A DNA stretch of 64,000 nucleotides from a bacterium. GTDB taxonomy: Bacteria > Armatimonadota > Fimbriimonadia > Fimbriimonadales > Fimbriimonadaceae. Position numbers and translations under genes: made by a program. The notes below the pieces were generated by a model. That model searched no databases. It had not been told where the DNA came from and worked only from the letters and a program-made list of their open reading frames with translations. Shown one piece after another: positions 1-64,000 of this stretch. Position 1 is the stretch's first letter. Each line of letters starts with the position of its first letter. Location: the NCBI GenBank assembly GCA_027483535.1, contig JAIXUN010000002.1:1984001-2048000 (forward strand), written 5' to 3'.

Positions 1-906
1 CGCGGGAGGATCGATGGTGACGGCGAGTTCGCCCGGCTCTAGCGGGGATTCGAATTCCACTCCAAAGGTCGATTGTCGCCACCGGTTAGTGCGGTCTTGT
101 TCTCCGCAGAACCATCTGCCAACCTGTTGGTCGTTGACGAAGACTCGGGCTTGGCTGAGCCCGTGGAACGCATCGTAGGTCCGAATGAGCAGCAGTCCGG
201 TTACCGGACGGTCACTTATGATGGTCCAGCGCATCTCGTTCAGGTGACACGCTATCACCCTCGTCTGTTGCTCGCCATTCTGCCAAGTGGCGGTCAGTTC
301 TTCTGGTTTAGAGAGGTTCTGGACGGTGAGCCCCTCTTTGCGCAGGGCTTCGATGTTTGCCATCTCCCACCCACCTGTGGTCCTGGAACGTTCTCGACCA
401 ACGAGAATCTGCGGGGGCTCGTCGGGTTGAGCGGGTCGGCACTCCTCGAAGAATGGAATCGGGAACTCGGGTGAGCCTTTGGATCGTTGCTTTGACCCAT
501 CGAGTTCAGCTTCCCCACCCGTCAGCCAGCCGCTCCCGAAAAATTGCGTTGAGATCGAGACCGATTCTCCGGTGGGTGGCTCGAAGGATCGGAAGCTCAG
601 TTCGCAGCCAGGGTGGTCACGATGGGAAATCACGAGGTGTCTGCCTTTCTCCAAGACCACCGACTCTTCCAGGTCGCATCGGGCTAGATCCGGGGTTTGC
701 AACGTGATCGGCTTAGGACTTTCAGCGAACAGGCGGGCTGTAAGGAACCCCGGCCCCTGAAACTCGCCCAAAACCAGTAATCGTTCCGGGAGGCGATACA
801 GTCCCTCGGCCCGATTCCATAAGTAGGTAACCACACGATGATCCGCCCGAACAACTCTGGTTTTGATAGGCTTGCTCAAGCCGTTTTTGGGCCCGGACAT
901 CGTCAT
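1..906 (-). CDS. Hypothetical protein, C-terminus cut by window edge; DUF2961/GH172-like tail (partial)
   Basis: An uninterrupted minus-strand frame runs from ATG at 906 (a second ATG sits at 900) off the left edge, giving about 302 residues without a stop. The translation reads as real protein rather than shadow. Near the visible end it contains ARVFVNDQQVGRWFCGEQDR followed by NRWRQSTFGVEF. This resembles the C-terminal beta-sandwich of DUF2961 (glycoside hydrolase family 172-like) proteins, where a loop of the type 'ARVYVDG..VG.W' is followed by 'RW...F.I'. The N-terminal two thirds are not recognised. No signal peptide is evident at the chosen start. A role in sugar metabolism is only suggested by that tail. 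The opposite-strand frame at 73-474 is judged a shadow of this gene. Confidence 0.6.
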   Translation of the reverse strand, partial: MTMSGPKNGLSKPIKTRVVRADHRVVTYLWNRAEGLYRLPERLLVLGEFQGPGFLTARLFAESPKPITLQTPDLARCDLEESVVLEKGRHLVISHRDHPGCELSFRSFEPPTGESVSISTQFFGSGWLTGGEAELDGSKQRSKGSPEFPIPFFEECRPAQPDEPPQILVGRERSRTTGGWEMANIEALRKEGLTVQNLSKPEELTATWQNGEQQTRVIACHLNEMRWTIISDRPVTGLLLIRTYDAFHGLSQARVFVNDQQVGRWFCGEQDRTNRWRQSTFGVEFESPLEPGELAVTIDPPA

Positions 907-978
907 GATTTTGGCCAGGTGGAGACCCAAGACGCATCAAGAAAGCGTGGGTTCTTGCCGATGTTAAAGGGGACTTTC

Positions 979-1308
979 ATGGCATTCGATCGCAAGAACT
1001 CTGTCCTGTTTCAAAACCGCGCCACCAAACGGTTGCTCGCGGAGCATTTGAAGAGTTGTCCGGTTTGCGATGCCCTGAATTCTAGCGATACCGATTCCTG
1101 CTTTGTTTGCGGATGGCATGGCTCGTTCGAGCACGATTCGCAAACGATCGAGCATGGTCTGGACGACCTCCTTTCTCGTTGCCCCGAACTGGTGGAAGCG
1201 ATGATCATGGAGGCCGAGGTGAAGCAATCTCCTTGGGACAAGATAAAGAGCCGCGTGCTTACGTTCTTCCGAAAGGCCAGAACGAAGCGGGTCGATTTCC
1301 GGGTCTGA
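979..1308 (+). CDS. Small zinc-ribbon protein
   Basis: A 109-residue protein with two CxxC pairs (CPVC at about residues 26-29 and CFVC at about 40-43), which would form a rubredoxin-type zinc ribbon near the N-terminus. A mostly helical, charged C-terminus ends in basic residues. The start ATG at 979 is preceded by an AAGGGGA ribosome site at a good distance. ATG at 961 and further upstream starts in the same frame lie outside this spacing and would overlap the divergent gene more. It is divergent from the partial gene on the left and lies upstream of dnaB. Function is unknown; the ribbon may bind protein or nucleic acid. Confidence 0.65.
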   Translation: MAFDRKNSVLFQNRATKRLLAEHLKSCPVCDALNSSDTDSCFVCGWHGSFEHDSQTIEHGLDDLLSRCPELVEAMIMEAEVKQSPWDKIKSRVLTFFRKARTKRVDFRV

Positions 1309-1313
1309 TAGAC

Positions 1314-1405
1314 TTTTCCACAGGCTTTATCACCTTCCGTTGAAGGTTCCGGGTTGAAAAAGGGGTGTGGATAACCCGTTGAAAAATCGTTCTTCGTGTG
1401 GAAAG
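1314..1405. promoter_or_regulatory. Cluster of three DnaA-box-like 9-mers upstream of dnaB
   Basis: TTTTCCACA lies at 1314-1322. TGTGGATAA, the exact reverse complement of the consensus box TTATCCACA, lies at 1366-1374. TGTGGAAAG, one mismatch from a common variant, lies at 1397-1405. All sit in the 133-base gap between the zinc-ribbon gene and dnaB. The sites are read directly; their use by DnaA to control dnaB is inference. Confidence 0.5.
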
Positions 1406-1441
1406 CTCATCGCGATAAACTAGGCGATTCCCGAGCAACGG

Positions 1442-2848
1442 ATGAGCACCACTTCTAACCCGCGCATGCCTCTGTACAGTATCGAGGCGGAAATGTCGGT
1501 TCTGGGATCGATGATCCTTTCCACGCGTGCGGCGGAACAGTTGGTAACGACTCTCACCGAAGACGAGTTTTATCGTCCGGCTCACCGCCTCATTTTTCGG
1601 GCGATTCGTCAGTTGGTTTCCAACCACAAAGAGATCGACCTGGTGACCCTTCGGGCAGAACTGGTCGAGCGAGGAAATCTCGCGGATGTCGGCGGAATCG
1701 ACTTCCTGATCGAGATCGCCGAATACGTCCCAAGCGCCGCCAACGCCATGGATTACGCGGGGATCGTTCGCGACCGCGCAACTCTAAGGCGCTTAGAAGA
1801 ATCCGCCGCGAAGATCATTGAGATCGTCCACAACCCGGATGAAGGAAACGCATCCGACAAGGTGGATTCGGCAGAAAGGGTGATCTTTGAAGTTGGCAAG
1901 CGCCAATTGGGAAACTACTTCACTTCGGTTGCTTCCCTCTCCAAAGAGTTCTTCGTTGACGTTGACACCATTGTCGAAACAGGCAAGCCCATGCAGGGCT
2001 TGTTCAGCGGGTTCTACGACCTCGACCGTCTGACCACTGGCTTCTATCCGGGCGACTTTGTGATTGTCGGCGCTCGACCTGCGATGGGAAAAACCTCCCT
2101 TGTTTTGGACTTCGCCGCAAACGTCGCCCGAGGGTTGGGTCGGCAAGACGGCAAGAAAGGCACGGTCGCAATTTTTAGCCTGGAAATGTCCGGTATTCAG
2201 CTCGTTCGTCGTATGGTCTCCATGATCAGCGGCATCTCGATGGGTGCCCTGAAGAGCGAGAAAGGGCTCAGCTTGGACGATTACCAGCGCCTAGCCGACG
2301 GTTGTGAGACCCTTCACGAACTGCCGATCTTCATCGACGATGGATCGGACATTACGCCGCTTGAAATGCGCGGAAAGCTTCGCCGACTCAAGGCAGAGCA
2401 TGGGCTGGACTTGGTCATCATCGACTACTTGCAGTTGATGCGTGGGAGTCGCCGGACGGAGAACCGGGTGCAGGAGATTTCTGAAATCGCCCGATCCTGT
2501 AAGTCGATGGCGAAGGAACTTGGGTGCCCAGTGGTGGCTTTGAGTCAGCTGAGTCGTGCGGTGGAAAACCGAGACGACAAGCGCCCTCAGCTTTCGGACA
2601 TCCGAGAATCCGGCTCAATCGAAGCTGAAGCCGACCTTGTCGCGCTCCTCTATCGGGACAGCTACTACAAGGCCAAAGAAGAGCACCGACCCGAAGTGGA
2701 AAACTACGAAGAGGTCCAAGAGGCGGAGATCATCATCGCCAAGCACCGAAACGGTCCGACCGGTAAGGTCATCCTTGGCTTCCAACCCGCCTTCGCGCGA
2801 TACCGAAACCCCGTTCGAACGGGTGGCTACCGATCATCGGAGGACTAG
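1442..2848 (+). CDS. dnaB: Replicative DNA helicase DnaB
   Basis: A 468-residue hexameric replication-fork helicase that unwinds DNA ahead of the polymerase using ATP. The N-terminal DnaB domain begins at MPLYSIEAEMSVLG. The RecA-like domain has Walker A GARPAMGKTS near residues 208-217, Walker B VIIDYLQLM near 325, and the arginine-rich motif SDIRESGSIEAEAD near the C-terminus. The length is normal and no intein interrupts the P-loop, unlike in some bacteria. ATG at 1442 is the first start that keeps the family N-terminus. DnaA-box-like sites lie immediately upstream, suggesting initiation-linked control. purD follows on the same strand after 39 bases. Confidence 0.97.
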   Translation: MSTTSNPRMPLYSIEAEMSVLGSMILSTRAAEQLVTTLTEDEFYRPAHRLIFRAIRQLVSNHKEIDLVTLRAELVERGNLADVGGIDFLIEIAEYVPSAANAMDYAGIVRDRATLRRLEESAAKIIEIVHNPDEGNASDKVDSAERVIFEVGKRQLGNYFTSVASLSKEFFVDVDTIVETGKPMQGLFSGFYDLDRLTTGFYPGDFVIVGARPAMGKTSLVLDFAANVARGLGRQDGKKGTVAIFSLEMSGIQLVRRMVSMISGISMGALKSEKGLSLDDYQRLADGCETLHELPIFIDDGSDITPLEMRGKLRRLKAEHGLDLVIIDYLQLMRGSRRTENRVQEISEIARSCKSMAKELGCPVVALSQLSRAVENRDDKRPQLSDIRESGSIEAEADLVALLYRDSYYKAKEEHRPEVENYEEVQEAEIIIAKHRNGPTGKVILGFQPAFARYRNPVRTGGYRSSED

Positions 2849-2887
2849 TTCCACTCGTAGCATCGTGGATCGGTCAAACTGATTCCG

Positions 2888-4138
2888 ATGAAGGTCTTGG
2901 TGGTCGGCTCCGGTGGAAGAGAACACGCTCTCGCGCTCAAACTCTCCCAAGATCCCGGTGTAGAGGTGATCTGCGCTCCAGGAAATCCTGGGATCGCGGC
3001 ATTCGCTCCCTGCTTCCCCATCGCTGCGAACGCACTCGATGAATTGGTCGTCCTAGCCCTCTCCGAGCAGGTCGATCTAGTGGTGGTGGGTCCGGAAGAT
3101 CCGCTGGTTCTTGGTCTTGCCGACATGCTCCGCTCGCAGGGAGTTCCCACCTTTGGACCAGGCTCAGACGGAGCCCGCTTGGAAGGATCGAAAGCGTTCT
3201 CGAAGGCGATCATGGAGGAGGCAGGAGTCCCGACCGCCCTGGGCAAATCTTTCCAAGACCCCGGTTCCGCTAAGGACTACATTCGATCCAAGTGGGATTC
3301 GGGTCGGAAAGTTGTGATCAAAGCGAGCGGAAACGCTCTCGGAAAGGGCGTAATCGTTGCCGAAACGCTTGAGGAAGCGATTCAGGCGGTGGACGATTTG
3401 CAAGCTCTGGGGGAAGCCGGAGAGACCCTGGTGGTGGAGGATCGGCTCTTTGGTCGAGAGTTCAGCCTGCTGACTCTGGTCAATGGGTCGGACATTTTCA
3501 GCCTTCCGGTCGCGCAGGATTATAAGCGAATCTTTGACGGTGATCAGGGTCCGAACACAGGCGGAATGGGCACTTACTCGCCCGTACCGTGGATCAATCC
3601 CGAATGGGTCACCACGGCCGAAGAGAAGATTGTTCGACCCGCGATCCAAGCTCTCAAAGCGAAGGGGATCGACTATCGTGGCGTTCTCTTCAGCGGCATT
3701 ATGGTGGAGAACGATGCTGTGTACTGCTTGGAATACAACGTGCGTTTTGGCGACCCCGAGACGCAGTCGGTGATGAACCGGATCGGCGAGGGACTGAGTT
3801 ATGCCCTTCTGGCGTGTGCCAATGGCGACCCGATTCCCGAAATTCCGGTTCTGGATAAAGCGGTCTGCACCGTCGTAGTCGCTTCGGAGGGATATCCCGG
3901 CACGGTGGTCAAGGGTCGAGAAATCTCGTTGGGAAGCGTTCCGGAGAACGTGACCGTTTACCACGCTGGGACGGCTCAGCCCGACAAGTTGGTCACCTCC
4001 GGCGGAAGGGTGCTCGGGGTTACCGCCACCGCGGCGAGTCTCGTAGAGGCGCGCCGATTAGCTTACGAGGGAGTCTCGCAGGTGTGCTTCGAAGGGATGC
4101 AGTTCCGTACGGATATCGGCCAGAAGGTCGACGCCTAG
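2888..4138 (+). CDS. purD: Phosphoribosylamine--glycine ligase (GAR synthetase)
   Basis: A 416-residue cytoplasmic enzyme joining glycine to 5-phosphoribosylamine with ATP, the second step of purine synthesis. The N-terminal Rossmann-like segment has GSGGREHALA at about residue 7. The ATP-grasp domain shows VIKASGNALGKGV near 143, the family motif GPNTGGMGTYSPVP near 223-236, and metal-site residues in LEYNVRFGDPETQ near 283. The size fits a stand-alone PurD without PurM or PurN fusion. It follows dnaB closely and its stop overlaps the stop of the convergent GNAT gene by 4 bases. No other pur gene is nearby. Confidence 0.97.
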   Translation: MKVLVVGSGGREHALALKLSQDPGVEVICAPGNPGIAAFAPCFPIAANALDELVVLALSEQVDLVVVGPEDPLVLGLADMLRSQGVPTFGPGSDGARLEGSKAFSKAIMEEAGVPTALGKSFQDPGSAKDYIRSKWDSGRKVVIKASGNALGKGVIVAETLEEAIQAVDDLQALGEAGETLVVEDRLFGREFSLLTLVNGSDIFSLPVAQDYKRIFDGDQGPNTGGMGTYSPVPWINPEWVTTAEEKIVRPAIQALKAKGIDYRGVLFSGIMVENDAVYCLEYNVRFGDPETQSVMNRIGEGLSYALLACANGDPIPEIPVLDKAVCTVVVASEGYPGTVVKGREISLGSVPENVTVYHAGTAQPDKLVTSGGRVLGVTATAASLVEARRLAYEGVSQVCFEGMQFRTDIGQKVDA

Positions 4139-4569
4139 AGCCCTTTGATCATCTTTCGATGAGGGATCCCGACCTCGTCGAAAGGCTCGCCGACAAGGTC
4201 GTAACCCAAGCTGAGATAGAACGGCACCGCCGTTTCCCGCGCATGCAGAGCAACTGAATGGAAGCCTCTTTCAGCGGCGTCTTGCTCACAAGCAAGCATT
4301 ATCTTTCGACCAAGTCCTTGACCCTGCCGAGAATCGGCCACCGCAACTTGCCGAACCTTCACGGGCGACTGCTGATCGGAGGGCCACACGATGGTCGCCG
4401 AGGCGACAATCTCATCGCCGTCTTGGATCACCCAATGAGACTGCGATGCTTCGAGAGCAAGTTCGGAGCCTGCAAAATCCAACCCCAGCGGGAAGCGAAG
4501 CACTTCTCGCCGGAGTTGAACGGCCGCCCAATAGAACGGGCTATTGAACTTTGCTTCCTTGGCGTCCAT
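4135..4569 (-). CDS. GNAT family N-acetyltransferase
   Basis: A 144-residue single-domain acetyltransferase of the Gcn5-related fold, which transfers an acetyl group from acetyl-CoA to an amine. Motif A, the acetyl-CoA pyrophosphate loop, is seen as RQVAVADSRQGQGLGRKIML at about residues 72-91, with Q/RxxGxG/A intact. The beta-bulge strand HSVALHAR and FYLSLGYDLVGEPF follow, as is typical. The end region HRKMIKGL resembles the small ElaA-like or YitI-like acetyltransferases. The substrate cannot be told. It lies 9 bases downstream of topA on the same strand, probably co-transcribed, and is convergent with purD. Confidence 0.88.
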   Translation of the reverse strand: MDAKEAKFNSPFYWAAVQLRREVLRFPLGLDFAGSELALEASQSHWVIQDGDEIVASATIVWPSDQQSPVKVRQVAVADSRQGQGLGRKIMLACEQDAAERGFHSVALHARETAVPFYLSLGYDLVGEPFDEVGIPHRKMIKGL

Positions 4570-4578
4570 CGAACTTCC

Positions 4579-7359
4579 CTACTTCTTAGGCGGCGACTTC
4601 TTGGTCGCAGTCTTCTTGGGGGCGGCCTTCTTCGCCGTGGCCTTCTTGGGGGTTGCCGACTTAGCTGCAGCAGGCTTTGCCGCAGAAGCCTTAGCGGGTG
4701 CAGCCTTTGAACGACCGGTCGCTCGCCCTGCTCCCTTCCCGGTTCTGGGAACGGACGGACCCGCTTCTCGCTTCTTCGCCAAAAGGTTTTGCGCTTGCTC
4801 GGCGGAAAGCGTGGTGGGGTCCACTCCTCGTGGAATGGTCGCGTTCACTTCGCCATCGGTCACATACGGACCAAAACGACCGGGCAGAACACGAACGGGG
4901 CCCGCGCAGCCCTCGAGTTCACCAAGTTCCAGAAGCGGACCTGCGGCTTTGCGCTGCGGTCGCCCCTTGGGCTGATTCAAAATTTCGACCGCTTCCTCGA
5001 CAGACAGCGTGCCACCCTTGCGCCAATCCTCGACGTTGCGAATCTCGGCACCGGACTCAATATAGGGACCGTATCGACCGATCCTAAAGACGATCGGAGC
5101 CTTGGTTTGCGGGTGCTTGCCAATCTCCTTCGGGAAGGAGCAGATCATCGCCAAGTCTTCCTGCGAAAGTTGTCGCGGGTTGACGTCACTCGGCAACGAA
5201 ATCCAAGTCGGCTTGTCCTTTCGCTCGATCTCCTCAGCCGTCCGTTCCACCTCCAAGTAAAAGCCGTTTCGGCTCTTTAGCAGGAGATTTCGGCCCGTTT
5301 CGGGGTGCGTTCCTAGAACTTCAGAGCTCGAGGACTTCGAACCCAAGAGTTCGATCGCCTTCTCCACGGTTAGGTCTGCAGGTGCCAGATCGTCCGGAAT
5401 GTTGGCGTACTGTTTCTTTTCCTGGTCGCCCAGTTGAATGAAGGATCCGCCATCTCGTCCGGTTCGAACAACGATGGGTTCGCCCGTCTCGGGGTGGGTA
5501 CCGACCTCAAACCGTGGGTAGGGGATTTGTAACTTGCGCTCTTCAACAAGCGCGTGCAGACCAGGCCCCTTTTTGCCGCCCAAGAAGAAATCTTGCAGAT
5601 ACTCATGCGGCTCGACATCGCCCTGAGAGATCTCGTCAAGAGCCTCATCCATGCGAGCGGTGAAACCAAGGTCCATCACCTCGCGGAAGTTGTTGTCCAA
5701 AACCTCGTTCACCATGCAGGCTCGGAAGGTGGGGACCAATTGGCGACCCGCTTTCCGAACATAGCCACGATCAACAATGACGCTAATGATGGAAGCGTAC
5801 GTGCTTGGGCGACCAATGCCCATCTCTTCCAACTTCTTGATCAGCGTCGCGTCGGTGTAGCGAGCGGGCGGTTTGGTCGAGTGCTCGACGGAATCCACTT
5901 TCGCGACGTCCAAAACGTCCCTTTCAGACATAAGGGGCAGTCGCTTGTCGTTCCCTTCGTCGTCGTCTTCTTTGCCTTCGGTATAGACGGCGAGGAAGCC
6001 TTCCTTAACCACCTGCTTGCCCGAGGCATGGAATCGAAGGTCTTTTCCAAGGGCCGCACCGGTCACAACCTGAAGTTCGACCTCGGTGCGAAGCACTTCG
6101 GCAGGCTTCATTTGGCTGGCGATGGTGCGCTGCCAAATAAGCGTGTACAGCTTCTTTTGGTCTTCCGTGAGATAGCGAGCCACGTCTTCCGGACGACGAA
6201 AAGCGTCGGTCGGACGGATCGCTTCGTGAGCCTCTTGCGCGTTCTTGACCTTGTTGGAGTACTTGACGGGCGATTTAGGAAGCGCTTCTGGATACTGCCG
6301 CTCGATGAGGCCCCGGATGTTCCCGAGAGCGTCAGCAGAGAGCGTAAGGCTGTCCGTACGCATGTAGGTGATGAGACCCACCGACTCGCCGCCGATATCG
6401 ACGCCTTCATAAAGCGTCTGCGCGATCCGCATTGTCCGATCGGCGCTGTAACCAAATTTACGGTTCGCGTCTTGTTGCAGGGTCGTGGTCATGAACGGAG
6501 CGGCGGGCTTCTCAAATCCCTCGTTCGTTTCCAGTCGAACAACCGTGCCGTTCCCGGCCTCTCGCACCAACGCTGCCAGTTGTCCCGACTCTTCCCCAAG
6601 AAGGTGTCGAACATTCGCGCCTGCTTTCAAAGAGCCCGTTTCGTCGTCGAAGTCTCGACCGCTGGCGACTCGAACTCCGTCGATACTTCGCAGTTCGGCG
6701 GTGAAGTTAGCCTTCTTTGCGGCAAACTCGGCACGCAGATCCCAGAACTCAGAGATTCTGAAGTTGCGCCTTGCCAGCTCGCGTTCGACGATCAGCTTAA
6801 CCGCAGGGCTTTGCACCCGACCCGCTGAGAGATTCTTCGCCACCTTGCCCCAAAGAACGGGCGACAACGCGTATCCGTAAAGTCGGTCGAGAATTCGGCG
6901 CGTTTCTTGAGCCTGCACCAAATCTTCGTCGACCTCTCGTGGCGATTCGATCGCCTTTCGGATGGCATCCTTCGTGATTTCGTGGAAAGCGATTCGTTTG
7001 ACGGTGACGTTCTTAGAGGGTCGAAGCACCTGGAGCAGGTGCCAAGAAATGGCTTCGCCCTCGCGGTCTTCATCCGTCGCGAGTACCAGTTCGGACTTTC
7101 CTTTCAAAGCCGACTGGAGTTTCTTGACCTGAGCAAGCTTCTCGGTTGGGACCTGATAGAACGGTTCAAACCCGTTATCAATATCAACCGCGTACTGAGC
7201 CCACCACTTCTTCTTATGCTCTTCAGGCAGACCCTTGGCGTTCTCCGCGAGGTCTCGAATGTGGCCAATACTTGCCAGAACCTCGTAATCGGAGCCCAGG
7301 TACCCACCGATGGTTTTTGCCTTCGCGGGCGATTCAACGATTACTAGCTTGGTTGCCAT
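4579..7359 (-). CDS. topA: DNA topoisomerase I (type IA)
   Basis: A 926-residue enzyme that relaxes negative supercoils by nicking one strand. The Toprim domain starts at KLVIVESPAKAKTI (residues 4-17) and has the acidic triad in TDEDREGEAISWHL. The catalytic tyrosine is about Y332 in GLITYMRTDS. No CxxC zinc fingers are visible. Instead the C-terminal part has four Toprim_Crpt-type repeats of the form GTHPETGxPIVxRxGRxGxxI. It ends in a roughly 60-residue Lys/Ala/Pro tail like a histone H1 tail, probably adding nonspecific DNA binding. ATG at 7359 follows AAGGAA. It is divergent from the transglutaminase gene across 262 bases. Confidence 0.97.
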   Translation of the reverse strand: MATKLVIVESPAKAKTIGGYLGSDYEVLASIGHIRDLAENAKGLPEEHKKKWWAQYAVDIDNGFEPFYQVPTEKLAQVKKLQSALKGKSELVLATDEDREGEAISWHLLQVLRPSKNVTVKRIAFHEITKDAIRKAIESPREVDEDLVQAQETRRILDRLYGYALSPVLWGKVAKNLSAGRVQSPAVKLIVERELARRNFRISEFWDLRAEFAAKKANFTAELRSIDGVRVASGRDFDDETGSLKAGANVRHLLGEESGQLAALVREAGNGTVVRLETNEGFEKPAAPFMTTTLQQDANRKFGYSADRTMRIAQTLYEGVDIGGESVGLITYMRTDSLTLSADALGNIRGLIERQYPEALPKSPVKYSNKVKNAQEAHEAIRPTDAFRRPEDVARYLTEDQKKLYTLIWQRTIASQMKPAEVLRTEVELQVVTGAALGKDLRFHASGKQVVKEGFLAVYTEGKEDDDEGNDKRLPLMSERDVLDVAKVDSVEHSTKPPARYTDATLIKKLEEMGIGRPSTYASIISVIVDRGYVRKAGRQLVPTFRACMVNEVLDNNFREVMDLGFTARMDEALDEISQGDVEPHEYLQDFFLGGKKGPGLHALVEERKLQIPYPRFEVGTHPETGEPIVVRTGRDGGSFIQLGDQEKKQYANIPDDLAPADLTVEKAIELLGSKSSSSEVLGTHPETGRNLLLKSRNGFYLEVERTAEEIERKDKPTWISLPSDVNPRQLSQEDLAMICSFPKEIGKHPQTKAPIVFRIGRYGPYIESGAEIRNVEDWRKGGTLSVEEAVEILNQPKGRPQRKAAGPLLELGELEGCAGPVRVLPGRFGPYVTDGEVNATIPRGVDPTTLSAEQAQNLLAKKREAGPSVPRTGKGAGRATGRSKAAPAKASAAKPAAAKSATPKKATAKKAAPKKTATKKSPPKK

Positions 7360-7621
7360 TGTTTCCTTGTTTCTATCGAATCCGTTCTCAGAATCCAGTT
7401 GCGCCTACATTAGACGAAGCTGTTGCACTGATTGCTCGACGCCCAAATGCCAATCTACGTTTCGGACTCCTCATTCAATCCTTTAGGTTCGGAGGTCCAA
7501 CAATTTTGACGATCCGCGACTTCTTTTCTTCTTAAGCCGCATCAACATCGAACAATCATCGCTAATCTACCGAGAGAACGAACCGATCTGACGGTTTTGA
7601 GCGTTAAAACTACACGAAGCG

Positions 7622-9118
7622 ATGACAATGCGACGATTACCCGCCCTCACGATAGCGTTTTTCGGTCTGGTTGCAGGCTCGGTCGCGCTTGTTCCCTCGC
7701 TGAGTAAGTTCAGTCGGTCGATGCAGCAAACGGCTGCCGCCCCGACACGATCTTTCCTGGGACTCTTTTTAAAGGTGCCGCCCGCAGACCTGGTGAAGGT
7801 CGGCTACACCGAGGTCATTACCGAACCTGCCGAGATCAACGGCAAACCGGGCACCCGTTCCCGTTCCAAGAGCCGAATCAAGATCGATCTGCTGGGCGCG
7901 AATGTCGAGCAGAATGTCGACTCGATGACGGAGTCGGTGAATGGGCGACCCGTTCGGATGACATCACGAGTCGAGAGCGCGGGCCGCTATCAGACATTGG
8001 AGGCCGTTTTTGGTGACAAGAAGGTCAAGATCAACACCGATAACAACGGCACGAAGCGCACCGAAGAGCTCGACATCCCTACCGAAGGGACCATCGTCGA
8101 CGACCCGCTGAACGAGTTCGTCACCAAGAAAGTCGACCCCGGGACCGTAAAGACCTTTTGGATTCTCGATCCGACGACCGCTTCCTTCGTGAAAAACACC
8201 GTCTCCGTTTTGGGAATGCAAGACGTGGAAGTGCGCGGGAAAATGGTGCGTGCGAACGCCTTGAAGATCGACGATCCTCGAATGGCCCTGACCGCGTACA
8301 TCTCCGATTCCGGCGAGATGGTCAAGGCGACCACAGCTATGGGATTCGAGATGTGGCCGGTCACCGAGGAGGAAGCTCTTGCCAAATCGGAGAACACGAA
8401 GCAGCCCGATCTTGCCGACCTGACAAGCATTAAGACAACGCCGGTCTTAAAGAACCCGGCCGACCTTCTGAAATTGAAGATGAGGTTGACCGTGAAGGAC
8501 GTCAAGAACATTCCTTCCGATGAATTTCAAACCGCAAAGAAGGACGGGAACAACTGGATCATCGACGTCCACCCTCAGCTTTACGACAAGGCAAAGTCCA
8601 TTTCCATCGCCAAAGCCGGAGCCCAGAAAAAGGAGTGGACCACGTCTTCTCTGAACATTCCAAGCGATTCGAAGCGATTTCGGGACCTTGCGAAGAAGAT
8701 TATTGGCAAGCGAACCGATGTCAAAACCGCTTCAGCGGCGCTTCGAGGCTACGTGTACAACACGATGAACCCGAACGCTGGGATTGGTGTGCTGCGCGAT
8801 GCCAACGAAGTTCTGGACTCTAGAGAGGGTGTGTGTCGAGACTACGCCATCCTCATGGCGACCCTCTGTCGAGCCGCTGGAATCCCGACAAGACTGGTGA
8901 GCGGATTGGTGAACTGGGACGGCCCGTTCTACTATCACGCCTGGGTGGAAGTATGGACTGGGTACACCTGGCTACCCTTCGATGCCACCTATCTGAAGAA
9001 TCAAGTGTCGGCCGCTCATGTTAAACTAGCACAAGGGAACGTCGATTCGGCCTTTACCTTCACCGTGCTGGGTGGAGCGACCATCGACGTTTTAGGACAA
9101 ACCCGAGCTAAAAAATAG
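7622..9118 (+). CDS. Exported transglutaminase-like domain protein
   Basis: A 498-residue protein with an N-terminal hydrophobic segment (LPALTIAFFGLVAGSVALV) acting as signal peptide or anchor. The central region resembles bacterial domains of unknown function that precede transglutaminase cores. The papain-like core lies near the C-terminus with the triad visible: Cys in SREGVCRDYAILMATLCRAA (about residue 404), His in YYHAWVEVW (about 439) and Asp in WLPFDATY (about 453). Such proteins act as proteases or crosslinkers; the substrate is unknown. The start could be ATG 7622 or the in-frame ATG 7628. It is followed after 20 bases by the PIN/TRAM gene, so co-transcription is likely. Confidence 0.88.
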   Translation: MTMRRLPALTIAFFGLVAGSVALVPSLSKFSRSMQQTAAAPTRSFLGLFLKVPPADLVKVGYTEVITEPAEINGKPGTRSRSKSRIKIDLLGANVEQNVDSMTESVNGRPVRMTSRVESAGRYQTLEAVFGDKKVKINTDNNGTKRTEELDIPTEGTIVDDPLNEFVTKKVDPGTVKTFWILDPTTASFVKNTVSVLGMQDVEVRGKMVRANALKIDDPRMALTAYISDSGEMVKATTAMGFEMWPVTEEEALAKSENTKQPDLADLTSIKTTPVLKNPADLLKLKMRLTVKDVKNIPSDEFQTAKKDGNNWIIDVHPQLYDKAKSISIAKAGAQKKEWTTSSLNIPSDSKRFRDLAKKIIGKRTDVKTASAALRGYVYNTMNPNAGIGVLRDANEVLDSREGVCRDYAILMATLCRAAGIPTRLVSGLVNWDGPFYYHAWVEVWTGYTWLPFDATYLKNQVSAAHVKLAQGNVDSAFTFTVLGGATIDVLGQTRAKK

Positions 9119-9138
9119 TTCGAACTGGAGACGAGATC

Positions 9139-10383
9139 ATGGATGACGACCGTACCGAAGATTCGATTATCCCTTCCGATTACGAGGAAGCGGATGAACG
9201 ATCGCTTTCCCGCGATCTACGTGCTCCCGTAAAGCCTGCCGGAAATCGGCAGGGACCGATGGAGCTAGGTGCCTCCAACACCCGCTTCCAGTGGGCGGTT
9301 ACGCTCATCTTCGCGACCGCTCTCGGAGCTCTCTTTGCCCAAGAGGGACCGAAGATCGTCACCGATACGGCTCGGAACATCACCAAGAACGAGAACATCA
9401 CCGGACCGATCGACTTCTGGGTTCGAGTTCCCTACTTCCTGCTCGGAACCATCGTTGGCAGTTTTGTCGCCAGCCTTCTCATTCGCTATTTCCAAAGCCT
9501 CGGAGAGAAATGGCGAGAAACCGAACCCGGCGAGCGGATCACGCTCATGCTTGGCGCGGTGGTTGGCTTGTTGGTCGCGGTGACGAGCATCAACATTTTC
9601 ACCGCTTTCATCAGCGACAAGCCGGTCATCGCCCTGCTCGTGTTCGGTATCTGGGTGGGTAGCTCGGCGGCCCTGATCTACGCCATGGAGACCATGCAAG
9701 AGGTTCTCCCTTGGTACAAGAATCGGGGTCCGGTAAAGCGCACCGGCATGAAGATTCTCGACACCAACGTCATCATCGACGGTCGGATCTACGACGTTGC
9801 TCGAACCGGATTTATCGAGGGTCAGCTTTACGTGCCCGGGTTTGTCCTGGAAGAGCTTCAGTACATCGCCGACAGTCACGACCCTCTGCGACGTCAGCGC
9901 GGCAAGCGTGGTCTGGAAGTCCTTCGACACTTGCAAGCCGATTTTGAGATGGAGGTGCGGATTCACGATCACCTCGCTCCCGATGCCCAAGACGGCGTGG
10001 ACTCGCGACTGGTGCGACTTGCCAAAGCCGTGGGTGGCGACCTGGTCACCAACGACCACAACTTGAACCGAGTCGCGACCCTTCAGGATGTTCGAGTTCT
10101 GAACCTGAACGATCTTTCCCTCTCGCTTCGCCCGAACGTGCTTCCGCAAGAGAGACTCGCTCTCACCATCGTCCGAGAGGGCAATCAGATTGGACAAGGG
10201 ATCGGCTATCTAGACGACGGCACCATGGTGGTCGTCGAGAACGGTCAGAAGTTTGTCGGACAGTTCCACGAAGTCGTGGTGACTCAGGTGATCCAAACCG
10301 AACGGGGCAAGTTGATTTTTGCCGAGATTGAAGGCGAAGAAAAGCCGACTCGAAAGTCTGGACCCAGGCGAGGATCGTATTGA
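9139..10383 (+). CDS. PIN/TRAM domain membrane protein (YacL-like)
   Basis: A 414-residue protein with four predicted membrane segments at roughly residues 50-67, 95-117, 134-158 and 162-182. A PIN nuclease-fold domain starts at MKILDTNVIIDGRIYDV (first acidic residue about D207) with further conserved acids in VDSRLVRLAKAVGGDLVTND. A C-terminal TRAM RNA-binding domain covers about residues 330-400 (GIGYLDDGTMVVVENG). This matches the YacL family usually found beside ispD, exactly as here. Function is presumed RNA-related and is not established for the family. ATG at 9139 has GGAG upstream. The stop TGA overlaps the TTG start of ispDF by 4 bases, implying translational coupling. Confidence 0.93.
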   Translation: MDDDRTEDSIIPSDYEEADERSLSRDLRAPVKPAGNRQGPMELGASNTRFQWAVTLIFATALGALFAQEGPKIVTDTARNITKNENITGPIDFWVRVPYFLLGTIVGSFVASLLIRYFQSLGEKWRETEPGERITLMLGAVVGLLVAVTSINIFTAFISDKPVIALLVFGIWVGSSAALIYAMETMQEVLPWYKNRGPVKRTGMKILDTNVIIDGRIYDVARTGFIEGQLYVPGFVLEELQYIADSHDPLRRQRGKRGLEVLRHLQADFEMEVRIHDHLAPDAQDGVDSRLVRLAKAVGGDLVTNDHNLNRVATLQDVRVLNLNDLSLSLRPNVLPQERLALTIVREGNQIGQGIGYLDDGTMVVVENGQKFVGQFHEVVVTQVIQTERGKLIFAEIEGEEKPTRKSGPRRGSY

Positions 10384-11525
10384 GGGTCGCCGCCGCGATT
10401 TTGGCGGCGGGTTCGGCTCAACGGTTCGGTCGAGACAAAACCACGCTTCCTATCGACGAAAAGCCAGTTTGGCTCTGGTCGTTCGAAGTGTTTTCTAAGA
10501 TCGAAGCCATCGATTCTGTTTACGTCGTTGTCTCCGAGGGGAATCGCGCTGACGTCGCGAACCAGATTGGTCCGGTAGCTGTCGTTTTGGGCGGGAATTC
10601 TCGCCAGGAAAGCACTCACCACGCCGTCAGTCGGGCGAAGTTAGACGGCTTCGATGCGATCCTCCTGCATGATGCGGCAAGGCCGTTTGTGACTCCTGAG
10701 GTTATCGACCGAGTCTTAGCCGGTCTAGCGGGCGGCAAAAGCTGCGCCCCGGCCGTTCCCCTTTCCGATACCGTGAAGCGAGTCGCTCCCAATGGGGACT
10801 TTGAGCAAGTGAGCGATACTCCGGCGCGGTCGACTCTTCGAGCCGTCCAAACGCCGCAGGGAGTTTTGGTGAACGACTATCTCGCCGCGATCGCCCACGA
10901 TGCGACTGAAGGGACAGATGACCTCAGCGTTTTGGAACGAGCAGGCTTCCCCACTTTCCTTGTCGCCGGAGACCCGGCAAACTTTAAGCTCACCACGCCT
11001 GCAGACCTCCAACGGCTTTCCCAGCGGGCAACACCCTCTATGATTCGTACAGGATTCGGCTACGACGTTCATCGGTTCTCGGACGACCCCGCCCGCACCC
11101 TCTACCTAGGCGGACTCGCCTTTGCAGGTGAGCAAGCACTGGATGGTCACTCCGATGCGGACGTGATCCTTCACGCCCTCACCGACGCCATCCTGGGCGC
11201 GCTCGCCCTTGGCGATATCGGTCAGCACTTTCCTAACACCGACCCTCAATGGGCAGGTGCTTCCAGCGACCGGTTTCTCGTGCACGCTTGCAAGCTGATG
11301 AGCGAGAAAGGGTGGTCGATCTCGAATCTGGATATCGCCGTGGTTGCGGAGAAGCCGAAGATCATGAAGCGGGCCGAGGAGATGCGGACGCGGATCGCAC
11401 AGTTGTGCGGGATCGAAGCCGACCAGGTTTCGGTGAAGGCGACCACGAACGAGAAAATGGGCTTTGTGGGCCGAGAAGAGGGGATTGCGGCAACGGCGGT
11501 CGCCACTCTTTTCAAGAACCCTTAA
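10380..11525 (+). CDS. ispDF: Bifunctional IspD/IspF enzyme of the MEP isoprenoid pathway
   Basis: A 381-residue fusion. Residues 1 to about 220 are IspD (MEP cytidylyltransferase), with the nucleotide motif AAILAAGSAQRFGRDK at 4-19 and LHDAARPFVTPEVID near 96. Residues from about 221, beginning MIRTGFGYDVHRF, are IspF (MEcPP synthase), with metal-site DVH, GHSDADVILHALTDAILGA and the C-terminal EKMGFVGREEGIAA. Together they catalyse steps 3 and 5 of the pathway; IspE is not encoded here. The fusion is known from alpha- and epsilonproteobacteria among others. Start TTG 10380 lies inside the stop of the PIN/TRAM gene. The stop overlaps that of convergent comF by 4 bases. Confidence 0.96.
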   Translation: MRVAAAILAAGSAQRFGRDKTTLPIDEKPVWLWSFEVFSKIEAIDSVYVVVSEGNRADVANQIGPVAVVLGGNSRQESTHHAVSRAKLDGFDAILLHDAARPFVTPEVIDRVLAGLAGGKSCAPAVPLSDTVKRVAPNGDFEQVSDTPARSTLRAVQTPQGVLVNDYLAAIAHDATEGTDDLSVLERAGFPTFLVAGDPANFKLTTPADLQRLSQRATPSMIRTGFGYDVHRFSDDPARTLYLGGLAFAGEQALDGHSDADVILHALTDAILGALALGDIGQHFPNTDPQWAGASSDRFLVHACKLMSEKGWSISNLDIAVVAEKPKIMKRAEEMRTRIAQLCGIEADQVSVKATTNEKMGFVGREEGIAATAVATLFKNP

Positions 11526-12166
11526 GGGACGCCCGCAAACGCGAGCACCCTTACGGACTTCGTCCCGGCTCGGAGCAAGACCTTTGCGCATTCGGAGACA
11601 GTGGACCCGGTGGTGCATACATCGTCGACAATCACAATTTCTCTGCCCGCTACTTCCCCATTTGCCGCGAACGCTCCTCGGATGTTTTCCGACCTGAGGG
11701 CTTTATCTAATGCCGCCTGGGGAACGGTCTTGCGAGTCCGCACCAAAAGCGATTCCACTGGAGCAGCGAGAGATTCGCAAAGGGCCTCGGCTTGATTGAA
11801 CGCCCGTTCCGACCTTCGAGACCGGTGAATCGGCACAGGCACGAAAACCTGATCTTGCCAGCCTAACCGCTGGACTTCTTTAGCGATCTCCGCCGCCACC
11901 CATCCGATAAGAGCGGATTCGCCTTCGTACTTGAGTCGATGAACCGCTTGCTTTGCGGCGCCCGAGTAATCGTAAATGGCGACGGCTCGGTCAACGAGTT
12001 CAGGCGCCACGGAAAGTGAATCTCGCAGAGGTTTGAGATCGCGAAGACACGAATCGCAAACGGAACTTTCCCCGAGCGATGCACAAATGGGACACCGATC
12101 GGGCCACACCCATCGGAACGCTTCGTTAAAGAAGCTGCTCGATAAGGATCTGAGATCGTTCGTCAA
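11522..12166 (-). CDS. comF: ComF family phosphoribosyltransferase-like protein
   Basis: A 214-residue protein of the ComF/GntX family, needed for DNA uptake during competence in several bacteria. A zinc-ribbon with two CxxC pairs (CPIC and CDSC) is at about residues 24-39. The type I PRT domain has VFVPVPIHRSRRSERAFNQA and the PRPP loop IVIVDDVCTTGSTVSE. The annotated start is TTG 12166, which overlaps the upstream DUF1854 gene by 41 bases. An in-frame GTG at 12109 would avoid the overlap but removes most of the hydrophobic lead-in normally found before the first Cys pair. Convergent with ispDF. Confidence 0.9.
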   Translation of the reverse strand: MTNDLRSLSSSFFNEAFRWVWPDRCPICASLGESSVCDSCLRDLKPLRDSLSVAPELVDRAVAIYDYSGAAKQAVHRLKYEGESALIGWVAAEIAKEVQRLGWQDQVFVPVPIHRSRRSERAFNQAEALCESLAAPVESLLVRTRKTVPQAALDKALRSENIRGAFAANGEVAGREIVIVDDVCTTGSTVSECAKVLLRAGTKSVRVLAFAGVP

Positions 12167-12620
12167 GATCGTCTAGGTTCTTGATCTCGTATCGACCACC
12201 GTCTACGCTGGTAATCTGCCACCGACCCCGGGTGAGTTCGTAAGCGGAATCGCGCCAGTTTCGAACGTAAAAGTCGGATGAGCCCCGGTCGGTTTCCACG
12301 TCGAACTTCCACATTCCCGCGTCTTGCTTCAGGGCTTTGATCTGGAGAATGGTCGGGGTGAAGTAACGGCGGTTCAGTTCGTTTTCAACCACCTCAACGC
12401 TGTCCGCGTCTAACCCTTCGATCTTCTCGAGGATTCCAATCTCCTTGTCGTCCTTGTCACGGATCGCAAGGTTCTCTCTAGGAGCGCTGAGCGGGAAGGC
12501 TCGCAGCAAAATGACGTTCTCGACCCAGTTCTCCGCCCCTACCTTGACATCAAGGTGAACCGAACCCGGTCGGCGACGGAATTGAACCTCTTGCGGCTCC
12601 AAGTAGCGCAGTCGAGACAT
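12126..12620 (-). CDS. DUF1854 domain protein
   Basis: A 164-residue soluble protein that matches the DUF1854 pattern: LRYLEPQEVQFRR near the N-terminus, NVILLRAFPLSAP at about 35, a regulator-like GILEKIEGLDADS, then TDRGSSDFYVRNW, GRWQITSVDGGRYEI and the ending NLDDLDERSQILIEQLL. Family function is unknown; in other genomes it often follows ABC transporters, which are not seen here. ATG at 12620 is chosen over the GTG two codons earlier. Its 3' end overlaps the 5' end of comF, so the two are probably one transcript. Confidence 0.85.
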   Translation of the reverse strand: MSRLRYLEPQEVQFRRRPGSVHLDVKVGAENWVENVILLRAFPLSAPRENLAIRDKDDKEIGILEKIEGLDADSVEVVENELNRRYFTPTILQIKALKQDAGMWKFDVETDRGSSDFYVRNWRDSAYELTRGRWQITSVDGGRYEIKNLDDLDERSQILIEQLL

Positions 12621-12710
12621 GCTCACAGATTATCTTGTCTCTGCCTGCCTGTGTGCTCCGTGGGGGCAAAACGAGGCGAGATCAACGCAAGTTCCTGACA
12701 ACAAGGATAA

Positions 12711-12746
12711 AGAAAAAACGCCCCCCAGATAAAATCTGGAAGGCGT
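12711..12746 (-). terminator. Rho-independent terminator of the LuxR-type regulator gene
   Basis: On the minus strand CGCCTTCCAGAT...ATCTGGGGGGCG forms a stem followed by TTTTTT (A-run at about 12713-12718 on the plus strand). The arms pair except for a central TT/CC mismatch. A second perfect hairpin, GTCCCACC/GGTGGGAC, lies between it and the stop codon of the gene at about 12754-12772. Confidence 0.8.
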
Positions 12747-12777
12747 TCTCGACGGTCCCACCGAGGTGGGACGATGA

Positions 12778-13053
12778 TTACGATTCGCCGCGTGCTGCGC
12801 CAAAGCTTGGCTCGAACGGGATTAGACCCAAACGAGTTGCGGCTCGGAACGCCTGAACACGGTTGTTCACTTGCAACTTGTCGTAGATGTTCGCCAAGTG
12901 GAAATCCACTGTGCGCTTCGACACATAGAGCACATCGGCCGCCTCTTTGCTGCTGTGGCCCTGTGCGATCAGACTAAGAACTTCGATCTCTCTTTTCGTG
13001 AGACGCACAGCCCGGCTTACGGACTCCGCTCTCGACGTATTTGGCATTGGCAT
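12778..13053 (-). CDS. Single-domain LuxR/GerE-type transcriptional regulator
   Basis: A protein of about 91 residues consisting almost entirely of a LuxR C-terminal helix-turn-helix. LTKREIEVLSLIAQGHSSKE is followed by AADVLYVSKRTVDFHLANIY and DKLQVNNRVQAFRAATRLGL. There is no receiver or ligand-binding domain, so it belongs with stand-alone GerE-like regulators whose activity is set by amount or partner. ATG at 13053 follows GAGGGG with about 7 bases; a GTG at 13068 is less likely. It has its own terminator. The 240 bases upstream, to the next gene, contain a TGACCC/GGGTCA hairpin at about 13266-13283. Confidence 0.9.
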   Translation of the reverse strand: MPMPNTSRAESVSRAVRLTKREIEVLSLIAQGHSSKEAADVLYVSKRTVDFHLANIYDKLQVNNRVQAFRAATRLGLIPFEPSFGAARGES

Positions 13054-13293
13054 TAACCCACCCCTCACTGTTCAACCGCCTACCATGTAAGTTCCACAGC
13101 CGAGCGACTGTTTGAGATGCCACAGTGGAATTTCTTAAAAATCCTTCCCCCGGTGGGATATCAAACATATCTGCAGTATATGACCCCGTTAAATTACTGG
13201 GTGTTCCATCAGTTCTATTTACCCATCCTTGCTGTACGTTTCAGGACTTCGCCCCAAACCGCGAGTGACCCATGCCGGGGTCATGCAGATGAC

Positions 13294-13953
13294 TTAGCCC
13301 TTGAGGACGTCAGTCGCCAGTTTCAAGATGCGTTTCTTCTCACGTTTTGTGGAGGCTTGCCAGTCGCTTTCAACTAACCTTTTGGCGAACTGACGAACTT
13401 CATCCGGACCAGCCCTACCCAGGAACATTGATGCGACGAAATAATCACGAAAGGCTAAATGATGCCTCTCGAGATTTTGCTGTAGCCCTTCCAGATTCAG
13501 CACGATCTCAAAGATTTCGCTTCTGTTTGGAGAAAAATCGAAAATGCCATCTAGCACTTGCATGCGCCAATCCAGGTTGTTCCGCACGACGGGATGCTGT
13601 TCAAGGGTTTCCCAGGCGCTCAACCATTCGCGTGGCTCAAGTCGACTAAGAAACAACGTGCCCGACCAGAAAATTGAATTGACAAGTTTCTGCTCGGATA
13701 CGCCAGCCTCTACGAGCGAAATCGCGGTGCGGCAATTGCAAAGAGCGACCTCACAAAGTAGGTGTCGCTCTTTCGCACGAATCTTCTTGGCAACCGGATG
13801 GCGAATCTCGAATGCGTAGTCGATGAGTCCACCATAGCCCGCGTCGACCAGTCCACGAATGTGCTTTGCAGAAACGTTTACGGTAGGGGAATCTTTCTTG
13901 GACGGCGTGAGACCTTGCCCGTGTTCAGGTTCGGAGATCGAATGCTCTGTCAC
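13294..13953 (-). CDS. Hypothetical helical protein
   Basis: A 219-residue protein that I do not recognise. The first 28 residues are polar and likely disordered. The rest reads as amphipathic helices (HLLCEVALCNCRTAISLVEA, LFLSRLEPREWLSAWETLEQ, DYFVASMFLGRAGPDEVRQF) with a basic C-terminus. There is no signal peptide, membrane segment or known motif. The start is GTG 13953 behind GGTGAAAAA. It lies 9 bases after the stop of the pentapeptide-repeat gene on the same strand, and a third unknown gene overlaps upstream, so the three probably form an operon. Base composition looks slightly less GC-rich than surrounding housekeeping genes by eye. Confidence 0.6.
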   Translation of the reverse strand: MTEHSISEPEHGQGLTPSKKDSPTVNVSAKHIRGLVDAGYGGLIDYAFEIRHPVAKKIRAKERHLLCEVALCNCRTAISLVEAGVSEQKLVNSIFWSGTLFLSRLEPREWLSAWETLEQHPVVRNNLDWRMQVLDGIFDFSPNRSEIFEIVLNLEGLQQNLERHHLAFRDYFVASMFLGRAGPDEVRQFAKRLVESDWQASTKREKKRILKLATDVLKG

Positions 13954-13962
13954 TTTTTCACC

Positions 13963-14478
13963 TCATCGCTTGACGACGTTATGAGAAAGGATTTCTCCTT
14001 CGATCACGGCGAAGTCTTCCAAGGCGAGACTTTCGCTCAAAAGCCGAGACTTGTGCGCCGTTATCGCAACCAGATTGGTTTCGCTATCTGCTTCTACGGC
14101 CAAATCTGAATCCAGAAACTTCAGGTGGCTCAACACACTTGCATAGAACAGACAGCGGTCCAGCCGACAGGAGTTCACCATCCCAGACGAGAATTCGCAT
14201 TCGTGAAAGACGCAGTCCTCGAAAACGACGTTGTTGAACACCGGATTCACGAACGTACACCCAACAAACTCTGTTTCTCTCAAAACGACGTGCCTGAAAA
14301 CGGGCTGGATAAAGACCTTGCCCTCAAACTTGATCAACTCGAATTCGGCGTCCGCTTCAAGAGTCGGCCACACCAGGTCGGGCCCAGAAATCAAGAGTCG
14401 GTCTTGGAGAAGTCGCTGCCATGAGATCACTCGTGGACTGGATTTCAGTCGGTCTACATCCGTCACAGGCGCTCCCAT
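13963..14478 (-). CDS. Pentapeptide-repeat-like protein
   Basis: A 171-residue protein whose middle shows successive five-residue steps of the A(D/N)LxX/xxFxx kind (VFRHVVLRETEFVGCTF, VFNNVVFEDCVFHECEF, CRLDRCLFYASVLSHLKFLD). This pattern predicts a right-handed quadrilateral beta-helix. Flanks are not recognised. ATG at 14478 with a GGAG just upstream gives only a 16-base overlap with the preceding gene; a longer version from 14526 is possible but overlaps more. It is the middle gene of the three-gene minus-strand block. Some such proteins mimic DNA and block gyrase, but nothing here shows that. Confidence 0.65.
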   Translation of the reverse strand: MGAPVTDVDRLKSSPRVISWQRLLQDRLLISGPDLVWPTLEADAEFELIKFEGKVFIQPVFRHVVLRETEFVGCTFVNPVFNNVVFEDCVFHECEFSSGMVNSCRLDRCLFYASVLSHLKFLDSDLAVEADSETNLVAITAHKSRLLSESLALEDFAVIEGEILSHNVVKR

Positions 14479-14858
14479 ACACTCCGAGTGAGCGACACAG
14501 CAGAATCGGTCATCAGCAGGAAACACCCGAGGATCAGTACAGAGATCTTCCGTTGAGACTCTAGACCGGAGAGGGCGATCAAGATCAGAACAACGATCAC
14601 ACCGAAGACGGTTGGCTTAAACAAAAATAGCACTGCCAACGCCAGCAATAGGTCCGTAACTCGGCGAATTGGCTTTGTGGGCGTGGCTGAGACCGAGGAC
14701 ACGACCACGTAAAGCGCAACCCCAACAACGGCGATGAGTCTCAAAAACTCGGCTCGCCCACCCAGTGCCAGGTTGACGAGCATGCAGCAGAGGCTCACAC
14801 CGTAAAGGGTGAGTTGAGCCTTATCGACTTTGCTCGGTTGTCCTGCCGTCGCTTCCAT
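14463..14858 (-). CDS. Small integral membrane protein
   Basis: A 131-residue protein with a short polar N-terminus and about four hydrophobic helices: LTLYGVSLCCMLVNLAL, FLRLIAVVGVALYVVV, VTDLLLALAVLFLFKPTVFGVIVVL (one or two helices) and ISVLILGCFLLMTDSAV. No recognised family. It is the first gene of the three-gene block on the minus strand, and its end overlaps the start of the pentapeptide-repeat gene. The 165 bases between it and galK show no clear feature. Confidence 0.55.
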   Translation of the reverse strand: MEATAGQPSKVDKAQLTLYGVSLCCMLVNLALGGRAEFLRLIAVVGVALYVVVSSVSATPTKPIRRVTDLLLALAVLFLFKPTVFGVIVVLILIALSGLESQRKISVLILGCFLLMTDSAVSLTRSVWERL

Positions 14859-15023
14859 GGTCTGTGTCCTAGTTGATCAACCCAAGAGGTTGGTTCAAGA
14901 ATCTCGACCCAGACGCCTCTAGTAAAAGGCAATGAACCTCGAAACCTCACGATCAGAATATGACTTACCTCACGTAAAAGATAGCGAGTAAGTTCATAAA
15001 CAAGACTGTAACGGCAAGAATCC

Positions 15024-16154
15024 TTACATCCGGTGCGCGCCCGCCGAGGGTTTGCAGATGAGCGCCGAGCCGGGTAGCCCTGTTTGCTCGACATACCGAG
15101 CGACAACCTCATCGCAGAAAGCCTGAGCCTGATCCGCCTCCACAAGCGCCACGCACGACCCACCGAAGCCCGCGCCTGTCATTCGAGCTCCTACGCAGCC
15201 TGGCGTCGACCAAGCGGTCTCTGCCATCGCGTCCAATTCCGCAGACGATACTTCGTAATCCAAACGAAGGCTCTGGTGGCTGCCGTGCATCAATGCCCCG
15301 ATCGCTTCTCGATTGCCTTCATCGAGAGCGGTTCGGAACTCGAGGGTTCGATTGTTCTCGGTAACCACGTGCTTGGCTCGCTTGAACACGTTCTCGAGCA
15401 TCGCCCCCTTGTGGCTGAGAACCATCTCCAAGGTCGCATCTCGGAGTTGGGGAACGCCCAGAATTCGGCAAGCCTCCTCGCACTCGGCTCGGCGCACGTT
15501 ATAAGCCGAACCCGCCAACTCGCGAGACTTCTTGGTGTCGAGCAAGACAATGGCGAGGTCGGATGGGATCGAAGCCGGAACGATCTCCAGGGTCCGCGTA
15601 TCCATGAAGATAGCTCCCCCTTCAACGCCACAAGCAGACGCCATTTGGTCCATGATGCCGCAGTTCACGCCAACGTACAGGTTCTCGCACCGTTGACCTA
15701 GAATCGCTAAACCTTTAGAGGGAATCGAAGCTCCTCCTGCCTCAAGAAAGGCCAACCCGAGCGCCATTTCAATCGCCGCGCTGGAACTCACCCCGCTGCC
15801 GAGCGGCAGGTTGCTGGTGATGGTGGCGTTGATATTGGGAACTTCGTTAATGAAATCTCGAAGCACCCACGCCATACCCGCGCCGAACTTCGACCAATCC
15901 TTCACATCGCCGGGCATCACCGACCTGGCATCGAACGCGGTGCCTTCTCCAAGCTGATCGGAGAGGAGCGTAGTGACCCCGTCCGCACGTCCACCTGCTA
16001 ACCAAACTCCCTTGTCGATCGCCGCCGGAAAGACAAAGCCACCGTTGTAATCGGTGTGCTCGCCAAGAAGGTTGACTCTGCCCGGAGCAAAGATCACCCA
16101 TTCGGGTTCGGCCGCAAAGCGATCTTGGTAGAGGTCTCGGGCGTGATCAAACAT
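15024..16154 (-). CDS. galK: Galactokinase
   Basis: A 376-residue GHMP kinase that phosphorylates galactose at C1 in the Leloir pathway. The galactokinase signature PGRVNLLGEHTDYNGGFVFP is at about residues 21-40. The ATP-binding GHMP motif LPLGSGVSSSAAIEMALG is near 115, the catalytic Asp lies in NCGIMDQMAS, and motif 3 is RMTGAGFGGSCVALVE near 320. ATG at 16154 is chosen because AGGA precedes it; an upstream in-frame ATG adds 14 unlikely residues. No galT or galE is adjacent. It is divergent from the structured region ahead of the M20 peptidase gene. Confidence 0.95.
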   Translation of the reverse strand: MFDHARDLYQDRFAAEPEWVIFAPGRVNLLGEHTDYNGGFVFPAAIDKGVWLAGGRADGVTTLLSDQLGEGTAFDARSVMPGDVKDWSKFGAGMAWVLRDFINEVPNINATITSNLPLGSGVSSSAAIEMALGLAFLEAGGASIPSKGLAILGQRCENLYVGVNCGIMDQMASACGVEGGAIFMDTRTLEIVPASIPSDLAIVLLDTKKSRELAGSAYNVRRAECEEACRILGVPQLRDATLEMVLSHKGAMLENVFKRAKHVVTENNRTLEFRTALDEGNREAIGALMHGSHQSLRLDYEVSSAELDAMAETAWSTPGCVGARMTGAGFGGSCVALVEADQAQAFCDEVVARYVEQTGLPGSALICKPSAGAHRM

Positions 16155-16230
16155 AGGTCCTGTTTTTACCTTCCACATTGGGTGAAGCGTGTCCATAGCT
16201 TCGCAACAGGTGTTTTTGCTTCAAGAACCG

Positions 16231-16440
16231 GATAGGCGTTCCTATCCTCCTGAAAATCCTTCGCAGAAAGAATGCGTCCCAGGGAGGATGCTTCCTAGTG
16301 AGAATGCTGGGATACGAGCATGCAAGCGAAATTACCAGGGTCAACCCGGTGAAGTTACGGAACTCTACCGGTGAGCGTCGTGGGGGTTCTCAACCAGCCG
16401 CCTGAACTTCCCACGCGTTCAAACTTCGGAGGCAACTCCG
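16231..16440 (+). ncRNA. Possible structured RNA or leader upstream of the M20 peptidase gene
   Basis: The 345-base gap between galK and the peptidase gene carries a run of perfect or near-perfect hairpins: GATAGG-cgtt-CCTATC (16231-16246), CGCA/TGCG (16262-16276), a two-tier stem TCCC/GGGA enclosing AGGGAG/CTTCCT (16277-16311), ACCaGGG-tcaa-CCCGGT (16334-16350) and CGGAG-gcaa-CTCCG with a GNRA-type loop (16427-16440). CCGGT at 16346-16350 can instead pair with ACCGG at 16367-16371, giving mutually exclusive folds. It matches no riboswitch, RNase P, tmRNA, SRP or 6S consensus I know. Strand is assumed from the downstream gene. No terminator T-run is seen. Confidence 0.4.
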
Positions 16441-16499
16441 GAGGATCATAACAACGACTTGAGGCGGCAAAGTTGGCAACAGAGCGGTAACCTTCGGTC

Positions 16500-17924
16500 A
16501 TGAGTGCCGAAGGCATCGCCGCTTTGAAAAGTCATCCCGACATCATTGCGATCCAGCAATGGCTTGTCGAACATGAGTCGGAACTGTTAGATCAGACCCG
16601 CAAACTTCTTCGATTCAACACCATCGAAGGCGACCCCGAACCCAATGCTCCCTACGGCAAGGGCAATCGTGAAGCCCTGGATTTCTGCTTGCAACTCGCC
16701 AAAGAAGCGGGTTGGGAAACGGTAGACCTGGAAGGTCATCTCGGTTACGCCACCTTCGGCAAGGGCGATCGTTTGGTGATGGCGCTCGGTCACATCGACG
16801 TCGTGCCCGTCTCTCCTGACTGGAAGCACGATCCGTTCGGGGCAGAGATCGACGGCGAGTACATCTACGCTCGCGGAACGACGGACGATAAGGGTCCGAC
16901 CATGGCGGCTTGGTTCGCGATGCGGGCCATTCAATCCATCAAGCCGGAATTATCTGCCCGACTCCGAATGGCCTTCGGATGCAACGAAGAGAGCGGTTTC
17001 GGATGCGTGGAGAGATACGTTCAAACCGAAGAGGCTCCGACCTTTGGTGTTGCCCCCGACAGCGGTTGGCCTTGCTACAACGCAGAGAAAGGAATTGCCA
17101 ACTTGGAGCTTTCGGTGAGAGTCCCGTCCGGCGAGTTTCGACTCGTCGAGTTCGTCGGCGGAAGCCGACCGAACATCGTGATCGACCGCATCGACTTTGC
17201 GGTAGAGGCGGATGGCGCTGCACTCGAGTTGTTGAAAACCGCCGTTGCCGATAACTGGGACAAGAATCTTGTTCTCACGCTTGAGGGTGGCAAACTCCGA
17301 GGCGTCGCTCATGGCAAGGCCGCTCACGGAAGCACCCCGTTCATGGGCGATTCTGCCGCTACTCGAGCGGTTCGGTTCCTTCTAGCTTCGTGCCCGCTCG
17401 ATCAAAAGGAGTTTTATGAGAACCTCCTGATGGCAACTCACCCAAGTGGCGTGGGACTAGGCATTCATGGTCGAGACGACGTTGCTGGCGACCTCACCGC
17501 CAACGTTGGCATCTGCTCGCTCACCGGAGACAAGCTGGACATTCTGGTGAACGTTCGCTATCCGGTGAAGTGGACCGGGGCGCATCTGGAAGAGCTCTGC
17601 CGAACCAAACTCACCGCACTTGGCGAGCACTGGCAACTCGAAGTTTCTCGAGATAGCGCACCGCTCTACTTCCCTTCGGAGCACCCGATGGTCAAAACGA
17701 TCATCGATGTTTACGAGGCCGAGACGGGCGAGCGGCGCAGTCCGGGCGCAATGGGCGGCGGAACCTACGCACGAGCGGTTCCGAATACGATCTCCATCGG
17801 AACGGGCTGGATCGGCGACGGTGATGCCCACGAAAACGACGAACGGATCGCCATTCAGAGCCTGTTCCGGATGTCGCGCATTTACGCCCACATCCTGTAT
17901 CGACTGGCAACGATGGACGCCTAA
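16500..17924 (+). CDS. M20 family metallopeptidase (PepV-like dipeptidase)
   Basis: A 474-residue zinc peptidase. The first metal histidine is in MALGHIDVVPVSPDW (near residue 99), the bridging Asp in YARGTTDDKGP (near 124), the catalytic/metal Glu pair in GCNEESGFG (near 162), and the last metal His in GDGDAHENDERI near the C-terminus. The long insert between catalytic halves and total length fit the Xaa-His dipeptidase/PepV (Sapep) group, which cleaves small peptides. Cytoplasmic: no signal peptide. ATG 16500 is preceded by the structured 250-base region, which could be its leader. It is convergent with mpl. Confidence 0.92.
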   Translation: MSAEGIAALKSHPDIIAIQQWLVEHESELLDQTRKLLRFNTIEGDPEPNAPYGKGNREALDFCLQLAKEAGWETVDLEGHLGYATFGKGDRLVMALGHIDVVPVSPDWKHDPFGAEIDGEYIYARGTTDDKGPTMAAWFAMRAIQSIKPELSARLRMAFGCNEESGFGCVERYVQTEEAPTFGVAPDSGWPCYNAEKGIANLELSVRVPSGEFRLVEFVGGSRPNIVIDRIDFAVEADGAALELLKTAVADNWDKNLVLTLEGGKLRGVAHGKAAHGSTPFMGDSAATRAVRFLLASCPLDQKEFYENLLMATHPSGVGLGIHGRDDVAGDLTANVGICSLTGDKLDILVNVRYPVKWTGAHLEELCRTKLTALGEHWQLEVSRDSAPLYFPSEHPMVKTIIDVYEAETGERRSPGAMGGGTYARAVPNTISIGTGWIGDGDAHENDERIAIQSLFRMSRIYAHILYRLATMDA

Positions 17925-17948
17925 GGCTCTCGCCTGTGGTTTGCGAGT

Positions 17949-19382
17949 TCAGCTTTTCAGCCGGGCTCGCAGACCACCAAAATCGCCGTTAGAGAACAGA
18001 ACAAGCACATCGTTCTCTTGCACCCACTCGGCAAGAACTGTTTCAAGGTCGGCCCCCCAACCTTCTTTGCCCGCCCGACTCAGTGGCAAGACGTAAGCCA
18101 ACTTCCCGAGACTCTCTAGGTCTGATTTCAGCCGGTCAAGGTCGAGCCGCTGAGTGTCGTCGTATCGTTCGGGGCGATCCAACGAGCCAATCGCGACTCC
18201 CGCGGCCACGTTAAAGCACTCCGCTAACTCTTTCTGAAAAACGTTCCGCGTGGTCGTGTTGGAACGCGGCTCAAAGGCTGCTAGGATTCTTCGACCGGGG
18301 TACTTGTCGGAGATCGCCTTTAGGGTCTCTTTGATCGCGGTGGGGTGGTGTCCAAAATCGTCGATCACGGTTGCGCCCTTCCAAGTACCGATCACTTCCA
18401 TCCGCCTTTTAGGGTGTCGATAAGACTTTGCCCCTTGGAGAATGGCGTCAAAGGGGATTCCAAGTTGGGTGGCGACCGCGCAGGCCACGGTCATATTCCT
18501 CGCGTTGATCTCGCCGGTCGGATCCATTGTGACGCGGCCCTTGGGCTCGCCTCGGAACGCAAGGTCGTATGAGCCTCCCTGGTCCGTGGATTCGATGTTA
18601 GAGATCACCCAGTCGTTCTGTTCACCCGTTCCGAAGGTCTGAATCGGCACGTTCTCAAGGTTCAGATTGGCAAGGATTCGCTGAATGTTGAGGTCGTCTC
18701 CGTTCACCAAGATTAGGCCCTTGCGCGGGACCAGGCGCAGGTAGAGACGGAACGACTTGAGAATGTCGTCTAGGCTGTCAAAGATGTCCGAGTGGTCGAA
18801 CTCGGCGTTGTTCAGCACCGCGATCGTGGGTCGGTAGTGGAGAATCTTGGACCGCTTATCGAAGTAAGCCGAGTCGTATTCATCTCCTTCGACCACGAAC
18901 ACGCCCCTTATGCCGGGAGCGGGCGATGCCGGTCGACAGGAGACGTCGAAATTAGCAGGCACGCCACCAATCAGGAATCCTGGGTTCAGCCCGGCCGATT
19001 CCAGCATCCAGGCGACCATGGCCGTGGTGGTCGTCTTGCCATGAGTCCCGGCTACCACCACCGAAGTGTTATCCGCGATGAGGCTTCTCCCGACGAGTTC
19101 TGGCAGAGATACCTGAGGCAGGTTGAGGTCGAGAGCCTCCTCAAGCTCGGCGTTTCCTCGGGACACTGCGTTCCCGACGACAACCTCGTCTGGTTTCGCG
19201 GTGCGAAGATTTTCAGGATCAAATTGGGGGATGACCTGAACGCCATTCTCAGCAAGATAGCTCTTCATTGGCTCGTAAAGCTGGGCTTCGCTACCGATCA
19301 CCCGATAGCCGAGCCTTTGGCAAGCAGCGGCTACCCCGCCCATGGCCGTTCCACCAATGCGAATGAAATAGAGCGTCTTCAT
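17949..19382 (-). CDS. mpl: UDP-N-acetylmuramate:tripeptide ligase Mpl
   Basis: A 477-residue Mur-ligase-type enzyme that reattaches the recycled tripeptide L-Ala-D-Glu-meso-Dap to UDP-MurNAc. The N-terminal domain begins KTLYFIRIGGTAMGG, the MurC/Mpl dinucleotide-like motif. The ATP P-loop VVAGTHGKTTTTAMVAWML is near residue 110. The Mur central motif VFVVEGDEYDSAYFDKRSK and VIDDFGHHPTAIKETL are diagnostic of Mpl. ATG 19382 matches the family start; ATG 19397 adds five residues. Its presence implies Dap-type peptidoglycan and murein recycling. Divergent from the glutathione peroxidase gene. Confidence 0.95.
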   Translation of the reverse strand: MKTLYFIRIGGTAMGGVAAACQRLGYRVIGSEAQLYEPMKSYLAENGVQVIPQFDPENLRTAKPDEVVVGNAVSRGNAELEEALDLNLPQVSLPELVGRSLIADNTSVVVAGTHGKTTTTAMVAWMLESAGLNPGFLIGGVPANFDVSCRPASPAPGIRGVFVVEGDEYDSAYFDKRSKILHYRPTIAVLNNAEFDHSDIFDSLDDILKSFRLYLRLVPRKGLILVNGDDLNIQRILANLNLENVPIQTFGTGEQNDWVISNIESTDQGGSYDLAFRGEPKGRVTMDPTGEINARNMTVACAVATQLGIPFDAILQGAKSYRHPKRRMEVIGTWKGATVIDDFGHHPTAIKETLKAISDKYPGRRILAAFEPRSNTTTRNVFQKELAECFNVAAGVAIGSLDRPERYDDTQRLDLDRLKSDLESLGKLAYVLPLSRAGKEGWGADLETVLAEWVQENDVLVLFSNGDFGGLRARLKS

Positions 19383-19493
19383 GACCGAACAGTTCATTCT
19401 GACCCGATCTTAACCGCAATATTACGCGCAGAAGGCACGCCTCCCGCCCGAAGTCCGTAGAATGAGTTGGAGCGGCGCCATGCGCCGACTTTC

Positions 19494-20084
19494 ATGGAAT
19501 TGGCTCGAACTATGGCTACATCCCTTTTGATCGGCGGACTGCTTCTTGGCTGTGCCGCCCCACAACCTGCTATGACTTCTTCTAACGAATCGCCATCACC
19601 TGCCGCCTCCATTTACGAGTTCAAAGTAAAGGACATCGACGGCAAAGAAGTGGCGCTTGATAAGTACAAGGGCAAGGTTCTTCTCGTCGTGAACACCGCT
19701 TCCAGGTGCGGCCTCACCCCGCAGTACGAAGGCCTGCAGGCCCTGTATTCCAAGTACAAGGACAAGGGATTGGTGATCTTGGGCTTCCCTGCCAACAACT
19801 TTGGCGGTCAAGAGCCGGGCAGCAACGAGGAGATCAAAGAGTTCTGCAGTCTGAACTACAAGGTTTCCTTCCCCATGTTCGCCAAGATCTCGGTGAAGGG
19901 CGGAGACATTCACCCGCTTTACAAGTGGCTTCTTGAGAACTCGGAAAAGAAGGACGACATCGAGTGGAACTTCGCAAAGTTCGTCGTTGGAAAGGACGGA
20001 AAGGTTAAGTCTCGCCACAGCTCGCGAGTCAAGCCGACCGAGGACGAAGTCGTGAAAGCGATCGAAGCCCAACTCGGCGCTTAA
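19494..20084 (+). CDS. Glutathione peroxidase-family lipoprotein
   Basis: A 196-residue thiol peroxidase with a lipoprotein signal: hydrophobic TSLLIGGLLLG then C (lipobox LLGC at about residues 16-19), so it is probably anchored to a membrane facing the periplasm. The GPx domain has the peroxidatic cysteine in NTASRCGLTPQYEGLQ (about C72), not selenocysteine. It also has LGFPANNFGGQEPGSNEEI with the resolving-cysteine region FCSLNYKVSFPMF, and the active-site Trp/Asn in IEWNFAKFVV. The likely reductant is thioredoxin-like rather than glutathione. ATG 19494 is preferred over the TTG at 19467. A hairpin terminator follows. Confidence 0.93.
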   Translation: MELARTMATSLLIGGLLLGCAAPQPAMTSSNESPSPAASIYEFKVKDIDGKEVALDKYKGKVLLVVNTASRCGLTPQYEGLQALYSKYKDKGLVILGFPANNFGGQEPGSNEEIKEFCSLNYKVSFPMFAKISVKGGDIHPLYKWLLENSEKKDDIEWNFAKFVVGKDGKVKSRHSSRVKPTEDEVVKAIEAQLGA

Positions 20085-20104
20085 TCAGTTCGCCTGTAAC
20101 TTAG

Positions 20105-20141
20105 AAGGAGCCCACGGAGATCTCTCCTTGGGCTCCTTTTT
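20105..20141 (+). terminator. Rho-independent terminator after the glutathione peroxidase gene
   Basis: GGAGCCCA (from 20107) pairs with TGGGCTCC (ending 20136), with inner GGAGA/TCTCC pairing, and is followed by TTTTT. It lies 20 bases after the stop. Confidence 0.9.
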
Positions 20142-20145
20142 GTGC

Positions 20146-20466
20146 CTAGTACGTCGGCTGAGAAGGATCGACCGAAGTGACGTAACCGTTCATGCCCGTG
20201 ACCATGTTTCGAACCTTCGGGTAGCCGTTCTCGCTCAGGAACTCGGAGATACTCCCCGAGCGACCACCGGAACGGCAGATCACCACGATATCCGCATCCT
20301 TCGGAATCTCGCTCATTCGCGCGGGCACCTCACCCATTGGGATCGCGACAATACCCGCGATCTTGGAAATCTCGAGTTCGTGAGGCTCGCGAACATCGAG
20401 CAGGAAGAGTTCCTTCCCTGCCTCGAGTTCAGCTTTCAGTTCAACAGGAGTGACGTCTCCGTACAT
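20146..20466 (-). CDS. Rhodanese-like domain protein
   Basis: A 106-residue single rhodanese domain, a small sulfurtransferase fold. LFLLDVREPHELEISKIAG is the first signature, IPMGEVP the second, and the active loop is VVICRSGGRSGSISEFL with the catalytic Cys at about residue 64. The loop CRSGGRS is six residues long, as in sulfur-carrying rather than phosphatase versions. No signal peptide. It starts 7 bases after the stop of trmFO on the same strand, so the two are likely co-transcribed; whether it serves tRNA thiolation is not shown. Confidence 0.92.
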   Translation of the reverse strand: MYGDVTPVELKAELEAGKELFLLDVREPHELEISKIAGIVAIPMGEVPARMSEIPKDADIVVICRSGGRSGSISEFLSENGYPKVRNMVTGMNGYVTSVDPSQPTY

Positions 20467-20473
20467 GGACCCA

Positions 20474-21925
20474 TTATGATCGCTCGGGAAGGCCCAGGGC
20501 GGCGGTCCAATCTTCCAAACCTTTCATCGCGGCGACCAGCTTTCGCTCTCGGCGCACACCCTTGTCGCGCGTAGGCTCACCGTTTTCGGGGAAGAGTCCC
20601 CAGTTAATGTTCATCGGCGCAAACTCCCGCGGAGTTTCGTCCGCCAGGTGCGCGAGGAGAGACCCGTACGCCGTCTCTCGCGGCGGCGCGGCAAACTCCC
20701 GACCGAGAACTCGATAGGCGGCGGCGATGCCCGTGAGAATCCCCATAGCGGCCGATTCCACGTAACCTTCGACACCCGTTAGCTGCCCAGAAACAAAAAC
20801 GCCTGGAGTCTCTCGAAGCTCGAGTTCGCCCGTTAAAGACTTGGGCGCCTCGATGTAGGTGTTCCGGTGAATCACTCCGAATCGCACAAATTCGGCGTTC
20901 TCTAGACCGGGGACCATCCGCAAGACTCGTCGCTGCTCGCCCCATTTCATTCGGGTCTGGCAAGCCACAAGCGAGTACAGCGTCTTGTCTTTGTTCTCCG
21001 GTCGAAGCTGAAGGGCGGCGTACGGCCTTCGACCCGTACGCGGATCGGTGAGACCCACGGGTTTAAAGTTTCCAAATGCCAGAGACCGAACACCCTTCTC
21101 GGCAATCGCCTCGATGGGCGTACACCCGGCGAAGAACTTAATTTTTTCCAGGAAGGCTTCCTCGATCGGCTTAGAATCGCTGTGATCGCCAACCATATAA
21201 CTAGAAACCGAATAACCCGGATCGACGTGAGCGTCGGTGCGCACCCCTCCCGCTTCAAAGGCGTGAATCGGAGCACGCTCGGCATTCACGAGTGCTTCCA
21301 CAAAAGCCAGGTATTCGTCCTTTTCGAACGGACAGTTGAGGTAGTCGTCCCCGCCCCCTTTGTCGTACCGACTTTGGGCAAACACGATCTCCCGGTTCAA
21401 AGAAGCCGCATCCACGGTTGGGCTCACCGCATCGTAAAAGTAAAGATGGTCTCTCCCCGTTCGCTTCGCAAGCCAGTCTGACACTTCCGGAGAAGTCAGC
21501 GGTCCGGTCGCGAGGACTAGGAATTCGCCCGTCGCGAGGATCTCCTCCGCATCGGCAGGAGTGAACTCTTGCCGGTGGACCTGAATCAGTGGGTGATCGG
21601 TGATCGCCTCGGTGATCGCGGCGCCGAACTTGTCGCGATCCACGCAAAGCGCTTCTCCGCCGGGAACCTCATGCTCCTTGGCGAGCTTCAGGACAAGCGA
21701 TCCAAGGGCTTCCATTTCCCCCTTCAATTGCCCGGCCGGAGTGGTGGGGAGCTTCGACTTAAGAGAATTGGAACAGACCAGTTCGGCAAAGAAGTCGGTG
21801 GTATGAGCGGGCGTACGTCGCACCGGACGCATCTCCCAGAGCTTGACCGGGACGCCCAGATTTGCAATCGTCCAAGCCGCCTCTACCCCCGCGAAACCCG
21901 CTCCAACAACGTGAATAGTCTTCAT
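20474..21925 (-). CDS. trmFO: tRNA (uracil-54-C5)-methyltransferase, folate-dependent TrmFO
   Basis: A 483-residue flavoprotein that makes m5U54 in the tRNA T-loop using methylene-tetrahydrofolate and FADH2. The FAD dinucleotide motif IHVVGAGFAGVEAA opens the protein. The TrmFO signature MRPVRRTPAHTTDFFAELVC with the following SNSLKS holds one key cysteine, and ACQTRMKWGEQRRVL the other. GVFVSGQLTGVEGYVESAAMG is the second FAD segment. The length is slightly above the usual 430-450. ATG 21925 is preferred to the TTG two codons earlier. Followed closely by the rhodanese gene. Confidence 0.96.
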   Translation of the reverse strand: MKTIHVVGAGFAGVEAAWTIANLGVPVKLWEMRPVRRTPAHTTDFFAELVCSNSLKSKLPTTPAGQLKGEMEALGSLVLKLAKEHEVPGGEALCVDRDKFGAAITEAITDHPLIQVHRQEFTPADAEEILATGEFLVLATGPLTSPEVSDWLAKRTGRDHLYFYDAVSPTVDAASLNREIVFAQSRYDKGGGDDYLNCPFEKDEYLAFVEALVNAERAPIHAFEAGGVRTDAHVDPGYSVSSYMVGDHSDSKPIEEAFLEKIKFFAGCTPIEAIAEKGVRSLAFGNFKPVGLTDPRTGRRPYAALQLRPENKDKTLYSLVACQTRMKWGEQRRVLRMVPGLENAEFVRFGVIHRNTYIEAPKSLTGELELRETPGVFVSGQLTGVEGYVESAAMGILTGIAAAYRVLGREFAAPPRETAYGSLLAHLADETPREFAPMNINWGLFPENGEPTRDKGVRRERKLVAAMKGLEDWTAALGLPERS

Positions 21926-21957
21926 TCTCAAGTCGCTATGACAAACCTTTTGAAGCG

Positions 21958-21986
21958 AACGGGCCCAGCGAATCGCTGAGCCCGAA
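21958..21986 (-). terminator. Hairpin after the TolB-like lipoprotein gene
   Basis: CGGGC-c-CAGCG-aat-CGCTG-a-GCCCG forms a strong stem in the short gap between the lipoprotein stop (22010) and the trmFO start. It lacks a clean T-run, so its role as terminator is tentative. Confidence 0.45.
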
Positions 21987-22009
21987 CAAGGATTTGTGAT
22001 GTGGGGAGT

Positions 22010-23221
22010 TTACTTCTTTCGCTTCTCGCGGCCCGGCTTTTCAAACCGAATCGGAACTCCGCCGAAGCTTCTGCCACCTGGCGTAGTCCAGTAGACACGG
22101 GGTCCGGTGGTTTCGTCGGTCACGATCTGACTGATCGAACTGCCGTTGGAGTTCGCCACGAACACACCTGTCTCTCCCGGTGCAACTCCAATCCGGGCAA
22201 AGGCGAGCTTGGAACCGTCGCTGTTGTAGTACGCGCCGTACTCATCAAGAGCCGCGGTGTTCGTGAGTCGAGTTGCTGTTCCACCCGCGGCCGGGATCGA
22301 ATAGATATCCCAGCTAGTACCATCGTCCAGGGCGTAGACAATTCGATCTCCAGCCCGGTTGAAGCTTGGGTAAGCGTACTCACCGCTGGTGGCGGTGACC
22401 TTCACAACCGTTCCGGCGGTCAGGTCTCGCACGTAAATGTCAGAAGCGGAGCCTGCGGTGTTGTCCTTGACATAGGCGATCTTGTTCCCGGTAGGGCTCA
22501 CGACCATTTCTCGTCCAAAGTCCAGCACAGAAGGTGTTCCACCTGTTCTCGGCACGCTGTAAATCTTGAGCGCATCGTCCACCGAGGTTGCCCCGACAAA
22601 GAAGATCGTCGAATTGTTCGACGAAATTCCGATGTCCTGCAGCGACTCGAAGTCGACGCTTGTCACCAGCGTGTTCGAAGAAGACGAGACGTTGAAGGAA
22701 GGTCCACGGAAGAGTTGGAACCGACCCAGAAGCGCTGCCGGAGCGGCGGCGTAGATCCATTCCGCCGTATTTGGATTTCGAACCGCTTCCACCGTGTCGT
22801 CTGCGAAGGAGGCAAACACTTGATTGTTTGTGCCGTCCGGAGCAACCGTTCTTAGCTGTGAAACGTTGCTCAACGAGACCGAAGAGTAGATGATTCGATC
22901 ACCCGGCAGAAGTCCGGTTCCGCCCGAAGTTGCTCCTGATGTCGTCGAAGTAGAACCCGACGTTGTGGAGGTCGAACCCGAAGTGGTGGACGTGGACCCC
23001 GACGTCGTGGAGGTTGATCCCGAAGTGGTCGACGTGGAACCAGAGGTCGTAGAGGTGGAGCCCGACGTTGTCGAAGTCGATCCCGACGTTGTCGAGGTTG
23101 TCGCAGTCGTGCCGGTTGTACCGCCGCCGCCGCCACCACCGCCGCATCCAATAAGGACGGCAAATACAGTTCCTACCGCAAGGGCGGCGACTCTCTTCTC
23201 ACTCCAGTGCTGCTTCATCAT
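22010..23221 (-). CDS. TolB-like beta-propeller lipoprotein with Thr/Ser-rich repeat linker
   Basis: A 403-residue protein. The signal peptide RVAALAVGTVFAVLIG ends in a lipobox before C (about residue 26), followed by eight glycines. A low-complexity linker then repeats the heptad STTSGST about eight times (residues about 40-100). The rest has WD40/TolB-like blades: GDRIIYSSVSLSNVSQL, GNKIAYVKDN, GDRIVYALDDGTSWDIYSI and GSKLAFARIGVAPGETG. It probably sits in the outer membrane or on the surface, with the linker as a flexible, possibly glycosylated spacer. Only about half a propeller is evident. Function unknown. Confidence 0.8.
   Translation of the reverse strand: MMKQHWSEKRVAALAVGTVFAVLIGCGGGGGGGGTTGTTATTSTTSGSTSTTSGSTSTTSGSTSTTSGSTSTTSGSTSTTSGSTSTTSGSTSTTSGATSGGTGLLPGDRIIYSSVSLSNVSQLRTVAPDGTNNQVFASFADDTVEAVRNPNTAEWIYAAAPAALLGRFQLFRGPSFNVSSSSNTLVTSVDFESLQDIGISSNNSTIFFVGATSVDDALKIYSVPRTGGTPSVLDFGREMVVSPTGNKIAYVKDNTAGSASDIYVRDLTAGTVVKVTATSGEYAYPSFNRAGDRIVYALDDGTSWDIYSIPAAGGTATRLTNTAALDEYGAYYNSDGSKLAFARIGVAPGETGVFVANSNGSSISQIVTDETTGPRVYWTTPGGRSFGGVPIRFEKPGREKRKK
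22929..23107. repeat. 21-bp in-frame tandem repeats coding for STTSGST heptads
   Basis: About eight copies of a degenerate 21-base unit (plus-strand core of the form GACGTTGTGGAGGTCGAACC) encode the linker of the lipoprotein gene. Copies differ mainly at third codon positions, for example cccgacgttgtc versus cccgaagtggtg. Copy number may vary between strains. Confidence 0.85.
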
Positions 23222-23279
23222 GCTTCTAACCCCGATATCCTACCGGCAATTGAGAAATGCACCCGTAATCTGTTACGGA

Positions 23280-24137
23280 CTACCTCTCTTGTAGATCGCT
23301 TATTTGGCTGTAAAGTTCGGGTCGCCGCGATTCGGTGACCGTTATTGCGTAACTCCCGTTATTAACGACTGTCCTTTTCTCGGAGGCTACACTCAAATCG
23401 AGTTCCGCCTCGAGAACCGCAACGTCATCGCCCGCGTTTTCGAGCACGTTGCCATGAGGATCCAGAATCTTGCTCCGGCCGATGAACCGATAGCCATTTT
23501 CCGTTCCTACGCGATTGCAAGTTACGTAAAAGACCTTGTTCTCGGACGCCCGCACGATCGGATAGAGATCGGCTCGCTGCTCCGCGCCTTCTGGCCAGTT
23601 CGTCGGGAGCAAGATGATCGAGGCACCCTTAAGCATTAACGTGCGAGCGGGTTCGGGGTGTCGCTGATCGAAGCAAATAAGGATTCCAATCGTGCCAAGG
23701 CGAGTCTCAAACACCGGGAGATCCGCGCCGGTTTTCACAAATCGATCGATGCCGAGTTCGGGAAGGTGGGTTTTGCGATAGACCCGAATCGCTTTGCCAG
23801 GCTCGAAAAGCGCGGCTGAGTTGAAAAGTCCGACCGTTGGATCGCAGTCGTCACACCCGGCCCATTCGATGAACCCAACGACGGCCATGATGTCCAGTTC
23901 TTCACAGGCCTCCTGGATGCGAGCCAGGTACGGATCTTCGGTCCCTTCCGCCGTCGCAATCGAGATCCCGAGGGCTAGTTCTGGAGAATCGACGCAGTAG
24001 CCCGTAAGGAACGCCTCTGGAAAGAGCACCAGATCGGCCCCGCGTTCTTTGAGCTCACGCAGATATCGAACGACAACGTCGGTATTCGTCGCGTGGTCTG
24101 CAAACGCAACGTTTTCTTGCACACAGGCGATTTTCAA
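23280..24137 (-). CDS. Carbon-nitrogen hydrolase (nitrilase superfamily)
   Basis: A 285-residue amidase-like enzyme. The Glu-Lys-Cys triad is visible: E in LVLFPEAFLTGYCV (about residue 41), K in VYRKTHLPELGIDRF (about 113) and C in IGILICFDQRHPEPARTL (about 149). ILLPTNWPEGAEQ and AFVTCNRVG-like FYVTCNRVGTENG are further family features. The length is typical. Members hydrolyse nitriles, amides or carbamoyl groups; the exact substrate cannot be read off. The start is TTG 24137, as no ATG fits MKIACVQ. It follows the Sm-like small gene after 24 bases. Confidence 0.9.
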   Translation of the reverse strand: MKIACVQENVAFADHATNTDVVVRYLRELKERGADLVLFPEAFLTGYCVDSPELALGISIATAEGTEDPYLARIQEACEELDIMAVVGFIEWAGCDDCDPTVGLFNSAALFEPGKAIRVYRKTHLPELGIDRFVKTGADLPVFETRLGTIGILICFDQRHPEPARTLMLKGASIILLPTNWPEGAEQRADLYPIVRASENKVFYVTCNRVGTENGYRFIGRSKILDPHGNVLENAGDDVAVLEAELDLSVASEKRTVVNNGSYAITVTESRRPELYSQISDLQER

Positions 24138-24161
24138 AACATCTGTTCTACGGTCGCGCCG

Positions 24162-24344
24162 TTAGACAGGTCGGATCGCTTGGATGTTGTAAACGCAGAA
24201 AAAGAACGTCTCGCTATCTTTCTGCAATTTGAACCAGACTCCGTCCGTCGTGATCAGGGTTCCACGGTGCTCGGCAACCGCCGAACCGTTGATGACGTGC
24301 ATCACCACTTTCTTGCCAACCAGTTCGTTAACCACGGAATTCAT
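24162..24344 (-). CDS. Small protein with Sm/SH3-barrel-like strand pattern
   Basis: A 60-residue protein with alternating hydrophobic strands: LVGKKVVMHVING, HRGTLITTDGVWFKLQK, TFFFCVYNIQAIRPV. The spacing (strand, short turn, bent strand with G, then strand pair) recalls small Sm-like or SH3 barrels, but there is no Hfq signature. It starts at ATG 24344 without a strong ribosome site. It sits between the aldolase terminator and the nitrilase gene on the same strand and may form a two-gene unit with the latter. Confidence 0.6.
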   Translation of the reverse strand: MNSVVNELVGKKVVMHVINGSAVAEHRGTLITTDGVWFKLQKDSETFFFCVYNIQAIRPV

Positions 24345-24380
24345 GTCGGTTGGAGTTTACACCCGCCTTTCGCACTTCGC

Positions 24381-24419
24381 AAAAAAAGAGTGGTACAGAG
24401 ACAATCGTCTGCACCACTC
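24381..24419 (-). terminator. Rho-independent terminator of the aldolase gene
   Basis: On the minus strand GAGTGGTGCAGACG...TGTCTCTGTACCACTC folds with two small mismatches and is followed by TTTTTTT (A-run 24381-24387). It separates the aldolase transcript from the small Sm-like gene. Confidence 0.88.
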
Positions 24420-24441
24420 CCATGCTTTTGTTGATCGGGCC

Positions 24442-25467
24442 TTATTTGGAATATACGGATTTGCCGAGGCTCTTCAGGTCGCGAGCCGCTTCGAGAACGC
24501 GAGCCTTCATGCCTGCCTCGCCCTTCTTCATGTAGCTGCGAGGATCGTAGACCTTCTTGTCGCCCATCTCACCGTCGATTCGAAGAACGCCGTCGTAGTG
24601 CTTCAGGACATGGTCGACGATCGGTCGAGTGTAGTGGTACTGGCAGTCCGTATCCACGTTCATTTTGACCACACCGTATTCGAGCGTAGCGTGGATGTCT
24701 TCGATGGCCGAACCCGATCCACCGTGGAAAACGAGGTCGAGCTTGGCGGCATCGCCGTACTTGGCGATCACCGCGTCGTTGCCATCTTTCAGGATCGACG
24801 GTGTCAGTTGAACGTTGCCCGGCTTGTAAACGCCGTGAACGTTGCCAAAAGTTGCTGCAAGGGTGAATCGACCGATGTCCTTGAGAGATTCGTAAACAAA
24901 GACCATGTCTTCGGGAGTGGTGTACAGCTTCTCGCTCTTCACGTGAGAGTTGTCAATCCCGTCCTCTTCTCCGCCGACAACACCCGATTCAACCTCTAGG
25001 ATGATCCCGAGCGGGGCCATGGCGGCCAAGAGCGCCTTCGCCGTCTCCATGTTTGCCCTCATGTCCAGTTCCGAACCATCGAACATGTGACCGTTGAACA
25101 ACGGTGCAAGGCCCGCGTCGACTCTCTTCTTCGATTCGGCGATGAGAGGTCGCACGAAGCTGTCCACCTTTCCAGGCACGCAGTGGTCGGTGGTGAGAGC
25201 GATAAACACGGGAAGATCAGCCGTGATTCGGTGAACGTATTCGGCCATGGCAATGCCGCCAAGAGCCATGTTCTTGGCAGGACCGCTCGCAAATTCCGAG
25301 CCGCCCGTGCTGAACTGAATGATGCCGTCCGTACCGGATTCTGCAAAAGCTGCGAGCGCAGCGTTCAGAGTTGTGCTGCTGGTCACGTTTATAGAAGCCA
25401 GAGCGTAATTGCCCTTCTGGGCTTCATCGAGCATGGTTGCGAACTGCGCGGCATTCGGTACGGGCAT
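24442..25467 (-). CDS. fba: Fructose-bisphosphate aldolase, class II
   Basis: A 341-residue zinc aldolase cleaving fructose-1,6-bisphosphate in glycolysis. Zinc and catalytic residues: the DH pair in ALTTDHCVPGK (about residue 93), E in LEVESGVVGGEEDGID (about 160), H in TFGNVHGVYKPGNVQLTP (about 210) and H in LVFHGGSGSAIEDI (about 245). NVDTDCQYHYTRPI is the C-terminal signature. The length and the insertion HYTR fit the longer FbaA-type subgroup found in Actinobacteria and E. coli rather than the short Fba/GatY type. It has its own terminator. The upstream gap separates it from the divergent VanZ gene. Confidence 0.95.
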   Translation of the reverse strand: MPVPNAAQFATMLDEAQKGNYALASINVTSSTTLNAALAAFAESGTDGIIQFSTGGSEFASGPAKNMALGGIAMAEYVHRITADLPVFIALTTDHCVPGKVDSFVRPLIAESKKRVDAGLAPLFNGHMFDGSELDMRANMETAKALLAAMAPLGIILEVESGVVGGEEDGIDNSHVKSEKLYTTPEDMVFVYESLKDIGRFTLAATFGNVHGVYKPGNVQLTPSILKDGNDAVIAKYGDAAKLDLVFHGGSGSAIEDIHATLEYGVVKMNVDTDCQYHYTRPIVDHVLKHYDGVLRIDGEMGDKKVYDPRSYMKKGEAGMKARVLEAARDLKSLGKSVYSK

Positions 25468-25583
25468 AGAAAGAATGTAGCATCTTCAGGAAACGGACGG
25501 TGTCCTGAATCTCTCGAATTCACCGAACCATCTCTTGAATCGCGTAACCTTAACGCCGTTTCCCCGCAACCAATTGTCTGACC

Positions 25584-26372
25584 ATGTCCAGCCAAACTCA
25601 TTCAAAACTCGCGTTCGGAGTCGAACTAGCCCTTGTCGTGGCCATCGCTGGAACCATCTTTGTCCCGGCGATCGGAGAAGACGTACGGAACGGGTCGAAA
25701 CTCGCCTTCTTGGGTCTCACCGCGTTCTGTTTCTTGCTCGCTTTTGGAATCAATCACCAAAGCCGCACTGAAGACGGAAGCGCGGCTTACGGCACAGGGT
25801 TGGTTGCCTTCCTTGCCGGACCCGCGGCCGTCCTCTTCTTTCTTGCTGAGCGCGCAGGGGGGACTCAGTTGGAAACCTGGGTGGTCTTTCCCTTCTTGGT
25901 CATCGGCGCGCTCGGCGCGGTGGCGATGATTGCGCGAGCTGGTCGGCAATCGCAGAATGCGCGCACCGTTTGGACGGTGACGGCCCTGGTGATGGTTTGG
26001 CTGGTTGCCTACTTTTCTGGCACCACGGGCAGCCCAGGTAACTTACCTATCTTCGGGAAAGGAATTCTCGACTGGCCGACCGTTGTGATCGTCACTCGAA
26101 AAACCGTCCACATTGTTTTTTACGGGTGCTTCGCGTTGGTCCTTCGGGAAGTCCTAAACCTGCGAGAGACTTCTCGGAACGCGCTCCTCACCCTTCTAGG
26201 TTTGACCTTTGGCTTGGCCTGCATCGATGAGTTCCGACAAGCCGCATTCCCCGACCGCAGCGGGTCCTGGATGGACGTGCTTCTGGATACGGGCGCGGCC
26301 GCAGTCTTTCTGCTGATTGCGGCTCGCCGAATGAAGAAGAGACACCAGGACGCGAAAATCCAGAACCCTTAA
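25584..26372 (+). CDS. VanZ-like family membrane protein
   Basis: A 262-residue protein with about seven hydrophobic helices. The C-terminal part matches Van[21 protein letters not shown], then [32 protein letters not shown], where DE.RQ..P.R..S..D...N/D.G is the family core. The N-terminal half (about four helices) is an extra membrane region not in the minimal domain. VanZ proteins affect glycopeptide sensitivity in enterococci; the role elsewhere is unknown. The last 4 bases overlap the stop of convergent trpB. ATG 25584. Confidence 0.85.
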
Positions 26373-27550
26373 AGGTTGAGAATCTGGGCGGCGGTGACCA
26401 TATCTTTATCGCCCCGACCAGACATGTTTACGAGCACTCTCGTCCCTTCTGGAAGTCGAGTTCGGTCCTTCAGAGGCGCAAAAGCGTGAGCCGTCTCGAA
26501 AGCGGTGATCAGGCCCTCTGCCTTCGCAACCCACTGGAGAGCGTCTAGAGCCTCCTCATCGGTGACGGCAAAGTATTCCGCTCGCCCAAGGTCTTTCAGG
26601 TAGCTGTGCTCAGCACCAACGCCCGGATAGTCGAGTCCCGCGCTTACCGAGTGGGTGCCGATCACCTGGCCGTGTTCGTCTTGCATCAGATAGCTGTAGC
26701 TTCCGTGGAGAACTCCTGGCGTACCTGCCGAGAGGGGCGCCGCATGGGCACCCGACGACAAGCCATGGCCGCCTGCTTCGACGCCGTACAGCTTCACATC
26801 CTCATCTTCGTAGAATCCGGCGAAGAAACCAATCGCGTTGGAGCCTCCGCCCACGCACGCCATGGCGACATCGGGCAGTCGACCGTAGCGATCGAGGTAT
26901 TGCTGTCGCGACTCATCGCCGATCACGCGTTGGAACTCGCGGACCATATAAGGATAGGGGTGAGGTCCAGCAGCGGTTCCGATGATGTAGTGGGTCGAAT
27001 CCACGTTGGTGACCCAGTCACGCATGGCTTCGTTCAGGGCATCTTTAAGCGTCTTCGTTCCGCTAGAAACCGGATTAACCTTTGCTCCCAACAGCTTCAT
27101 TCGGAAGACGTTGAGCTTTTGTCGCTCGGTGTCTTCCTCGCCCATGTAAACCTCGCATTCAAGACCGAACATCGCGCAGACCGTCGCCGTCGCAACGCCG
27201 TGCTGACCCGCACCCGTTTCCGCGATGATGCGCTTCTTGCCCATCCGCATCGCCAACAGAGCCTGACCAAGCGCGTTGTTGATCTTGTGGGCGCCCGTAT
27301 GGTTGAGGTCCTCGCGCTTTACGACTACGTGAAGCCCCGTCTCCTCGCTTAAGCGTCGAGCTTCCGTGATCGGCGTGGGGCGTCCAACGTACTCGCTGAG
27401 CAGCCTTTGAAACTCCGCCCGGAACTCAGGGTCCGACCATGCACGATCAAATTCTTGCTCTAGTTGCTCGAGAGCGGGCATGAGCGTCTCGGGGACAAAT
27501 CTTCCCCCGTATGCTCCAAAACGACCTTTCCTGTCGGGACGCGTGACCAC
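26369..27550 (-). CDS. trpB: Tryptophan synthase beta chain
   Basis: A 393-residue PLP enzyme condensing indole with serine. The N-terminus is [20 protein letters not shown], the PLP lysine lies in [19 protein letters not shown] (about residue 86), the substrate-binding loop is [12 protein letters not shown], the phosphate loop is [12 protein letters not shown], and the C-terminal [16 protein letters not shown]-like stretch reads [16 protein letters not shown]. Length and motifs fit the trpB1 type that pairs with TrpA. Start GTG 27550. No trpA, trpF or trpC is adjacent, so the trp genes are scattered. Convergent with VanZ. Confidence 0.97.
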
Positions 27551-27603
27551 GGATTCATTCTACGTAACCGAGTCGGCAGAACAGCTTTCCATGCGCCTCA
27601 CTG

Positions 27604-27638
27604 ATAAAAAAACAGGCCGAAACCACGGTTTCGGCCTG
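27604..27638 (-). terminator. Rho-independent terminator of the pilus operon
   Basis: A perfect 12-bp stem CAGGCCGAAACC-acg-GGTTTCGGCCTG, followed on the minus strand by TTTTTTT (A-run 27605-27611). It lies about 30 bases after the last gene of the pseudopilin operon and upstream of trpB. Confidence 0.93.
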
Positions 27639-27664
27639 CGTATGCGAATCTGTCGGCTGGTGAC

Positions 27665-28156
27665 CTAGCCGTAGTACGACTCTCGTTCCCAGCTTTCTTT
27701 TTCGTAGGCTTTGTCCTTTGGTCCGCCGATGGATTTATCCATCCAGGATTGGAATCCCTTGAAGACCCCGAAGGCAAGGGCAAGAGCCCCGAGGACCAAG
27801 AAGTATGGAAACCAGGATTTCTTCCCTTCTTGATCCACTCGCTTAGTTGCCTGAACAATGTTCTCCGCTCCCTTGTTGAGGGCGATGTCCGAACCCATGG
27901 TCATAGCGTTCGCGGCGGACTGCTGGTGGTCGATCGTTGCAGTTTCAACTCGCCCCGATTCGGTAACCCGATCCGGTGCGGAAGAGGACGCTCGATACCC
28001 ACCTGAAAACTGCTGTTCCTTTTCCAGTTGCTGTTGTGAACGCTCTGCAATGGGAGCGCCTTGAGCAGCGGGATCGTTGATGGGCGCAGGGCTTTTGGCG
28101 CTGAGGCCGAGCCCGACCATGACGATGAATCCTATGGTTGGAAGATTAATTCGCAT
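27665..28156 (-). CDS. Small exported/membrane protein of the pilus operon
   Basis: A 163-residue protein with an N-terminal hydrophobic segment (LPTIGFIVMVGLGLSA), a Gln/Ser/Ala-rich polar middle, and a second helix WFPYFLVLGALALAFGVFKG near residue 125, followed by a charged end ENKESWERES-like. No known family. It overlaps the end of the PilX-like gene by 11 bases and is the last gene before a perfect terminator, so it probably works with the pilus/secretion proteins, perhaps as an inner-membrane accessory. That is inference from position. Confidence 0.7.
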   Translation of the reverse strand: MRINLPTIGFIVMVGLGLSAKSPAPINDPAAQGAPIAERSQQQLEKEQQFSGGYRASSSAPDRVTESGRVETATIDHQQSAANAMTMGSDIALNKGAENIVQATKRVDQEGKKSWFPYFLVLGALALAFGVFKGFQSWMDKSIGGPKDKAYEKESWERESYYG

Positions 28157-30056
28157 AACTAAATCCTCGGTCTTGCCAGGTGCTTCTCAGTAGGACTGGG
28201 CTTCTGGGAAGCTGAATGTCGATCAATGGCTTTTGGCTCATCGAGCGCTCTTTAATCCGCGTGTCGTAGTTCATCCGCATCGGAAGCGAGTACACAACCA
28301 TCGCCTCGTCCTTAGAGATGATCGAACCGTTGAAGATAACGCCGCCGCCGCCCGTGCCGATGTTTCCACCACCCACGAAGTTGGTGTAAAGAACCGCGTC
28401 AATTTGGTTGATGCCTTCGGCGACTTGGCCCATCAGCGTGTCGCCAAGAACGGTCTTGTATCGCCGAGTTCCGGTGTAGTCGATATCGTTGGCATTAAAC
28501 GGCGGGACCCAGTTTCCGTTCAGATCGTAACGACCCTTCGTGAACGGGGGCGTCATGTACTGCAGCGGATAGGTGTTGGTGAAGTTGTTGGTGTTGCCCA
28601 TGATCACCGAACCCCGCGCCGCAAGACCCAACATGTCCGCCTTTTCATTGGCGTTGTCGATGTTCGTCGGGTTGTTGCCCTTGAAGTTGGGCTTCGTCTG
28701 GTATCGGATAGAACCAACGACGTGGACATTCCGACCGGCGTAGATGGTCCCTTGTCCTGTCACATTGCCCTTGATCAAGACGTCGTGCGAGAACGTCACC
28801 GGGCCATGAATGCGGATCGGTCGGGTCGATGTACCCACAAGCACCGCCGAACCCGAGAACGTACCGTTCGTTGTGATTCGCTGGTAGCTGTTTGTTGAAG
28901 AGTTCCAAACTTCGATCCATGCTCCCTGTCCTGCGAACGGATTAGCCGTGCCATCTGCATAGGTGGCTTTGGTGTCCACGTAGTTCGTGCTAAGTGTTTG
29001 GTAAGTGCTTAGCTCGCTGAGGTCGGGCATGATGACCTCTTCACTCGGCTGAGTATCGATCTGGGTGACGGTTCCCGTTGCGCCGCTCGTCTGACGATCC
29101 CAACTGCGAATCCCTGCCGAATCCGCCAAGAAGGACCCAGACAGTCTGCCATTTGATATCTGGGCTTCAGAGTCGAAGATAATGTCTCGCCACTGCTCGT
29201 AGGTTGAAGACCCTCGCGCTCCGTGGATTGCTGAGTTATAGGCTTGCCGCCAGCGCAGTTCATTGTCCGCACCCGTACCCGCGTTGTGGCTGGTTTGGTA
29301 GGTGCTGTTGCTCACCTTCACGGGAAGACCCGTGAGAGTTCCCGCCGAAGCCGGGGTCAACTTCTCGTTCGCCGTGGCGATGACCATCCCATTCACCGTG
29401 GGAGAACCGTTGAGAAATGCGAAGTTTCCATTGGCCCGCATGTCTCCATTGATGATCAAGTTCGACGAGTTAAAGCCATCCATCCAACCGTAGTTGTTCA
29501 CGAAGTAGGTGTAGTCAAAAACTTGGCTGCGACTAAGTTGGAATGTCGAGTTGACGTCGATGACCTTCACCGGCTCGTTCGCATCGACAACGCTGTCACC
29601 ATCCGTATCGATCCAGCCCACGGCTCGGACTAGAACGTGCCGTGTGTAGGTGTCGGTTCCAGGCTGCTCAAAACGCACGACACCCGCGCTGAATCTTCCA
29701 ATGGATCCAACGGAACCCGTTACCGAGCCTCTTGGGCTCGATTCGGTGGCACCCGTACAGATGGAATCCATGGAAGTGAAGGTCTGACTGACCTTGAACT
29801 CGCGCCAGAACTGTCGGAGGGTCGACTGGATGCCCGCCTCGCACAAATTGGATGTTTGTACGCTCGCCGCATTCCTACGACTCGCCTTCACCTGCTCGGA
29901 CGCCGAGCCTAGATAGGTCGTGCCCGCAACCGCGACACCACCCAGCAAGATCAGGACGGCAACCATTGCCGATCCTCGCTGCTTTTTGTTTCGAGGTCCA
30001 ACCGTAGAACGACTTCCGACGGTTAAGAATCTACGCCTAAGCTTATTCCAAGTCAT
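28146..30056 (-). CDS. PilX-like pilus assembly protein
   Basis: A 636-residue protein. The short basic N-terminus RNKKQRGSAMVAVLILLGG is followed by a hydrophobic helix, as in PilX-type minor pilins, where the cleavage site is atypical (GS|AMVAV, no Glu at +5). NLCEAGIQSTLRQFWREF follows the helix as in PilX. The long C-terminal region is rich in Asn/Gly/Thr strands (GNFAFLNGSPTVNGMVIATA, SHDVLIKGNVTGQGTIYAGR, NVHVVGSIRY), like a beta-helix or polymer-forming domain. ATG 30056 overlaps the pilW-like stop by 4 bases. Probably sits at a pilus tip or acts as an export scaffold; this is inferred. Confidence 0.8.
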   Translation of the reverse strand: MTWNKLRRRFLTVGSRSTVGPRNKKQRGSAMVAVLILLGGVAVAGTTYLGSASEQVKASRRNAASVQTSNLCEAGIQSTLRQFWREFKVSQTFTSMDSICTGATESSPRGSVTGSVGSIGRFSAGVVRFEQPGTDTYTRHVLVRAVGWIDTDGDSVVDANEPVKVIDVNSTFQLSRSQVFDYTYFVNNYGWMDGFNSSNLIINGDMRANGNFAFLNGSPTVNGMVIATANEKLTPASAGTLTGLPVKVSNSTYQTSHNAGTGADNELRWRQAYNSAIHGARGSSTYEQWRDIIFDSEAQISNGRLSGSFLADSAGIRSWDRQTSGATGTVTQIDTQPSEEVIMPDLSELSTYQTLSTNYVDTKATYADGTANPFAGQGAWIEVWNSSTNSYQRITTNGTFSGSAVLVGTSTRPIRIHGPVTFSHDVLIKGNVTGQGTIYAGRNVHVVGSIRYQTKPNFKGNNPTNIDNANEKADMLGLAARGSVIMGNTNNFTNTYPLQYMTPPFTKGRYDLNGNWVPPFNANDIDYTGTRRYKTVLGDTLMGQVAEGINQIDAVLYTNFVGGGNIGTGGGGVIFNGSIISKDEAMVVYSLPMRMNYDTRIKERSMSQKPLIDIQLPRSPVLLRSTWQDRGFSYAN

Positions 30057-30616
30057 CTCGTCACCTCTGGGACATTTCGAATGAAAATGTTTTCACGAAT
30101 TCGACCCGTCATTTGGGAGTTTTGGAAACCCGACTGCTTGGAGACAAGCATGAAGGTCACCTGGCGAATGATTGCCGTATTTGCGGCAGAAAACACACGA
30201 TAAGCAGAGCCGGTATTCGGATCTGTGGTTTGGACTCCCTTCGCGAGTACCCAGGTTGTTGAACCAACGGTGTGTCGGAACTCACCGCTTGTCAACTGGA
30301 AGCGCCGAGTAACTCCATCAGCCGTAAGCGGCATCACGTAGCGTCCGTTAGAATCTAGAGTCGGCTTTTGATAGGTCACCGTAGTTCCATCGGTACTAAC
30401 CGTAAGCGTCACCGCCTCACGGAGTTCGGACGAGACCGTTCTAGCCGTTTCATTGACAGACCGATCCGCACTGATGGCGCCTTCTCCACGGAGCCAACTC
30501 TGCATTCCGGTCATGAAACAGGCAACACCTGCCACAAGAGTTAAAACGCTAATCGAGGCTGCGACCAGAACCTCGACCAATGTTGCGCCCCTTCGTTTTC
30601 TCGACCGTTTGTTCAT
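30053..30616 (-). CDS. PilW-like prepilin-type protein
   Basis: A 187-residue pseudopilin. The N-terminus MNKRSRKRRGATLVEVLVAA is a type III signal: basic leader, GA|TLVE cleavage site with Glu at +5, then a hydrophobic helix (SISVLTLVAGVACFMTGM). The globular part has NETARTVSSELREAVTL and FRHTVGSTTWVL, typical of PilW/GspJ. ATG 30616 forms ATGA with the stop of the upstream gene, which settles the start; a longer frame to 30673 is rejected. It needs a prepilin peptidase, not encoded here. Confidence 0.88.
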   Translation of the reverse strand: MNKRSRKRRGATLVEVLVAASISVLTLVAGVACFMTGMQSWLRGEGAISADRSVNETARTVSSELREAVTLTVSTDGTTVTYQKPTLDSNGRYVMPLTADGVTRRFQLTSGEFRHTVGSTTWVLAKGVQTTDPNTGSAYRVFSAANTAIIRQVTFMLVSKQSGFQNSQMTGRIRENIFIRNVPEVTR

Positions 30617-31068
30617 AAGTTTGCTACCAACGTGCCAATTTCGTATGTCTTTGTCTGGCCATTTTCTGACCAAGTGATGCGAATGATGACTCGCTTCAAT
30701 TCGATATCCGGTTGCTCAATGGTGACTCGGCCCGCACCGCTTGGTAGGAGCCTCGGAGCGTCGTCGGCAACTAAAGAGTCCACGTTGGTAAAGCTATACG
30801 TGTTCGTTGCCACTTCGGTGGTTGAGTCAATGAGACTCGCTGTCAGCAGAGCATTGGCGGTGATGTTTGGATAACTCAGCCGCTTGATTGCTTCCATCTG
30901 CTTTTGAGCCAAGGCAACCGCTCTATTGCGGTACATCGACTTTTGTCGACCGATCGTCGCAGTTGGCATTGCCGTAGCGACGATGCCCGCACAGACGGTC
31001 ACCAAAAAGACTGTTAGCATCATTTCAATGAACGAAAAACCCCGATTCAATCGTTTTTCACGCTTCAT
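30613..31068 (-). CDS. PilV/GspI-like prepilin-type protein
   Basis: A 151-residue pseudopilin with leader MKREKRLNRG and cleavage site GF|SFIEMMLTVFLVTVCAGI. The helix continues with MPTATIGRQKSMYRNRAVALAQKQMEAIKRL, typical of PilV/GspI. The C-terminal domain is beta-rich (VTIEQPDIELKRVIIRITWS). It lies 9 bases after the pilin-like gene at 31078 and overlaps the pilW-like gene by 4 bases. Confidence 0.88.
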   Translation of the reverse strand: MKREKRLNRGFSFIEMMLTVFLVTVCAGIVATAMPTATIGRQKSMYRNRAVALAQKQMEAIKRLSYPNITANALLTASLIDSTTEVATNTYSFTNVDSLVADDAPRLLPSGAGRVTIEQPDIELKRVIIRITWSENGQTKTYEIGTLVANL

Positions 31069-31077
31069 CGATCGCTC

Positions 31078-31434
31078 TTATCCTCCGCTTTGAAGGGCAT
31101 GCCCGGCGATGGTGCAAGTTGGGTTACTCCCAATGGGGTTCACCGCGTAAGTGCCGCCGCTGGGGCATTCGGGTTGGAACTTGATGTATCGGTTTGTTCC
31201 AACCACATCGTTCCAGCTCATTTCGGCTCCGTTGGCCATCTTGTATTCGCCCGCCCAGTGTTCCTTTGCGGTATCGATGAGGCGAAGGTTTCGAATACAA
31301 GAGTTCTTTCGAGCAACGTCTCGGCTTCGTGTGTAGCCGGGAACCGCAATGCCAAGAAGCACTCCGATAATCAACACCACGGTCATGATTTCAACGAGCG
31401 TAAAGGCTCGGTAGCGGCGAGTGGTTGCGATCAT
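31078..31434 (-). CDS. Major-pilin/GspG-like protein
   Basis: A 118-residue protein with leader MIATTRRYRAF and hydrophobic N-terminal helix TLVEIMTVVLIIGVLLGIAV, Glu at +5. The residue before the cleavage site is Ala (RAF-TLVE frame), not the usual Gly. Then YTRSRDVARKNSCIRNLRLI and the C-terminal ECPSGGTYAVNPIGSNPTC with IAGH. It shares the three conserved cysteines with the two pilins upstream but is clearly diverged. First gene of the pilV-pilW-pilX transcript, after a terminator. Confidence 0.9.
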   Translation of the reverse strand: MIATTRRYRAFTLVEIMTVVLIIGVLLGIAVPGYTRSRDVARKNSCIRNLRLIDTAKEHWAGEYKMANGAEMSWNDVVGTNRYIKFQPECPSGGTYAVNPIGSNPTCTIAGHALQSGG

Positions 31435-31527
31435 CGTCTTTCCTTGGTGAGCGTTGTTCTACTTCTCAGGGGTTTCATTCCTTAATCTTTGGTAACCAAA
31501 TCCCTGCCTAATTACCAGGTTCGTACA

Positions 31528-31565
31528 AAGAAAGAGCACCTTCAAGGAGACCTCGAAGGTGCTTA
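31528..31565 (-). terminator. Terminator between pilin genes
   Basis: AGCACCTTC / GAAGGTGCT forms a 9-bp stem with an 11-base loop, followed on the minus strand by CTTTCTTTG. It lies 23 bases after the stop of the pilin gene at 31588. Confidence 0.78.
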
Positions 31566-31587
31566 TGTGCGACGGGATCCTTCGGTC

Positions 31588-31935
31588 TTACGGAAGGACG
31601 TGGCCGGCGATGTTGCAGGTCGGGTTCGTTCCGATCGCAGCAACCGTGTAGGTACCGCCGGAAGGACACTCCGGTTGCGACTTCAGGTAAGCGTTTGCAC
31701 CAACGATGTCGGTGAATGCTGCAGCGTCACCTGCGTTCTTTCGGTTGTCCATCGCCCACTGCTCTTTCGCCTGATCGATTTGCTTCAGGTTGGAGATGCA
31801 AGTCTGCTTTCGGCTGCTCTCTCGAGCCTTAACGAAGTTAGGGACCGCAATCGCCATAAGAATGCCGATGATCAGAACGACGATCATGATCTCGACGAGG
31901 GTGAATGCTCTCTTGAGCTTGCTGTTTCGGTTCAT
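31588..31935 (-). CDS. Type IV pilin-like protein, copy B
   Basis: A 115-residue pilin-like protein. Leader MNRNSKLKRA, then FTLVEIMIVVLIIGILMAIA with Glu at +5, AVPNFVKARESSRKQTCISN, and a C-terminal domain ending CPSGGTY...NPTCNIAGH. It differs from the copy at 32104-32451 at only seven residues (four in the leader, three near the end). Ala instead of Gly precedes the cleavage site. Likely a major fibre subunit. Monocistronic by its flanking terminators. Confidence 0.9.
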   Translation of the reverse strand: MNRNSKLKRAFTLVEIMIVVLIIGILMAIAVPNFVKARESSRKQTCISNLKQIDQAKEQWAMDNRKNAGDAAAFTDIVGANAYLKSQPECPSGGTYTVAAIGTNPTCNIAGHVLP

Positions 31936-32440
31936 AGACTGTTCCCGGTTCGACTTCTCGAACGCTGAGACGATTCGGGCTGGTTACCGTTGACTCACCC
32001 ACTTCCTTCCGTAAACCAAAAGCGGTTTCCCCAGTATCCTTACTAGACAATAAAAAAGAGCCGGAGGTAACTCCGACTCTTTAAGCGATTCCTATGAGTG
32101 ATCTTAAGGAAGCGCGTGGCCGCTGATGTTGCAGGTCGGGTTCGTACCGATTGCCGCAACGGTGTAAGTGCCACCGGACGGACATGCAGGCTGCGACTTC
32201 AAGTAAGCGTTTGCACCAACGATGTCGGTGAATGCTGCAGCGTCGCCTGCGTTCTTTCGGTTGTCCATCGCCCACTGCTCTTTGGCTTGGTCGATTTGCT
32301 TAAGGTTGGAGATGCAGGTCTGCTTTCGGCTGCTCTCTCGAGCTTTGACGAAGTTAGGGACCGCAATCGCCATGAGAATGCCGATGATCAGAACAACGAT
32401 CATGATCTCGACGAGCGTGAATGCGCGGTTGCGCTTAAAG
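31600..32440. repeat. Near-identical pilin gene duplication (direct repeat)
   Basis: The coding stretches of about 330 bases at 31588-31935 and 32104-32451 match at all but a small number of bases, mostly synonymous. The intervening 168 bases, including a terminator, are not repeated. This is a recent tandem duplication or a pair kept alike by gene conversion. Confidence 0.9.
32051..32082 (-). terminator. Terminator of pilin copy A
   Basis: AAGAG-c-CGGAG-gtaa-CTCCG-a-CTCTT forms a stem; minus-strand T-run TTTTTT (A-run 32052-32057) follows. It lies 22 bases after the stop at 32104. Confidence 0.9.
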
Positions 32441-32451
32441 AGTCGGTTCAT
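32104..32451 (-). CDS. Type IV pilin-like protein, copy A
   Basis: A 115-residue pilin-like protein, near-identical to copy B. The start is ATG 32451 (MNRLFKRNRA then FTLVEIMIVV); a longer frame to 32529 is rejected because pilin leaders are short. Three cysteines (TCISN, ACPSGG, PTCNI) are conserved. It heads the pilus region on the minus strand and has its own terminator. No ATPase, inner membrane platform or prepilin peptidase gene is in this window, so assembly machinery lies elsewhere. Confidence 0.9.
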   Translation of the reverse strand: MNRLFKRNRAFTLVEIMIVVLIIGILMAIAVPNFVKARESSRKQTCISNLKQIDQAKEQWAMDNRKNAGDAAAFTDIVGANAYLKSQPACPSGGTYTVAAIGTNPTCNISGHALP

Positions 32452-32652
32452 TGGCTTTACATCCTTCCTGATGGGTAAACGGCCCCTCCACAGAGGCCCT
32501 CTACCTATCTTTGGAGGATCAAAGACCAAACCTAAGGCAAATTGAGGACTTTTCCCCCGTCCCGCAGTTGGTCAGTATCTCTCCACTTCTCTCTTTCCAT
32601 AAGCGCCACAGAATTTCACTAACATTTTTTCAAACCTGACACAATAAGCGTT

Positions 32653-33267
32653 ATGGTCGGAGAAGTGGTTACGGTGCGTGTTCTCGTGCCCGCAATGAGA
32701 ACACAGCAATTTTGGGAGGCCTATCACCAGGTTGCAGGTTCCATGCGGTCTGTAGAAGGAACCCTGTCGGTGAGCCTCTGGTCCGACCTTGCCCAGCCGG
32801 AAAGCTTTGTGGTGGTTTTTGAGGGTGCGGCTGAAACCTCGGCCCAGACCGCCATCACCTGTGCAATCAGTTCGACTTCCTTCATGGCGTTTAGCGAACC
32901 GACCATCGGCGCTGATAGTTACCGATGGATTCGGGTTCGAGACGTGGATGGTCCGCTCATTGGCGACATGCCGGAAGGAAGCTATCTTTCTGCTTCTCTT
33001 CGTGTTTCTGAGCCTGGCCGAGATCGTGAACTCGCCGACGACTATCGATGGGTGTTCGACAACCTAGCGATCATCCCCGGATATGCGGGCTCTCTCTATG
33101 GGTCGGTCAATGGCATCAACGAGCATTTCATCGGACTGGTCTGGTGGTATGGGCGAGAGGCGTTCAACGCCAGCCTTCCGAAGAAGAGTCCTTATGAAGT
33201 CAAGCTGTTCAGACGCGTGACGGACCGCGAGATGCAAACCGAGCAAACGGGCGCGAACCTCACCTAA
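32653..33267 (+). CDS. Hypothetical protein, tandem ABM-like domains
   Basis: A 204-residue soluble protein. Two halves of about 95 residues each look like ferredoxin-like antibiotic-biosynthesis-monooxygenase (ABM) folds: VTVRVLVPAMRTQQFWEAYH...GTLSVSLWSD...SFVVVFEGA, then SYLSASLRVSEPGRDRELAD...GYAGSLYGSVNGINEHFIGLV. No catalytic residues are defined for the family. It is followed after 21 bases by the M48 protease gene on the same strand. Divergent from the pilin genes over about 200 bases. Assignment is tentative. Confidence 0.6.
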   Translation: MVGEVVTVRVLVPAMRTQQFWEAYHQVAGSMRSVEGTLSVSLWSDLAQPESFVVVFEGAAETSAQTAITCAISSTSFMAFSEPTIGADSYRWIRVRDVDGPLIGDMPEGSYLSASLRVSEPGRDRELADDYRWVFDNLAIIPGYAGSLYGSVNGINEHFIGLVWWYGREAFNASLPKKSPYEVKLFRRVTDREMQTEQTGANLT

Positions 33268-33288
33268 CCTTTAGGAGTCCAACATTCA

Positions 33289-34203
33289 ATGACACAGGGA
33301 GCCTTTCGACTCTTTCTGCCTGCACTCACTGTGCTGCTCATCGCCGCGCCGACTCAAGGAGTGGCGCAATTCAAGCCTTCTCGTGACGAGCAGGTCAAGG
33401 TGGGGCGAAGTGCGGCCCAGGATGTCGTGAAGAAGTACAAGGTGCTTCCAGAATCGGATCCCCGAGTCAAGCTGCTGCGACAGTTATCGAAAAAGCTGCT
33501 CGCCGTTCCTCCCGAAGGGAAAGACTCTTTCTGGCGGTCGGACAAGTTTCCGTACGAGTTCAACGTCATCGACTCCAAAGAGGTCAATGCGTTCGCCGTG
33601 CCCGGCGGACCGATCTTTTTCTTCTCTGGTCTTATCGACAGGATGAAGACGGTCGACGAACTCGCGGGCGTTCTCGCCCACGAAATCAACCACGTTCGCC
33701 GCGAACACTGGGCTCGGGCCTATAACGACGAGATGAAGAAGCAGTTAGGTCTCGCGCTTCTTCTCGGGTTGACCAACGCGAACAACGAAATGGCGACCCT
33801 TGCTCTCACGGCGAGCGACCTCTACGGCCTGAAGTTTTCCCGAGGTCACGAAACGGAGTCGGACGATTGGGGCCTGAAGATCGTGGTGGGTGCGGGATTC
33901 AACCCGGAAGGAATGGTGGACGTGTTCGAGATGTTTCGAAAGCTGAAAGGGTCCGGCGCCCCGCCGGAGTGGCAGAGCACCCACCCGGATGATCGAAATC
34001 GTATCAAGCGCCTCCAAGATAAGATCGCCAAATATAAAAAGACCTGGCCCGCCAAACAACCTTTACCGTTTGACACAGCGGCGATGAAGGCCGAGGCTGC
34101 TGCGTCTAAGAATCCGGCGACCGGTGGTGCCACCGGGGCTACGGGTGGTTCCTCTGGCTCGGGTTCGACCTCCAAACCAGGGACACGCAAAGCTCTGCGT
34201 TAG
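33289..34203 (+). CDS. M48 family metalloprotease, exported
   Basis: A 304-residue zinc protease with a signal peptide (FLPALTVLLIAAPTQGVAQ). HEINH in VLAHEINHVRREHWAR (about residues 131-135) is the HExxH zinc motif, and the third ligand Glu lies in HETESDDWGLKIVVGAGFNP. VNAFAVPGGPIFFFSGLI precedes it, as in the BepA/Oma1/Loi group of periplasmic M48 proteases that trim outer-membrane proteins. A Gly/Ser/Thr-rich low-complexity tail ends the protein. AGGAG lies 12 bases before ATG 33289. Its end overlaps convergent Nudix gene by 4 bases. Confidence 0.93.
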   Translation: MTQGAFRLFLPALTVLLIAAPTQGVAQFKPSRDEQVKVGRSAAQDVVKKYKVLPESDPRVKLLRQLSKKLLAVPPEGKDSFWRSDKFPYEFNVIDSKEVNAFAVPGGPIFFFSGLIDRMKTVDELAGVLAHEINHVRREHWARAYNDEMKKQLGLALLLGLTNANNEMATLALTASDLYGLKFSRGHETESDDWGLKIVVGAGFNPEGMVDVFEMFRKLKGSGAPPEWQSTHPDDRNRIKRLQDKIAKYKKTWPAKQPLPFDTAAMKAEAAASKNPATGGATGATGGSSGSGSTSKPGTRKALR

Positions 34204-34679
34204 TTATTCAGCGAACGACGAACGATGTCGTAAGAGTGCTCGAACACCTTTTCGGTGAGCTCGTTCCACTGGTGGTAAATCGCGGGGAGCTCTTCGAAGT
34301 CCACGAGGCGCCTTCCTAAAGACTCTTCCGGCATTTGAATCTCTCCGAGTTGATCGACTCGGGCCGCGAAGCAGTCTGCCCAACGCGTCTCGTCCTTCTC
34401 CCGGATCCGATAGCACCCCATGTACTGGACGGATTCTAGAGTGGCACCCGCTTCTTCAAGCGCCTCGCGATGAACGGCCTCGGTGCTCGACTCGAAAGGT
34501 TCGACCCGACCACTAGGAATGCACCAACCACGGTCTTCGATGTTGCACACCAGAACTTTGTCTTCTTTCCAAGCGAAGACAAGCGCGGCAAAGGCGCGCA
34601 ACGGGGCTCGGTAAGGCGCAGGATAGAACTGCAACCTCTGCCTTCCGTATGTCCCAGATGGAAATTTTCGTTGTGCCAT
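34200..34679 (-). CDS. Nudix hydrolase
   Basis: A 159-residue Nudix protein that would hydrolyse a nucleoside-diphosphate-linked compound. The Nudix box is seen as GRVEPFESSTEAVHREALEE with the following AGA at about residues 58-80, all key Glu residues present. Preceding strands FAALVFAWKEDKVLVCNIED and WCIPS are typical. The C-terminal helix region FEELPAIYHQWNELTEKVF is not diagnostic; the substrate is unknown. ATG 34679. Confidence 0.92.
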   Translation of the reverse strand: MAQRKFPSGTYGRQRLQFYPAPYRAPLRAFAALVFAWKEDKVLVCNIEDRGWCIPSGRVEPFESSTEAVHREALEEAGATLESVQYMGCYRIREKDETRWADCFAARVDQLGEIQMPEESLGRRLVDFEELPAIYHQWNELTEKVFEHSYDIVRRSLNN

Positions 34680-34740
34680 GGCGGTTCGAAATCACTTACC
34701 AGCCATGAACGTCCTTGTTCCGGCTATTTATCGTCGAAAG

Positions 34741-35214
34741 CTATCGACTGCCCCAGACCAGAACTTTTCCGAGAAGCTGATCTAACTTTACAGGACCAAA
34801 TTTTCGGCTATCGTCCGATTCGGGCAAATTATCACCAATCAGGTGAACCATTCCGTTTGGAACGATGAAGTCACCGTCAAGGATAGAGTGCGTTCGAGGC
34901 TGAAACGGTTTATCCACCTTCGATCCGCCGAGTGCGTGCACTCGTTTGATAAAGTATCCCTCACCTTGGAACTCCTTCACAACTACGATGTCGCCTTTTC
35001 GCACTTCTCCCACAAGCCAGTAAGCATTGCTCACCAGCACTCTCTGCCCTTCTTTGAGGGTGGGCATCATCGAGCGTCCCCGAACTTCAACGGTGTGAAA
35101 ATTTCGCCCAAGGATCGCAACAATGACGAGAAGGACGACTAGCACCACAGTAAACGCCCGGACTCGGCGGCGTGGCTTTGGCTTTTCCATCGTGATCACT
35201 GGTTCGTTCTGCAT
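34741..35214 (-). CDS. lepB: Signal peptidase I
   Basis: A 157-residue type I signal peptidase that cleaves signal peptides at the outer face of the inner membrane. One N-terminal transmembrane helix (FTVVLVVLLVIVAIL) follows a basic stretch. Serine nucleophile about S48 in VRGRSMMPTL, general-base lysine about K90 in GYFIKRVHALGG, and box E GDNLPESDDSRKFGPV. It is a short form. ATG 35214 is preferred over a TTG two codons earlier. Divergent from the DUF4446 gene, with only 48 bases between starts. Confidence 0.94.
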   Translation of the reverse strand: MQNEPVITMEKPKPRRRVRAFTVVLVVLLVIVAILGRNFHTVEVRGRSMMPTLKEGQRVLVSNAYWLVGEVRKGDIVVVKEFQGEGYFIKRVHALGGSKVDKPFQPRTHSILDGDFIVPNGMVHLIGDNLPESDDSRKFGPVKLDQLLGKVLVWGSR

Positions 35215-35262
35215 GGGCAATGTCCGCTATAATCTCTCGTCCCGCATCCTAAAAGCACTCCT

Positions 35263-35784
35263 ATGGAAGCCTTACTGAAAAGCCTCAACCAATCTGCTGG
35301 AGTGATCCTTCTTGTTCAGACGCTGGCCCTCATCATACTATTCGTTGCGCTGGCGGTGTTGCAGTCCAAATTCAACCGAACGCAACGGAGGTTCAAAGAG
35401 CTCCTTCAATCGAAGGGCGGTCAAGATCTTGAATCGCTGCTCGTAGACCACACTCGGGAACGACTGGAGTTCAAATCGCAACTTGAGGCGGCTCTTCTTC
35501 GAGTAGACAAGCTGGAAGGACGGATGGAGAAGGCAAAGCGGCACATCGGCCTGGTGAAGTACGACGCATTCGACGATGTTGGCGGTAAACAAAGCTTTGC
35601 ACTAGCAATTTACGATGATCGCGGTGATGGTGTGGTTGTGTCCAGCGTCTTAGGTAGAACCGACTGTCGGGTGTACTGCAAGCCCATCGCAGGCGGAAAA
35701 TCGGAGCGAAACTTGTCTAACGAAGAGCAGCAGGCCATTCTTGAAGCAGTCGGATCAGCGGGCAGGAGCTTTGTCTCACCGTAG
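35263..35784 (+). CDS. DUF4446 family protein
   Basis: A 173-residue protein. An N-terminal transmembrane helix (VILLVQTLALIILFVALAVL) is followed by a coiled-coil (about residues 35-85), then the DUF4446 core HIGLVKYDAFDDVGGKQSFA with LAIYDDRGDGVVVSSVLGR and CKPIAGGKSERNLSNEEQQA. The family is of unknown function and is often next to ParB/chromosome genes in Firmicutes. Here it is followed after 50 bases by the ECF sigma gene. Confidence 0.92.
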   Translation: MEALLKSLNQSAGVILLVQTLALIILFVALAVLQSKFNRTQRRFKELLQSKGGQDLESLLVDHTRERLEFKSQLEAALLRVDKLEGRMEKAKRHIGLVKYDAFDDVGGKQSFALAIYDDRGDGVVVSSVLGRTDCRVYCKPIAGGKSERNLSNEEQQAILEAVGSAGRSFVSP

Positions 35785-35834
35785 GAGAGACACTTTCGAA
35801 ACGTCTAACACATATCAACAAGGGTGACTTTAAG

Positions 35835-36446
35835 ATGAGCGACAACTTTCAAGCCGATGCCATGCTGATCGAGCGCGTTCAGCGTGGCGACAGGGCATCG
35901 CTCAACGAACTGGTGCTCAAGTATCAAGATCGGGCGTACCAGTACGCCTTTCGCCTCACCCGCAATCCAGAGGAAGCAGCCGATACCGTCGCCGATGCCT
36001 TTGTCCGCGTGAACAACGCCATCAAGAACTTTAAAGGCCAAAGCTCCTTTTCGACTTGGCTCTACCGAATCATCACGAACTGTTACCTAGACCGCAAAAA
36101 GAAAGAAAAGAATCGGTCGACGGTCTCACTCGATGCACCCATCAACCAAGGCGACGATGAGGTTTTACGGGACATCGAGGATCCGGGTCGAACACCCGAA
36201 GAGGACGTGATTCGAAACGAGCGAGAGGCGGTTCTGCAGCGAGCATTGGCGAAGCTTCCCGAGTTTCAGAAGGCGATGATCGTGATGTATCACGCCGAAC
36301 AACTGAGCTATGAGGAAATCGCGGAAGCGCTTGACCTGCCGCTCGGAACGGTAAAGTCCCGCCTGAACCGAGCACGCCTGAGCTTGAGGGAACTGCTTGA
36401 AAAAGACGCGGAACTATTTGGAACCGCGGTGAGTCAAGAAAGCTAA
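35835..36446 (+). CDS. ECF RNA polymerase sigma factor
   Basis: A 203-residue group 4 sigma factor. Region 2: YQDRAYQYAFRLTRNPEEAA with DTVADAFVRVNNAIKNF and FSTWLYRIITNCYLDRKKK. An acidic linker follows. Region 4: LPEFQKAMIVMYHAEQLSYE then EIAEALDLPLGTVKSRLNRA. The downstream gene encodes a membrane anti-sigma-like protein after 23 bases, so the pair is probably a signal-controlled module. ATG 35835. Confidence 0.95.
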   Translation: MSDNFQADAMLIERVQRGDRASLNELVLKYQDRAYQYAFRLTRNPEEAADTVADAFVRVNNAIKNFKGQSSFSTWLYRIITNCYLDRKKKEKNRSTVSLDAPINQGDDEVLRDIEDPGRTPEEDVIRNEREAVLQRALAKLPEFQKAMIVMYHAEQLSYEEIAEALDLPLGTVKSRLNRARLSLRELLEKDAELFGTAVSQES

Positions 36447-36469
36447 CACTAAACCAGGAAGGTTTTTTA

Positions 36470-37330
36470 ATGAGTTCCAATTCACTACGCGACCATTTTT
36501 CCGCCTACTACGAGGGCAGCCTTGAGCCAGGGTTGGTAGTTGTTCTCGAAAACGCATTCCGGACCGATTCCGGCCTCAAGGCAGAATACGAGCGATTTTC
36601 TGAGACGCTCGACTCGCTGGGGCACATGGCCATCGAAGACATTCCGATCCCCAATTTTCTCAGCGACCGAATTCAAAGCCGCCTGAACGTCGAAGCTCCC
36701 AAAGCAAGATGGTACGAACTGGTTTGGATTCGGCAGCTTGGTTTCACCGCTGTTGCTGCAACCGCAATCATCGGCGCAGTCGTGGCAATCCAGTCAAAAG
36801 ACTCGGGAACAGTTGCACAGGCAGGCGTCGCCACTAGCAATCAGCCTCAGGTCAGCACACAAGCAACCGATATTCTAAAGGTCTCTGTTGAGGGTGGCAA
36901 TGCGACCGCAACCTTCACCGGATCTACTTCAAAGTCGGTGATCGTGACTGATCACGAGTCGCAGAAGTTGCTGAAGAAGTACGACGTAACGGCGGGCACT
37001 GTCCAGATCGGACTTGAAAACCCAGGAGCAGAGGCTTTTGTTTTCCAAGTGGACGTAACGGGCGAAAAGCGACCAACGCTGGTGGTTGTTCCTCCGGTAA
37101 CACGTTCTACCACGTCTGACCTAAAGGGCACGGGAGGCGTCATCGACCTTCTGAAGTATGTTTCCGACCGGTTCAACGTTCACATCCAGATCACGGCGGA
37201 TAACGTAAAAGACACCGTTCGGTGGGATGGCATCAAATCGACCTCCGCAAACGAGATCCTTGAAGAGGTTCTTCCAAAGAACTTCACCATTCAAGAGAGC
37301 GACGGTCTGATTGTTATTCAGGACCGATAA
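36470..37330 (+). CDS. Membrane anti-sigma-like protein with C-terminal STN-like domain
   Basis: A 286-residue protein. Residues 1-60 look like an anti-sigma N-terminus (LRDHFSAYYEGSLEPGLVVV) but without the HxxxCxxC zinc motif. One transmembrane helix GFTAVAATAIIGAVVAI lies near residue 95. The extracytoplasmic part ends in VIDLLKYVSDRFNVHIQITA, SANEILEEVLPKNFTIQESD and GLIVIQDR, which has the secretin/TonB short N-terminal (STN) pattern. AGGAAGG precedes ATG 36470. Role as regulator of the adjacent sigma factor is inferred from position; such fusions link FecR-type sensing to a secretin-like domain. Confidence 0.75.
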   Translation: MSSNSLRDHFSAYYEGSLEPGLVVVLENAFRTDSGLKAEYERFSETLDSLGHMAIEDIPIPNFLSDRIQSRLNVEAPKARWYELVWIRQLGFTAVAATAIIGAVVAIQSKDSGTVAQAGVATSNQPQVSTQATDILKVSVEGGNATATFTGSTSKSVIVTDHESQKLLKKYDVTAGTVQIGLENPGAEAFVFQVDVTGEKRPTLVVVPPVTRSTTSDLKGTGGVIDLLKYVSDRFNVHIQITADNVKDTVRWDGIKSTSANEILEEVLPKNFTIQESDGLIVIQDR

Positions 37331-37345
37331 ACCCGGCAAAGCTTT

Positions 37346-37376
37346 GATAGGTCTCTTGGTAGTCTAGAGACCTATC
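37346..37376. terminator. Perfect hairpin between convergent genes
   Basis: GATAGGTCTCT / AGAGACCTATC, an 11-bp perfect stem with a 9-base loop, overlaps the stop of the minus-strand gene and lies 16 bases after the anti-sigma gene. No T-run on either side, so it may stop transcription weakly or stabilise RNA ends. Confidence 0.5.
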
Positions 37377-38268
37377 GCTTATCCACTGAAACACCGGCGA
37401 AGCGAGACGCTTCTAGAGCGTGCTGAGTCCAACCAACTTGAGCAAATCGCACGTAAGTGGGGATCGGCTCATCTACATCGACGCTTAGCTTGAGCTGCCC
37501 AAGCTCCAAGAGACCATGGGAGATCAGGCGGTAATCCGGGTTGTCTGAACGAAGCGAAATGCTGACTCGTTCCACGCTCGCGATCATCCGTTGAGGAGTC
37601 GGGAGTTCGTCGTGAACCTCTGCGTATCGCTCGTGGAACTGTAAGTAGATAGTTTTCAAGTGTCCAAGCATCGCCGCGACACGGTTGCGATCCATTTCCA
37701 TTTGCACGTACAGTCCCGCCTTGTCTTGCGCTGATACACGGTCCCACTCTGGATGCTTCTGCAGCGTTTCCAGAACTCGCTCTTGCTTGTATTGGAAGTA
37801 TGACAAGCGATCGATGTCGCCGTATTTCAGCGAGCTGGCGATATCGAGGGCGTTCCGTGCCGAACCGATCGCCTGGCGATGGTCTCCTTCATTGAGCGCC
37901 ATCCAGGCGTCCCGCTCCAACCCGGCAATGACCCGGATCGAAGATAGGAAGATTTCGTTTTGGGGGCCCTCCGTGGAATCTTCGGCAAAGTAAGCCTGAT
38001 AGAGTGGCTTGAGCATCCCCGCTCGGTAGCAATGAGCCCATCTTTGCCCGGCTCGCCTCACTTGCAAACGTGCGGCGGGATCGTAAGTCGGGATCGTCGA
38101 AAGTTCTCGCACAAGCGGGACAAACGCGTCGATGCGCCTGCTGAATTCCGGGTCGATCATGATCGGATTGAAGCTATCCTCCAGCGCTTGCTGTTGAATT
38201 GCAAAGCCGAACCCCGCTGTCACTACCGTGAAAAGTGCTGCCGGTAGAAGTAGCGTCCGTGCCACCAT
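37372..38268 (-). CDS. Hypothetical exported helical protein
   Basis: A 298-residue protein with an N-terminal hydrophobic segment (ARTLLLPAALFTVVTAGFGF) that serves as signal or anchor, followed by mostly alpha-helical sequence (RRIDAFVPLVRELSTIP, WMALNEGDHRQAIGSARNAL, YGDIDRLSYFQYKQERVLET). I do not recognise it. ATG 38268 is chosen over ATG 38304 so that the hydrophobic stretch is near the start. It lies between two ECF sigma genes on the opposite strand and divergent from the second, which may hint at a regulatory partner, but no anti-sigma signature is visible. Confidence 0.6.
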   Translation of the reverse strand: MVARTLLLPAALFTVVTAGFGFAIQQQALEDSFNPIMIDPEFSRRIDAFVPLVRELSTIPTYDPAARLQVRRAGQRWAHCYRAGMLKPLYQAYFAEDSTEGPQNEIFLSSIRVIAGLERDAWMALNEGDHRQAIGSARNALDIASSLKYGDIDRLSYFQYKQERVLETLQKHPEWDRVSAQDKAGLYVQMEMDRNRVAAMLGHLKTIYLQFHERYAEVHDELPTPQRMIASVERVSISLRSDNPDYRLISHGLLELGQLKLSVDVDEPIPTYVRFAQVGWTQHALEASRFAGVSVDKR

Positions 38269-38409
38269 GCTTGAATCGTCGGTGGCGTGGGTCCAAATAC
38301 TCAAGATTGAAAGGCTCAGGGAACCTAAAATCAGGACACGATATTAATTTTCTTCATATTGCCTTTGAAATATCTCATAATATCAACACTCCAACAAGGA
38401 GAACTTAAA

Positions 38410-38970
38410 ATGTCTAACACAGGACTGATCACATGGGACTCGCACCTGGTGGCTCGCGCCAAGGCCGGAGACCAAGTCGCTTTCGAGCTCATCGTCGATA
38501 CCTATCGACCTGGACTCATGAGCTTGGCGATGCGAAAGCTCCGCAGCGCAGAAGATGCGCACGATGTGGTTCAAGAAACCTTCATCAAAGCATTCAAGAA
38601 TTTGAAGGACTTTGATGTTGAGCGCCCGATCCGCCCCTGGCTGTCGCGAATCTGCATGAACTGCATCGTCGACGTCGCCCGGCAGCGAAAAGGCAATGTT
38701 GATAACTTGGAATCGGTAGAGTACGCACTCTCGGAGGGGAACACCACCGAAGAGCGAGCCGAGGGATCTTTCCGACGCAACCAGATCATGGTCGCTTTGG
38801 CAAAACTTCCCTATCGGTACCGACAGATCATCATCATGCGGCACTTCGAGCACCTGGATGTCATGGAGATCGCCGCGAAGTTGGATAAGCCGGAAGGAAC
38901 CATCAAAAGCTGGTTGTTCCGAGCTCGGGCCCTTCTTGCCAAGGACCCCGTTCTCGCCGCCTACGCGTAA
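38410..38970 (+). CDS. ECF RNA polymerase sigma factor (second)
   Basis: A 186-residue group 4 sigma factor. Region 2: FELIVDTYRPGLMSLAMRKL, DAHDVVQETFIKAFKNL and PIRPWLSRICMNCIVDVAR. Region 4: LPYRYRQIIIMRHFEHLDVM and EIAAKLDKPEGTIKSWLFRA. AAGGAG precedes ATG 38410 with 8 bases, which excludes the longer start at 38359. A terminator follows directly. No anti-sigma gene follows; the opposite-strand exported protein is divergent. Different from the first sigma in sequence. Confidence 0.95.
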   Translation: MSNTGLITWDSHLVARAKAGDQVAFELIVDTYRPGLMSLAMRKLRSAEDAHDVVQETFIKAFKNLKDFDVERPIRPWLSRICMNCIVDVARQRKGNVDNLESVEYALSEGNTTEERAEGSFRRNQIMVALAKLPYRYRQIIIMRHFEHLDVMEIAAKLDKPEGTIKSWLFRARALLAKDPVLAAYA

Positions 38971-38989
38971 AGGCGCTCGTTACCGCATC

Positions 38990-39032
38990 AAAGGGTCGGC
39001 TCTTTAAACAGGGCCGACCCTTTTGCTTTTTT
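38990..39032 (+). terminator. Rho-independent terminator after second ECF sigma gene
   Basis: AAGGGTCGGC and GCCGACCCTT form a 10-bp stem with an 11-base loop followed by TTGCTTTTTT. Confidence 0.92.
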
Positions 39033-39096
39033 CAGTGATGTGGGTCCCACTAACCTCCCGTCGAGAATTGGCGTAGAACCCGGGGTCGGTATCCTG

Positions 39097-40212
39097 ATGA
39101 TTATGCTTTCCGAAACTCAAGTTCTCGATGCTCTGCGAACCGTGATGGACCCAGACCTCCACCGCGACATCGTTACTTTGGGATTCGTCAAGAATGTCGT
39201 TGTCGATGGCGGTCAGGTCTCACTGACGGTCGAACTGACCACTCCCGCCTGCCCGGTGAAGGAACAGCTCAAGGCAGAGGTCGAAACAAACGTTCGAGCC
39301 CTCCCTGGAGTAACTGCCGTCGAGGTGGAGATGACCGCACAGGTTCGGCAGCGCCAACAACAAACGGGCGACATTCTGCCGAACGTGAAGCACATCATCG
39401 CTATCGCTTCTGGCAAGGGCGGGGTCGGTAAAAGCACCGCGACCGTTAACCTAGCCGTGGCCCTAGCAAACACAGGCGCCAAAGTCGGCTTGATGGACGC
39501 GGACGTCTATGGTCCTTCGATTCCGTTGATGATGGGAGCCGCCGAGCAGCGACCTTACACCGAGGGCAACAAGATCATCCCGATCATGAGATACGGCGTG
39601 CATATGATGTCTTTGGGCTTTCTCTTGGAGGAAGGTCAAGCGGTTCTGTGGCGCGGCCCAATGGTCGCCGGCACCATTCGTCAGCTTCTGAGCGACGTGG
39701 ATTGGGGCGACCTGGACTACCTTCTCGTCGACCTGCCTCCCGGAACGGGCGACGCCCCGATGTCTTTGGCCCAGTTGGCACCTCTCACGGGCGTGGTGAT
39801 TGTCAGCACCCCGCACAATGTCGCGGCGAACATTGCCGGTAAGGCGGTTCAGCTTTTCCGTAGGTTGAACACACCCATCATCGGCGTGATGGAGAACATG
39901 GGCGTGTTCATCGACGAGGTGACCGGAGAAAAGCGACAAATGTTCTCTGGTCTTTCTGGCGACGATCTCGCGAAGAGCCTCAAAGTGCCTTATCTCGGAA
40001 GCGTTCCATTCGATCCCCGCATCGGAAGCGCTGGCGACGAAGGGGTACCTGCGATCGTTTCCGCACCGAACACTCGCCAAGCAGAAGCATTCGCTGAGAT
40101 TGCGGGCAAACTGGCCGCGCAGGCGTCTATCAAGTCCATGACTCGCCAAGACCTGGTGCAATTGGAAGGCGCGGAAGACCGACCGAAGTTTGAGCCCGTT
40201 TCACCCAATTAG
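39097..40212 (+). CDS. mrp: Mrp/NBP35-type P-loop ATPase, iron-sulfur cluster carrier
   Basis: A 371-residue Fe-S cluster carrier (ApbC/Mrp). The N-terminal MIP18/DUF59 domain (residues about 1-95) has TLGFVKNVVVDGG and TTPACPVKEQL. The P-loop domain has the deviant Walker A ASGKGGVGKSTATVNLA at about residues 104-120, MDADVYGPSIPLMMG, and YLLVDLPPGTGDAP. The usual CxxC near the C-terminus is not visible (region ENMGVFIDEVTGEKRQMF has none), as in several bacterial Mrp proteins. ATG 39097 is preferred to the GTG at 39040. Stop overlaps the convergent gene by 4 bases. Confidence 0.93.
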   Translation: MIMLSETQVLDALRTVMDPDLHRDIVTLGFVKNVVVDGGQVSLTVELTTPACPVKEQLKAEVETNVRALPGVTAVEVEMTAQVRQRQQQTGDILPNVKHIIAIASGKGGVGKSTATVNLAVALANTGAKVGLMDADVYGPSIPLMMGAAEQRPYTEGNKIIPIMRYGVHMMSLGFLLEEGQAVLWRGPMVAGTIRQLLSDVDWGDLDYLLVDLPPGTGDAPMSLAQLAPLTGVVIVSTPHNVAANIAGKAVQLFRRLNTPIIGVMENMGVFIDEVTGEKRQMFSGLSGDDLAKSLKVPYLGSVPFDPRIGSAGDEGVPAIVSAPNTRQAEAFAEIAGKLAAQASIKSMTRQDLVQLEGAEDRPKFEPVSPN

Positions 40213-40685
40213 GCGCGGTCGAGTTCCTCTAACCAATCCGCGAGGCGGTTTTCCCGATGCTTTCGAAGGAAGTCATCGGGATACTCCTCTCTGTTCAAAA
40301 GCCGCAAGACCTCGAAAGATTGGCTTTGGACTCGTCCTTCGTCCAAGCGTTCCGGCCAACCGTCAAGCGGAACGGTGAGACGAGGCAGCATTTGCACCTC
40401 GATAGAGAGCGTAAGAGAGGGTTCGACGGATTGCGAGAGAACGAGAGCATCCGCGCACGCGAGACACTCAGACAACTCTTCGACGACTTCAAAGCTCGCC
40501 CCAATTCCTTGGTACCTCCAGAAAAGCATCGCCAAGGATTCCAGGATCTGAGACACCTCGCCGAGCTTTGCGTGCCACCGAATATGGAGGGGTCTCTCCC
40601 CAAAGTGACTCGCCAAGGTTGCCACCACCGGGGGACCCATTTCCATGTTGTCTAACCCAATAACCGCTACCCGTTGCAGTGGCAT
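40209..40685 (-). CDS. Hypothetical protein, possibly Rossmann-like
   Basis: A 158-residue protein that I do not place with certainty. The N-terminus LQRVAVIGLDNMEMGPPVV and later ACADALVLSQSVEP resemble the NAD-binding N-terminal domain of family 4 glycosidases (malate-dehydrogenase-like, short). It is too short for a full GH4 enzyme and the metal-site cysteine is not evident. Basic/acidic C-terminal end. Convergent with mrp by 4 bases; transcription starts about 160 bases from the DUF5695 gene. Confidence 0.5.
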   Translation of the reverse strand: MPLQRVAVIGLDNMEMGPPVVATLASHFGERPLHIRWHAKLGEVSQILESLAMLFWRYQGIGASFEVVEELSECLACADALVLSQSVEPSLTLSIEVQMLPRLTVPLDGWPERLDEGRVQSQSFEVLRLLNREEYPDDFLRKHRENRLADWLEELDRA

Positions 40686-40844
40686 GGGCGTGATTATACA
40701 AAGCGTTTGATGGCACTGGGAACGCTTCCCCGCACGATTTTAATGGCCTTCGATTTGGTTCTTCAGGCTTCGAAAGCTGAGCCCGTTCCGACGATAAGAA
40801 AATTCCCTCTCGCAAGGAGAGCCAAACTTGAGTAAATTTCATTC

Positions 40845-43421
40845 GTGGATGAATTTGGGCTCGAAGGTTTTGAACTACAGAGTCCTCTCATAACGATGCA
40901 GTTCGCAGGCAGCGGACGCATCCAACAGCTTTGGGTCACCGATCCGGGCGTTCCTGAAGGAGCCGAGTTTCAGTTCGTATCCGGCCCAATGCTCGTGGGG
41001 GAAGAATCCATCGACGAGTACTTCCCCGGCACGATTCTTCTTGGTGCTCGAACCGATCCCGAAGAACCGTGGATTCTTAGCCGAAACCGCGGGGCAACCG
41101 TCGCTCGTGACCCTGAAGAGCCCAACGTCATCGAGTTCGAGTACGACTTCCCTCTCATTCACGAATTGCGCGTCCTTGGGAAGTTTTCCGAGAATCTGAC
41201 CTCGCCCCTTCCCCATGTCACGTGGGACATCACGATTCGTAATCGATCTCGCCAGAGCGTGGAAATCGGCGAGCTAGGCTTCCCGCTTGCCCTTGCCACC
41301 GTACTTGAAGGCTACGACCGAACCGATCAGGGCATGCGTGAAATGTTTGGGGAGCGTGTTTACGTTCACAAACAGATCGCTGGCGCAGCCTCTTACGTCG
41401 CGGCGCAAAGGATGAACGGTCGCCCGCCGGGGCTGGTCATCTTCCCGGGTGAGGGTACGCAGTGGGAGTTTTACAACCACGTTCAAACAAGTCTCACGAC
41501 GCCGTTTAACTGGGAAGGCGTGCCCGTGGTTTATGCGCACTCTCGGGCCACCGTTGAACGCGAGGGCTGGGCCGAATGGTTCAATGGGCACTCGAGCCTG
41601 GTCATGGAGCCCGGCGAAGAGCGCTCCTACCAAATCCGGTTTGCGACCTTGGATCGCGAGCGACCGGACAACATTGCGATCGCAACCTCTTCCTGCTCCC
41701 ACCCGACCATCAGACTCTTGCCATCGGCGGTGGTCCCTCGTGAGGTTGGAATCGCGGTCGAAGTGACCGGAGCGACCCCAACTCGATTCTTCACCGATTC
41801 GGAAATGGCCGATCTGGAATCGGATTCCGACGACGAGGGTGGATTCTGCTTCGTACGCCCAACCGAAACGGGCGCGGTGAAACTATCTTTTGAAGATACA
41901 GAGGGTCGAGAAAGTTACGCTCACCTCCTCTTCATCGATCCTATCGACAAGCTGATTCAGGCTCGCGCCGAGTACATCCTGACGCACCAAGTAACTGCCG
42001 CCAGCGAGAATCTGGGATATGCCATTCTTCCGGCCGATAACCGAACGGGCGAAGCGATTCGTGACCTAGAGGTGTTTCAAACCCCGTTCGGCATTGAAAG
42101 CAGTCTTGCCGACGCCCTGTTTTTGGCGGAAAAGAACACGATCTACCCGGTTGCAGACGAAGTAGAAGCGCTGAAGAAGTACGTCACCCATTTCATTCAA
42201 AAGCGATTTCAAAATCCCGGGACGTATGAGTTTGGGATCAGCCTAAACGACACTCGATCGGTGGCGACGAACTCTAGCCGCGCGAGTGTGTATTCCATCG
42301 CGGCCGGACTCTATCACTCGCTTTCAAGGGTCGCCTGGCTGAGTGGCGATTCGGACGAGCGAAACCACTGGCTGAAGATGGCGGTTCGAACCGTTTCCGC
42401 GATGTTTCGGTACGCCAACCCGGCAACAACCGCCGGAGCGGGTTTGCCTCTCGTTTCTGAGTGGCCCGCTATTATCAACGACCTCACCGAGAGTGGGCTC
42501 GACGCAGACGCTCAAACTATGCTCGGCCACTTTTACGCCCGGGTAGAAGGCATGGGCAAGCGGCGGTACCCGTTCTTCGCGGGACGGTCATTCTCGCCGA
42601 AGACGTTTGACGAAGCATCGTTTTCAGCATATGTTCGCGGCGATTACGAGGACATGGATCGCATGCTTCGGATGTCGGTGGTAGCAAGATCGATGGCCGC
42701 CTGTTGGTGGTGGTACGGCTCCGAGAAGCGATTCTTTGAGGATGCCGAGCTGAACCACCCGGTAGCAGTTGACCGTGGAGAGCTGACACTTGCTCCTTCC
42801 AGCGTGGCGAACGCCCAACTGATGTTCCGGCTCTTGGATCGAGACTATCACCGCCTTCCCGAAATGCAACTTCGATCTGCATTTGGCGCGATGCTTTCCA
42901 TTTGGGCGCTGGTTCGCTCCGATGGGGCTAGTGCGATGGGATACTGCCCAGATTCTGCGAGCAAGCAGCACGGAATCGCATGGACAACGGGCGACGTGGG
43001 TCTTGGGTTGTTCAGCTACCTTCGCAACGCTTCGAGCTACGTGTTGCCTACACCGGGACAGGGCGTCGTGGCTTACGGATGTCACTTTGAAGTGAAGGAG
43101 CAGCGTGGCAAGGAGCTTCTAACGGTCACCCCGTGGGATGGAGTTGGGCGGAGAGTTGCGATTCGGCACCTCGGCTTTTCGGTCTCCGTTCACGGTGCAA
43201 CCCTTACCTCGGTGCAGATTTCGACCGATAAAAGGTCGGCAAGCGTTACGCTCGCCAACCAGAATTCGAGAGCGCAGATTGTGGAACTCCACGTGGAAGG
43301 CATGTGGGGCCAAACCGTCACTCTCGGATCGAAATCGGTGACACAAGACGGGCCTGGAGTGGACTTTACGTTTACGCTTGACCCGAAAGAGTCGAGAACC
43401 TTACAACTTAAAGCAAAATAA
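40845..43421 (+). CDS. DUF5695 family protein (putative carbohydrate-active)
   Basis: An 858-residue protein. The N-terminal half is beta-rich, like a supersandwich (LITMQFAGSGRIQQLWVTDP, VTWDITIRNRSRQSVEIGEL, EIGELGFPLAL). The middle to C-terminal half is helical, as in an (alpha/alpha)6 toroid (SSRASVYSIAAGLYHSLSRV, DYEDMDRMLRMSVVARSMAA), then a beta tail. This matches DUF5695, thought to be carbohydrate-acting but uncharacterised. No signal peptide is seen. GTG 40845 is the first start of the frame; the AAGGAG at 40813-40818 is too far to support it, so the exact start is uncertain. Followed by the 128-aa membrane protein gene after 4 bases. Confidence 0.8.
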   Translation: MDEFGLEGFELQSPLITMQFAGSGRIQQLWVTDPGVPEGAEFQFVSGPMLVGEESIDEYFPGTILLGARTDPEEPWILSRNRGATVARDPEEPNVIEFEYDFPLIHELRVLGKFSENLTSPLPHVTWDITIRNRSRQSVEIGELGFPLALATVLEGYDRTDQGMREMFGERVYVHKQIAGAASYVAAQRMNGRPPGLVIFPGEGTQWEFYNHVQTSLTTPFNWEGVPVVYAHSRATVEREGWAEWFNGHSSLVMEPGEERSYQIRFATLDRERPDNIAIATSSCSHPTIRLLPSAVVPREVGIAVEVTGATPTRFFTDSEMADLESDSDDEGGFCFVRPTETGAVKLSFEDTEGRESYAHLLFIDPIDKLIQARAEYILTHQVTAASENLGYAILPADNRTGEAIRDLEVFQTPFGIESSLADALFLAEKNTIYPVADEVEALKKYVTHFIQKRFQNPGTYEFGISLNDTRSVATNSSRASVYSIAAGLYHSLSRVAWLSGDSDERNHWLKMAVRTVSAMFRYANPATTAGAGLPLVSEWPAIINDLTESGLDADAQTMLGHFYARVEGMGKRRYPFFAGRSFSPKTFDEASFSAYVRGDYEDMDRMLRMSVVARSMAACWWWYGSEKRFFEDAELNHPVAVDRGELTLAPSSVANAQLMFRLLDRDYHRLPEMQLRSAFGAMLSIWALVRSDGASAMGYCPDSASKQHGIAWTTGDVGLGLFSYLRNASSYVLPTPGQGVVAYGCHFEVKEQRGKELLTVTPWDGVGRRVAIRHLGFSVSVHGATLTSVQISTDKRSASVTLANQNSRAQIVELHVEGMWGQTVTLGSKSVTQDGPGVDFTFTLDPKESRTLQLKAK

Positions 43422-43425
43422 AGCT

Positions 43426-43812
43426 ATGCCTGCCCACGCAATGCCCGAATGGTGGATTGTCCTTTCCGGACTCTTCCTTGTAATCAACTCCGCCTTCTTT
43501 GTGGTGCTTATCGTGGTGCTGCTGAAGCTTCTCGAAACCGCAAAGGAATTGAAGCCCAAGATCGACCTGCTTACTCAGCGCGTCGACACGATCACGGTGA
43601 AGGTCGACAGTATCGCCACCTCGCTCGAATCGACCGTGAAAATGGTCGGCGAAAAGGCGGGAACCGTTGCTGGGTCTGCCGAACTCGTGGCTCTGTCCGC
43701 GGGTCGAAATGCCGGGACCCTTGGCCCCATCCTTGCCTATGCCGGCGCCGCCTTCAAGATCTTCCAGATGATCCAGCATTTCCGAAAGGGTCAGCCAAAG
43801 ATCAAAAAGTAG
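43426..43812 (+). CDS. Small membrane-anchored coiled-coil protein (DUF948-like)
   Basis: A 128-residue protein with a transmembrane helix WWIVLSGLFLVINSAFFVVL near residue 10 followed by a helical region with heptad pattern (TAKELKPKIDLLTQRVDTIT, VDSIATSLESTVKMV), a pattern seen in DUF948 proteins. A hydrophobic stretch ILAYAGAAFKIFQMIQH is near the end, then a basic tail. ATG 43426 is placed 4 bases after the DUF5695 stop, which excludes the in-frame starts further upstream. Probably co-transcribed with that gene. Confidence 0.75.
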   Translation: MPAHAMPEWWIVLSGLFLVINSAFFVVLIVVLLKLLETAKELKPKIDLLTQRVDTITVKVDSIATSLESTVKMVGEKAGTVAGSAELVALSAGRNAGTLGPILAYAGAAFKIFQMIQHFRKGQPKIKK

Positions 43813-43820
43813 GGACGCCT

Positions 43821-44198
43821 CTACTTCTTTTTCTTTTTGGGAGCAGTGAGAACCTGCTCAGCCGCTCGTTGCGCCCATGTAACGAGCGGGTCGGTCTCTT
43901 CAAGTTCACTTTTTAGCCATTTGTCTGGCACCCTCACGTAAGATTTACTCGGGGGGTCGGTTGGCTCGTACCGCACGGGCTCCGCGTCTTCGATTGTGCA
44001 CAGCTCGTCATAGAGCGCCCCTTTGACCTTCATGCCGATCCCACGATCGTAGAGCGTGAGAAAGGGATTCCCGTCCAGGTAGGCCATGATTCCGCCGAAC
44101 ATCGCTCGAAAAGTTAGAGGTGCGGACAAAAATGGCTGCAATCCTTCAGCGATGACTTGGAGGTCTTTTGGGTTCAATTTTGGAGCTGATGACGGCAT
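43821..44198 (-). CDS. TfoX N-terminal domain protein
   Basis: A 125-residue protein. TFRAMFGGIMAYLDGNPFLT, LYDRGIGMKVKGALYDEL and EPVRYEPTDPPSKSYVRVP fit the TfoX_N fold (alpha/beta, related to the N-terminal half of the competence regulator TfoX/Sxy). The C-terminal Sxy helix domain is absent and the protein ends in lysines. ATG 44198; the longer frame would run into the tRNA promoter. A role in DNA uptake is not shown, though comF is present elsewhere in the window. Confidence 0.85.
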   Translation of the reverse strand: MPSSAPKLNPKDLQVIAEGLQPFLSAPLTFRAMFGGIMAYLDGNPFLTLYDRGIGMKVKGALYDELCTIEDAEPVRYEPTDPPSKSYVRVPDKWLKSELEETDPLVTWAQRAAEQVLTAPKKKKK

Positions 44199-44237
44199 GG
44201 ATAGACCATATCCCTTTGGCCAAACATGGGATAGGGC

Positions 44238-44266
44238 TTGACAAGTGCCCTCAAACTCGGGATAAT
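44238..44266 (+). promoter_or_regulatory. Near-consensus sigma-70 promoter of the initiator tRNA
   Basis: TTGACA (44238-44243), 17-base spacer, GATAAT (44261-44266), ending 12 bases before the mature 5' end of the tRNA. This is the best promoter match noticed in the window. Confidence 0.85.
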
Positions 44267-44278
44267 TTACTTTCGTAT

Positions 44279-44355
44279 CGCGGGGTGGAGCAGTCTGGCA
44301 GCTCGTCGGGCTCATAACCCGGAGGTCGCAGGTTCAAATCCTGCCCCCGCACCCA
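44279..44355 (+). tRNA. Initiator tRNA-fMet (anticodon CAU)
   Basis: A 77-nt tRNA including encoded CCA. Acceptor CGCGGGG pairs with CCCCGCA except for the C1-A72 mismatch, the initiator hallmark. The anticodon arm has three G-C pairs GGG/CCC around CTCATAA. T-arm GCAGG-TTCAAAT-CCTGC. The discriminator is C rather than the usual A. D-loop GAGCAGTCTGGCAGCTC is normal. Transcribed from its own strong promoter. Confidence 0.97.
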
Positions 44356-44589
44356 CTTGATCTTTCCGAGTCGCTTTTGACTCACATCTGGAAAGGACGA
44401 GTGGAGACCACTGCTCCCAATTCAACTCCAGCCTTTTTTAGGTTCGGGTCTTTAACTTCTCTTCTCGGTTTTGAACGGCGCTTGCTGATTTCAGGTCTTC
44501 AGGGCTCACACGAGTAGGGGTTTCACATTCACCCTCGCCTTCACTTTTCAGTGCCAGGTGCTTACGGCTTTGGAAAGGGCAGAAGCAGC
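44356..44589 (+). other. Non-coding stretch after tRNA with two hairpins and T-run
   Basis: No gene seen. A nested hairpin CTTTCC-GAGTC-gctttt-GACTC-GGAAAG (44362-44395) and a short AGTGG-aga-CCACT (44400-44412) lie just after the tRNA, followed by CCTTTTTT at about 44432-44439. Together they probably end the tRNA transcript. The rest, up to the inverted repeat, shows nothing clear. Confidence 0.5.
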
Positions 44590-44660
44590 CTAACCAAACT
44601 TCGCTTGAGAACGGTTAGAAAATGCATACATCAATGCGAATGTGTGTGCATTTTCTAACC
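44590..44660. promoter_or_regulatory. Long inverted repeat upstream of the abiE operon (possible AbiEi operator)
   Basis: GGTTAGAAAATGCA (44613-44626) and its exact reverse complement TGCATTTTCTAACC (44647-44660) are separated by 20 bases with inner ACAT/ATGT pairing. A third half-site CTAACC (44590-44595) can pair with the same GGTTAG. It lies about 70 bases before abiEi. AbiEi of Streptococcus agalactiae is known to bind inverted repeats in its promoter; use here is inferred. Confidence 0.6.
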
Positions 44661-44732
44661 TCATGGCATTCACTCGTGCAAAAGCTTGGTTCTGTTCCAA
44701 TATGTATATAGTTGAGTACAATTATTGACGTT

Positions 44733-45338
44733 ATGGAAAAATACGCGAAGGAGGAGGCGCTTGTGAAGTTTGTGGCAGAACATGGTGTGACCCGAACTCG
44801 CGAGATGGTCGAGGCCGGATTTCCCAGGATGCTGCTTACAAGACTGACAAGGAATGGCGAACTTCAGCGTCTTGGGCGAGGACTGTACGCAACTTCGGAC
44901 CACTCACTAACTGAATGGCACGATCTTGCCGAACTCTCGAAGGCCATCCCGTCAGGTGTCGTTGCATTGATCTCGGCCCTTGCTTTCCATGAAATCGGCA
45001 CCCAAGTTCCGCATGAGATCTGGATCGCCCTGCCAAATGGAACTCGAAAACCCACCTATCATCAAAAGCTCAGGATAACGCGATTCTCGGAACCGTACAT
45101 ATCTTCCGGAGTAGAGACTCACCAAATTGAAGGAGTGCCTGTTCGCGTCTTTGGAGCGGCCAAGACCGTTGCGGACTGTTTTCGAATGCGGTCGAAGGTC
45201 GGATATGATGTCGCTATCGAGGCCCTCAAAGAAGGCTGGCGACTTCAGAAGTTCACCCTCGACGAGCTCATTTATTTCGGCAAACTTAACCGAGTTGATC
45301 GGATCATGCGTCCGTACATTGAAGCGATCATTGCATGA
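44733..45338 (+). CDS. abiEi: AbiEi antitoxin (type IV toxin-antitoxin system), transcriptional regulator
   Basis: A 201-residue antitoxin that in studied systems counteracts AbiEii without binding it and represses its own operon. The N-terminal winged HTH is EHGVTRTREMVEAGFPRMLL then TRLTRNGELQRLGRGLYAT. The C-terminal domain has IPSGVVALISALAFHEIGTQ, HEIWIALPNGTRKP, RVFGAAKTVADCFRMR and VGYDVAIEALKEG, the AbiEi pattern. ATG 44733 is preferred to TTG 44712. The stop overlaps the toxin start as ATGA, so they are coupled. A long inverted repeat lies upstream. Confidence 0.9.
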   Translation: MEKYAKEEALVKFVAEHGVTRTREMVEAGFPRMLLTRLTRNGELQRLGRGLYATSDHSLTEWHDLAELSKAIPSGVVALISALAFHEIGTQVPHEIWIALPNGTRKPTYHQKLRITRFSEPYISSGVETHQIEGVPVRVFGAAKTVADCFRMRSKVGYDVAIEALKEGWRLQKFTLDELIYFGKLNRVDRIMRPYIEAIIA

Positions 45339-46198
45339 AACCATCCCCGTCAAACGTCTCAGCTTCGATCCTGGCCCGCCTTAAGAACGAAGCCGCTCAA
45401 CAATCAGAGCCATTCAACCCACTGCTCTCGAGATATGTCGGATTTCGGCTGCTGTATAGGCTGTCGATATCACCCTATAGGGATCAGTTTCTGTTGAAGG
45501 GGGCAACCATGTTTCTTTTTTGGACGGGCTCCGCTCACCGACCAACGCGCGATCTCGACCTTCTTTCCCTGACATTTTCCGAACTTGACGACCTTGAACG
45601 AATTGTGAAAGACGTCTGCGAGATTGAGTGCCCGGAGGACGGAGTTCTATTCGATTCCGGATCGGTGACTTCCGAGTCGATTCGTGAAGAACTGGCGTAC
45701 GGTGGGTCGAGGCTCAAGCTGGTTGGCTATCTCGGTACGGCCCGCGTTCCGCTGCAAATCGATGTCGGGATTGGCGACGCTGTAACGCCCGGTCCAATCG
45801 AGACCATGATCCCAGGCATTGTCTCGACGGTACCGGGAGCAATGATAAACGGCTACCCCGTAGAGACGGCCATTGCCGAAAAGTTTCACGCCATGGTGGT
45901 CCTTGGTTTGACCAACAGTCGCATGAAGGACTACTTCGATATCGCTTTTCTGGCTAGTTCCATGTCGATTAATGCGGACACACTCCGACGAGCCGTTGTC
46001 GCGACCTTTAACCGCCGAAAAACCGAACTGCCGACGGAGAGTCCGATCTGTTTTCGGCCGGAGTTTGCAAGTGACGCTCTAATAGATGCTCGCTGGCGAG
46101 CGTTCGTCCGAAAGAACGGTATCAGTGGACCCTTCTCCGATCTACATTTCATTCAATCCACATTACGAGACTTGCTCCTGCCCACCATCGAACGATGA
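45335..46198 (+). CDS. abiEii: AbiEii/AbiGii-family nucleotidyltransferase toxin
   Basis: A 287-residue toxin of the type IV AbiE system, a DNA polymerase beta-like nucleotidyltransferase; the MenT relatives modify tRNA acceptor ends with nucleotides. Motif I is LLKGATMFLFW...RPTRDLDLLSL (about residues 52-76, with the two Asp). Motif II/III includes LQIDVGIGDAVTP (about 141). Motif IV appears as AEKFHAMVVLGLTNSRMKDY then FDI. All four expected positions look intact, so the toxin is probably active. ATG 45335. Codon use appears slightly less GC-biased than neighbours. Confidence 0.9.
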   Translation: MKPSPSNVSASILARLKNEAAQQSEPFNPLLSRYVGFRLLYRLSISPYRDQFLLKGATMFLFWTGSAHRPTRDLDLLSLTFSELDDLERIVKDVCEIECPEDGVLFDSGSVTSESIREELAYGGSRLKLVGYLGTARVPLQIDVGIGDAVTPGPIETMIPGIVSTVPGAMINGYPVETAIAEKFHAMVVLGLTNSRMKDYFDIAFLASSMSINADTLRRAVVATFNRRKTELPTESPICFRPEFASDALIDARWRAFVRKNGISGPFSDLHFIQSTLRDLLLPTIER

Positions 46199-46351
46199 AG
46201 TTCGTTCCATCTTCGTGCTGCTCAACGGGTCAGGAAGATTTGAGCATGGATTTTTTGGTGGAGGGTGTCTTCAAGGCACGTCGCAGCAAAGGTGAGATGA
46301 ATCAAAGGGAAAGGGATCAGCTTAAGGGAAGATCTTTTAAGTGGCTTCGGG

Positions 46352-46762
46352 CTATTCAGGCCGCAACAACGCTTCGACCTGATCCACCAACCCTATCAAG
46401 TCGCCGTTGACTTCGTGCTCCCAAAACACAAGCACCGTCCAACCCTGCGACTCCAGGCTCATCCGGTTTCGATCATCCCGCTCCTTGTTTGCTTGAACCT
46501 TCGAACTCCAATAATCGGCGCGAGTAGTCGGCTTGAGGTTCTTTCTCTCCGAGCACGTCGAACATCCGTGCCAGAAGCAGCCATGGAGAAACACGGCCAC
46601 CTTCTTCCCAATCCAAGCGACATCCGGCCGACCTGGAAGCGTTTTGACGTTCACCCGGTAACCGCGCAGACCCGCTGCGCGCAGCGCTCTCCGAAACTCG
46701 AGTTCTAACCGGTTATCTTTTCCCCGGTTAGACTTCATGCTCCGCTTAACCGCTTCGCTCAC
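46352..46762 (-). CDS. vsr: Very short patch repair endonuclease (Vsr)
   Basis: A 136-residue endonuclease that nicks 5' to T:G mismatches made by deaminated 5-methylcytosine. The N-terminal KRSMKSNRGKDNRLELEFRR, the metal Asp in TLPGRPDVAWIGKKVAVFLH, the zinc-site GCFWHGCSTC, and WSSKVQANKERDDRN are diagnostic. GTG 46762 is the start that fits family length (about 137); the frame continues upstream to 47032 but overlaps the divergent gene. No adjacent cytosine methylase is visible within the window, so it is an orphan. Confidence 0.88.
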   Translation of the reverse strand: MSEAVKRSMKSNRGKDNRLELEFRRALRAAGLRGYRVNVKTLPGRPDVAWIGKKVAVFLHGCFWHGCSTCSERKNLKPTTRADYWSSKVQANKERDDRNRMSLESQGWTVLVFWEHEVNGDLIGLVDQVEALLRPE

Positions 46763-46887
46763 TCCGGTGAAATCGGGCCTAACCGACCTTTCGCCGCCTT
46801 TCTTGCCAACATAGTGAACTTGTGACTCGGGTTGAGCGTTCAATAACAAAATCCTATTCGATTTATCGATGCAATCTGGCGATATCC

Positions 46888-47721
46888 ATGAGAAAAAACG
46901 TTTCGTATCCTCGAGCCTTACTGATGTTGCTCGTTCTATCAGCCACAGGCGTCGTTCATGCGGAACCTGCCTTTCTCTCAACTCTGAAGGACACGTATCG
47001 TTGGCCCGCCGGGACCGACGCTGAGAAGGCAAACTGCAACGTTTGCCACGCGGGTCCTCCGAAAAGAAACGACTTTGGTCGAGCGGTGGAAGAGTCGTGG
47101 GAGCGGATCGGAGGCGATACGCTCACGGTCGCCGCGATTGAGGCCGTCCAGAACGAAGATACGGACGGTGACGGATACACGAACGCTGAGGAACTCCGGC
47201 AAGGATTCCTCCCCGCAGATGCTTCAAGTACTCCCAAGGGCGTGCCAAGACCTCCTATCGGTTCGGAATCGGGTGACGCAAAAGAGAACGCGTCTAAACC
47301 GGGCGGCACGAAAGGAGATTCGGAGCTTGTGCCAAAGCACTCGTTTCACCCCGCATTCGTTCACTTCCCCGTGGCTTTGTTGCTCGTAGGATTTGGGCTG
47401 GACCTGATCGGGCGCAAAAAGGACAACGGTCCAATGGCTAAGGCGGGTTGGTACAACGTCTCAATCGGATTGCTGGCCCTGATTCCGACCACCCTCACCG
47501 GCATCGCAGCGATGCTTCGGCTAGGCTTCCCGATTCAAGGCTCGATGCTGATTCACCTCGTCGGTGGCATCGCTTCGATCCTCTTCTCTTGCGCAAGTTG
47601 GATGCTGATGAACCGGGCGGAACGACCAAAGTCGTATCCTCTTTTTGCGATCTTAGCGATTTTGGCGGTTGCCGTTACGGGTCATTTCGGCGCAGAGATG
47701 GTGTTTGGATCGGGCGGTTAG
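46888..47721 (+). CDS. Exported protein with CxxCH, EF-hand-like and DUF2231 membrane domains
   Basis: A 277-residue protein. A signal peptide (ALLMLLVLSATGVVHA) leads to an exported segment with one haem-binding type motif CNVCH (about residue 51), then a calcium-loop-like DTDGDGYTNAEEL. The C-terminal half is DUF2231: FHPAFVHFPVALLLVGFGLD, then three more helices (SIGLLALIPTTLTGIAAMLR, LIHLVGGIASILFSCASWML, LFAILAILAVAVTGHFGAEM). DUF2231 with cytochrome-like domains suggests membrane redox, but binding is not shown. ATG 46888 gives a clean signal. Divergent from vsr. Confidence 0.82.
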   Translation: MRKNVSYPRALLMLLVLSATGVVHAEPAFLSTLKDTYRWPAGTDAEKANCNVCHAGPPKRNDFGRAVEESWERIGGDTLTVAAIEAVQNEDTDGDGYTNAEELRQGFLPADASSTPKGVPRPPIGSESGDAKENASKPGGTKGDSELVPKHSFHPAFVHFPVALLLVGFGLDLIGRKKDNGPMAKAGWYNVSIGLLALIPTTLTGIAAMLRLGFPIQGSMLIHLVGGIASILFSCASWMLMNRAERPKSYPLFAILAILAVAVTGHFGAEMVFGSGG

Positions 47722-47810
47722 GGTAAGGTCCAAACAAGTCCAAGTGCAGTCCAATAGCAACAAGGGCTACGCCGGCAATGGCGCCGGCGGATAACTCCCC
47801 TCCCGATTCC

Positions 47811-48248
47811 CTAACCTCGCAATGAAGTAAAGGCGACGGCCGCGATCAAGTGCACCGTCCAAGCGATGGTCCGGGGCAGGTTTGTGACGATCAACTTCTG
47901 AACCGTCTTTTCGTCGTATCCCTTGCTAAGTGTTTGGTGAAGGAGCGAACTCACTCCAAAGGTCCACCCAATCGCAAAAAGAGCGCTGGAGAGGGCCACC
48001 CAAGAAAGCGCAACGGCTAAACCCTTCCCCGGGTTCGACATCAGCATCGCCGCACTGATCAGCTCAAGAGCCATTGCCGGCAAAACAATAATCCCGGTGC
48101 GACTGGCATGATCTCGGTGAAACTTGTGCCACCGATCCGCGGGGATCAGGTGGAACGTTGGGTAGTGCACGAGTTGGACATACCAACCGATTGCGCACAT
48201 CACTCCGCTGCCGGCAATGGCGCCCGCTTCCCACACCGTGGATCCCAC
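47811..48248 (-). CDS. Integral membrane protein, DUF1772-like
   Basis: A 145-residue protein with four hydrophobic helices: AGAIAGSGVMCAIGWYVQLV, IIVLPAMALELISAAMLMSN, ALSWVALSSALFAIGWTFGV and IAWTVHLIAAVAFTSLRG. HYPTFHLIPADRWHKFHRDH between the first two resembles DUF1772/anthrone oxygenase-like membrane families with conserved His. Function not established. ATG 48248, divergent from the next gene. Confidence 0.65.
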   Translation of the reverse strand: MGSTVWEAGAIAGSGVMCAIGWYVQLVHYPTFHLIPADRWHKFHRDHASRTGIIVLPAMALELISAAMLMSNPGKGLAVALSWVALSSALFAIGWTFGVSSLLHQTLSKGYDEKTVQKLIVTNLPRTIAWTVHLIAAVAFTSLRG

Positions 48249-48332
48249 TTGTGTATTTTATCGAATCGGAAGAGAGCGAATCTCCCCCAAGCAAGTCTAA
48301 GGGTGAGAGCCAAGATCGGTACACTTTCAGTC

Positions 48333-48698
48333 GTGACCAAAACGATCAACGGCGCTATCGTCGCCTACTCGCTCATGGTGATCGGAATGGGTGTGCAGGC
48401 ATACTTCTTCCCCAGCGAAGGTAAGGACCCATCCTCAGTTTCTTTAATTGCCAGTTCGGCAATTGGATTGCTCATGCTGGCTTCCCTCGGACTATGGACT
48501 AAGAATCCACGGGCCGGCCGCATCATGTCGCTGGTTCTAGCAGTCGCCGCTTTCGGACGCTTCATTGGCGTTTTCATGAAAGATAAAGCGATCTATCCGG
48601 CCGGAGTGGTGGTCTTCACCAGCTTGCTTCTCATCGGGCTGCTAGGCTTCGGGCACATGGCGGCAGCAAAGGCCAAAAAGCAAGAAGCCCAAGGCTAA
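48333..48698 (+). CDS. Small TMEM14/UPF0136-like membrane protein
   Basis: A 121-residue protein with four helices and conserved glycines: GAIVAYSLMVIGMGVQAYFF, SVSLIASSAIGLLMLASLGL, AGRIMSLVLAVAAFGRFIGVF, and AGVVVFTSLLLIGLLGFGHM. This repeats the TMEM14 pattern. GTG 48333 is the start that matches the hydrophobic topology; upstream starts in this frame overlap the divergent gene. Function unknown in bacteria. Confidence 0.7.
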   Translation: MTKTINGAIVAYSLMVIGMGVQAYFFPSEGKDPSSVSLIASSAIGLLMLASLGLWTKNPRAGRIMSLVLAVAAFGRFIGVFMKDKAIYPAGVVVFTSLLLIGLLGFGHMAAAKAKKQEAQG

Positions 48699-48708
48699 CA
48701 ATCCATAT

Positions 48709-49677
48709 CTAGGCCGGGCCGGCAGGTTCAGGAACGGGCGAAGGATGATCTTCTTCGCCCGTTTTCTTTTTGCCTCGCTCTCCAAACCCGACCACCAGCG
48801 CAAGGACGATGATCACCGTCCCCCAGAGCATCTCCCATCGAAGCGGCTCATTGTTCAGGTAAGCGAGAAAAGCCGAGATCGGAGGCTGAACCGGAAGCGC
48901 TAGCACCATCAACGATAGAGGCGCGCGCTCGACCAAGACGTACCAAGCAGAGAAGGTGATCAGGCCGCAGACGATGACAAGATAAACAAGCGTGCCAATT
49001 GCAGCCATGTCCGGCGTTCGGACCACCTCTAGCGAAGGCACCAGGCTTGGAGCCAACCACATCACCGGGACGGCGCCCAACAACTGAAACCACAGGATGG
49101 CGATTCCGGAGGATTCCCGAGCCAGTTTGGTGGCAAATGCTCCACCAAGACACTCGATAAACACCCCCGAGAAGAACATGAGATTGCCAACCGCGTTGGA
49201 TGTCAAGTTCGGAGCTTTGAACCCATAGCTCACCACGTATGCCCCAGACATCGCCAAGACCAAAGCCCAGACCCGGCGCTTCGTGATGGTCTCTTTAAGA
49301 ACGACAAACGACAGCAAGGTCGTCCAAAGCGGGGCCGTCGTGAGGAGAACCGTCCCGTCGATGCTCGTGGTGAGCTTCATCGACGTGTAGTAGAGAATGT
49401 GCGCAGGTGCAAAGAGCAACGCACCGATCACCATTGCCCAAACCGCCGATTTCACGGGTGGCATCTTTGCGCCTGTTAGTTTTCGAAACGGGGCGACCGT
49501 CGCCAACAGCAACCCAAGGAGAATGACGTGCGTTGTCCAACGCACCTGTCCAAGGGCGACCCCACTGAGTCCGTGTTCGCCCGCAATTTTGACAAGCACA
49601 TTCACGGGCGCCCACAGAAGGTTCAGCCCGGCGAGCATCCAAAACAGAGACCGTGTGTTGATGGTGGAGGTCGTCAC
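48709..49677 (-). CDS. EamA family transporter (DMT superfamily)
   Basis: A 322-residue protein with ten hydrophobic helices in two EamA repeats: LFWMLAGLNLLWAPVNVLVK start, SAVWAMVIGALLFAPAHILY, SIDGTVLLTTAPLWTTLLSF and VVLKETITKRRVWALVLAMS (end of repeat 1), then repeat 2 ending VQPPISAFLAYLNNEPL. Drug/metabolite exporters of this type carry varied small molecules; the substrate is not predicted. Start GTG 49677 overlaps the stop of ygfZ as GTGA, suggesting coupling. Confidence 0.92.
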   Translation of the reverse strand: MTTSTINTRSLFWMLAGLNLLWAPVNVLVKIAGEHGLSGVALGQVRWTTHVILLGLLLATVAPFRKLTGAKMPPVKSAVWAMVIGALLFAPAHILYYTSMKLTTSIDGTVLLTTAPLWTTLLSFVVLKETITKRRVWALVLAMSGAYVVSYGFKAPNLTSNAVGNLMFFSGVFIECLGGAFATKLARESSGIAILWFQLLGAVPVMWLAPSLVPSLEVVRTPDMAAIGTLVYLVIVCGLITFSAWYVLVERAPLSLMVLALPVQPPISAFLAYLNNEPLRWEMLWGTVIIVLALVVGFGERGKKKTGEEDHPSPVPEPAGPA

Positions 49678-50570
49678 GCGAACGGATAGATTGGCATACC
49701 GCGGACGATTCCGGCATATTTCTTTCCGTTCGAATCTTGGACCTTAACCGTATTGCCATATTCAAACGAATCGTTTCTTAACACTGTGCCCAGGTAAACG
49801 GTTTGAGAATCGATGCGGATAAGAGAGTTCAGATCGACGGTCAGAAAATCAGTTTCGGATGGGTCCTCGACTCCAGAAACTTCGATCTGAACCCAAGTTT
49901 TGTTGGTTCGCCCACGACTGTGGATACGCTGCAAAACCTCTTGGCCCATGTAACAGCCCTTCGAATAGTGCACAAATCGAGCATCAAAGTCCGGACCAAG
50001 TTCGGGCGGAAGGGTCTTGGCATGGGTATCGAGCCCAAACCGGGGAGTGCCGGAAAGAACAAGAAGGCTCGTAACCGCATCTTGGGAAACCAGCGATAGG
50101 TCTGAGATGGTTGATTGCGGAACAAGCGAAAGATGCACGCCCTCAACCGCGATCATGGAAGTCGGCCACTTGGCTTCGCTCGGAAGAGGACAGTTGGGCA
50201 TCGCGAGAATGGGAACGTACTCGAGCTTCTCCAACTCAACCTCCTCCAGAATGACCATTTTTTCAACCCGGGAAAGGATCTCGGCTTCGCACTCTCCTGG
50301 CGCGAGAAGAAAGAGTTGGTCGCCCGACTTCGCCATGGCGAAGAGAGCCGTCAACTGTCCGGTGGCAGAGCAGAGACAAGACTCGACGAGGCCGTCCCCG
50401 CTCGCCAATGATCGAAGATCGTTGGTGGCTTGTCCCTGAAACCAGTCCAAAGCATCTGCACCCGTCACCCGATAGACCACCCATCCTTCAAGCAAAGCCG
50501 CCGCTTCTCCGGCTCTCAATGCCTCGAATTCCGATCTCTCTAGGCTTAGCGTTTTTAACTCTTCGACCAT
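49674..50570 (-). CDS. ygfZ: YgfZ/GcvT family folate-binding protein
   Basis: A 298-residue protein of the YgfZ family, which uses tetrahydrofolate to help maintain certain Fe-S enzymes. The signature KGCYMGQEVLQRIHSRGRTN is present near residue 200, including the essential Cys. N-terminal DALDWFQGQATNDLRSL and LEKLEYVPILAM regions fit the GcvT-like fold. Fits with the Fe-S carrier Mrp also encoded in this window. Its stop overlaps the EamA start. Divergent from the next plus gene by 29 bases. Confidence 0.92.
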   Translation of the reverse strand: MVEELKTLSLERSEFEALRAGEAAALLEGWVVYRVTGADALDWFQGQATNDLRSLASGDGLVESCLCSATGQLTALFAMAKSGDQLFLLAPGECEAEILSRVEKMVILEEVELEKLEYVPILAMPNCPLPSEAKWPTSMIAVEGVHLSLVPQSTISDLSLVSQDAVTSLLVLSGTPRFGLDTHAKTLPPELGPDFDARFVHYSKGCYMGQEVLQRIHSRGRTNKTWVQIEVSGVEDPSETDFLTVDLNSLIRIDSQTVYLGTVLRNDSFEYGNTVKVQDSNGKKYAGIVRGMPIYPFA

Positions 50571-50599
50571 CGGTCCCCTTGTCCTCAGGATATACGACG

Positions 50600-51535
50600 A
50601 TGAAAGTCAAGTCATTCGTCCCGGTTCATCAAGCCCGATTCAGGTTGTTCGCTAAAATAGACTCAATGGCCCTCTGGTTGATCGGACTCGCGGCAGGCGT
50701 CTTTGTGATAGGTGGGTCAGAGGTTCGACGTTTCGAAAGAGACGCGGCAAGAGACATCGCTTCCCTTCTACAAAGTTCGGAGAGCGCCAAGAAGCCCGAG
50801 GTGAAGGTTTCGGCCTCGTACCCGGGGCTCCTGAGTCCCGCCTTCGGTGAAGTCGACACCGCTTCGATCGTCGCTTCCGGATTCTCGACTCAGGGCCTTC
50901 CCCTTTTCACCGAGCCAAACCGATCCAAAGCGGGGCGTATCGATTTTTTGAACCTCTCGCTGCGTGACTTCTCCTTGCGCGGGCTTCGTGTGGAACGCCT
51001 GGAAGCCAAGATCCCGAACTGCCGATTCGATCTAGGCTACGCCCAGCGAAAACGCAAGATTCGGTTGAGCAAGTCTGGGATTGGTGAGGGGAGAGTTGAA
51101 ATCCTTCTCAAAGACCTTGAGAAGTTCATCCCCATGAAGTTCGTCGAGATCATCCGCTGCTCGGCGAAGGTAACCGGAAACAAGCTCTCCATTGAAGGAG
51201 ACGGCAAGTTCCTTCTTTTGGAAGGTCGGTTCTCCGTCTCGGGCGAGATCGCCTGGAGCGGAACGAAAATTTTGCTCAAGGCGGCAAAGATCACTTTTGA
51301 TGGCAAGCCTATGGACCCGATCTCGGAAGAGGGTCTGCTGCAGGTGCTCAATCCGGTGATCGACCTCGATGCCGACCTCGGTCTTTACGACGCGGTCGAC
51401 TTGACCCGAGTCGAACTCCTCGCAGATCGAATCGTTGCGACCGGCAAGACAAAGATTCCCGATCTCCCAGCCAACGATGCAAAGGCCGGAGCGGAGCGGC
51501 TGGCACCTTCACTGATGCGATTCGAATGTCGTTAA
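50600..51535 (+). CDS. LmeA/DUF2993-like exported or anchored protein
   Basis: A 311-residue protein. One N-terminal hydrophobic helix (SMALWLIGLAAGVFVIGG) then a domain of repeated beta strands with the DUF2993 pattern: NLSLRDFSLRGLRVERLEAK, GRVEILLKDLEKFIPMKFVE, VTGNKLSIEGDGKFLLLEGR. The family is thought to bind phospholipids at membranes. AGGA precedes ATG 50600 by 9 bases, which excludes the longer frame. Divergent from ygfZ and convergent with recG. Confidence 0.75.
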   Translation: MKVKSFVPVHQARFRLFAKIDSMALWLIGLAAGVFVIGGSEVRRFERDAARDIASLLQSSESAKKPEVKVSASYPGLLSPAFGEVDTASIVASGFSTQGLPLFTEPNRSKAGRIDFLNLSLRDFSLRGLRVERLEAKIPNCRFDLGYAQRKRKIRLSKSGIGEGRVEILLKDLEKFIPMKFVEIIRCSAKVTGNKLSIEGDGKFLLLEGRFSVSGEIAWSGTKILLKAAKITFDGKPMDPISEEGLLQVLNPVIDLDADLGLYDAVDLTRVELLADRIVATGKTKIPDLPANDAKAGAERLAPSLMRFECR

Positions 51536-51540
51536 TCTGC

Positions 51541-53775
51541 TTAAGAGACCGTCACCAAGGCGAGGTCGCTTCTTCGAGAAAAAACGCGATCTCGCACGCG
51601 CGACCACTCTTTCGACTGCAACTTTGGATCGGCGTCGACAATCTTCATCGCCGCTTGCCGTGATTGCTCAAGAAGAACCGCATCTCGCACAAGATCCGCA
51701 ACTTTAAAGTCGAGCGATCCACTCTGCTCCGTCCCCGCAAGGTTTCCCGGACCTCTCAAACGAAGGTCGGCTTCGGCGATTTTGAAGCCGTCGGTGGTTT
51801 CCACCATGATGTCCATGCGCTCCTGAGACTCTTCCGACTTCGCGTCGGCGATCAGAATGCAGAACGATTGGTACTGCCCTCGTCCAACGCGTCCCCGCAA
51901 CTGGTGGAGCTGCGACAAACCGAACCGGTTGGCATCTTCGATCACCATCACCGAAGAGTTGGGAACATCCACGCCGACCTCAATAACCGTCGTCGCCACG
52001 AGGATATCCAACTGGTGATCCCGAAACTGAATCATCACCGCGTCCTTTTCCGCGGGCTTCATTTGCCCGTGAAGGAGCCCCACTTTGAACTCGGTGTAAA
52101 TCTCATTGGCGAGCGATTCGTAAAGTTGCTCGGCGGCTTGAGCCATCACCTTCTCGTTCTCGCTCACCATTGGGCACACAAAGTAAGCCTGCCGACCTTC
52201 TTGAAGCAGCTTGCGCACGCCGTCGTAAACCGCCTGACGCTCGTGAGGCCGTTTGAAGTGGGTCTTGATCGGCTTTCGTCCCGGCGGAAGCTCGTCAATG
52301 ACGCTCAGGTCGAGGTCTCCGTAAACCGTCATCGTGAGCGTTCGCGGAATGGGGGTTGCAGTCATTACAAGCACGTCGGGATTGGTCGGCTGACCGTCGA
52401 GCGTGGCTTTGTCGCGAATCGCCTTGCGCTGAAGAACGCCGAATCGGTGTTGTTCGTCCACGACCACGAAGCCAAGGTGCGAAAACTGGACGGTGTCCTG
52501 AATAATCGCGTGGGTGCCCACCACCACCTGGGCGCTTCCTCCCGATATTCGAGCGTAGGCGGCTTTCCTTTCCTTCGCCGAGAGTTTTCCGACAAGGAGT
52601 TCCACTCGAATGCCTAACGGCTCCAACAATCGCGTGAGCCCGCGAAAGTGCTGCTCGGCAAGGATTTCAGTAGGCGCCATCATTGCGGTTTGATAACCGG
52701 ATCGGACGGCGGCGAGGAGGCAGCACGCCGCGACCGCGGTCTTACCCGCGCCAACATCGCCCTGCACCAATCGGTTCATGGGGAAGGGCGATTTCATGTC
52801 CGAGAAGATCTCGTTGACCACTCTCCGCTGGGCACCCGTTAGCTCGAAGGGGAGCATTTCTTGAATCTGGTCCCACAGAGGCCGATTCTTCCGCTTTTCG
52901 GCGTCGAGTTCGTCGAAAAGATCGGTGGGGAGAGGGTCGGACTTCTTGGTTTTTCGACTCGTTTTCGCCGCAGACGCCGAACCCGCGAGGGGACTCTCGG
53001 GCTCCTGACCCGCTATCAGGGCATCGATCGGAAAAGCGATTCCCAACTCTTGATGAGTCTCCGATCGACGCAGGGCGAGTTCGATCTGCATGTAGAGGAA
53101 CTCTTCAAAAACCAGACGCTTCCGCGCCTCTTCAAACGCGTCTAGAGACTGAGGGGCGTGAATCTGGGAAAGCGCCTTCTTGATCTCAAGCAATCGGTAG
53201 TCGCGACGAAAATCGACCGGCAGCGGCTCTTCAACCAGGTCTAGGTAGCCGTCTAGCGCTCCTGAGATCGCTTTCCGCATCGTTTTCTGAGGAATTCCTT
53301 CGGTGAGCGGGTAGATCGGAACAATCCGCGCGAATTCGTTGACGTCGTCCTCGTCTCCGATCGCCTCCCATTCCGGAGAGGCCATCTCGCAACTGTAGTT
53401 GTTCTCTTTCACCATTCCGTAGGCAACAACTTCGTAGCCCTTCTCTTGAACCGCTTCCAATTGTCGTTTCACCCAGGGTTGGTTGAACCAAGTCAGAATC
53501 ATCGCCCCCGTCTCGTCTTCAAGGAGCGCTTTGAGAATCACGCGACCGCCGCGAATGGGTCGCGTTTCAATGTGCCGAATCTTTCCCTTTACCGTTGCGG
53601 TTGTGCCGGGGTGAGCCCGTGAGATAGGGGGAATGTTTCGGCGATCCTGGTGCTTTCGAGGGAGGTGCCACAGAAGGTCTTGCACGGTGTGCAAGTTCAA
53701 TTTGTGAAAGTTGGGAGCCATACGCGGACCCACACCCTTCACAAACTGAACTTCGGTTAGCAAACTCCGATCCAT
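51541..53775 (-). CDS. recG: ATP-dependent DNA helicase RecG
   Basis: A 744-residue junction-branch-migrating helicase. The wedge/OB N-terminal half has QFVKGVGPRMAPNFHKLNLH and TATVKGKIRHIETRPIRGGR. The helicase core has Walker A VQGDVGAGKTAVAACCLLAA, motif II VVDEQHRFGV (DEQH), motif III TATPIPRTLTMTVYGDL, and motif VI QLRGRVGRGQYQSFC. The RecG TRG-like part is AEADLRLRGPGNLAGTEQSG. ATG 53775 with AGGGAG close upstream is preferred to the upstream frame start. Convergent with the DUF2993-like gene by 5 bases. Confidence 0.96.
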   Translation of the reverse strand: MDRSLLTEVQFVKGVGPRMAPNFHKLNLHTVQDLLWHLPRKHQDRRNIPPISRAHPGTTATVKGKIRHIETRPIRGGRVILKALLEDETGAMILTWFNQPWVKRQLEAVQEKGYEVVAYGMVKENNYSCEMASPEWEAIGDEDDVNEFARIVPIYPLTEGIPQKTMRKAISGALDGYLDLVEEPLPVDFRRDYRLLEIKKALSQIHAPQSLDAFEEARKRLVFEEFLYMQIELALRRSETHQELGIAFPIDALIAGQEPESPLAGSASAAKTSRKTKKSDPLPTDLFDELDAEKRKNRPLWDQIQEMLPFELTGAQRRVVNEIFSDMKSPFPMNRLVQGDVGAGKTAVAACCLLAAVRSGYQTAMMAPTEILAEQHFRGLTRLLEPLGIRVELLVGKLSAKERKAAYARISGGSAQVVVGTHAIIQDTVQFSHLGFVVVDEQHRFGVLQRKAIRDKATLDGQPTNPDVLVMTATPIPRTLTMTVYGDLDLSVIDELPPGRKPIKTHFKRPHERQAVYDGVRKLLQEGRQAYFVCPMVSENEKVMAQAAEQLYESLANEIYTEFKVGLLHGQMKPAEKDAVMIQFRDHQLDILVATTVIEVGVDVPNSSVMVIEDANRFGLSQLHQLRGRVGRGQYQSFCILIADAKSEESQERMDIMVETTDGFKIAEADLRLRGPGNLAGTEQSGSLDFKVADLVRDAVLLEQSRQAAMKIVDADPKLQSKEWSRVRDRVFSRRSDLALVTVS

Positions 53776-53911
53776 GATCTCCCTTGGATAGACGGTTCTT
53801 CTACCGCGATCGTCCCGCCGTTCTTCGATGCTGGACCACCATTCGACTCCGCCAGCCGTGGGTTTCAACTTATCTCAAGCCGTAACCGACCTTAAGCGGT
53901 AAGTTGTATGT

Positions 53912-54496
53912 ATGGTCGACGACGACAAGCCCGAGCAACCAAGCGAGAATCTTTTTCCGAAGCGAGGGAATCCACTCGACCCCTCTGCGGCAGAGGATCC
54001 GATTTCGGATCTCGAAATTTTGCTCGAAGAAGTCGATGACGATATCACGGCTTTACCCTCCGACGAATCGATCGAAGCGAGATTTGGACGAATCCGCGAT
54101 CAGCTTCAATCTGAGGCGATGAATCTCAGCGAGATTCCATCTGAAGTCGACGGTCCCTTAGTCGCGCCCCTTCCGGACGTTGACAAACTGGCCGAGTTGG
54201 ACCGTAAGGCCGAAGAATTGCGAACTCGCGCCGGAGAGAGCAAGCGCCGCCTGGAAGTAGCCACGAAGCGCGACGAGAAAACGCTCATGAGTGAACAAGA
54301 GGCCGCTCGCGGTCTTGGCTTTGGGCTTCAAGTCGCATACACGATTATTGGGATGCCCCTCATGGGTGCCGCGATTGGGTACGGAATCGATTCGGCGACC
54401 GGCAACACTGTCTGGAAAGGCTATATCAGCGTTTTGTTCATGGCCATTGGAGTTGGCTGGGCCATTTATATCCTTCAGGTGAAGGGTCCGAAGTAA
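53912..54496 (+). CDS. AtpZ/AtpI-like protein, first gene of ATP synthase operon
   Basis: A 194-residue protein. Long acidic N-terminal part (about residues 1-130, coiled-coil in LAELDRKAEELRTRAGESKR) then two membrane helices with the AtpZ pattern: GFGLQVAYTIIGMPLMGAAI, GYGIDSATG and YISVLFMAIGVGWAIYILQV. The extended N-terminus is unusual for AtpZ (normally about 80-100 aa). In other bacteria such proteins aid c-ring assembly or Mg/Ca movement. Followed by the AtpI-like gene after 4 bases. Confidence 0.82.
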   Translation: MVDDDKPEQPSENLFPKRGNPLDPSAAEDPISDLEILLEEVDDDITALPSDESIEARFGRIRDQLQSEAMNLSEIPSEVDGPLVAPLPDVDKLAELDRKAEELRTRAGESKRRLEVATKRDEKTLMSEQEAARGLGFGLQVAYTIIGMPLMGAAIGYGIDSATGNTVWKGYISVLFMAIGVGWAIYILQVKGPK

Positions 54497-54500
54497 AGCG

Positions 54501-54923
54501 ATGCAGCGTCTTCGAGAAGCCCTGGCCTCGGTTCCTCATGGGATTGGCATCCTGCGAATCGCGGGGGCGCTCTCCCTTCTGCTCGCCATCCTTGGATGTT
54601 CGGTCGCGGGACCAGAGTTTTTCCTGGGCCAAGTTTGTGGCCTGCTGTTAACCGGGGTTTATCTCTGTGGAACCTGGCTGATTGTTAGAACCATCGGGAC
54701 CAAGAACGAGGGCAAGATCAATCTTCAACTTTTCGCGGCGGTTTTCATTGCCATTGCCCTAAAAGTCCCCCTCATCGGACTTCTCATCCGCTCCCCACGG
54801 TTTTCAAAACCCGCACTGGTGGGGTTTTTCGTTGGGTTTGGGTTGGTATACTTCGCAGTCGTTGCGTGGGCTACCGCGTGGCAATTTAGACAAGACGATC
54901 GCTCGTATGAACGACCTCAGTAA
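54501..54923 (+). CDS. atpI: AtpI-like membrane protein (ATP synthase subunit I)
   Basis: A 140-residue protein with four membrane helices: GILRIAGALSLLLAILGCSV, FLGQVCGLLLTGVYLCGTWL, INLQLFAAVFIAIALKVPLI and ALVGFFVGFGLVYFAVVAWA. Position directly before subunit a and topology match ATP synthase protein I, a chaperone for c-ring assembly. Sequence similarity is weak. Overlaps the atpB start by 17 bases. Confidence 0.72.
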   Translation: MQRLREALASVPHGIGILRIAGALSLLLAILGCSVAGPEFFLGQVCGLLLTGVYLCGTWLIVRTIGTKNEGKINLQLFAAVFIAIALKVPLIGLLIRSPRFSKPALVGFFVGFGLVYFAVVAWATAWQFRQDDRSYERPQ

Positions 54924-55695
54924 GTTGATGTTTCACCTGATCGCCTCCGGTTCGGAAGAGGCAGGCGCGGCAGGTCATGGCGGTGAGCACGCGGCTCACC
55001 ACGCAACGTCGTACTGGGCGACGATGGCCCTTACGGGTCTCACCCTGCTTGTTATTGGCTTTTTACTGGTTAAAGCTAAGTCCGGTTTCACCAATCGCAC
55101 TTTCCGGGGAGTCATTTCCCAGTCTTCTGAGCAGCTTTATCTGTTCATCGAAAACATGTGCGTTGGAACGATTGGTTCCCACGGTCGCAAGTACGTGCCG
55201 ATGATTCTCAGCTTTTGGCTAATCATCTTCTTCAGCAACGTGATCGCGCTTTTCGTCGGAGCTTCGCCCACTTCGGTTCTCAGCTTCAACCTCGGCATGG
55301 CGCTGGTCTCCATCGGATACGTTCAGTACGAGGGCATCAAGTCAAACGGAGTCTTTGGACACTTCTCGCACTTTGCGGGTCCGAAGCTTGGCGGTCCGCT
55401 CGTGATTATCTCGGCAATGATCTTCGTGATCGAAATCATCTCCGAGGTCATGAAGAACGTTTCGCTCAGCCTTCGACTTTTCGGAAACATCAATGGTGGT
55501 CACCAAGCGGTCGATGCCATGAACAAGATCAGCTTCTTGCCCCTTGGCGAACTGCTGATTCCGATCAAGCTTCTTACCTGCCTTGTGCAAGCGATGATCT
55601 TCTGCCTCCTCACCTGCGTGTACCTTTCCCTTGTCACGCACCACGATGAGGATCACGGCCACGAAGGACATGGCGAACTCGCGGCAGCGCACTAA
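54907..55695 (+). CDS. atpB: ATP synthase F0 subunit a
   Basis: A 262-residue membrane subunit that forms the proton half-channels. Essential arginine about R190 in SLSLRLFGNINGGHQAVDAM. Also GPKLGGPLVIISAMIFVIEI and LVQAMIFCLLTCVYLSLVTH. The N-terminus contains His-rich AAGHGGEHAAHHATS and the C-terminus HHDEDHGHEGHG, both unusual but periplasmic/cytoplasmic tails. ATG 54907; upstream frame starts lie inside the AtpI-like gene. Confidence 0.95.
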   Translation: MNDLSKLMFHLIASGSEEAGAAGHGGEHAAHHATSYWATMALTGLTLLVIGFLLVKAKSGFTNRTFRGVISQSSEQLYLFIENMCVGTIGSHGRKYVPMILSFWLIIFFSNVIALFVGASPTSVLSFNLGMALVSIGYVQYEGIKSNGVFGHFSHFAGPKLGGPLVIISAMIFVIEIISEVMKNVSLSLRLFGNINGGHQAVDAMNKISFLPLGELLIPIKLLTCLVQAMIFCLLTCVYLSLVTHHDEDHGHEGHGELAAAH

Positions 55696-55749
55696 ATCGA
55701 TTTATAACCTCAAACACAAACAACTAAGGAACTAGGAGAAAACAAAAAA

Positions 55750-55947
55750 ATGAACGTCATCGGTCTAGGTATTGCAGCTCTCGGCGTAGGCATCGGTCTC
55801 GGTCTCATCGGTTACGGTGCTATGCAAGGCATGGCTCGACAACCAGAGGCTATCGGTAAGCTTCAGGTCGCCATGTTGATCGCACTCGCATTCGTCGAGC
55901 TCGTCTTCCTGCTTACCGTCTTCGTCGGCGCACCCGGCCTCAAGTAA
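55750..55947 (+). CDS. atpE: ATP synthase F0 subunit c
   Basis: A 65-residue hairpin subunit. Helix 1 GIAALGVGIGLGLIGYGAM has the glycine-rich motif; loop ARQPEAI; helix 2 with the ion-carrying Glu about E50 in LALAFVELVFLLTVFV. The residue after Glu is Leu and Na+-ligand side chains (Gln/Ser/Thr) are not seen around it, so proton coupling is more likely than sodium. Preceded by GGAG. Gap of 54 bases from atpB. Confidence 0.95.
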   Translation: MNVIGLGIAALGVGIGLGLIGYGAMQGMARQPEAIGKLQVAMLIALAFVELVFLLTVFVGAPGLK

Positions 55948-56027
55948 GCATCACCGTTGCAGAGGTTTCCTCGGAAGCCTCTGCAACTTTCTGAATCGGT
56001 TTAACCAATCCAATCCATCGGGAAAGA

Positions 56028-56642
56028 ATGAGTCAAACATCTTCATCAGTACCCACACCGGTAAAGGTCGTCGTCGGCCTTGCGCTCTTTGTGGGAGGAG
56101 CATTCCTCCATTCGAGCTGGCACCCAGAGTTCTACAAAACTCTTGAGGGACAGGGCGTACCGCTTGACTTCGGTATCACTCTGTCTGCGATCGGCGTGCT
56201 TCTGTTCACCTTCCCGATCATCGATATGTTTTTTGTGAAGCCGCTGCAAGCAGCCCTTCACGAGCGCAACAGCGCCCTTGAGACCACCTTCTCTGAAGTT
56301 GAAGAGCTTCGCAACGAGATGACCACCATGAAGTCCAACTACGAAAAGCAGTTGGCGGCAACGGAGGCCGATGCTCGTGAGAAGATCAACTCTCAAATCA
56401 AGGAAGCTCAAGCACTCCGCCAGTCGGTTATGTCTGAAGCCACTGAAAAGGCAGACGCCCTGGTGAAGCAAGCTCAAGAGGAGATCAACATGGAAAAGAA
56501 TCGCGTGTTGGCCGACCTCCGAAGCCACGTCACCGACCTTGCTCTCGCAGCAGCCGAAAAGGTTGTCGCCGAGAACATGGACACCGATCGAAATCGCAAG
56601 CTCATCGCCGATTTCGTCCAACAAGCCGAGGTCGCGAAGTAA
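56028..56642 (+). CDS. atpF: ATP synthase F0 subunit b
   Basis: A 204-residue peripheral stalk subunit. One transmembrane helix region (TLSAIGVLLFTFPIIDMFFV) and another hydrophobic stretch near the start (VVVGLALFVGGAFLHSS), then a long coiled coil (SEVEELRNEMTTMKSNYEKQ to DADALVKQAQEEIN-like) and ending LALAAAEKVVAENMDTDRNR. Single b gene; no b' seen. Followed after 1 base by atpH. Confidence 0.93.
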   Translation: MSQTSSSVPTPVKVVVGLALFVGGAFLHSSWHPEFYKTLEGQGVPLDFGITLSAIGVLLFTFPIIDMFFVKPLQAALHERNSALETTFSEVEELRNEMTTMKSNYEKQLAATEADAREKINSQIKEAQALRQSVMSEATEKADALVKQAQEEINMEKNRVLADLRSHVTDLALAAAEKVVAENMDTDRNRKLIADFVQQAEVAK

Positions 56643-56643
56643 C

Positions 56644-57198
56644 GTGAAAGAAGAGCGAGCCAGTCGTCGATACGCTCAAGCCCTTTTCGAAGTGGCGACG
56701 AAGCACAATCTCGTAGCAACGGTCGAGTCTGATCTGGCCGCGATCGAGAGTGCATTCTTGACCGACGATGAGTTCCGCTTGTTCTTGACCAGCCCTTACC
56801 GCAGCCGAGAAGAGAAGCTCAACGTTTTGGGCAAGGTCTTCTCCGACAAAGTGACCGCCCTTACTCTTCAACTCGTCCGAGTCATGATCGACAAACGACG
56901 GGAATACGAGCTTGGGAGCATCCGAAAGGACTTCGCTGCCCTGCGAAGAGAGCACGACGGCATTCTTTACGCTCAGGTTACTTCCGCAGTTGAACTCGAC
57001 GCCTCCCAAAAGGATGCGATCGTCTCCAGCATCGGCGGTCAGTTGAACAAGAAGATTGAAGCAGATTTCAAAGTGGACCCCACCCTCGTAGGTGGAGTGA
57101 AAGTCGCTTACGACGAGTTTGTGCTCGACGGCAGCGTGAAAGGAACTTTCAAACGACTTAAAGAGGCATTTCGCCGAGAAAACCTAAAGAAGGCATAA
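56644..57198 (+). CDS. atpH: ATP synthase F1 subunit delta
   Basis: A 184-residue connector subunit (OSCP). [20 protein letters not shown] at the N-terminus, [20 protein letters not shown] in the middle and the family signature [20 protein letters not shown] near the C-terminus. Start GTG 56644, directly after atpF, is preferred to an earlier in-frame start inside atpF. Confidence 0.95.
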
Positions 57199-57208
57199 CG
57201 AGAAAACC

Positions 57209-58741
57209 ATGGCCATTCGACCAGAAGAGATCACCGATATTCTCAAGCAGCAGCTTGAGCAGTTCGACCGCAGCGTCGAGAAGGAAAACGTCGGCACTGT
57301 CATCCAAGTCGGTGACGGTATCGCTCGCGTGTACGGCCTTCCCGGATGCCAGATGGGTGAAATGCTTGAGTTCCCCAACGGCGTTATTGGACTCGCCCTG
57401 AACCTCGAAGAGGATTCGGTTGGTGCAGTTCTTATCGGCGACGACACCAAGATTAAGGAAGGCGACCCCGTTCGCGAAACCGGCCGAATCATTCAGGTTC
57501 CGGTTGGTAAGGGCCTTCTTGGTCGAGTTGTCAACGCCCTTGGTCAACCGATCGACAGCAAGGGTCCGGTCAACTCCGATGAGTTCCGACGACTTGAAGT
57601 GATCGCTCCCGGCGTTGTCGACCGACAGCCCGTTACCGAGCCGCTACAAACCGGTATCAAGGCAATCGACGCCATGATCCCGATCGGACGAGGTCAACGC
57701 GAGCTCGTTATCGGCGACCGACAAACGGGTAAGACCGCGATTTGTATCGACACGATTCTTAACCAGAAGAAGACCCACGAAGGCAACGGCGTTCCGGTGT
57801 ACTGCATCTACGTCGCTTGCGGTCAGAAGGCTTCCAACGTTGCTCGTGTTGTAAAGACGCTCGAAGAGTACGGCGCCCTTGAGTACACGACCATCGTTCT
57901 CGCTTCCGCATCCGACTCCAACGCCGAGCAGTTTCTTGCTCCGTTCGCGGGTTGCGCCATCGGCGAGTACTTCCGAGACAACGGCATGCACGCTCTCGTC
58001 ATCTACGATGACTTGACCAAGCAAGCTCAAGCGTATCGCGCAGTTTCGCTCCTTCTTCGACGACCGCCAGGACGAGAAGCTTATCCCGGAGACGTTTTCT
58101 ACCTACACTCCCGTTTGCTGGAACGAGCCGCAAAGCTCTCCGACGAAAGGGGCGGTGGATCGCTCACCGCACTGCCCGTCATTGAAACCCAATCGGGCGA
58201 CGTTTCGGCGTACATTCCGACCAACGTTATTTCGATCACCGACGGTCAGATCTATCTTGAGCCGGACCTGTTCTTTGCGGGCGTTCGCCCTGCAATCAAC
58301 GTCGGTATCTCGGTTAGCCGGGTCGGTGGAAACGCTCAGATCAAGGCGATGAAGTCGGTTGCCGGTAAGTTGAAGCTCGAAATGGCTCAATACCGAGACG
58401 TGGCTGCGTTCGCGCAGTTCGCTTCGGACCTTGACCGAGCAACGCAGATGCAGCTCATTCGAGGCCAACGCCTCACCGAGCTTCTAAAGCAAGACCTCGC
58501 CACGCCGTACGACGTTGTTGACCAAATCGTGGCCATCTACGCCGGTGGTATGGGTGTCCTCGACGACATCACCAACGACCAGGTGAAGTCGTTCGAAGCC
58601 GGTCTTCTCAAGTACATGCACGAGAAGTACAGCGATGTCATCGAAGGAATTCGCTCGAAGAAGGCGCTTTCGCCGGAAATCGAGGACAGCCTGAAGAAGG
58701 GCATCAACGAGTTCGCAGCGCAGTTCAAGTCCAACCTCTAA
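57209..58741 (+). CDS. atpA: ATP synthase F1 subunit alpha
   Basis: A 510-residue noncatalytic nucleotide-binding subunit. P-loop [16 protein letters not shown] at about residues 167-182, [16 protein letters not shown], the ATP synthase signature [14 protein letters not shown] near 368, and the QEI/DELSEED-equivalent C-terminus. Full length. The next gene is gamma. Confidence 0.98.
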
Positions 58742-58750
58742 TCCGCATCT

Positions 58751-59605
58751 ATGGCAACGCTGAAGCAGATTCGTCAACGCATCCGTGCGGCAAAGAACAT
58801 CCAGCAAATCACGAAAGCGATGAAGCTGGTCGCCGCCGCGCGTCTTAAGAAGGCCTCCGACCGGGTCTTGGAAGCTCGTCCCTACGCGGACAAGCTTCGC
58901 GAGATCATGGGTTCTCTTTCTTCGGGAGGAGAATTGCCTTCCCACCCTCTGCTTCAGCGGCGAGAGGTTGAGCGAGCATTGGTCATCGTTCTCACCTCGG
59001 ATCGCGGCCTTGCAGGAGCGTTCAATACGAACATCCTGCGACGCGCTTCGGATTTCTTGAAGAAAGGTGATTTCGAGCCCGTGCTGATCACTTATGGACG
59101 CAAAGCCTCTCAGTTCTTTGCCAAACGTGGATACACGATCATCAGTTCGGTCTCGGCCCCCTCGGCAGGTGCTCGACTTGAAGATGCAGCGTTGATCACA
59201 AAGGGTGCGCGGCAAATGTTTGAAAGCGGCGAAGTAGACGCGGTTTATGTTGTGTACTCCAAGTTCATCTCCGCGATCCGACAGGTCCCGCAAACGGTTC
59301 AATTGCTCCCCATCGAGACTCCTCAGTCTGAGGGCGGCAACTCTGGCGACGTCTCCTTCGAGCCATCCGCCGAAACCGTTCTCGACACCTTGCTTCCCCG
59401 CTACTTCCAAACCCTTGTTTGGCAGGCGTTGCTGGAATCGACCGCTTCGGAGTTCGGTGCACGAATGAGCGCCATGACCTCCGCAACGGACAACGCAGGC
59501 AAGATGATCCAGTCTCTCACCTTGAAGGCGAACCGCGAGCGCCAAGCCTCGATCACCAAGGAAATCTTGGAAGTCGTCGGCGGTGCCGAAGCCCTCAAGT
59601 CGTAA
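58751..59605 (+). CDS. atpG: ATP synthase F1 subunit gamma
   Basis: A 284-residue central stalk subunit. N-terminal coiled coil TLKQIRQRIRAAKNIQQITK then AMKLVAAARLKKA, middle VIVLTSDRGLAGAFNTNILR, C-terminal coil GARMSAMTSATDNAGKMIQS ... NRERQASITKEILEVVGGAE. Last gene of this operon: beta (atpD) and epsilon (atpC) do not follow but a strong terminator does. Confidence 0.97.
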   Translation: MATLKQIRQRIRAAKNIQQITKAMKLVAAARLKKASDRVLEARPYADKLREIMGSLSSGGELPSHPLLQRREVERALVIVLTSDRGLAGAFNTNILRRASDFLKKGDFEPVLITYGRKASQFFAKRGYTIISSVSAPSAGARLEDAALITKGARQMFESGEVDAVYVVYSKFISAIRQVPQTVQLLPIETPQSEGGNSGDVSFEPSAETVLDTLLPRYFQTLVWQALLESTASEFGARMSAMTSATDNAGKMIQSLTLKANRERQASITKEILEVVGGAEALKS

Positions 59606-59619
59606 AGCTTGCCCAAGCA

Positions 59620-59662
59620 AACAAAAAGAGCCAGGTCGTTCGATCTGGCTCTTTTTGTTTTA
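59620..59662. terminator. Strong bidirectional terminator after atpG
   Basis: AAAAAGAGCCAG (59623-59634) pairs with CTGGCTCTTTTT (59645-59656) around a 10-base loop, with T-runs on both strands. It ends the ATP synthase operon and also the convergent minus-strand gene. Confidence 0.95.
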
Positions 59663-59672
59663 ACTCTCACCT

Positions 59673-60893
59673 TTAAAGCGCGTTTCGATTGATCTCAACG
59701 GGCTGGGGTCTATCCTCGCCGATCTTTCGCTGAAAAGCGTTGAGCCGCAGTCTCATGTTGAAGTCCGAGGTCAAGATCAGGAAGCCCGGGTTGGGACGAT
59801 TGATCGTCGCCATCAAGTTCTCGTAGGTCTTTCCAGGAGCAAGGAAAGGATCTCTCGAATCGGATTGATCGTTCCCGTTTGTGCCCGCAGTGGTCCTATT
59901 TCCGGCCTGATTCTGAGCATTCCCGGTGCCTGCTCGCGGGTTATGGGGCATCACCTTCGACAAGTATTGGGAAACAGCGGTCGCTTCCGCTGGGTGTCTG
60001 CCCAAACTCACTTCCGCGTTCGAACCGGATACCGCAAAGACGGTTTCGAGCAGCTTGGCATCCAGGTTCTGGACCACCTTGTAGAGCAATTCGATTGCCG
60101 GGAGGGTGACGTTATAGCGTTCTCGCCGCATTCCCATGCCCGTGTCTGGGTCACCTTGCTCCACGAACTCGTTGCTCGGACCCGCTCCGTTGGGTTGATT
60201 TGGCTTCAGGTTCTGCCCAAAGATCTTTGCCGCTAGCTCGATGGTTGGCAACGTGCGCGTCTTGAATTCAACGGGATCAAAAGAGAGGCGATAGTTCGGA
60301 CCCGAGTAGTCGAATCGCGCACCCAGAGACTTTGCGACCTCTTTCAAAAACTCTCGTTCGTCCATCCCGTTCACATCGAAAGCAAGAAGATTCCGACTCG
60401 CATTCCCCGCGAACCAATCTTCGACCATCAAGGGCTTGGAGAACCTGATCTTGGAAAGGGCAAACGGGTCGATCGCCTCGCCTTTATTGGTCTTAAGCGT
60501 CACCTTGCCATCCTTGAAGGCATCGGCCGGAGGGTCCGTGACCTTGGGTCCCCGGACGGGATTTTTCTGCATCGCGAAGACGGAAGAGAGCGCCCGGATT
60601 CGATCTTTGGAAGTTTGTCGCTGATAAACGTTGACCGAATAGACCGTCGAGGGCGTTAATCCCTGCTTCTTCAACTTTGCAAGAATGGCGTCAAGGTCCT
60701 CCCCTTCTTCGGGTGCGGGCAGAGCCATGGGGTCGGCAAGAAAAAGAATAACGTTCCGTTTTGAAATCGTAGCTAGCTTTGCAGCCAGGTCGCTCGGATC
60801 GATGACCTTTGCGGTCGCTGCGGAACCTTGTCCGGCGGTGCCCTGTCCAGCGGGAGCAACCAGGCTTAAAAGTGCGACTGCGGTAGATAGCAT
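59673..60893 (-). CDS. Hypothetical secreted protein, STN/secretin-like stretch
   Basis: A 406-residue protein with signal peptide (STAVALLSLVAPAGQGTAG). A stretch near residues 180-220, LLAFDVNGMDEREFLKEVAK then SLGARFDYSGPNYRLSFDP, recalls short secretin N-terminal (STN) domains. The C-terminal half contains Asn/Gln/Gly-rich low complexity (GNAQNQAGNRTTAGTNGNDQ). Not a recognised family; no pore domain. ATG 60893 chosen to place the signal at the start. Convergent with atpG at a shared terminator. Confidence 0.6.
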   Translation of the reverse strand: MLSTAVALLSLVAPAGQGTAGQGSAATAKVIDPSDLAAKLATISKRNVILFLADPMALPAPEEGEDLDAILAKLKKQGLTPSTVYSVNVYQRQTSKDRIRALSSVFAMQKNPVRGPKVTDPPADAFKDGKVTLKTNKGEAIDPFALSKIRFSKPLMVEDWFAGNASRNLLAFDVNGMDEREFLKEVAKSLGARFDYSGPNYRLSFDPVEFKTRTLPTIELAAKIFGQNLKPNQPNGAGPSNEFVEQGDPDTGMGMRRERYNVTLPAIELLYKVVQNLDAKLLETVFAVSGSNAEVSLGRHPAEATAVSQYLSKVMPHNPRAGTGNAQNQAGNRTTAGTNGNDQSDSRDPFLAPGKTYENLMATINRPNPGFLILTSDFNMRLRLNAFQRKIGEDRPQPVEINRNAL

Positions 60894-60991
60894 CGTAGGT
60901 AAGACGATTATCTCACGCCGAGGGTTACCCCTGCCCATCGCCCCAAACTTCCACGGCTCAATTTCCCAAGCGGTCTAAAATTCAAGCAGTA

Positions 60992-63052
60992 ATGGAATTC
61001 AAAACCTCCCTAGAAAAGTACGCCGCCTATCCCGAACAGGTCTACGCGGGGGTCCTGGGCAAGATCATTGGCGTCTACGTTGGTCGACCCTTTGAGCAGT
61101 GGTCTCACAAGCGGATCATGGAGGAACTCGGGGAGATTGAGTATTACGTCCACGACCGATTAGGCCATCCGCTGATTGTTACCGACGACGATATCAGCGG
61201 CACCTTCGCTTTCCTTCGAGCGCTGGAAGAGCACGATTACGACCCGAACATCACGTCCGAGCAAATCGGTAAGACCTGGCTGAACCAGATCGTCGCTCGT
61301 CGAACCATCCTGTGGTGGGGTGGAGTCGGGCAATCCACCGAACACACCGCTTTCCATCGCCTCAAATCTGGCATTCCCGCGCCGGAATCGGGGTCCATCG
61401 CCCGGAATGGGAAGACCGTCGCTGAGCAGATTGGCGCCCAGATCTTTATCGATGGGTGGGGTCTGCTCTGCCCCGGCGATCCCGCAGCCGCGGTTTCTTT
61501 CGCGGAACGAGCCGCAAGAGTGAGCCATGACGGCGAAGCAGTGGTAGGCGCTCAAATGATCGCCGCGATGATCGCCTGTGCTTTTGACGGTGGATCGATT
61601 GAGGAGGTCATCGAAAAGGCGAGCGAGTACATCCCCCAAGACTCGATGATTCGCGCCTTAGTCGATGATGTTCGGCAACGGGTAGTCGATGAACCAGACT
61701 ATCTGAAGGGCTTCCCCTCGCTCGACGAAACCTACGGATATCATCGCTATCCGGGTGGATGTCACATCATTCCGAACCACGCGCTCATCCTCTTTGCCCT
61801 TTTCCACGGGAAAGGATCGTTCGCTCAGTCGATGAAAGTGGTCAACACCTGTGGTTGGGACACCGATTGCAACGCGGCCAATGTGGGCACCATCCTCGGC
61901 GTTCTCAACGGATTGAATGGCCTTCACGAAAAGGACTGGCGAGGTCCGGTGGCAGATCGGCTTTATGTCGCCGCCGCCGCGCCGCATCGCGTTATCTCCG
62001 ATGCTGCCCAAGAAGCTCAACGCATTGTGCAAACGGCTCACCTCCTGCGCGGCGAGCAGCCCCCTTACTTCCCCACCTACAACTTTGAGTTCCCCGATTC
62101 GGTGCAGGGCTGGTCACCCGTTGAGTACGACTTCGGCGCGATCCTTATCTCCGGTCCCGCCGATACCGAGGCATCCTGCTTCACCTGGCTGGAATCGCTT
62201 GAAATGAAGGGTTACGAGCTCATGGGTTCGCCAACCCTCATGACCGGGCAGACCATTGGTATTGTCTACGAAGACGCCCACGTTGCTCCCCCGTTCGAAG
62301 TCGTGGTCGAGTATCAGATTGATGCGGAGAACAAGCGAGAGATCGTCGCGGGTCACCACTTCCCCAAAAACCCGCAGAAGGAGTACCAGGGCACGATTGG
62401 ACAAACCGGGCATCTCGTGACCATCACCGTTCCGGAAACAAAAGGATTCCCCATTCGAAAACTAGGCATTCGGTTGCTGGAAGAAGGAACGCTGAGAATA
62501 GCCGGAATAGAGATTTCCGGCACGCCCGTTCTGGACCTCACCAACGGCGGATCACCCGCCCAACAGTTGCAGTGGATGAACGCGGTCGATGATTGGTCGA
62601 AGTGGTCCCTCGGTTTCCGGCTCAGTCACGAGTCTGGAGACGGGCTTTTCCTCCATGGCGCCGGGGGTGTCTCCGACGTTTCACTCGCAGCGGACATCCA
62701 CGTCACCCTCGCGCAGAGATGCGGCCTTGTCCTGGGATGCTCGGGACTCCGTCGATATCTCGGGCTGGTTCTCACCGCAGAGGGTCAGATTCAGTTGATC
62801 CAACAGTACGACGACGAGACGATCGTGTTGGCGGAAGAACGATTCCGTGGGACACCATTCTCCTCACATCCGTTCCGATTCAGCGCCCTCTACGTTCCGG
62901 ACCGCGAAGCCACCATTCTTGAAGGCAGCATTGGAGACAATCTCCTGCGAATCGGAGTGCAAGGAAGACACCCAGGGTCGGTTGGTTACCTCATCTCGGA
63001 AGGTCGAATCGACAGTCCGTTGCTCTCGATTCGACCGGTTGCCCGAGCGTGA
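60992..63052 (+). CDS. ADP-ribosylglycohydrolase-family protein with C-terminal domains
   Basis: A 686-residue protein. The N-terminal ADP-ribosyl-glycohydrolase (DraG) fold starts YAGVLGKIIGVYVGRPFEQW, with Mg-site motifs TDDDISGTFAFLRALEEH (about residues 68-85) and NTCGWDTDCNAANVGTILG near 290. The second half (from about 365) is beta-rich and not enzyme-like (FEFPDSVQGWSPVEYDFG, RIAGIEISGTPVLDLTNGG). This resembles large DraG proteins associated with carbohydrate use rather than ADP-ribosyl regulation. Cytoplasmic by sequence. Divergent from the secreted gene. Confidence 0.88.
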   Translation: MEFKTSLEKYAAYPEQVYAGVLGKIIGVYVGRPFEQWSHKRIMEELGEIEYYVHDRLGHPLIVTDDDISGTFAFLRALEEHDYDPNITSEQIGKTWLNQIVARRTILWWGGVGQSTEHTAFHRLKSGIPAPESGSIARNGKTVAEQIGAQIFIDGWGLLCPGDPAAAVSFAERAARVSHDGEAVVGAQMIAAMIACAFDGGSIEEVIEKASEYIPQDSMIRALVDDVRQRVVDEPDYLKGFPSLDETYGYHRYPGGCHIIPNHALILFALFHGKGSFAQSMKVVNTCGWDTDCNAANVGTILGVLNGLNGLHEKDWRGPVADRLYVAAAAPHRVISDAAQEAQRIVQTAHLLRGEQPPYFPTYNFEFPDSVQGWSPVEYDFGAILISGPADTEASCFTWLESLEMKGYELMGSPTLMTGQTIGIVYEDAHVAPPFEVVVEYQIDAENKREIVAGHHFPKNPQKEYQGTIGQTGHLVTITVPETKGFPIRKLGIRLLEEGTLRIAGIEISGTPVLDLTNGGSPAQQLQWMNAVDDWSKWSLGFRLSHESGDGLFLHGAGGVSDVSLAADIHVTLAQRCGLVLGCSGLRRYLGLVLTAEGQIQLIQQYDDETIVLAEERFRGTPFSSHPFRFSALYVPDREATILEGSIGDNLLRIGVQGRHPGSVGYLISEGRIDSPLLSIRPVARA

Positions 63053-63265
63053 AGGACGAAAAACTTGAAGAGTGGAAGGGTCGGCAAAGGACTCATCAGT
63101 AGGAGGTTTGAATCTTGACCTTTGAAGGTTTACGGAAAGACCCGTAGGATCGAAGGATCAGGATCGTGTCTGCATCTTTTGCTAGGTGCTTTGGATAAGC
63201 ATGCCCATTATTCATAGGCGTTTATGAGACCGATTGTGATTCCGACTCCCTCCACTTTTGCTTGG

Positions 63266-63715
63266 TTAAAGTTCTACTTCGATCTTCACCGTTGCGTTGT
63301 ACTCGTCAATTTCATCTTGCAGGGTGTCGACCTCTTTTTCCCAAGACTCGATCACCTCGGCGAGATGTGCGGCCGTTAACTGGACCGCATAGTTCACCGG
63401 GGCTCCCCCGAAACCGTATTCATTCGGCCCTTCGCCCGTGGGTACGCCCTTCGCCCAGGAAATCAGACCTCGCAACTCAGCAATACGGTTGATCTTCACT
63501 TGGGCTTCTCGGTTGGCAACGGTGATGGCCGCCTTTAGCTTCGCCAATTTTTCTACCGCCACCGTCAAGTTTGCCAATTCCTGTTTCAAATCGAACTGGG
63601 CGGGGACGCCTTCCGCAAATCGGTTGTGGCTCACAATTCGCTCTTGCAGGGTGCGAACGAGCTTTATTTGCCTGTTCTTGAGCTTCAAAGCTTTACTCAG
63701 CGAAACTTGCGCCAT
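63266..63715 (-). CDS. Hypothetical coiled-coil protein
   Basis: A 149-residue protein, largely helical with heptad-like repeats (LKLKNRQIKLVRTLQERIVS, DLKQELANLTVAVEKLAKLK) and a glycine-rich break GPNEYGFGGAPVNYAVQL. DIP1984-like spacing is possible but not certain. ATG 63715 follows AAAAGGGG; an upstream frame start is excluded since it lies in the terminator of the previous gene. The 213 bases between the DraG gene and its stop hold nothing clear. Confidence 0.65.
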   Translation of the reverse strand: MAQVSLSKALKLKNRQIKLVRTLQERIVSHNRFAEGVPAQFDLKQELANLTVAVEKLAKLKAAITVANREAQVKINRIAELRGLISWAKGVPTGEGPNEYGFGGAPVNYAVQLTAAHLAEVIESWEKEVDTLQDEIDEYNATVKIEVEL

Positions 63716-63738
63716 ACCCCTTTTTATAACGTTTAGGC

Positions 63739-63770
63739 AAAAAAATGGGAAGCCAGAATGGCTTCCCAAA
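63739..63770 (-). terminator. Rho-independent terminator of the right-edge gene
   Basis: TGGGAAGCC-agaat-GGCTTCCCA stem followed on the minus strand by TTTTTTT (A-run 63739-63745). It lies about 25 bases after the stop at 63794. Confidence 0.92.
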
Positions 63771-63793
63771 GAATCTTGAACTCCTAGTGTCGA

Positions 63794-64000
63794 TTAAACG
63801 TTGGTAGGAACGCGAGGCGCAGGCTTCGCGAAATACTCTTTGAAGCGTCGATCGTCGTGACCCGTGTTCGGATCCCAATCGACGTCCTCGTAAAAGTCGC
63901 CAAGAAGACGCTCTACGAGCGGGCGGGCTCGTTCCGAAATACGAAACTTGAGCCATCGACCCTGGAAGTCGCTGTGGACGACAAAGGCGTCTCTCAGTTT
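63794..64000 (-). CDS. Hypothetical protein, N-terminus cut by window edge (partial)
   Basis: A minus-strand frame open from the right edge to TAA at 63794-63796, giving the last 68 residues. Readable pieces: VVHSDFQGRWLKFRISERAR, PLVERLLGDFYEDVDWDPNT and a Pro-rich end AKPAPRVPTNV. The family is not recognised. A terminator follows, which supports a real gene end. Confidence 0.65.
   Translation of the reverse strand, partial: KLRDAFVVHSDFQGRWLKFRISERARPLVERLLGDFYEDVDWDPNTGHDDRRFKEYFAKPAPRVPTNV

Follow-up and report, generated by a model that had tools for sequence, protein, structure and literature searches.

A conserved RNA hairpin element between galK and an M20 dipeptidase gene of Fimbriimonadaceae, probably a small RNA gene of a motility and surface regulon

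The window, a 64,000-nucleotide stretch of a Fimbriimonadaceae genome (GCA_027483535.1, contig JAIXUN010000002.1), contains galK on the minus strand and, divergent from it on the plus strand, a gene for a dipeptidase of the M20/PepV-like Sapep family. The 303-base gap between the two is intergenic, which bears out the non-coding region of the original prediction. The features of the locus are as follows:

15024-16154, minus strand: galK, divergent neighbour of the element
16317-16428, plus strand: whole covariance-model match
16323-16340, plus strand: block 1, putative promoter (family CYGGTA-N4-TACCRGG(K))
16341-16357, plus strand: spacer
16358-16362, plus strand: block 2, CGGAA (family YGGAA)
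16372-16373, plus strand: inferred transcription start at the base of P2
16372-16421, plus strand: hairpin P2, body of the proposed small RNA
16393-16404, plus strand: apical loop ACCAGCCGCCTG (family RCCGCCYG)
16424-16443, plus strand: second strong hairpin, CUUCGGAG-GCAA-CUCCGGAG
16484-16499, plus strand: promoter-like box GGTAACCT, recurring across M20 genes
16500-17924, plus strand: M20/PepV-like dipeptidase gene (PF01546, TIGR01887)

For galK, an ATG at 16154 suits the relatives better than the mechanically assigned start at 16196 and is presumably the true start. The box at 16484-16499 abuts the M20 ATG at 16500, giving a leaderless-type start, and in most genomes that ATG is preceded by GGTAACCT, GGTAAAGT or AAGTAAACT at a distance of 6-12 nt, including in some genomes that lack the element described below. 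Promoter-like GGTANNNT boxes lie 6-12 nt before the start codons of both galK and M20 (window; L003-L075), and this placement suggests that leaderless mRNAs occur in Fimbriimonadales.

The plus strand of 16150-16520 folds better than 100 of 100 dinucleotide shuffles (z = -3.1), while the minus strand does not fold better than all of its shuffles (z = -1.3). Folding piece by piece traces the signal to the hairpins at 16372-16421 (z = -3.8) and 16424-16443 (z = -4.8). The upstream hairpins at 16228-16320 together reach z = -1.45, and 15 of 200 shuffles do as well; for the proposed switch region at 16330-16371, the value is z = -0.7 and 48 of 200 shuffles do as well. The row of adjacent hairpins that had been predicted does exist, but conservation is confined to 16372-16421, which also covaries. 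Neither the two upstream hairpins nor the one at 16424-16443, which has no T tract behind it, was seen in the relatives compared, none of them close; these extra hairpins flank the conserved element and were found only in its own genome. A second claim, that CCGGT can pair with either of two partners (16334-16350 or 16367-16371), holds to the extent that both pairings can be written, while the switching drawn from it does not, as neither partner is kept in relatives. The CCGGT/TACCRGG region shows no covariation and hence no conserved, mutually exclusive pairings. Because CCGGT sits in the conserved TACCRGG block and the unconserved spacer of 17-18 nt, the alternative pairing is most likely due to chance.

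Searching the window against Rfam 15 gave no real match, in agreement with the earlier statement that the region fits no known RNA family; a single SRP-like match in a permissive search was attributed to chance, and 20 member loci searched at E up to 5 likewise gave no real match. At the DNA level, the window itself was the sole match among 60 related genomes. A protein search located M20 loci in 60 of 61 genomes. Once oriented, the galK-M20 intergenic regions share a common pattern that the DNA search misses. Sixteen of these regions were aligned by sequence only and used to build a covariance model, R1, which recovers the element in 55 of 85 genomes of the family (E up to 0.05), as a rule with one strong match each. 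These matches include genomes outside the training set (G091, 9.4e-11; G066, 3.9e-10; G106, 3.5e-9), and some lie remote from M20 or galK. A refined model, R2, finds the element in 44 of 113 genomes of the order, once per genome, with one marginal match among 178 further genomes of the phylum. The recovered loci span 24 genera at about one strong match per genome, and the match in the window (R1, 4.9e-13; R2, 1.9e-13) is the only one in its genome. The element is shared among Fimbriimonadaceae, including named records such as Fimbriimonas, and also occurs in some related families within the order; none of the Firmicutes M20 loci match it. Comparing homologous intergenic regions for compensating base changes, as the original prediction had proposed, recovered a family whose hairpin P2 covaries.

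The anatomy of the element was drawn from 44 confident members. P2 has 12 or more pairs; 12 pairs each show changes on both sides, and 87% of the cells are paired. Its covariation score is 0.66, compared with 0.22 for shuffled alignments and at most 0.12 when slid, in an alignment that was fitted to the covariance model and so leans towards it. In single-sequence folds of the 16 regions aligned by sequence only, P2 appears in nearly all, and when every pair of columns is scored without restriction, the seven strongest fall in P2. Substitutions in the stem give G-U in 71 cells against A-C in 8, which marks the plus strand as the folded RNA; a conserved structure on one strand is what would be expected of a bacterial small regulatory RNA with a gene of its own. 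The apical loop (columns 94-105 of alignment A3) has a mean pairwise identity of 0.83, and RCCGCCYG, with which it ends, is likely the contact site. A T tract follows P2 in 17 of the 44 members, the window not among them, and an A tract precedes it in 11 of 44. Three further structures were considered and dropped. In a pseudoknot of CRGG with the loop CCYG, suggested by RNAalifold, the columns are constant and the single variable pair does not covary, and neither a CCR/YGG stem nor an RNA hairpin formed by the block-1 palindrome shows convincing covariation.

The 5' blocks are of a different nature. Block 1 occupies columns 7-24 of A3 and reaches up to 1.7 bits; in the window its right half, TACCAGGG, is intact and its left half (CAAGCG) is degenerate. 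The spacer behind it has a fixed length of 17-18 nt and a mean pairwise identity of 26%, the chance level. In YGGAA, both G residues and the last A are invariant in 44 of 44 members, and about 10 unconserved nt separate it from a Y/R step at the base of P2, with a pyrimidine in 43 of the 44 members followed by a purine in all 44. The blocks covary neither with each other nor with the loop. Weaker R1 and R2 matches consist of the 5' blocks without P2; the genes behind them encode flagellin, type IV pilins and two ATPases, one of PilB/GspE type and one of ExeA type. The arrangement also turned up before a flagellin gene (G000:C4:520221) when the genome of the window was searched with a pattern. 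The putative promoters of the element and of flagellin and pilin genes agree up to the step at 16372-16373 and diverge after it. R3, a model built from sequence alone, was trained on those element promoters that have no link to pilins; it matches upstream of flagellin, PilZ, CheC-like and PilB-like genes (names from reading translations), each match being weak individually. Over 40 flagellin upstream regions, the mean forward score is 8.1 against -0.7 for shuffled sequences (p = 9e-6), with a best score of 30.1 compared with a training mean of 28.4, and the sites mostly lie 130-160 nt before the gene. Against their own reverse strand the contrast is weak (p = 0.09), since the motif is half palindromic. 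The element therefore shares its promoter signature with flagellar genes, as a small RNA of the flagellar regulon should.

Given the lack of covariation, the fixed but unconserved spacer and the recurrence without P2 before motility genes, the 5' blocks look like a motility-regulon promoter that would start transcription at the hairpin base. To our knowledge, CYGGTA-N4-TACCRGG / YGGAA is unlike any sigma28, sigma54 or ECF consensus, and it differs from the FliA consensus, TAAA / GCCGATAA. Block 1, which in some members reads TGGCA..TTGCT, was also considered as a sigma54 site and rejected, since its GG-to-GC spacing is 9 rather than 12. A short upstream peptide, with GGAA as ribosome-binding site followed by NTG, was rejected as well: the codon in the start position is frequently TCG, ACG or CCG, and the reading frame is not kept through loops and stems of differing length. 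Separately, a conserved protein of ~70 residues (MLISEAKTLINEFVNVTYSDRNG...; L107, L109, L111) shares the motility-type promoter.

The distribution of the element follows that of flagellin, scored by PF00669. Within the genus, both are present in 10 genomes and both absent from nine, one genome has flagellin alone and none has the element alone. The nine genomes without flagellin (G004, G005, G006, G007, G010, G012, G013, G014 and G019) all lack the element, and the one mismatch, G008, is an 89% complete draft with M20 at a contig edge, in which the element was undetected. Several of the flagellin-less genomes have galK-M20 gaps of 56-98 nt, so in these the element is truly absent. Mapped onto the M20 tree, the flagellin state requires three changes, at least two of them forced by well-supported branches. 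The element has thus been lost with flagella in at least two independent losses in the genus, the behaviour expected of a small RNA of the flagellar regulon. Extra R3 sites also track the presence of the element (p = 0.0016). Order-wide, the association of element and flagellin is weaker (p = 0.004, not corrected for descent), and the exceptions are G032, an 89% complete draft with the element but no flagellin, and family f2, with flagellin but no element.

Several regulators and targets were examined. FliA/WhiG-type sigma factors occur in nearly all genomes overall and, order-wide, are retained in most that lack flagellin, so the presence of sigma28 fails to explain the pattern and sigma28 was dropped as the driver; in flagellin-less genomes, this sigma factor may have another job. 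A CsrA-titrating RNA was likewise discarded: csrA is present in 20 of 20 genus genomes without correlation to the element, and the loop has no GGA. A hairpin with GGA in its loop is the kind of site that CsrA binds, and such a hairpin, GTGGGAAAGGATTCCCAC, lies in a flagellin leader of the window's own genome (L041, G000:C4 near 520221, minus strand), with similar GGGAAAGGATTCCC hairpins before a conserved small protein, MLISEAKTLI..., at L107 and L109. Pairing of the loop with flagellin leaders equals that of shuffled controls. For galK, the pairing energy is -62.8 kcal/mol with the own sequence and -60.3 with shuffled ones, a difference that partly comes from misassigned starts; the duplex comparison of galK and M20 gave no convincing pairing signal, and galK was set aside as a Spot 42-like target.

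Taken together, we regard 16317-16428 on the plus strand as probably a small RNA gene of a motility and surface regulon, belonging to a new small-RNA family in Fimbriimonadales. Of the two possibilities named in the original prediction, the independent small RNA is favoured by its covariation, its strand bias, its single copy and its independence of the neighbouring genes, and the switching leader is not supported, its alternative pairing being unconserved. In the mechanism we propose, a regulator or alternative sigma factor would read CYGGTA-N4-TACCRGG, 17-18 nt and YGGAA, and the same bipartite promoter would also serve motility genes such as those for flagellin and type IV pilin. Transcription, which we infer, would begin at the Y/R step and yield an RNA at least about 50 nt long, with a single stable hairpin displaying RCCGCCYG. 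In ~40% of genomes, the T-rich tract behind P2 may turn the hairpin into an intrinsic terminator. Action in trans is most likely for the loop, which would pair with G-rich sites in mRNAs or bind a protein, and post-transcriptional control would thereby be coupled to motility. The fullest version of this reading is more tentative: a flagellar and type IV pilus small-RNA family of Armatimonadota, driven by an undescribed motility promoter class under a re-specified sigma factor or other regulator and acting via the invariant CCGCC loop, is possible but less than probable.

The genes around the element bear on the alternatives to the small RNA reading. Its chief competitor is a 5' UTR element or attenuator acting in cis, in which the motility promoter would read through P2 into the next gene and P2 would control that gene by conditional termination or protein binding. 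Most loci have a same-strand gene start within about 130 nt of P2, and many members have no T tract. The fit is best at the pilin loci of families f5 and f3, where the ribosome-binding site lies directly behind P2 and leaves no space for a second promoter. Yet the gene downstream switches while the loop is kept, from M20 in most members of family f1 to a type IV pilin in f5 and f3, a glycosyltransferase in L071 and L092, and sucC in L067. The element persists where M20 is 380-500 nt distant (L057, L058) and where the genes that follow are convergent and prophage-like, with none on the same strand (L064, L066), and M20, the glycosyltransferase and sucC carry their own promoter-like box beside the ATG. 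We therefore consider control in cis unlikely as a general account, though it deserves more weight than the other alternatives. At L064 and L066 (G027 and G100), far from both galK and M20, the element lies between ADP-ribosylglycohydrolase-like and Mu gpT-like prophage genes (names from translations). An amino-acid or dipeptide riboswitch in an M20 leader, the guess made in the original prediction, has in its favour the structured plus strand and the M20 gene downstream in most f1 members, but it is highly improbable. The element is kept in f5, f3 and several f1 genomes that have lost its linkage to M20, so that no one gene or pathway is consistently downstream; M20 starts look leaderless, with a promoter-like box of their own, the switch region folds no better than z = -0.7 with its alternative pairing unconserved, and the 20 members searched match no Rfam riboswitch.

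Two readings dispense with a functional RNA altogether. As a DNA site, the element would form a hairpin that serves in recombination or replication, or would be an operator or terminator of galK working in both directions, and its 5' blocks are palindromic and look DNA-level. The divergent galK is also its usual constant neighbour. It is absent at several loci, however, and 8 of 30 strong members lie away from it; a single copy, the tie to the motility regulon and the strong, strand-specific covariation of P2 also speak against a DNA site, which we judge improbable. Chance-structured intergenic DNA might be suspected from the lack of any DNA-level match in the 60 relatives, but recovery across 24 genera and covariation far above controls refute it for 16317-16428 and leave it very little likelihood there; it may apply to 16197-16316 and 16429-16499.

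If the small RNA reading is correct, Armatimonadota have a conserved small RNA outside the housekeeping set, of a kind that the literature searched does not describe for this phylum; nothing relevant was found on riboswitches in Fimbriimonas, on sRNA in Fimbriimonadales or on noncoding RNA in Armatimonadetes. The element would also provide a promoter motif that can be searched for and that connects the flagellin, pilin and chemotaxis genes of a little-studied phylum, and would show that a motility-linked RNA can adjoin metabolic genes and vanish each time flagella are lost.

Among known systems, Spot 42 RNA of E. coli pairs with galK mRNA, and the likeness is a small RNA connected with galK; here, galK is merely the usual divergent neighbour, without a convincing pairing signal. 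Amino-acid riboswitches and peptidase leaders are also structured intergenic RNAs before metabolic genes, but the element is one hairpin without a conserved multi-helix core, its partner gene is not conserved and its promoter-like sequence is independent. Further parallels, compared by description only, are the flagellar small RNAs. In Campylobacter jejuni, these are CJnc170, which is FliA-dependent, and CJnc230, which is processed from the flgE mRNA (PMC11187230); the likeness is an sRNA tied to the flagellar hierarchy, although in another phylum. In E. coli, UhpU, MotR, FliX and FlgO are sigma28-dependent flagellar sRNAs, UTR-derived and driven by FliA (PMC10578931). The proposed RNA would resemble them in being expressed with the flagellar regulon, while the element differs in having its own promoter-like sequence and in adjoining galK.
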